Positions 1 through 16,892 of a DNA stretch of 16,892 bases are shown one piece after another. A model generated the notes under the pieces. That model did not search any database and had not been told where the DNA came from. It saw only the letters and a program-made list of their open reading frames with translations. A program made the position numbers and the translations under genes. Numbering within the stretch: position 1 is the first letter of the stretch; each line of letters opens with the position of its first letter. Source of the DNA: Desulfobacterales bacterium (GTDB lineage Bacteria; Desulfobacterota; Desulfobacteria; Desulfobacterales; Desulfobacteraceae); the NCBI GenBank assembly GCA_022361095.1, contig JAKSBO010000189.1, positions 1-16,892 on the forward strand, written 5' to 3'.

Positions 1-218
1 GGCAATTCCAGAATGTGTTGCGTGCCTTTAAATTGATGAATGACCTTCCGGGTCGGAAGATAAAGCTGGATTTTTTCTAGCAGAATCTGAAGCGTGGCAA
101 CCAGTTTTTTTTCGCGCCCGGACATCGTCTGTATGGCATACCAATGTTGGTAATCAATGCAAGAAAGATTGTTCTTTACAGGAAATAGACCGGGGCATAC
201 CCCTTTTATTGATTTCAT
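1..218 (-). CDS. Unrecognised partial protein, C-terminus beyond left edge
   Basis: A minus-strand frame stays open from a TGA near 258 to the window edge. The first ATG is at 218 and a second is at 125, whose product begins MSGREKKLVATLQILLEK. Codon third positions in the inner part look coding-like (about half G or C), and the peptide reads as a plausible amphipathic helix followed by a basic segment. I do not recognise the family. Neither ATG has a clear Shine-Dalgarno sequence, so the start is uncertain and the stretch 126-218 may not be coding. A short plus-strand frame (3-80, ending TAG) covers the same bases and is the main alternative, as the tail of a gene entering from the left. Confidence 0.35.
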   Translation of the reverse strand, partial: MKSIKGVCPGLFPVKNNLSCIDYQHWYAIQTMSGREKKLVATLQILLEKIQLYLPTRKVIHQFKGTQHILEL

Positions 219-289
219 GATAAATATAATGATAGAGTTTAGATGATTGGAAATTATGAATCAGCCCGAGTTCAAAAAAAAGAGAACTT

Positions 290-455
290 AAACCGGACAA
301 GACTTGGAATAAGACCCGTAACGCCGGGAATAAGGGGGGTCTTATAAACATTTGTGAACCTTAACTGCTCTTCGGGCAGTCCTGTTCTATGGGAACTACA
401 GCAACATCGGGTCTTAGACATACATCCTCAAGTTAGCCGTGTCAATCTTTTTTTT
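290..455 (+). ncRNA. Candidate structured RNA, 6S RNA-like
   Basis: This non-coding stretch has the layout of a 6S RNA: a closing stem, an internal bubble, an upper stem and a terminal hairpin. GACA 296-299 can pair with TGTC 440-443, ACTTG 302-306 with CAAGT 429-433, and AAGACCCG 311-318 with CGGGTCTT 408-415. A local hairpin ACTGC...GCAGT lies at 364-380. The 3' side holds GGGAACTACAGC (391-402), which resembles the GGGTTACAGC found in the same place in E. coli 6S RNA as I remember it. T8 (448-455) follows the closing stem, as in a terminator. The length of about 165 nt is near the usual 180. The call rests on reading by eye; a different regulatory RNA or a long leader is possible. No good promoter was seen upstream. 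Confidence 0.4.
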
Positions 456-602
456 CAAAAAAATATTTAATCCTTCCGACAAACATTAGCACACTATCCA
501 GAGAATATATCTATACTGAAAGAACACCCCATGTTATGATCATGGACTTCCTTTCAACAGAAGCAGTCGAAACCCAAAAGAAGAATTGATAAATAACTAT
601 TT

Positions 603-632
603 TTGATCTATAGTCACCATTCAATTTATAGT
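603..632 (+). promoter_or_regulatory. Putative sigma-70 promoter for the lapA-mutS-amidase cluster
   Basis: A -35-like TTGATC (603-608) is followed after 18 bases by a -10-like TATAGT (627-632), which matches five of six consensus bases. Transcription would begin near 639 and leave a leader of about 30 nt. The ribosome binding site GGAGAG (660-665) precedes the ATG at 671. Confidence 0.4.
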
Positions 633-670
633 TATAGGGATTCACTCAAAATCTATACTGGAGAGAACAA

Positions 671-1081
671 ATGAAAACGTTTAAAATTATATTGTTCATA
701 CTTTTCTTGGTGCTTCTGGGTTTTTTCGGCCTTAGCAACCAGGAATACTTTTTGACGAGCACTGCACTCCACATTGACTTTAAAATAGCATCCTTAAACT
801 ACAATATCGTGGAACTTCAAAACTGGGCCTATTGGATTATTTGTCTGGTCACAGGCCTTTTAATCACAGGGTTTCGCGGGCTTATCACGGCCTTTCGCCT
901 GAAACGCCAGGTCAGGACAAGGGATGAACGCATTGAAAGCATGAGAGGAGAAATCAATTCTCTCCAGACACGCCTTGATATATTCCTCCATGACCCAGTC
1001 ATCAAAAAACACCTGGAGGAACAAGCCCACAAGGATAGAGAACAGCAGCAGTCTGCAACTGAAGATAATCAAAAGGCTTAA
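671..1081 (+). CDS. LapA-like (DUF1049) inner-membrane protein
   Basis: This 136-aa protein has the architecture of the LapA/DUF1049 family. An N-terminal membrane segment (residues 4-22) precedes a short periplasmic stretch of about 28 residues. A second membrane segment lies at residues 51-72. A charged cytoplasmic tail follows, in which residues 76-107 should form a coiled coil (it contains RIESMRGEINSLQTRL). The end is polar and Gln-rich. In enterobacteria LapA works with LapB in controlling lipopolysaccharide synthesis through FtsH and LpxC; whether that holds here is inference, and no lapB is visible. GGAGAG seven bases upstream supports the ATG. The gene ends 21 bp before mutS in the same direction and probably shares its transcript. 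Confidence 0.7.
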   Translation: MKTFKIILFILFLVLLGFFGLSNQEYFLTSTALHIDFKIASLNYNIVELQNWAYWIICLVTGLLITGFRGLITAFRLKRQVRTRDERIESMRGEINSLQTRLDIFLHDPVIKKHLEEQAHKDREQQQSATEDNQKA

Positions 1082-1102
1082 AATCCCCCCCTTTGAACAT
1101 CC

Positions 1103-3760
1103 ATGGTCAAAAAGAAACAAACACCCATGATGGCCCAATACCTGGCCATCAAAGAAACCTGTCAGGACGCAATACTTTTTTACCGCATGGGAGATTTTTA
1201 TGAGATGTTTCTTGGGGATGCCGTCAAGGCAGCCGGCATCCTAGAAATCGCCCTGACCTCCCGGAATAAAAACGACCCTGATCCCATTCCCATGTGCGGT
1301 GTGCCATACAAGGCCGCCGATCTTTACATTGCCAAACTCATTGAAAAGGGTTGCAAAGTTGCAGTGTGCGAGCAGGTCGAGGATCCGTCCCAAACCAAGG
1401 GCCTTGTCAAACGGGAGATTGTCCGGGTCATTACCCCGGGTATGATTCTCAACGACTCTCTTTTGGACCGGGGAACCAACAACTTTCTGGTGGCAATTGC
1501 CAAAATTTCCGATCATGCAGGGCTTGCCTGCATAGACATATCCACCGGCAGTTTTACCACCTGCCAGGCAAAACGCACCTCGGCCATCATCCCGCACATC
1601 CTTTTGGACGAGGCGTTAAAGCTGTCCCCCAAAGAGGTGCTGCTGCCGGACAACTTCAAGTCTGACCCGGCCATGGCTGCCGTCAGGAAAGCATTTTCCC
1701 ATGTTGAAATCACCTATCTGGACAACTATGCGTTCCGGCCTGACAATGCCCGGCAGCTTCTGACGGAACAGTTTGCCACCCGCAGCCTTGAAGGATTCGG
1801 TATTGAACGTATGCCGGCCTGCATATCTGCCGCAGGCGCAGCCATATCCTATGTCCGGGATACCCAATTGGCGGATACCAGCCATATTTATAAAATCAAC
1901 GCCTATAATCTTAATGACTTCATGGTCATTGATGACAGGTCCTGCAAAAACCTTGAGCTGCTGACCAATATCCAGACCCAGAGCCCCAAAGGCTCCTTGA
2001 TCCACATTTTGGACAAAACCGTCACGGCCATGGGCGGCAGGTTGATCAAACAATGGATCAGATACCCCCTGGTGGACAAAGACCTGATTCAGCAGCGCCT
2101 CGGTGCCATAGAAGAATTGATTGGCGCACCCGCCGCCCACCTGGCACTTGGCGACCTGCTTAAATCCGTATATGATCTGGAACGTTTGGGCTCGCGCATA
2201 TCCATGGGCCAGGGTAATGACCGGGACATGCTCTCCCTTAAAAATTCCCTGTCTGTGCTGCCGGACTTATTCAAGGAGATCGAGGAATTTGAAAGCCCGA
2301 TCCTCAACGGTACGGGCTTGCATAAGAAACAGTCCCTGGTTCAGGATTTAGAAGCCCTGGCCCAATTGATCAGCAAAGCCATCCGGGAAGATGCCGTGCA
2401 CGTGCTCAACGAAGGCAACCTGATCAATGACGGATACAGCCCGGAACTGGACGAACTTTTAGCGATCACCAGGGACGGGAAATCCTGGATTGCCAAAACA
2501 GAAAAAAAAGAAAAGGAAAATACCGGGCTCTCCTCACTTAAAATTAAATATAATAAGGTGTTCGGGTATTTCATCGAGGTATCAAAAGCCCAGTCTGCCC
2601 AGGTACCGGATCACTACATCCGGAAACAGACCCTTGTCAATGCCGAGCGGTTCATTACCCAGGACATGAAAGCGGTGGAAGATACCATATTCAATGCCCA
2701 GGAACGCCGGAACGCACTGGAATATGAAATTTTCTGTACGGTCAGGGAGAAGGTGGCCCAACGGGCAAAGGATATTCTGACCATGGCACAGTTTGTTGCC
2801 GCTATTGACGTGGTCCAGGGACTTGCCCGGGCGGCCGTTGAAAATGCCTATGTGAAACCTGAAATCAATGATGACAGACACATTGACATACAGGACGGCA
2901 GGCACCCTGTGGTGGAAAAACTGATCCAGGGAGAACGGTATGTACCCAACTCCATTGCCCTGGACGATGTCCAGTGCCAGCAGATCCTGATTACCGGTCC
3001 CAATATGGCAGGTAAATCCACAGTGCTGCGCCAGGTTGCCCTAACTGTTCTCATGGCCCAGATGGGTTCTTTTGTGCCGGCGGCTGCGGCTTCCACCTGC
3101 ATAACGGACCGAATATTTACCCGGGTGGGGGCATTGGACAATCTCTCCTCCGGGCAGAGCACCTTCATGGTTGAAATGGAGGAGACCGCCAATATTGTCA
3201 ATAATGCCACGGAAAAAAGCCTGGTAATTCTGGATGAAATCGGCAGGGGCACATCCACCTACGACGGCATGAGCATTGCCTGGGCCGTGGCCGAGTACCT
3301 GCACGACCTGAACGGGAAAGGGGTAAAAACCCTTTTTGCCACCCATTACCACGAACTGCTCCAACTTGAAGAGATCAAGCCCCGGATCAAAAATTATAAT
3401 ATTGAGGTCAAGGAATTTAACGACAATATTGTGTTTCTTCGCAGCCTGGTCAAAGGGGGCACGAACCGGAGCTACGGCATCCAGGTGGCACGCCTGGCAG
3501 GGGTGCCCGATGATATCATTGATCTTGCCAAATCGGTCCTGGCATCTGCGGAACAACACCCGGCGACACCGGCACCGTCAACACAGCCTGCCAAAAAGAA
3601 AAAAGGGGCAAAAAAACGGAAGGCCGACGGTCAGATGAACCTGTTCGGCCCCTCGGACGATGAATTGCGTCAAATGCTGAACAACATAGATATTGCCCAA
3701 ATGACACCCCTTGACGCGTTGAACTTTTTAAATGAACTCAAAAGTAAGGTTGAGGCATGA
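1103..3760 (+). CDS. mutS: DNA mismatch repair protein MutS
   Basis: This is a full-length MutS of 885 aa. It recognises base mismatches and small loops and, in its ATP state, recruits MutL. The mismatch-reading motif F-Y-E is at residues 32-34. The Walker A loop GPNMAGKST is at 632-640, the Walker B/signature segment LVILDEIGRGTST at 707-719, and the conserved histidine of ATHYHEL at 748. A lysine-rich linker (about 826-840) leads to QMNLF at 844-848, a good beta-clamp-binding motif. The final residues (TPLDALNFLNELK) match the C-terminal tetramerisation tail. All key residues are present, so it should be active. No clear Shine-Dalgarno sequence precedes the ATG, so the start could be residue 9 or 10. 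Its stop overlaps the amidase start (ATGA, 3757-3760), implying translational coupling. Confidence 0.97.
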   Translation: MVKKKQTPMMAQYLAIKETCQDAILFYRMGDFYEMFLGDAVKAAGILEIALTSRNKNDPDPIPMCGVPYKAADLYIAKLIEKGCKVAVCEQVEDPSQTKGLVKREIVRVITPGMILNDSLLDRGTNNFLVAIAKISDHAGLACIDISTGSFTTCQAKRTSAIIPHILLDEALKLSPKEVLLPDNFKSDPAMAAVRKAFSHVEITYLDNYAFRPDNARQLLTEQFATRSLEGFGIERMPACISAAGAAISYVRDTQLADTSHIYKINAYNLNDFMVIDDRSCKNLELLTNIQTQSPKGSLIHILDKTVTAMGGRLIKQWIRYPLVDKDLIQQRLGAIEELIGAPAAHLALGDLLKSVYDLERLGSRISMGQGNDRDMLSLKNSLSVLPDLFKEIEEFESPILNGTGLHKKQSLVQDLEALAQLISKAIREDAVHVLNEGNLINDGYSPELDELLAITRDGKSWIAKTEKKEKENTGLSSLKIKYNKVFGYFIEVSKAQSAQVPDHYIRKQTLVNAERFITQDMKAVEDTIFNAQERRNALEYEIFCTVREKVAQRAKDILTMAQFVAAIDVVQGLARAAVENAYVKPEINDDRHIDIQDGRHPVVEKLIQGERYVPNSIALDDVQCQQILITGPNMAGKSTVLRQVALTVLMAQMGSFVPAAAASTCITDRIFTRVGALDNLSSGQSTFMVEMEETANIVNNATEKSLVILDEIGRGTSTYDGMSIAWAVAEYLHDLNGKGVKTLFATHYHELLQLEEIKPRIKNYNIEVKEFNDNIVFLRSLVKGGTNRSYGIQVARLAGVPDDIIDLAKSVLASAEQHPATPAPSTQPAKKKKGAKKRKADGQMNLFGPSDDELRQMLNNIDIAQMTPLDALNFLNELKSKVEA

Positions 3761-5253
3761 ATACCGCGTTTAAACGCATATTCACCGTTGTTATTCCGAT
3801 TCTGACCTGCCTTTGCCTGTTTACCTGGACCAATGGGACAGCCCTTGCGGCCGATACGGCCAAAACCAGGTACCTGGCGGCAGATACCTGTCTTAAAAAA
3901 TTGAAACGCTCTTCAGTGAACATAAACAAAGTGGCTGCCTGGCTCAAATGTATTGAAAAATACAAAGCCATCCACAGCAGCTTTCCCGGAAATTCCTGGG
4001 CACCGGCCGGGTTGTACAAAGCCGCAGAACTCTATTTCCAGTTGGCCAAAAGATCCGGCAATGCCCACTGGAACAGCCAGGCAGATGACACCATCGCCCG
4101 CATTAAACGATTTTATCCCCAAAGCGCCTACAGTGCTCGGGCCCGGACCCTGGCGGCAGCAAACGCCTCAAGGCCCCGTCAAAACGGCAGCGACATAAAA
4201 ATAAAACGGTCTAAAAAAGCATTAACCCGCAACGATAAAGCCATTGCGGAATACCACAAACAAAAACTGGCCCGGGCCGAGGCCGCCGATACCGGTGAAT
4301 ACCGGCACCCCTCCGATATTGTAAAACAAAACACAGGAGATACGGTGTATCGCGACCCTGTTGCCGATAAACAAATTGAAACTGATCCGCCGCCGCCCAA
4401 AGGAGATACAACAGTTACGGACCTAAGGTTCTGGTCCAACCCGGAATACACCAGGGTTGTGGTGAATGCAGACCGTGAACGAAAATACACCCACAGGCTT
4501 TTGAAAAAAGACCCGGTCCTGCATGTCCCTTTCCAAAGACTCTATGTGGACATTAACCAGGCAAGACTTGGCCGCAATGTGCCTGACCACACCCCCATCA
4601 ACGACGATCTGCTCAAACAGGCCCGGGCCGGCCAGTTTGCCCCACACACCGTCAGGGTCGTCGTGGATATAAAAGATTTTGATAATTATAAAATATTTTC
4701 CTTGAAAGACCCGTTCCGTATCGTTATTGACCTGTGGGGCAAAAATGCGACCGGCCCCATGGACCGGATTGCCGATGCCGCCTCCGGAATAAAGCCTTTA
4801 GATGAAAAGCCGGACCGCGTTACCACGGACAATTTAAAATCGTCCGACATTGCCCGCCAGCTTGCCCTGGGTGTCCGGAAAATCGTCATTGACCCCGGCC
4901 ACGGCGGCAAGGACCCCGGCGCGCCCGGATACATTAAAGGCGTATGGGAAAAGGATATTGTGCTCAAACTGGCAACAACCCTTGCCAAAAAATTGCGCAG
5001 CCGCCTGAACTGCGAGGTGTTGCTCACCCGGACCACAGACCGGAAACTCACCTTGGAGGAACGCACCGCCATTGCCAATACCCAGAATGCCGATTTGTTT
5101 ATCTCCATGCACTGTAATGCTGCAAAAAGCAAAAAACTGTCCGGTATAGAGACCTATATTCTCAACCTGGCCACGGACGAACAGGCCATTGCCGTAGCTG
5201 CCAGGGAAAATGCCACATCCAAAAAAATATCTCGGATCTGGCCTATATCCTAA
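3757..5253 (+). CDS. N-acetylmuramoyl-L-alanine amidase (AmiC type), frameshifted: N-terminal piece
   Basis: Zinc amidases of this family (Amidase_3) cut the bond between muramic acid and the stem peptide in periplasmic peptidoglycan, for example at division. The product starts with a signal peptide (about residues 1-32, ending TALA-AD). A TPR-like helical stretch follows (about 40-140), then a basic linker and an AMIN domain (about 220-330) that would hold it to the envelope. The catalytic domain begins at about 375. Zinc ligands are visible as H382 (DPGHGG), E398 (WEKD) and H452 (SMHCNA). The frame is then lost: after residues TSKKI it reads five to six foreign residues to a TAA at 5251. 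The cause is a missing A in the A7 run at 5221-5227. Without the downstream piece the catalytic glutamate is absent, so this product alone should be inactive. The start overlaps the mutS stop by ATGA. Confidence 0.85.
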   Translation: MNTAFKRIFTVVIPILTCLCLFTWTNGTALAADTAKTRYLAADTCLKKLKRSSVNINKVAAWLKCIEKYKAIHSSFPGNSWAPAGLYKAAELYFQLAKRSGNAHWNSQADDTIARIKRFYPQSAYSARARTLAAANASRPRQNGSDIKIKRSKKALTRNDKAIAEYHKQKLARAEAADTGEYRHPSDIVKQNTGDTVYRDPVADKQIETDPPPPKGDTTVTDLRFWSNPEYTRVVVNADRERKYTHRLLKKDPVLHVPFQRLYVDINQARLGRNVPDHTPINDDLLKQARAGQFAPHTVRVVVDIKDFDNYKIFSLKDPFRIVIDLWGKNATGPMDRIADAASGIKPLDEKPDRVTTDNLKSSDIARQLALGVRKIVIDPGHGGKDPGAPGYIKGVWEKDIVLKLATTLAKKLRSRLNCEVLLTRTTDRKLTLEERTAIANTQNADLFISMHCNAAKSKKLSGIETYILNLATDEQAIAVAARENATSKKISRIWPIS

Positions 5254-5555
5254 ATGATTTAATGAAACATGCCAAAATCGAAGAATCCACACGTCTTGCC
5301 AATGATGTTCATAAAGCCATGATTACAGGCATGAAAAAAAAATACGACAACATTCGTGATCTGGGGGTTAAGCAGGCACCGTTCTATGTACTGCTTGGCG
5401 CACGGATGCCCGCAATCCTCATTGAAGCCTCATTTATTTCCAACAAGATCGAATGCAAGCGCCTGATGACCGAAACCTACCGCAATGATATCTGCAACGC
5501 CATTGCCGACGGGATAGAAAAGTATATCAATGCGACAAATCCCCAGCACATATAA
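5226..5555 (+). pseudogene. Amidase C-terminal piece, out of frame with the gene start
   Basis: Read one base back from the A7 run (AAT at 5226-5228), the sequence continues N-I-S-D-L-A-Y-I-L-N-D-L-M, as expected for Amidase_3 proteins, and ends at the TAA at 5553-5555. The piece holds the conserved ILIEASFISN motif (GAA at 5424-5426), whose glutamate is the catalytic residue. Joined to the upstream piece it would give a normal protein of about 599 aa. An ATG at 5262 opens the same frame but has no convincing ribosome binding site, so separate translation is unlikely to yield a useful enzyme. The break may be a sequencing error in a homopolymer, a true recent mutation, or a site of transcriptional or ribosomal slippage. 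Apart from this base the sequence is intact, which argues against long decay. Confidence 0.75.
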
Positions 5556-5720
5556 CTTGGGCCTGCAGCATCCCCTCAGATATCCAAGGGCATGCCCCCG
5601 TACCTTCATAAAGACAAAAGAACGCAAAACCTATAACTGCCATAGGCTGACCGACCTGGCCCATCAATACCCAGGCGTAACCCGTGACAAAATATGAATA
5701 TCAAATAAAAGGTGGAATTT

Positions 5721-6509
5721 ATGTCATTTGAAAACATTCTTCTTGAGATGGACAGTGCCATTGCCGTAATCTCTTTTAATCGGCCCAAAGCGTTGAATGC
5801 CCTGAACAATGCACTGCTTGATGAACTTGATGTTGCCTTGGATCAGGTGCTGGCCAATGATGAAATCCGGGTGCTCATTTTAACAGGCACCGGAGACAAA
5901 TCCTTTGTAGCCGGGGCAGATATCTCAGAACTGACCCGGATGGATGCCTTGGCAGCAAAATACTTCTCCCGCAAAGGCCAAAAAATATTCTCCAAGATTG
6001 AAGCCCTGCCCTTCCCGGCCATTGCCGCCGTAAACGGGTTTGCCCTGGGCGGCGGCAGTGAAGTTGCCCTGGCCTGTGATTTTATCTATGCTTCGGAAAA
6101 AGCGATTTTCGGACTGCCTGAAATCAACCTGGGCCTGATTCCCGGTTTTGGCGGAACCCAGCGTCTTTCAAGGGTTGTGGGGAAAAGCAGGGCCAAGGAG
6201 ATGATTTTTACCGGAAGCAATATTACTGCAGACAAAGCCCTGGAATATGGTTTGGTTAACCAGATATGCTCCCATGAATCCCTTATGGACGAGGTCAAAA
6301 AAACTGCCCAACGCATTGCAGCCAAAGGATGCGTTTCCCTGAGGGCAGCCAAAGAGGCTGTACAGGCAGGACTGGGTTGTGACCTTGAAACCGGATGCCT
6401 GATTGAAAATGACGCTTTTGCCATAGCCTTTGCAAGCGCGGATGCCAAGGAAGGCACATCGGCATTTTTGGAAAAAAGAAAGCCTGAATTCACAGGTACA
6501 CTTAAATAA
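5721..6509 (+). CDS. Enoyl-CoA hydratase/isomerase (crotonase family)
   Basis: This 262-aa protein is a typical single-domain crotonase that adds water to trans-2-enoyl-CoA, as in beta-oxidation or butanoyl-CoA metabolism. Both catalytic glutamates are present: E114 in GGGSEVALACD and E134 in GLPEINLGLIPG. They are 20 residues apart, as in the classic rat mitochondrial enzyme. The oxyanion-hole region (AGADISEL near 65-72, and the GGG loop) and GFGGTQRL are intact. The length equals that of the family. The ATG at 5721 is chosen because AAGGTGG (5709-5715) sits in front as a ribosome binding site; a GTG at 5712 falls inside that site. Neighbouring CoA-ligase genes suggest a role in acyl- or aryl-CoA breakdown. 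The exact substrate (short-chain, crotonyl, or other) cannot be told from sequence. Confidence 0.9.
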   Translation: MSFENILLEMDSAIAVISFNRPKALNALNNALLDELDVALDQVLANDEIRVLILTGTGDKSFVAGADISELTRMDALAAKYFSRKGQKIFSKIEALPFPAIAAVNGFALGGGSEVALACDFIYASEKAIFGLPEINLGLIPGFGGTQRLSRVVGKSRAKEMIFTGSNITADKALEYGLVNQICSHESLMDEVKKTAQRIAAKGCVSLRAAKEAVQAGLGCDLETGCLIENDAFAIAFASADAKEGTSAFLEKRKPEFTGTLK

Positions 6510-6528
6510 CACCTTGGCATAAACAAGC

Positions 6529-6650
6529 ATTTGGACGTTAATTTGTTGAAATGCAAAATGCATAAAATTTTACAACCAGCCCATACTATAGTATGTGAGG
6601 ATTGTAAATTTTTTATGTAAGGCCGCAGATAGATTTTTTTGCGTCCAAAT
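6529..6650. repeat. 122-bp imperfect palindrome, MITE-like
   Basis: The ends are a perfect inverted repeat, ATTTGGACG (6529-6537) and CGTCCAAAT (6642-6650). Inside, GCATAAAATTTTACAA (6560-6575) pairs imperfectly with the complementary stretch 6602-6618. The centre is the perfect 14-bp palindrome CATACTATAGTATG (6582-6595). The whole could fold into one long hairpin. It fills the gap between the crotonase gene and the CoA-ligase gene. No open frame and no obvious target duplication are visible. A small non-autonomous transposable element is the first reading; an operator array is the other. Confidence 0.5.
6569..6614 (+). terminator. Possible intrinsic terminator downstream of the crotonase gene
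   Basis: The inner part of the palindrome pairs TTTACAA (6569-6575) with TTGTAAA (6602-6608), encloses the 14-bp palindrome 6582-6595, and ends in T6 (6609-6614). It could end the crotonase transcript about 100 bp past the stop. The stem is AT-rich, so its efficiency is doubtful. Confidence 0.35.
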
Positions 6651-6674
6651 ACCAGATAACCAGGGAGATGAAAT

Positions 6675-7979
6675 ATGCCCATATACGACATTGACTACGA
6701 GACGATGCCCAGGGAAGGCCTTGAGGCAATCCAGCTTCGCCGCCTTCAAACCACCATTGAACGGATATATGCCACAGTTCCTTTTTACAAGGAAACTTAT
6801 GACAAAGCCGGGATAAAGCCCTCTGACATAAAAAGCCTGGATGATTTAAGACGCCTGCCTTTTACCACAAAGCAGGATCTTAGGGACAATTACCCTTACC
6901 GCATGTTCGCTGTCCCCATGGAACAGGTGGTCCGCATCCATGCGTCCTCAGGAACCACGGGTAAACCCACAGTTGTCGGCTATACCAAGCGGGATATCAG
7001 CACCTGGGCTGATTTGATGGCCAGAAGCATGGCTGCCGCCGGCGGTACGCCGGGAGACATCATCCACAATGCCTGGGGATATGGACTTTTCACCGGAGGC
7101 CTTGGGGCTCACTATGGGGCGGAACGTTTGGGCGCATCGGTTATCCCGGTTTCCGGAGGTAATACCAAACGGCAGATCACCATTATGCAGGATTTCAAGC
7201 CCACAATTCTATGCGGCACACCATCTTATATCCTCCATCTGGCTGAAGTGGCAGATGAAATGGGGGTGGATTTCAGAGATTTGTCTTTTAAATCCGGTAT
7301 TTTCGGTGCAGAGCCCTGGACGGAGAGAATGCGCCGGGAACTGGAGGCCAAACTCAATCTCAAAGCCGTGGATATTTATGGCCTTTCTGAAGTCATGGGA
7401 CCGGGTGTATCCGTGGAGTGTGTTGAAGAGCAAAAAGGCCTTCATATTGCCGAGGATCATTTTATTGTGGAGATCGTAGATCCGGATACCCTGGAACCTG
7501 TTCCCCCCGGAGACCCCGGTGAGATTGTTTTCACGTCCATTACCAAAGAAGCATTTCCGGTGATTCGTTACCGAACCAAGGACATCACCTCCTTGAATCC
7601 TGTACCCTGTACCTGCGGCAGAACCCACATCCGGATGAACAAACCCTCGGGCCGTACCGACGATATGCTTATCATCCGGGGCGTTAATGTCTTCCCCTCC
7701 CAGATTGAAAGCGTGCTCATGGAAAACCGGGAAGTCGCCCCCCATTACCAACTCGTCGTTGACCGGGTGGACAACCTGGATACCTTGACGGTCAAAGTGG
7801 AAATCGACGACGCCTCCTTCAGCGATGACATCAAGGGGCTGCAGGCCATGGAAGGTAAAATTTCACATAATATTAAAGAACACTTGGGCGTATCCGCCAA
7901 GGTGGCCCTTGTGGAGCCTAAAACCATAGAAAGAAGCCAGGGCAAGGCTGTCAGGGTGATAGATAACCGCCAATTTTAA
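6675..7979 (+). CDS. paaK: Phenylacetate-CoA ligase family protein
   Basis: This 434-aa adenylate-forming enzyme activates an aryl acid such as phenylacetate with ATP to an adenylate and then to the CoA thioester. The length and motifs match the PaaK family. The phosphate-binding loop SSGTTGKPT is at residues 91-99 and the adenine-contact motif YGLSE at 235-239. The hinge region [16 protein letters not shown] starts at 326, and the small C-terminal domain has the HLGV...SQGKAVRV segment. A CPCTCG-like cysteine pair (PCTCGR) lies near residue 310. GGGAG (6663-6667) precedes the ATG at a normal distance. It is followed after only 14 bp by a tandem ACT protein, a pairing common in anaerobes where arylacetates arise from aromatic amino acids through indolepyruvate:ferredoxin oxidoreductase. 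Those oxidoreductase genes are not in the window. The aryl substrate is uncertain. Confidence 0.92.
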
Positions 7980-7993
7980 CCAAGGAGATTATT

Positions 7994-8422
7994 ATGGCTG
8001 AACAGATATCCATATTCATAGAAAATAAAGAAGGGCGTCTTGCTGAAGTCACTGCCATTTTAAGGGATGCCGGGGTGAACATACGGGCGCTCTCCCTGGC
8101 AGACACCACAGATTTTGGTGTCTTGAGACTGATTGTCAATGAGAATGAAAAAGCCACAGCAGCCTTACGGAATCAAGGGTTTACCGTGGGCAAGACCCGT
8201 GTTCTTGCCGTAGAAGTGAATGACGAACCCGGTGGCCTGAACCAGGTGCTGGACCCTTTAAGTGAACAAGGTGTCAACGTGGAGTACATGTATGCATTTG
8301 CCAACCCCCAGTGCAAAAACGCCATCATGATTTTCCGGTTTGACGACATTGAAAAAGCAATAGTTATTTTAGCGGAAAAGGGCATTAAAGTCATAGATAA
8401 AGAGGAAATCTCAAATCTTTAA
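7994..8422 (+). CDS. Tandem ACT domain protein
   Basis: This 142-aa protein consists of two ACT domains. The first covers about residues 4-65 and has the signature ENKEGRLAEVTAILRDAGVN. The second covers about 72-138 and repeats the pattern in NDEPGGLNQVLDPLSEQGVN. ACT domains bind amino acids and often regulate amino-acid enzymes. Stand-alone two-ACT proteins recur next to phenylacetate-CoA ligase genes in anaerobes, so it may sense an aromatic amino acid and modulate the ligase or the upstream oxidoreductase; that role is inference. AAGGAG (7982-7987) gives a strong ribosome binding site, and the 14-bp gap to the ligase gene indicates one transcript. Confidence 0.88.
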   Translation: MAEQISIFIENKEGRLAEVTAILRDAGVNIRALSLADTTDFGVLRLIVNENEKATAALRNQGFTVGKTRVLAVEVNDEPGGLNQVLDPLSEQGVNVEYMYAFANPQCKNAIMIFRFDDIEKAIVILAEKGIKVIDKEEISNL

Positions 8423-8468
8423 ATGTCTGTTTATAAATTCTGTTGGAACAAATACAATAAACACCGTT

Positions 8469-8506
8469 TTATGGCACCGGATCACAAACGTGTTCCGGTG
8501 CCATAA
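8469..8506. terminator. Perfect 13-bp hairpin after the ACT gene
   Basis: TTATGGCACCGGA (8469-8481) and TCCGGTGCCATAA (8494-8506) are exact reverse complements around a 12-base loop. The position, 47 bp after the ACT stop, suits a transcription end. No T-run follows on the plus strand, and a short A-run (TTTT on plus at 8467-8470) sits at the other end. It may therefore be a factor-assisted terminator or an RNA-protecting hairpin rather than a classic intrinsic terminator. Confidence 0.5.
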
Positions 8507-8558
8507 TGCACTCAAAGGCTAAAAAATCCAGCCACACCACATTTTTTGCTTCTGAATA

Positions 8559-8759
8559 ATGGTATACTTTACTGGGATAATATGGAGATTGCCATCTCCT
8601 CCTCCCCGGGGTAATTGCCTTCCGGCGCATCTGGTCTCAGGCCGCAAGTTCCGGCGGAATATTGATGAAAATATGGCCATGGGCATCGTGGATACCATCA
8701 TCTCCGCCGGTATCGCGGCAGGGGCTTCGGGTAAGTATCGCCCCCTTAAAGACCTTTAA
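8559..8759 (+). pseudogene. Possible 3' remnant of a lost gene
   Basis: In the 249 bp between the hairpin and the kinase gene one plus-strand frame is open from 8556 to a TAA at 8757. From about 8613 it shows a strong coding-like third-position bias and a protein-like end (NIDENMAMGIVDTIISAGIA, then AGASGKYRPLKDL). The first 18 or so residues look non-coding. I do not recognise the family. It may be the tail of a gene whose front was deleted, or a small gene of its own. No ribosome binding site precedes the ATG at 8559. The stop lies in TTTAAA, shared with the converging kinase gene. Confidence 0.3.
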
Positions 8760-10120
8760 ATGGGCAGAGAAATATTAAAACAGGCACCTTCGCCGGGTGC
8801 AGATTCCACTTCAATTGTACCTTTATGGTTCTCCGTTATGATAAAATAGGCCACTGACAGTCCGAATCCGAACCTTTCTTTGCCATGTGCCATTCCGGGG
8901 AGGGTATGGGGGTCGATGGACGGCCTGGTCACCCCATGGGTTTTAGTGGAAAAAAACGGTTCAAATATTCGCCTGCGGATATTTTGGGACATCCCCGGGC
9001 CATTATCCCTGATTTCAATACAAACCTGATCCTCTCTACCATAGGTCCGCAGAAAAAAAGTCGGACACGAATTATCTGCATGCCCGGCCATAACATGTGC
9101 CCCGTTTGACAGGATATTGAAAAACACCTGTTTCAATTCGTCGCCCCGGCATCTGACTTTTGGTAAATCAGGGGCGTAATCTTTCATAATCCGGATAGCG
9201 TCAAAGTGAAAATCCTCTTCCCGAACATATGTGTTTGATGCCAGTTCAAGGGATTGATCCAATAGAAGGCAAATATCTTCGGCAGCACACCCTATATTGG
9301 TTTTCCCGAAAAAAGAACGCATGTTAGAAACAATCCCAGATGTATTTTTACCGGCTTCATCAGTCAGGTTCTGTGTGTCATAAACATCCTGGCCTTTCAT
9401 ATACCGGTACATTTTTTTTCCCCGCTGGATAGTTCTTTTTTGTATTTCTCCCTCTAACATTGCATTGGTATGCGCTAACGCCTCTTTTTTTTCTTTAATA
9501 ACATCACGCATACGTACAAAATTGCGGTAAAGGATTTTCACCTCTCCAACACCTGTTTGCTCTATTTCATTATCAAAATTCCCTTCATCTGCCTCAGAGA
9601 CGACACGAGCAAGCCGTGAAACCGGTTTAGTGATGGTGTTAATCAAAAAAGCCAACACCACAGTGACAACCAGAGTCATGAAAACGGTAACGGCGAACAT
9701 CCTTGCTTGAAATTGAGCTATTTGTTTCTCAATCAAACCGGTAGAATAAACGACTGTCAGTTTGCCGAGCTTCAAGCCGTTATGGTCTAAAACAAAACTT
9801 TTCTTTATATCCGTTCCGCCCGAAGATATCTGCCTTTCAAGGTGAATATCAATATTTACTTCTGAATCACGGATAGAAAGGCTTTTCATATTTTCGTCAT
9901 CGAAAAAGGTCTCCATATTCATTGTCAGAGTTTCCAAATCCACATTATAAAGGGGAAGGGTATTGATAACCCGCATAAGATAGGCAGATTTGTCAATTTG
10001 CGCATGAAATCTTTTTAACTCAAAAATTTTCACCTGATGGGTGATGAAGAGGCACAAAAACAGATTAACGGTACTGAAAGCAATACCGGCAACGACTATA
10101 ATTTGGGTTCGTAAGCCCAT
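8756..10120 (-). CDS. Membrane sensor kinase-like protein lacking the phospho-accepting histidine
   Basis: The 454-aa product has membrane segments at residues 5-27 and 142-162 enclosing a periplasmic sensor region of about 115 residues, then a HAMP domain (163-215) and a HATPase_c domain. The ATP-binding boxes are complete: N box FFNILSNGAHVM (333-344), G1 DNGPGM (372-377), F box FEPFFSTK (386-393), G2 GFGLSV (418-423). The lid is longer than usual (about 394-417). Between HAMP and the ATPase only about 55 residues remain. They match the second dimerisation helix (EAGKNTSGIVSNMRSFF), but the first helix with the expected HEINNPL-type H-box is absent. Autophosphorylation on a normal histidine is thus not possible. 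The ATG at 10120 is preferred because AGGA lies eight bases upstream; the frame extends to a TTG at 10180. Last gene of the PilZ-ParA operon. Confidence 0.8.
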   Translation of the reverse strand: MGLRTQIIVVAGIAFSTVNLFLCLFITHQVKIFELKRFHAQIDKSAYLMRVINTLPLYNVDLETLTMNMETFFDDENMKSLSIRDSEVNIDIHLERQISSGGTDIKKSFVLDHNGLKLGKLTVVYSTGLIEKQIAQFQARMFAVTVFMTLVVTVVLAFLINTITKPVSRLARVVSEADEGNFDNEIEQTGVGEVKILYRNFVRMRDVIKEKKEALAHTNAMLEGEIQKRTIQRGKKMYRYMKGQDVYDTQNLTDEAGKNTSGIVSNMRSFFGKTNIGCAAEDICLLLDQSLELASNTYVREEDFHFDAIRIMKDYAPDLPKVRCRGDELKQVFFNILSNGAHVMAGHADNSCPTFFLRTYGREDQVCIEIRDNGPGMSQNIRRRIFEPFFSTKTHGVTRPSIDPHTLPGMAHGKERFGFGLSVAYFIITENHKGTIEVESAPGEGACFNISLPI

Positions 10121-10217
10121 ATGATTTTCCTGGTAATCCCCTAAAAGATGTAGCAACAAAAATCGGTTTAGCCAAAACAAGAGGAACCAAACCGGATTTA
10201 TGAATGCAGCCCCTGAA

Positions 10218-11171
10218 CTATTTTAAAAGAGCGGAATTGTTCCCGGAAACCCGGCGAACTAGATTCCGATAGTCTTCCGAGGCTGTTGACCCGGGCGCAA
10301 ATTCAAAAATGGTTTTTCCAAAGGAAGGGGCTTCGGCCAGGTTTTCATTATAACGAATGGGCTTACATAATTGTTGGGGGTACAATCTTTTAAGTTGATC
10401 GTACAGTTCTTTGGGGCCCTTAATCCGCAGATCTAGAAATGTGGGTACAATATATTTTAATTGAATTTCACTTTTGTACTTTTGTATGGCACCCAGACTT
10501 TTAATGAACTCGGCCATCCCATGCAAAGGCATGGCTTCTAAAGCAACAGGCACCAGCACCTCTGTCGAATAAAAAAGGACATTGACAATTAACTGATCCC
10601 ACCCTGGCGATGTATCAATCAAAATAAAGTCAAACTGACTGTCCAGCGGATTCAGGGCTTCGGACAAAGTAAACTCTGCACCAAAACTTTTTTTGTCAAT
10701 AATTCGCTTAACACCTGCCAGAGATTTGCCCCCGGAAAGCAACCATAAATTTTTCCGTGCCTCGATCAGGCAATCTGACATCGTCAATTCCTGGGTTAAA
10801 AGTTCCGTTAATCCGGCTCCCGGTCTTTTGCCGAGAATATAAGATGACTGCCCCTGGGTATCGGTATCAACCAAAAGGACTTTATATCCGGCAAGCGCAA
10901 GTCCGGCACCAAGATTAACACTAGTTGTGGTTTTGCCAACGCCCCCCTTGCTTAGAGTAATACATATTTTTCTGGCAACCGTTCCCAAAGTCCGTTTCAG
11001 CTCAATGGGTTTTTCGTCAGATGTCAGGAGAGAGGAAAAGGATACGGGAAATCTAAACGTGCATGATTTGCAACTGGCCATGATATTTTTTTTGCCTGCA
11101 TCAACAAACGGCTTTAAAGCGTCAGGCTTTACCTTATGTTTCCTGGCACATTTTGGACAGGTTATAATCAC
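10218..11171 (-). CDS. ParA-family ATPase with N-terminal zinc ribbon (MJ0042 type)
   Basis: The 317-aa protein begins with a zinc-ribbon of the MJ0042 kind: cysteines C5-x-x-C8 and C34-x-x-C37. A ParA/MinD-like ATPase follows. The deviant Walker A motif KGGVGKTTTS (75-84) has the signature lysine, Walker A' is VDTDTQGQ (101-108), and Walker B is FILIDTSPG (182-190). ParA ATPases dimerise on ATP, often bind DNA non-specifically and position cargo. The zinc ribbon is unusual for a chromosome-partition ParA, and no parB or parS is present, so a role in placing a protein machine is more likely than DNA segregation (inference). The start is GTG, overlapping the upstream stop in GTGA; AAGGAGAAGG precedes it. 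Confidence 0.85.
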   Translation of the reverse strand: MIITCPKCARKHKVKPDALKPFVDAGKKNIMASCKSCTFRFPVSFSSLLTSDEKPIELKRTLGTVARKICITLSKGGVGKTTTSVNLGAGLALAGYKVLLVDTDTQGQSSYILGKRPGAGLTELLTQELTMSDCLIEARKNLWLLSGGKSLAGVKRIIDKKSFGAEFTLSEALNPLDSQFDFILIDTSPGWDQLIVNVLFYSTEVLVPVALEAMPLHGMAEFIKSLGAIQKYKSEIQLKYIVPTFLDLRIKGPKELYDQLKRLYPQQLCKPIRYNENLAEAPSFGKTIFEFAPGSTASEDYRNLVRRVSGNNSALLK

Positions 11172-11482
11172 AGATCCTTCTCCTTTTGTAACTCGGCTAT
11201 AATGGCATCAACAGCAATACTTGCCAGTTTACGCATGGAGATATGGGCAGCGTTTTCATCGCCGACCTTTATTCTGATTTTGGCCTTTCCTTCCCATATT
11301 TCCACTGAAACATTTCCCTTGGACGATTTCCAGGAAGGGCGCGAAGTCATTTCCGGTAAATCAGGCTTAGCTTCATCGGGCTCACCTTTGTATATCAGGC
11401 AGTCAAGCTTCTTAGCTGCACCGTCAAACGTCTCGTCATCATTGCCTAACAGGCTGTCCATGACATTTTTTTTGGGGGCCAT
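11168..11482 (-). CDS. Hypothetical 104-aa protein, possible ParA partner
   Basis: I do not recognise a family. The product is small and charged. It starts with a basic stretch and a short motif (MAPKKNVMDSLLGNDDE), then a Pro-rich linker (about 34-50). A predicted beta-strand part follows (NVSVEIWEGKAKIRIKV, about 57-73), then a C-terminal helix (about 81-102). The basic N-terminus followed by a LLG element recalls the short N-terminal peptides by which ParB-type proteins stimulate ParA, so a partner role is possible (inference). It lies between the PilZ gene (13-bp gap) and parA (4-base stop/start overlap), which argues for tightly coupled synthesis with the ATPase. Confidence 0.6.
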   Translation of the reverse strand: MAPKKNVMDSLLGNDDETFDGAAKKLDCLIYKGEPDEAKPDLPEMTSRPSWKSSKGNVSVEIWEGKAKIRIKVGDENAAHISMRKLASIAVDAIIAELQKEKDL

Positions 11483-11495
11483 TTAATGTCACCAT

Positions 11496-11918
11496 TTAAC
11501 CTTCTGGGGGTTCTTCAAACAGGTCTTTAACTTCCAAAGCCTTTACTTTAAGCTGCCCAAGAGCGTTTCTCAATGTCTCTCTATTTTCAGAACTGATATT
11601 AACCCATTGAAAACCAATTTGAAAACTGCCGGAATCATTCACAGAGCAGTGAATTACCTTGGCGCAGAGTCCTGTAATATTGACATCCCCAATTCTTAAC
11701 CAAGCGTCTTTGATAATATGGCCTGATTCAAACTCAAGACAGGAGCTGACATTCACGGCAATTCCGGTCTCGGATAAATTGGTTACCAAATATTCGTTTT
11801 CGCCAAGTTTAACTTGTATATTATCTGATAGAGAGACCGGTGTCCGGAACAAATGACGAATTTGCGTATTCTCAGTATTTTCGGGTATCGGCTGAAAATC
11901 TATGGAATCCTCATTCAT
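11496..11918 (-). CDS. PilZ domain protein, likely c-di-GMP receptor
   Basis: This 140-aa protein is a stand-alone PilZ domain. The c-di-GMP-binding residues are visible as RxxxR (R21 and R25 in RHLFR) and the (D/N)xSxxG motif (N47-L-S49-E-T-G52). The rest fits the beta-barrel, including GLCAKVIHC and QIGFQWVNIS, with an acidic C-terminal tail. All contact residues are present, so ligand binding is expected. The ATG at 11918 is used because GGGAG lies a normal distance upstream; the frame also extends to a TTG at 11933. It is the first gene of a minus-strand operon with the 104-aa protein, the ParA ATPase and the His-less kinase, which suggests that c-di-GMP level feeds into whatever the ATPase positions. 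Confidence 0.8.
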   Translation of the reverse strand: MNEDSIDFQPIPENTENTQIRHLFRTPVSLSDNIQVKLGENEYLVTNLSETGIAVNVSSCLEFESGHIIKDAWLRIGDVNITGLCAKVIHCSVNDSGSFQIGFQWVNISSENRETLRNALGQLKVKALEVKDLFEEPPEG

Positions 11919-12108
11919 TAAGGGCACTCCCAATGGATGTCGTCAAATGACCATGGCTGAACCGGTTTATTAACACCCAAACTCAAGTAAAACATAATAA
12001 GAAGACAGTTTAACAACTGTATCGTGACTTTCGTATAAATGTTATTTAATAAATTAAATGCGTTAAGATTGACAATATCAGGTCCTCTATATCCATGCAA
12101 GAAAAAAC

Positions 12109-12145
12109 AAAAAGGAGGGTCTTCATTAAGAAGCCCCTCCTTTTT
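12109..12145. terminator. Strong bidirectional intrinsic terminator of the atp operon
   Basis: AAAAAGGAGGG (12109-12119) pairs with CCCTCCTTTTT (12135-12145), and the loop holds a second small stem CTTC/GAAG. On the minus strand the stem ends in TTTTTGTTTTTT, an excellent U-run 31 bp after the atpE stop. T5 follows on the plus strand as well. It separates the atp operon from the PilZ operon. Confidence 0.85.
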
Positions 12146-12175
12146 AAACGAATATATCGTTAAACAGCGAGCGTA

Positions 12176-12445
12176 TTAATGTCCGCCAAGTGCAGCAACA
12201 GCAGGACCGATTGCAGGATGAACGAACAGCAGGATCATCGCAACAACCAATGCATAGATACACAGAGATTCGATCATGGCCAGACCGATGAGCATGTTCA
12301 CCTGGATTTTACCAGCTGCTTCAGGATTTCTGGAAATACCACTCATGGCACCGGAAAGACCCAGGCCCTGACCAATTCCACAACCAAAAGCTGCAATACC
12401 AATTGCCAAACCTGCTGCCCATACACTACCAACTAGAAATTCCAT
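12176..12445 (-). CDS. atpE: ATP synthase Fo subunit c
   Basis: This 89-aa two-helix hairpin forms the rotating ring of Fo. The polar loop RNPE (39-42) and the ion-carrying carboxylate E59 are present. The first helix has GIGQG with Q26 and the second has E59-S60 and Y64. In the Ilyobacter ring the equivalents (Q32, E65, S66, Y70) help hold sodium, at the same 33-residue spacing; the threonine next to them is a leucine here. The coupling ion is therefore open. AAGGAG stands seven bases before the ATG. It is the last gene of the operon, 74 bp after atpB and 31 bp before a strong terminator. Confidence 0.96.
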
Positions 12446-12482
12446 GTTTTACTCCTTAGATAATGAGAATTAATAATATAAC

Positions 12483-12509
12483 AAAAACGGGCTTCTTCCA
12501 AAATCCCGT
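12483..12509 (-). promoter_or_regulatory. Hairpin with U-run between atpB and atpE
   Basis: On the minus strand ACGGG (12509-12505) pairs with CCCGT (12491-12487) around a 13-base loop and runs into TTTTTG. The five-pair stem is weak for a terminator. It may be an attenuator or a processing/stability element that adjusts subunit c against subunit a. Confidence 0.3.
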
Positions 12510-12519
12510 AAAGGCTTAA

Positions 12520-13209
12520 TTAGTGAGCTTCCTCAATGGCACCGGCAATGTACATGGTGGACAAAAGGAAGAATACAAAGGCCTGAACCAGGGCCACAAA
12601 GGTACCCAATGCCATAATGGGCAGGGGAGCCAAAAACATACCGCCCAAGGTCAGAAGGATCCCCACAACCAATTCATGGCCCATCATGTTACCGAAAAGA
12701 CGGAAGGTCAGGGAAAGCACCCGGGCGGTGTGCCCGATGAGTTCGATGGGCAGAAACAAGGGGATCATGGCCGGTACCGGTCCCAAAAAATGTTTAATAT
12801 ATTTTACACCGTGCTGTTGGATACCAATGACATGGCTCCAAGAAACGGCGATCAAGGCACAGGCCAGGGTGGTATTGATGGAAGCTGTGGGGGGATAAAA
12901 TCCCGGGATCATTCCCATAAGATTACCCAGAAGAACGAAAAGAAAAATGGTCAAAACCAAAGGATAGGACTTGCGACCCTCATCACCGGTGATGGTGACC
13001 ATGAACTCTTCAAGACCAGAAATCAACACTTCAAAAACGTTCTGTGCAGGTTTAGGCACCATCTTAATGCCCTTGCCGCCCAACCAGCCGAAAAAGATGA
13101 GGATGGCCATGGCCAACCACATATAGGTTACATGGGGATTCGCAGCTGCCCATTCTTCCATGCCAAACATGCCAAATACCGATGTCAGAATTAAATATGG
13201 ATGTTCCAC
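12520..13209 (-). CDS. atpB: ATP synthase Fo subunit a
   Basis: This 229-aa membrane subunit carries the two ion half-channels beside the c ring. The invariant arginine is R170 in LTFRLFGNMMG, within the long conserved helix that ends GHELV. Other family segments are the QNVFE stretch (56-60), LLGNLMGMIPG (93-103) and the C-terminal helix VALVQAFVFFLLSTMYI. The length is typical of the short bacterial form. Translation starts at GTG (13209) behind AAGGAGG. Just 1 bp separates it from the AtpI gene upstream. The other Fo stator gene (b) and all F1 genes are absent, in line with the split ATP synthase operons of Desulfobacterota. Confidence 0.97.
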   Translation of the reverse strand: MEHPYLILTSVFGMFGMEEWAAANPHVTYMWLAMAILIFFGWLGGKGIKMVPKPAQNVFEVLISGLEEFMVTITGDEGRKSYPLVLTIFLFVLLGNLMGMIPGFYPPTASINTTLACALIAVSWSHVIGIQQHGVKYIKHFLGPVPAMIPLFLPIELIGHTARVLSLTFRLFGNMMGHELVVGILLTLGGMFLAPLPIMALGTFVALVQAFVFFLLSTMYIAGAIEEAH

Positions 13210-13210
13210 C

Positions 13211-13612
13211 TTATACCGCCTCCTTGAAAATTAGTCGTGTTATCTCAAGCACCGTCGCCAGAAACATGCTTGCAACAACCACTGAAAGCCCCGCCAGAAG
13301 CCCCAGTGGATGAACAATATGGTTTGAAATCAGCAAAAAAATCAACACCGCGCTGATCACAAATCGGATATAGTATTTTGTTAGGATATTCCCCATGAGG
13401 GAACCTCCCTTTTCTGAAACCACCTCGGGACGAAAATTGTTTTTAATGGTTCGCTTCAACAATTGGAAATTCACAGCAACAATGAGCCCCCCCAGGGAGA
13501 CCCCCAAAGAGACATCCTTTGCCATGGTCGCCATGGATACCAAAGTGGCCAGCATGAGCAATAGCCAATTGGATTTGGTAACGAATTCCACAACCCTTGA
13601 AATCTCTTGCAT
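13211..13612 (-). CDS. atpI: ATP synthase subunit I (AtpI-like)
   Basis: A 133-aa protein with four predicted membrane segments (about residues 14-31, 35-52, 80-96, 101-122), as in the ATP synthase I family. Such proteins help assemble the c ring or act in Mg2+ uptake for it. The basic stretch LLKRTIKNNFRPE lies between segments two and three. It starts at ATG 13612, one base overlapping the stop of the preceding gene (TAATG), so translation is coupled. Sequence conservation in this family is low, and the call relies partly on its place in front of atpB. Confidence 0.8.
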   Translation of the reverse strand: MQEISRVVEFVTKSNWLLLMLATLVSMATMAKDVSLGVSLGGLIVAVNFQLLKRTIKNNFRPEVVSEKGGSLMGNILTKYYIRFVISAVLIFLLISNHIVHPLGLLAGLSVVVASMFLATVLEITRLIFKEAV

Positions 13613-13830
13613 TAAAATTTCTTCCCTTTTTTACCGGCCCGGATAATATTGCTGAATCCGGCCGCAATGCCGAATGCCAGCCCCACAAACATTAGAATGG
13701 GATCCGTGCCAAATTTTTTATCCAGCCAAAGCCCGATGCCCAGGCCGATGAAAATGGATAGGGCCACCGACATTCCCAGACTGGCAAAATAACCCAGTTC
13801 CCTGAAGGTACTGCCGCGGTCTTTCTTCAT
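13612..13830 (-). CDS. atpZ: AtpZ/AtpI-family protein of the ATP synthase operon
   Basis: A 72-aa protein with two membrane helices (about residues 12-34 and 43-63) and a basic tail (GKKGKKF). The loop GLWLDKKFGTDP between the helices is the hallmark of the F0F1-ATPase gene 1 family (AtpZ), often implicated with AtpI in Mg2+/Ca2+ handling or c-ring assembly. The ATG at 13830 is chosen because GAGG lies just upstream. The frame also allows an ATG at 13857, which has no ribosome binding site. First gene of the operon. Confidence 0.82.
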   Translation of the reverse strand: MKKDRGSTFRELGYFASLGMSVALSIFIGLGIGLWLDKKFGTDPILMFVGLAFGIAAGFSNIIRAGKKGKKF

Positions 13831-13886
13831 TTTTACCTCACTTTGCGCTCGTTCCATGGCTTTACAAAGATCAAATTATCACTGAG

Positions 13887-13915
13887 CAAATACCACATGA
13901 TCTTGGCTAAGTCAA
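13887..13915 (-). promoter_or_regulatory. Putative sigma-70 promoter of the atp operon
   Basis: On the minus strand TTGACT (13915-13910) is followed after exactly 17 bases by TATTTG (13892-13887). Transcription would begin near 13880, about 50 nt before the AtpZ start. The -35 is close to consensus; the -10 matches three of six bases. Confidence 0.5.
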
Positions 13916-13954
13916 TGTGAAAAAAGCAATATTCCAAGGGTTGATACACCGGTA

Positions 13955-14743
13955 TTATCCCCATGCGACCGCAACGGCAAAACGCCCGGTAACAGGCTGT
14001 TTTCGATAGGAAAAATAGGTGTCAAATTCACAGCGGGTACACCGTGCTGATATTTCTATATTTTCACGAGTAATTCCTGCATTTTTGAGTTGATCAGAAC
14101 TCAATGCCCAAAAATCAAAATAATGTTTATTTTCCTTATAGTTCCAAAGGCTTTTAGGAATTTCACTTTGATAATTTATAAATTGGGCACAACCGGGCCC
14201 CAGGGAGGGAGAAATTCCAGCCACAATGTCCCCGGGGCAGGATCCAAAGGATTCCACCATGGTCCTTACGGTCTCTCCAAGGATATTGGAAACACTACCC
14301 CGCCAACCGGAGTGGACATTGGCAATGACCCGGTGGATGGGATCCACAAGGATTACAGCCTGGCAATCGGCCACCTGGATGACCAGGGCCAAATCCGGAA
14401 TGTCGGTGACCATGGCATCGGCGCTGTGTATTCTCTTTTCAGCTCCATTTTTACTTGAAGGCTCCCAAAAATCCAAAGCGGCCTTATCCCCAGCCTTAAG
14501 GACCAACACCTCTGTCCCATGGGTCTGGTTCACAAAAAATCCCCGGGTAACCCCCAAGGAATCCAGAACGCGACGCCGATTTTCCGCCACATGATTCACA
14601 TCATCCCCGGTGTTCAACCCAATGTTAAGCCCGTCCCAGGGAGGGGAACTGACCCCGCCCTGCCGGGAAAAGTACCCATGGCTTAATCCAGGAATGGCAG
14701 AAAGGTTGGAGAAAGTTGAGCCCAAAGGCTTAGTGGTCGCCAT
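13955..14743 (-). CDS. pgeF: Peptidoglycan editing factor PgeF (YfiH, laccase-domain family)
   Basis: This 262-aa protein belongs to the DUF152/YfiH family, now linked to hydrolysis of mis-made muropeptide precursors carrying L-serine in place of L-alanine; older records call it a polyphenol oxidase. The metal/active-site residues are visible as H75 (NQTHGTEV), C127 (VADCQAV) and H144 (NVHSGWRGS). The end, with the CTRCE...FSYR segment, is also standard. The frame is open far upstream to 14902, but that part is antiparallel-free overlap with the adenylyltransferase gene and lacks family similarity. ATG 14743 gives the normal length and a 14-base overlap with the upstream gene. Its ribosome binding site is weak. 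Last gene of a three-gene operon. Confidence 0.88.
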   Translation of the reverse strand: MATTKPLGSTFSNLSAIPGLSHGYFSRQGGVSSPPWDGLNIGLNTGDDVNHVAENRRRVLDSLGVTRGFFVNQTHGTEVLVLKAGDKAALDFWEPSSKNGAEKRIHSADAMVTDIPDLALVIQVADCQAVILVDPIHRVIANVHSGWRGSVSNILGETVRTMVESFGSCPGDIVAGISPSLGPGCAQFINYQSEIPKSLWNYKENKHYFDFWALSSDQLKNAGITRENIEISARCTRCEFDTYFSYRKQPVTGRFAVAVAWG

Positions 14744-15215
14744 AATAGACCCGGCCAATGCGTTCAATGATGGTGGTGGTGGAAATCCCCGGCTCCAATT
14801 TGATTCGGGCCACCCGTCCCCCCCGGGCCTTGACGATATCGGCCCCGATGATCTCATCCTCGGACCAGTCGGCCCCCTTGGCCAAAATATCCGGCTGGAC
14901 ACGCTGGATCAATTTTTCAGGATCCACCTCATCAAAGATCACCACATGGTCCACGGCTTCCAAAGCCGCCATCACACAGGCCCGGTCCCCCTGGCCAATG
15001 ATGGGCCGTTTTTCTCCCTTGATTTTTCGTACCGAGGCATCGGAATTCAATCCAAGGATGAGCACATCCGCCTGGTCCTTCACCGCCGAAAGATAGGTGA
15101 CATGCCCGGCGTGGACCAAATCAAAGCACCCATTGGTAAAGGCAATGGTCTTACCCTGATCCCGGTATTCTGCCACGACCTTTTCTATTTCATTCTTATC
15201 CATTATTTTTTTCAT
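14730..15215 (-). CDS. rfaE2: D-glycero-beta-D-manno-heptose-1-phosphate adenylyltransferase
   Basis: This 161-aa nucleotidyltransferase corresponds to the C-terminal half of HldE. It makes ADP-heptose for the lipopolysaccharide inner core. The CTP/ATP-binding signature TNGCFDLVHAGHVTYL holds the HxGH motif at H35-H38, followed by NSDASVRKIKGEKRPI and the C-terminal ISTTTII segment. All are typical for the stand-alone form, so a separate kinase (RfaE1) should lie elsewhere. The start at 15215 overlaps the nitrilase stop in TGATG and has AAGGA at the right distance; the frame also permits an ATG at 15239. Confidence 0.92.
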   Translation of the reverse strand: MKKIMDKNEIEKVVAEYRDQGKTIAFTNGCFDLVHAGHVTYLSAVKDQADVLILGLNSDASVRKIKGEKRPIIGQGDRACVMAALEAVDHVVIFDEVDPEKLIQRVQPDILAKGADWSEDEIIGADIVKARGGRVARIKLEPGISTTTIIERIGRVYYGDH

Positions 15216-16063
15216 CACACATCCTTGTATCCTAAACATTGCCCATACACATCGGCCCGTCTATCCCGGGCAATGGGGATAAGATCCCGGGCCTCTCTAA
15301 TTTGCTCCATGTCCACCTCGGCCAAGGCCCAATGCTCTTTTCCCCCGGCCCGGGACAGCACATTTCCCATGGGATCCACCACCTGACTCCCCCCGTCAAA
15401 CACCAAGTTCCCCTCTTTCCCCATGCGATTGGCCGCAACTACATACACCTGATTTTCAATGGCCCGGGAACCTAGCAAATTGTCCCAATGGGAAAGCCGA
15501 GGGGCAGGCCACTGGGCCGGGACCAGAATCAATTGGGCCCCCTCCAAAAACAGACGGCGGGCCAATTCAGGAAATCGCAAATCATAGCATATCATCAATC
15601 CCATTCGCCCGAATCGGGTTTCAAGGACCATGGTTTCCCCACCGGGAAGATAAAAATCATCCTCTCCTGTGAGGGGAAAAAGGTGGAGCTTGCGATATCC
15701 CGCCCGAACCTTCCCCTGGGGGTTAATATAGTAAAGGGTATTGTACACCCTTTTTTCATGGGGATCCGGGGCCAATTCAGGCAGGCTTCCCGCCCATCCC
15801 ATCTGGTATTTTTTGGCCCACCGGGATAGGTCCCCTAAAATTATAGGGGTCTCCTTGGCCCTGTCCTTGATGTGGATATTATCAAAGCCGCAGGAGAATA
15901 ACTCCGGAAGAAGAACCAAGTCAACGCCCCGGTCCTTTAATCGGGGGATTTGGCCTTCCACCCACCCCATATTAGCGTCAACCGCCCCCAATTGAATGTC
16001 AAATTGCAAGGCGCAAACCCTATATTTTAAGCCCACAGAATCTGTCTTATTATCATTTCCCAT
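15215..16063 (-). CDS. Carbon-nitrogen hydrolase (nitrilase superfamily, omega-amidase-like)
   Basis: This protein of about 282 aa has the complete nitrilase catalytic triad: E54 (LLPELFS), K125 (YRKLHLFP) and C159 (ICYDLRFPE). It hydrolyses C-N bonds of amides; overall form and motifs are nearest the YafV/omega-amidase and Nit-like branch, which repairs or deaminates keto-amides such as alpha-ketoglutaramate, but the substrate cannot be fixed. The ATG at 16063 brings the length to the usual 260-285. The frame runs on to a TTG at 16174, but those 37 residues are Gly-rich and unlike the family. A GTG at residue 10 of the chosen form is another option. No start has a good ribosome binding site. 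First gene of the operon with rfaE2 and pgeF. Confidence 0.88.
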   Translation of the reverse strand: MGNDNKTDSVGLKYRVCALQFDIQLGAVDANMGWVEGQIPRLKDRGVDLVLLPELFSCGFDNIHIKDRAKETPIILGDLSRWAKKYQMGWAGSLPELAPDPHEKRVYNTLYYINPQGKVRAGYRKLHLFPLTGEDDFYLPGGETMVLETRFGRMGLMICYDLRFPELARRLFLEGAQLILVPAQWPAPRLSHWDNLLGSRAIENQVYVVAANRMGKEGNLVFDGGSQVVDPMGNVLSRAGGKEHWALAEVDMEQIREARDLIPIARDRRADVYGQCLGYKDV

Positions 16064-16168
16064 GCCTGGGTATACCCGATTCCCCGATCCAAGGTCAATT
16101 TTTATTCCAATTCCATTTCCCGGGCCCAATTGACGACCCCTTTCCCCCATTCTATTTGGCCCAAGGCC

Positions 16169-16197
16169 TTGCAAAAAGCAATCACTCCCGATATTTA
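16169..16197 (+). promoter_or_regulatory. Putative promoter of the BKACE gene
   Basis: TTGCAA (16169-16174) and TATTTA (16192-16197) are 17 bases apart in the 171-bp divergent region between the nitrilase and BKACE genes. Transcription would start near 16204, about 30 nt before the ATG. Both boxes are only partial matches. Confidence 0.3.
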
Positions 16198-16234
16198 AAA
16201 ACTTCCATATTAAATTCTTGAAAGGAATGTCACC

Positions 16235-16892
16235 ATGGAAAAATTAATCATTACCCTGGCCCCCACAGGATCGGTCCCCACCAAGGCAAACACCCCTCAC
16301 CTGCCCGTCACCCCCGATGAAATCATTGAAACCGGCATTCAATGCGAAAAGGCCGGGGCCAGCATCATCCACGTCCACGCCCGGAATCCCAAGGACGGCT
16401 CCCCCTGCCTGGACCACGGAATATTCAAGGCCATCCACGCTGGATTAAAAGAAGAAACCAATCTCATCATCCAGATTTCCACGGGGGGACGGGCGGGCAG
16501 CGCCTATGAAAAACGGAGCAGAGCCCTGGATATCTGCCCTGAAATGGCCAGTCTCACCACAGGATCCGTCAATTTTCCCACCGCCGCCTACACCAATGAA
16601 CCCGACCTCATCACCTCCCTGGCCCGGGACATGAAGGCCCGGAACATCAAACCGGAAATGGAAATTTTTGACGTATCCATGATTCAAAATGCCCTGGAAC
16701 TTGCCCATTCCGGCCTGGCAGTCAATCCCCTCCACTTTGATTTTGTCATGGGCCTTAAGGGGGCCATCCCCGCCACCATTGAAAACCTGGTCCACCTAAA
16801 ATCCTGCATCCCCCCCACCGCCACCTGGAGTGTGGCGGGCATTGGAGCCGCCCAATTACCCATGTGCACCCACGCCCTTCTCATGGGCGGCC
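16235..16892 (+). CDS. Beta-keto acid cleavage enzyme (BKACE, DUF849), partial
   Basis: The first 219 residues of a BKACE protein are present; the end lies beyond the window. The family, typified by Kce (3-keto-5-aminohexanoate cleavage enzyme of lysine fermentation), condenses a beta-keto acid with acetyl-CoA to give acetoacetate and a new acyl-CoA, using zinc. The N-terminus has LIITLAPTGSVPTK and TPHLPVTPDE, then the zinc ligands H46 and H48 in HVHARNP and S82 in ISTGGRAG, at the same numbers as in Kce. The later GLKGAIPAT and ATWSVAGIGAAQLP segments are also typical. AAAGGA precedes the ATG at eight bases. The substrate is unknown: family members accept many beta-keto acids, and no lysine-pathway neighbours are visible. 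Confidence 0.92.
   Translation, partial: MEKLIITLAPTGSVPTKANTPHLPVTPDEIIETGIQCEKAGASIIHVHARNPKDGSPCLDHGIFKAIHAGLKEETNLIIQISTGGRAGSAYEKRSRALDICPEMASLTTGSVNFPTAAYTNEPDLITSLARDMKARNIKPEMEIFDVSMIQNALELAHSGLAVNPLHFDFVMGLKGAIPATIENLVHLKSCIPPTATWSVAGIGAAQLPMCTHALLMGG

What the first reader, a model, noticed from the sequence alone, without database searches (positions are those of the whole stretch)
8756..11918. Four-gene PilZ / small protein / zinc-ribbon ParA / His-less kinase operon: possible new positioning system
Four minus-strand genes lie together, the middle pair sharing a GTGA overlap. They encode a c-di-GMP-binding PilZ protein with all ligand residues, a 104-aa unknown protein with a ParB-like basic N-terminus, a ParA ATPase carrying a Cys4 zinc ribbon, and a two-TM HAMP protein with an intact ATP-binding domain but no phospho-histidine. 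No parB, parS, pilus, flagellar or chemotaxis gene is adjacent. The set could couple c-di-GMP to the placement of a membrane machine. The combination is not one I know as a named system. By eye the block looks more AT-rich than its flanks, which could mean a separate origin.
Basis: partly seen in the sequence, partly recalled or inferred. Interest (0 to 1): 0.7.

Follow-up and report, generated by a model that had tools for sequence, protein, structure and literature searches.

The report
Conserved PilZ, adaptor and ParA module
Three neighbouring genes (a likely c-di-GMP sensor, a small adaptor protein and a ParA-type positioning ATPase) stay together in the same order across several families of sulfate-reducing bacteria and their kin, so they probably work as one unit that places something inside the cell, while the fourth gene, a signalling kinase, is a dispensable addition that has lost its phosphate-accepting site here.

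Summary
The four genes are real, but the kinase is not part of the core. The block is native: 17 of 38 fetched loci have it between ACT and atpE. The core is PilZ > 104-aa protein (p104) > zinc-ribbon ParA. That order holds in 26 of 33 family loci and 17 of 18 loci from six other Desulfobacterota families; all 50 ParAs there carry the Cys4 ribbon. p104 has no name. Its relatives outside the family look like ribbon-helix-helix (RHH) proteins with a short helix-forming tail, the layout of ParG-type ParA partners. One lineage fuses that tail to a second PilZ domain, the best link between c-di-GMP and ParA. The His-less kinase is derived: orthologues have GAF-HisKA-HATPase and HEINNP; one Desulfobacter clade lost the histidine, and this genome also GAF and HisKA, yet selection persists in tested relatives. 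Best reading: a ParA/partner positioning module with a c-di-GMP receptor, patchy in distribution. The cargo is unknown; flagella are disfavoured, chemotaxis arrays on one genome only.

The parts
11496..11918 (-). PilZ-domain protein (140 aa), first gene of the triad; RHLFR and NLSETG motifs of c-di-GMP-binding PilZ domains
   Evidence: Pfam PF07238 E 1.7e-7; motifs and order
11168..11482 (-). p104: unnamed 104-aa adaptor; N-terminal tail plus C-terminal domain homologous over its length to ribbon-helix-helix-like proteins that sit between PilZ and ParA in other families
   Evidence: hhalign A1 vs A6 prob 98.5, E 2.5e-15; A6 profile, which has no window row, finds it at E 5.3e-7; 288 relatives at E<=0.01, none of the 120 listed with a Pfam domain
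11387..11482 (-). p104 tail (residues 1-32): motif 1 KKNVMDSLL and motif 2 LDCLIYK (relatives: LxxLI[YH]R)
   Evidence: loose pattern of motif 1 ([KRHNQ]...[DN][IV][LMF]xx[LIV][LFM]) in 69 of 74 (A2) and 71 of 76 (A6) sequences; both motifs fused to PilZ in P0121-P0126
11171..11335 (-). p104 C-terminal domain (residues 50-104); modelled here as three strands and a helix with modest confidence
   Evidence: AlphaFold2 mean pLDDT 64.3
10218..11171 (-). ParA-family ATPase (317 aa); KGGVGKT, closest solved relatives by sequence are Soj/ParA segregation proteins; overlaps p104 by GTGA
   Evidence: AAA_31 E 1.8e-36; 1wcv E 1.4e-28
11043..11171 (-). N-terminal Cys4 zinc ribbon of ParA (residues 1-43), present in all 50 ParAs of the family and triad loci tabulated
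   Evidence: Zn_ribbon_4 weak, 18.8 bits, cut-off 30.3; Cys4 pattern
8756..10120 (-). kinase-derived membrane protein (454 aa): two-TM sensor, HAMP, HATPase_c; GAF and HisKA missing
   Evidence: Pfam; alignment to longer relatives, two of which show GAF and HisKA matches
9400..9412 (-). approximate junction of the in-frame loss of the GAF and HisKA domains
   Evidence: gap in alignment to nine relatives; sequence of the junction

Best explanation
The core is a three-gene chromosomal ParA positioning module. Shown by comparison: PilZ, p104 and Zn-ribbon ParA are kept together in one order across seven families. Inferred: ATP-bound ParA dimers coat the nucleoid. p104, a dimer built on a ribbon-helix-helix-type C-terminal domain, reaches ParA with a short, helix-forming tail, as ParG does to ParF, and triggers ATP hydrolysis, so ParA gradients move or space whatever p104 holds. 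The PilZ protein binds c-di-GMP and sets whether, or to what, p104-ParA attaches. In Desulfobacteraceae a sensor kinase appears to have been added behind ParA. In one Desulfobacter clade it lost its phosphate-accepting histidine, and in this genome also its GAF and HisKA domains. It is now either a pseudokinase still under selection or on its way out. The cargo is not identified.
For: Order conserved in 26 of 33 family loci (25 of 31 chosen by ParA alone) and 17 of 18 loci of six other families, whose flanks differ by my reading. p104 relatives: RHH_3 is the Pfam family matched by most members, 44 of 76 at E<=1, best 6.7e-5; model of the L135 protein with helices 69-85 and 96-117 in blocks of pLDDT 84-95 and a tail helix 10-16 at about 62. 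p104 is homologous to them. The closest Zn-less ParA relatives (42-46%) are each followed by a small protein, 5 of 5, which together align with this RHH region. Tail+PilZ fusion in six clusters, the query among them. ParG precedent: RHH domain, flexible tail whose fragment folds to a helix on ParF (PMC7308502 passages); partner tails in general (PMC10241942 Discussion). GGDEF in 25 of 25 genomes tested: all 17 outside carriers and 8 of the 33 family ones.
Against: No binding, ATPase or localisation data. Foldseek found no PDB match for the RHH-type model and nothing better than E 0.97 for p104. Sequence search of PDB with the A6 profile gave no match better than E 0.05 and no RHH protein that I recognised. 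p104 itself is modelled with strands where its relatives have a helix, at modest confidence, so DNA binding by this copy is doubtful. The PilZ pattern [DN]xSxxG fails in 6 of 31 family and 8 of 17 outside PilZ proteins, and RxxxR in one. p104 is missing in 5 of 33 family loci and PilZ in 2. The system is patchy: p104-type genes in 14 of 291 order genomes and 14 of 395 phylum genomes. It decays in some Desulfobacter: G003 has no strong ParA match, PilZ is broken in G005, p104 is split in G002. The tail is only weakly basic.
Confidence: 0.55

Rival explanations
1. A chromosome-borne DNA partition module of type Ib kind (like ParF-ParG or archaeal SegA-SegB): the RHH protein binds a centromere-like site and ParA segregates DNA, with PilZ as regulator.
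For: ParA is closest by sequence to Soj/ParA segregation proteins; the partner family looks RHH; SegB is an RHH partner of SegA (PMC9178275 passage).
Against: No clear iteron-like repeat array in the eight upstream regions searched (the best was three imperfect 16-mers in L154). The genome has its own ParA-ParB pair on contig C1017. The partner lies upstream of parA. The Desulfobacteraceae p104 may no longer be RHH.
Confidence: 0.2
2. Positioning of type IV pili or another surface machine under c-di-GMP control.
For: PilM_2 matches in 25 of 25 system-bearing genomes tested; the same 25 have GGDEF proteins.
Against: PilM may be nearly universal here and no set without the system was searched. 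I noticed no pilus gene among the ORFs read near the triads. Flagellin is absent in 6 of 25 system genomes; CheA is absent in one system genome, G034, and was not searched outside the relatives set.
Confidence: 0.15
3. The four genes form one designed signalling unit in which the His-less kinase is the sensor.
For: Kinase sensor orthologues (E below 1e-70) occur in 19 of 59 genomes, each by this ParA (2.8 kb away behind transposase-like ORFs in G004). Purifying selection in two H-to-D orthologues: pN/pS 0.28, p 7e-10 against neutrality.
Against: The kinase is missing from 10 of 26 family loci with the full triad (one of these, L073, is cut by a contig end and its kinase lies on L074), and outside the family only two weak profile scores (18 and 39 bits) were seen. 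Full-length relatives carry HEINNP, HEINES or HEINDS, so the native form is an ordinary histidine kinase.
Confidence: 0.1

Closest known systems
ParF-ParG of plasmid TP228 (type Ib partition)
   Same: Small ParA ATPase with a small partner that combines a flexible tail holding a helix-forming segment with an RHH-type C-terminal domain (PMC7308502, passages)
   Different: ParA here has an N-terminal Cys4 ribbon; the partner gene is upstream; no clear centromere-like array found; a PilZ gene is part of the unit; chromosomal
Archaeal SegA-SegB
   Same: ParA-family ATPase with an RHH partner (PMC9178275, one passage)
   Different: No PilZ or ribbon mentioned in the passage read; bacterial host here
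CdbA and CdbS of Myxococcus xanthus
   Same: An RHH protein and a PilZ protein that tie c-di-GMP to the nucleoid (PMC7156744, PMC10313047, passages)
   Different: CdbA itself binds c-di-GMP; cdbS is not in an operon; the RHH fold of CdbA starts at its first residue (passage). Sequences were not compared
Positioning ATPases with partners, such as McdA, ParC/PpfA and FlhG
   Same: ParA/MinD ATPase plus a partner acting through its N-terminal tail (PMC10241942, Discussion)
   Different: Cargo unknown; partner family and PilZ linkage differ (comparison from recall)
Orthodox histidine kinases (HAMP-GAF-HisKA-HATPase)
   Same: Direct orthologues in five other genera and in same-genus genomes
   Different: The window copy lost GAF, HisKA and the histidine

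Membership tests
PilZ c-di-GMP receptor | PilZ domain match and RxxxR plus [DN]xSxxG | tested here: met
   PF07238 over cut-off; RHLFR and NLSETG in the window protein
PilZ c-di-GMP receptor | binds c-di-GMP | not testable with these tools
   needs a binding assay
Type Ib partition (ParF-ParG) | deviant Walker A ParA of the Soj/ParF type | tested here: met
   KGGVGKT; AAA_31; 1wcv best by sequence
Type Ib partition (ParF-ParG) | ParA without N-terminal extension (recalled) | tested here: not met
   Cys4 ribbon in all 50 ParAs tabulated
Type Ib partition (ParF-ParG) | RHH partner protein | tested here: inconclusive
   RHH_3 under cut-off for L135, the member with a full table; 44 of 76 members at E<=1; no Foldseek match; window p104 modelled differently
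Type Ib partition (ParF-ParG) | centromere-like repeats beside the operon | tested here: not met
   no clear array in eight upstream regions
ParABS | ParB_N protein beside parA | tested here: not met
   four ParB_N matches in the genome, none on the window contig
Two-component histidine kinase | HisKA phospho-acceptor histidine | tested here: not met
   absent in window; HisKA found in L049 (over cut-off) and L044 (under it)
Two-component histidine kinase | HATPase_c domain | tested here: met
   66.2 bits, cut-off 26.4; altered last glycine box
CdbA-like RHH c-di-GMP receptor | c-di-GMP bound by the RHH domain | not tested
   CdbA sequence not compared

The most novel reading that the evidence does not exclude
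A c-di-GMP-gated ParA system: a PilZ receptor and an RHH-derived adaptor share one ParA-binding tail, so that the second messenger decides what a nucleoid-riding ATPase carries. In Desulfobacteraceae the adaptor's DNA-binding fold has changed, turning a DNA-partition partner into a protein-cargo adaptor.
Probability: 0.3. Interest if true: 0.85.

Novelty: new variant of a known kind. Interest (0 to 1): 0.6.

Why it matters
ParA-type ATPases place plasmids, chromosomes and protein machines, and many in genomes are called orphans because no partner is known (PMC10241942, Discussion). Here a family of orphans gets a partner by conserved neighbourhood, and that partner comes with a likely second-messenger receptor. 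If c-di-GMP acts through it, cell positioning would be wired directly to a main lifestyle signal of bacteria. The kinase is a neat side case: one clade shows a histidine kinase losing its histidine (H to D, N or Y) or its whole HisKA domain while, in the pair tested, selection on the gene persists.

Tried and rejected
Foreign origin of the block: rejected by synteny. Cargo = flagellum: disfavoured, since six of the 31 system genomes among 59 relatives lack flagellin (G007, G012, G020, G024, G030, G034; G012 and G024 are 74% and 70% complete), as do 6 of 25, and G003, G022, G023, G029 and G032 have flagellin but no system. Cargo = chemotaxis array: disfavoured by G034 alone (no CheA, 97% complete). 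Centromere repeats: no clear array. RNA elements: none over Rfam thresholds. Viral carriage of p104: none in viral contigs. Promoter and terminator scans are at shuffle level and were not used. PDB fold and profile searches gave nothing usable. A neutral pseudogene reading of the kinase is disfavoured, though the gene lies in pieces in G004 and G014 and G001 (56% complete), G002, G007 and G013 have no sensor match below 1e-70. Not searched: PADLOC and PHROGs.
Full report
What is there. Searches confirm PilZ (11496-11918), a 104-aa ORF here called p104 (11168-11482), a ParA-family ATPase with an N-terminal Cys4 ribbon (10218-11171) and a HAMP-HATPase protein (8756-10120), all on the minus strand, with a GTGA overlap between p104 and ParA. 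The window is contig C130 of G000 (5.2 Mb, 1178 contigs, 95.67% complete, 7.07% contaminated). The genus is Desulfobacter by inference: contigs of same-genus genomes G001, G007 and G012 have the lengths of records named Desulfobacter.

Native, not foreign. Among the 59 genomes (the window's own included) the Zn-ribbon ParA has a strong match (E below 1e-110) in 31 of the 36 family members; G003, G022, G023, G029 and G032 lack one. Of the 23 genomes of other families, five have a best match of 42-46% identity and the rest weaker ones; those five were aligned and lack the ribbon. Tblastn of the window proteins on 38 fetched loci shows the block with ACT on one side and atpE on the other in 17: 11 of the same genus and 6 from five other genera. 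Nine more loci show only one of these flanks and 12 neither; these 12 include the five Zn-less loci, a second ParA copy of G010 and a paralogue locus of G003. In L055, L056, L057, L065 and L067 the Zn-ribbon ParA sits in other surroundings.

The kinase is an eroding addition. Two full-length relatives tested encode 676 aa with HAMP, GAF, HisKA and HATPase (GAF_2 1.4e-8 and 6.9e-11; HisKA 36.0 bits in L049, but 22.4 bits and under cut-off in L044). Relatives of five other genera (L051, L052, L054, L061, L062) and four same-genus genomes (L048, L049, L050, L074) read HEINNP. In the rest of the genus the motif is HEINES or HEINDS in L044, L045 and L059, VNEMNG in L042, ADEISE in L038 and L039, AYEING in L041 (frameshifted, with transposase-like ORFs before it), and HisKA is deleted in L040 and L043. 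The window copy lacks GAF and HisKA. On the ParA tree the six copies without the histidine (G000, G016, G006, G015, G004, G009) form one clade (support 100/98) and G005 lies outside it, so at least two losses are likely; only 6 of 25 inner branches of that tree are strongly supported. The closest relatives of the window (G016, G006) have D at that site, so the histidine was probably gone before the larger deletion. Between L038 and L039, both H-to-D, pN/pS is 0.28 over the gene, p 7e-10 against neutrality. Sensor orthologues occur in 19 of 59 genomes, each by the Zn-ribbon ParA. The window deletion itself rests on one fragmented assembly, but the HisKA deletions in G015 and G005 are in single-contig genomes.

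The three-gene core. I tabulated 33 Desulfobacteraceae loci: the 31 with a strong ParA match, and two (G266, G290) chosen by their p104. Of the 33, 26 have PilZ > p104 > ParA in that order (25 of the 31), 5 have PilZ and ParA without p104, and 2 lack a recognisable PilZ; all 33 ParAs have the Cys4 ribbon. Five further family genomes without a p104 match (G236, G257, G274, G301, G312) were not examined. A p104 profile matched 14 of 291 genomes of the order, and a profile of relatives from outside the family matched 14 of 395 genomes of the phylum. All 18 loci outside the family from these two calls were read: 17 have the triad in the same order; the exception, L164, has a 124-aa p104-like ORF and no ParA in the 8 kb fetched. 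The 18 loci come from six families. These 17 were found through p104, so they say that p104 is not found without its partners; the family set of 31, found through ParA, says how often ParA has p104 and PilZ.

What p104 is. Pfam and NCBIfam do not name it, and of its 288 relatives the 120 listed carry no Pfam domain. Relatives outside the family read KKKTTHYLSE..F..L..A...I......KSRISKSRIV..AL.MILKEF, and RHH_3 is the Pfam family matched by most members, 44 of 76 at E<=1, best 6.7e-5. An AlphaFold2 model of L135's protein has two helices at high confidence and short, less certain helices in the tail. Profile comparison joins the two groups at probability 98.5, E 2.5e-15, and the outside profile recovers the window protein at E 5.3e-7. 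The five Zn-less ParA genes are each followed by a small protein (5 of 5); their alignment matches the RHH part at probability 92. Against this, no PDB fold or profile match supports RHH. In the window version the region of the first RHH helix is modelled as strands (pLDDT 64), so a changed fold is possible but not shown.

Link to c-di-GMP. L064 (G024) carries PilZ, then a p104-tail+PilZ fusion, then p104, then ParA. The fusion occurs in six protein clusters (P0121-P0126; P0121 is the query itself) that keep both tail motifs. This is the strongest sign that the tail is a portable ParA handle and that PilZ acts in the same reaction. It remains an inference. The strict ligand pattern is complete in 25 of 31 family and 9 of 17 outside PilZ proteins.

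Known systems. ParG has an RHH domain and a flexible tail; a fragment of the tail folds into a helix on ParF (PMC7308502, passages). Partner proteins across the ParA/MinD family are said to act through a positively charged disordered N-terminus (PMC10241942, Discussion section); the tails here are only weakly charged. CdbA and CdbS tie c-di-GMP, RHH and PilZ to the nucleoid in Myxococcus, but cdbS is not in an operon (PMC7156744 and PMC10313047, passages). Paper searches combining PilZ and ParA with ribbon-helix-helix, zinc ribbon, positioning, Deltaproteobacteria, Desulfobacter or Desulfobacterota listed no paper that I recognised as describing this unit; the library is open-access only, the lists were capped, and most papers were seen only as listings.

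Cargo. Flagellin is missing in 6 of 25 system genomes and CheA in one, G034. PilM is present in 25 of 25 and GGDEF in 25 of 25, 2 to 40 matches each; the 25 are all 17 outside carriers and 8 of the 33 family ones, and without a control set these say little.

Verdict. A patchy but conserved ParA-partner-PilZ unit, most likely for intracellular positioning, new in its combination as far as these searches show, and built from known kinds of parts. The four-gene reading with a His-less kinase is not supported as a system.

Noticed in passing
window 3757-5555 (+): The N-acetylmuramoyl-L-alanine amidase-like gene (name by eye) is split into two frames near 5250, while the first part matches one stretch in several relatives; sequencing error or pseudogene.
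   Followed up: no
window 8580-8759 (+): Apparent 3' remnant of a plus-strand gene, 78-79% identical in DNA to L038:2475-2651 and L039:2702-2878, where about 3 kb lies between ACT and the kinase.
   Followed up: partly
L066 (G010) 3926-9011: A second Zn-ribbon ParA copy (59-61% identical) without PilZ or p104 lies near a Ras-family-like GTPase and a DUF4388 protein.
   Followed up: partly
L055 (G020) 5756-7529: Behind PilZ-ParA the kinase is replaced by a 433-aa protein without Pfam match and a STAS protein.
   Followed up: partly
L041 (G004) 8874-11344: Two long ORFs that look by eye like transposase genes lie between ParA and a frameshifted kinase.
   Followed up: no
L043 (G005) 6704-7010: PilZ is broken by stops in a single-contig genome that also lost HisKA from its kinase.
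   Followed up: partly
L162, L163 (G504, G547): The triad lies near a response regulator and a PAS-like protein, and in L163 a CheC-like protein (all read by eye).
   Followed up: no
L056, L057 (G025, G033): The PilZ-ParA genes lie beside genes that read by eye as glycogen metabolism enzymes.
   Followed up: no
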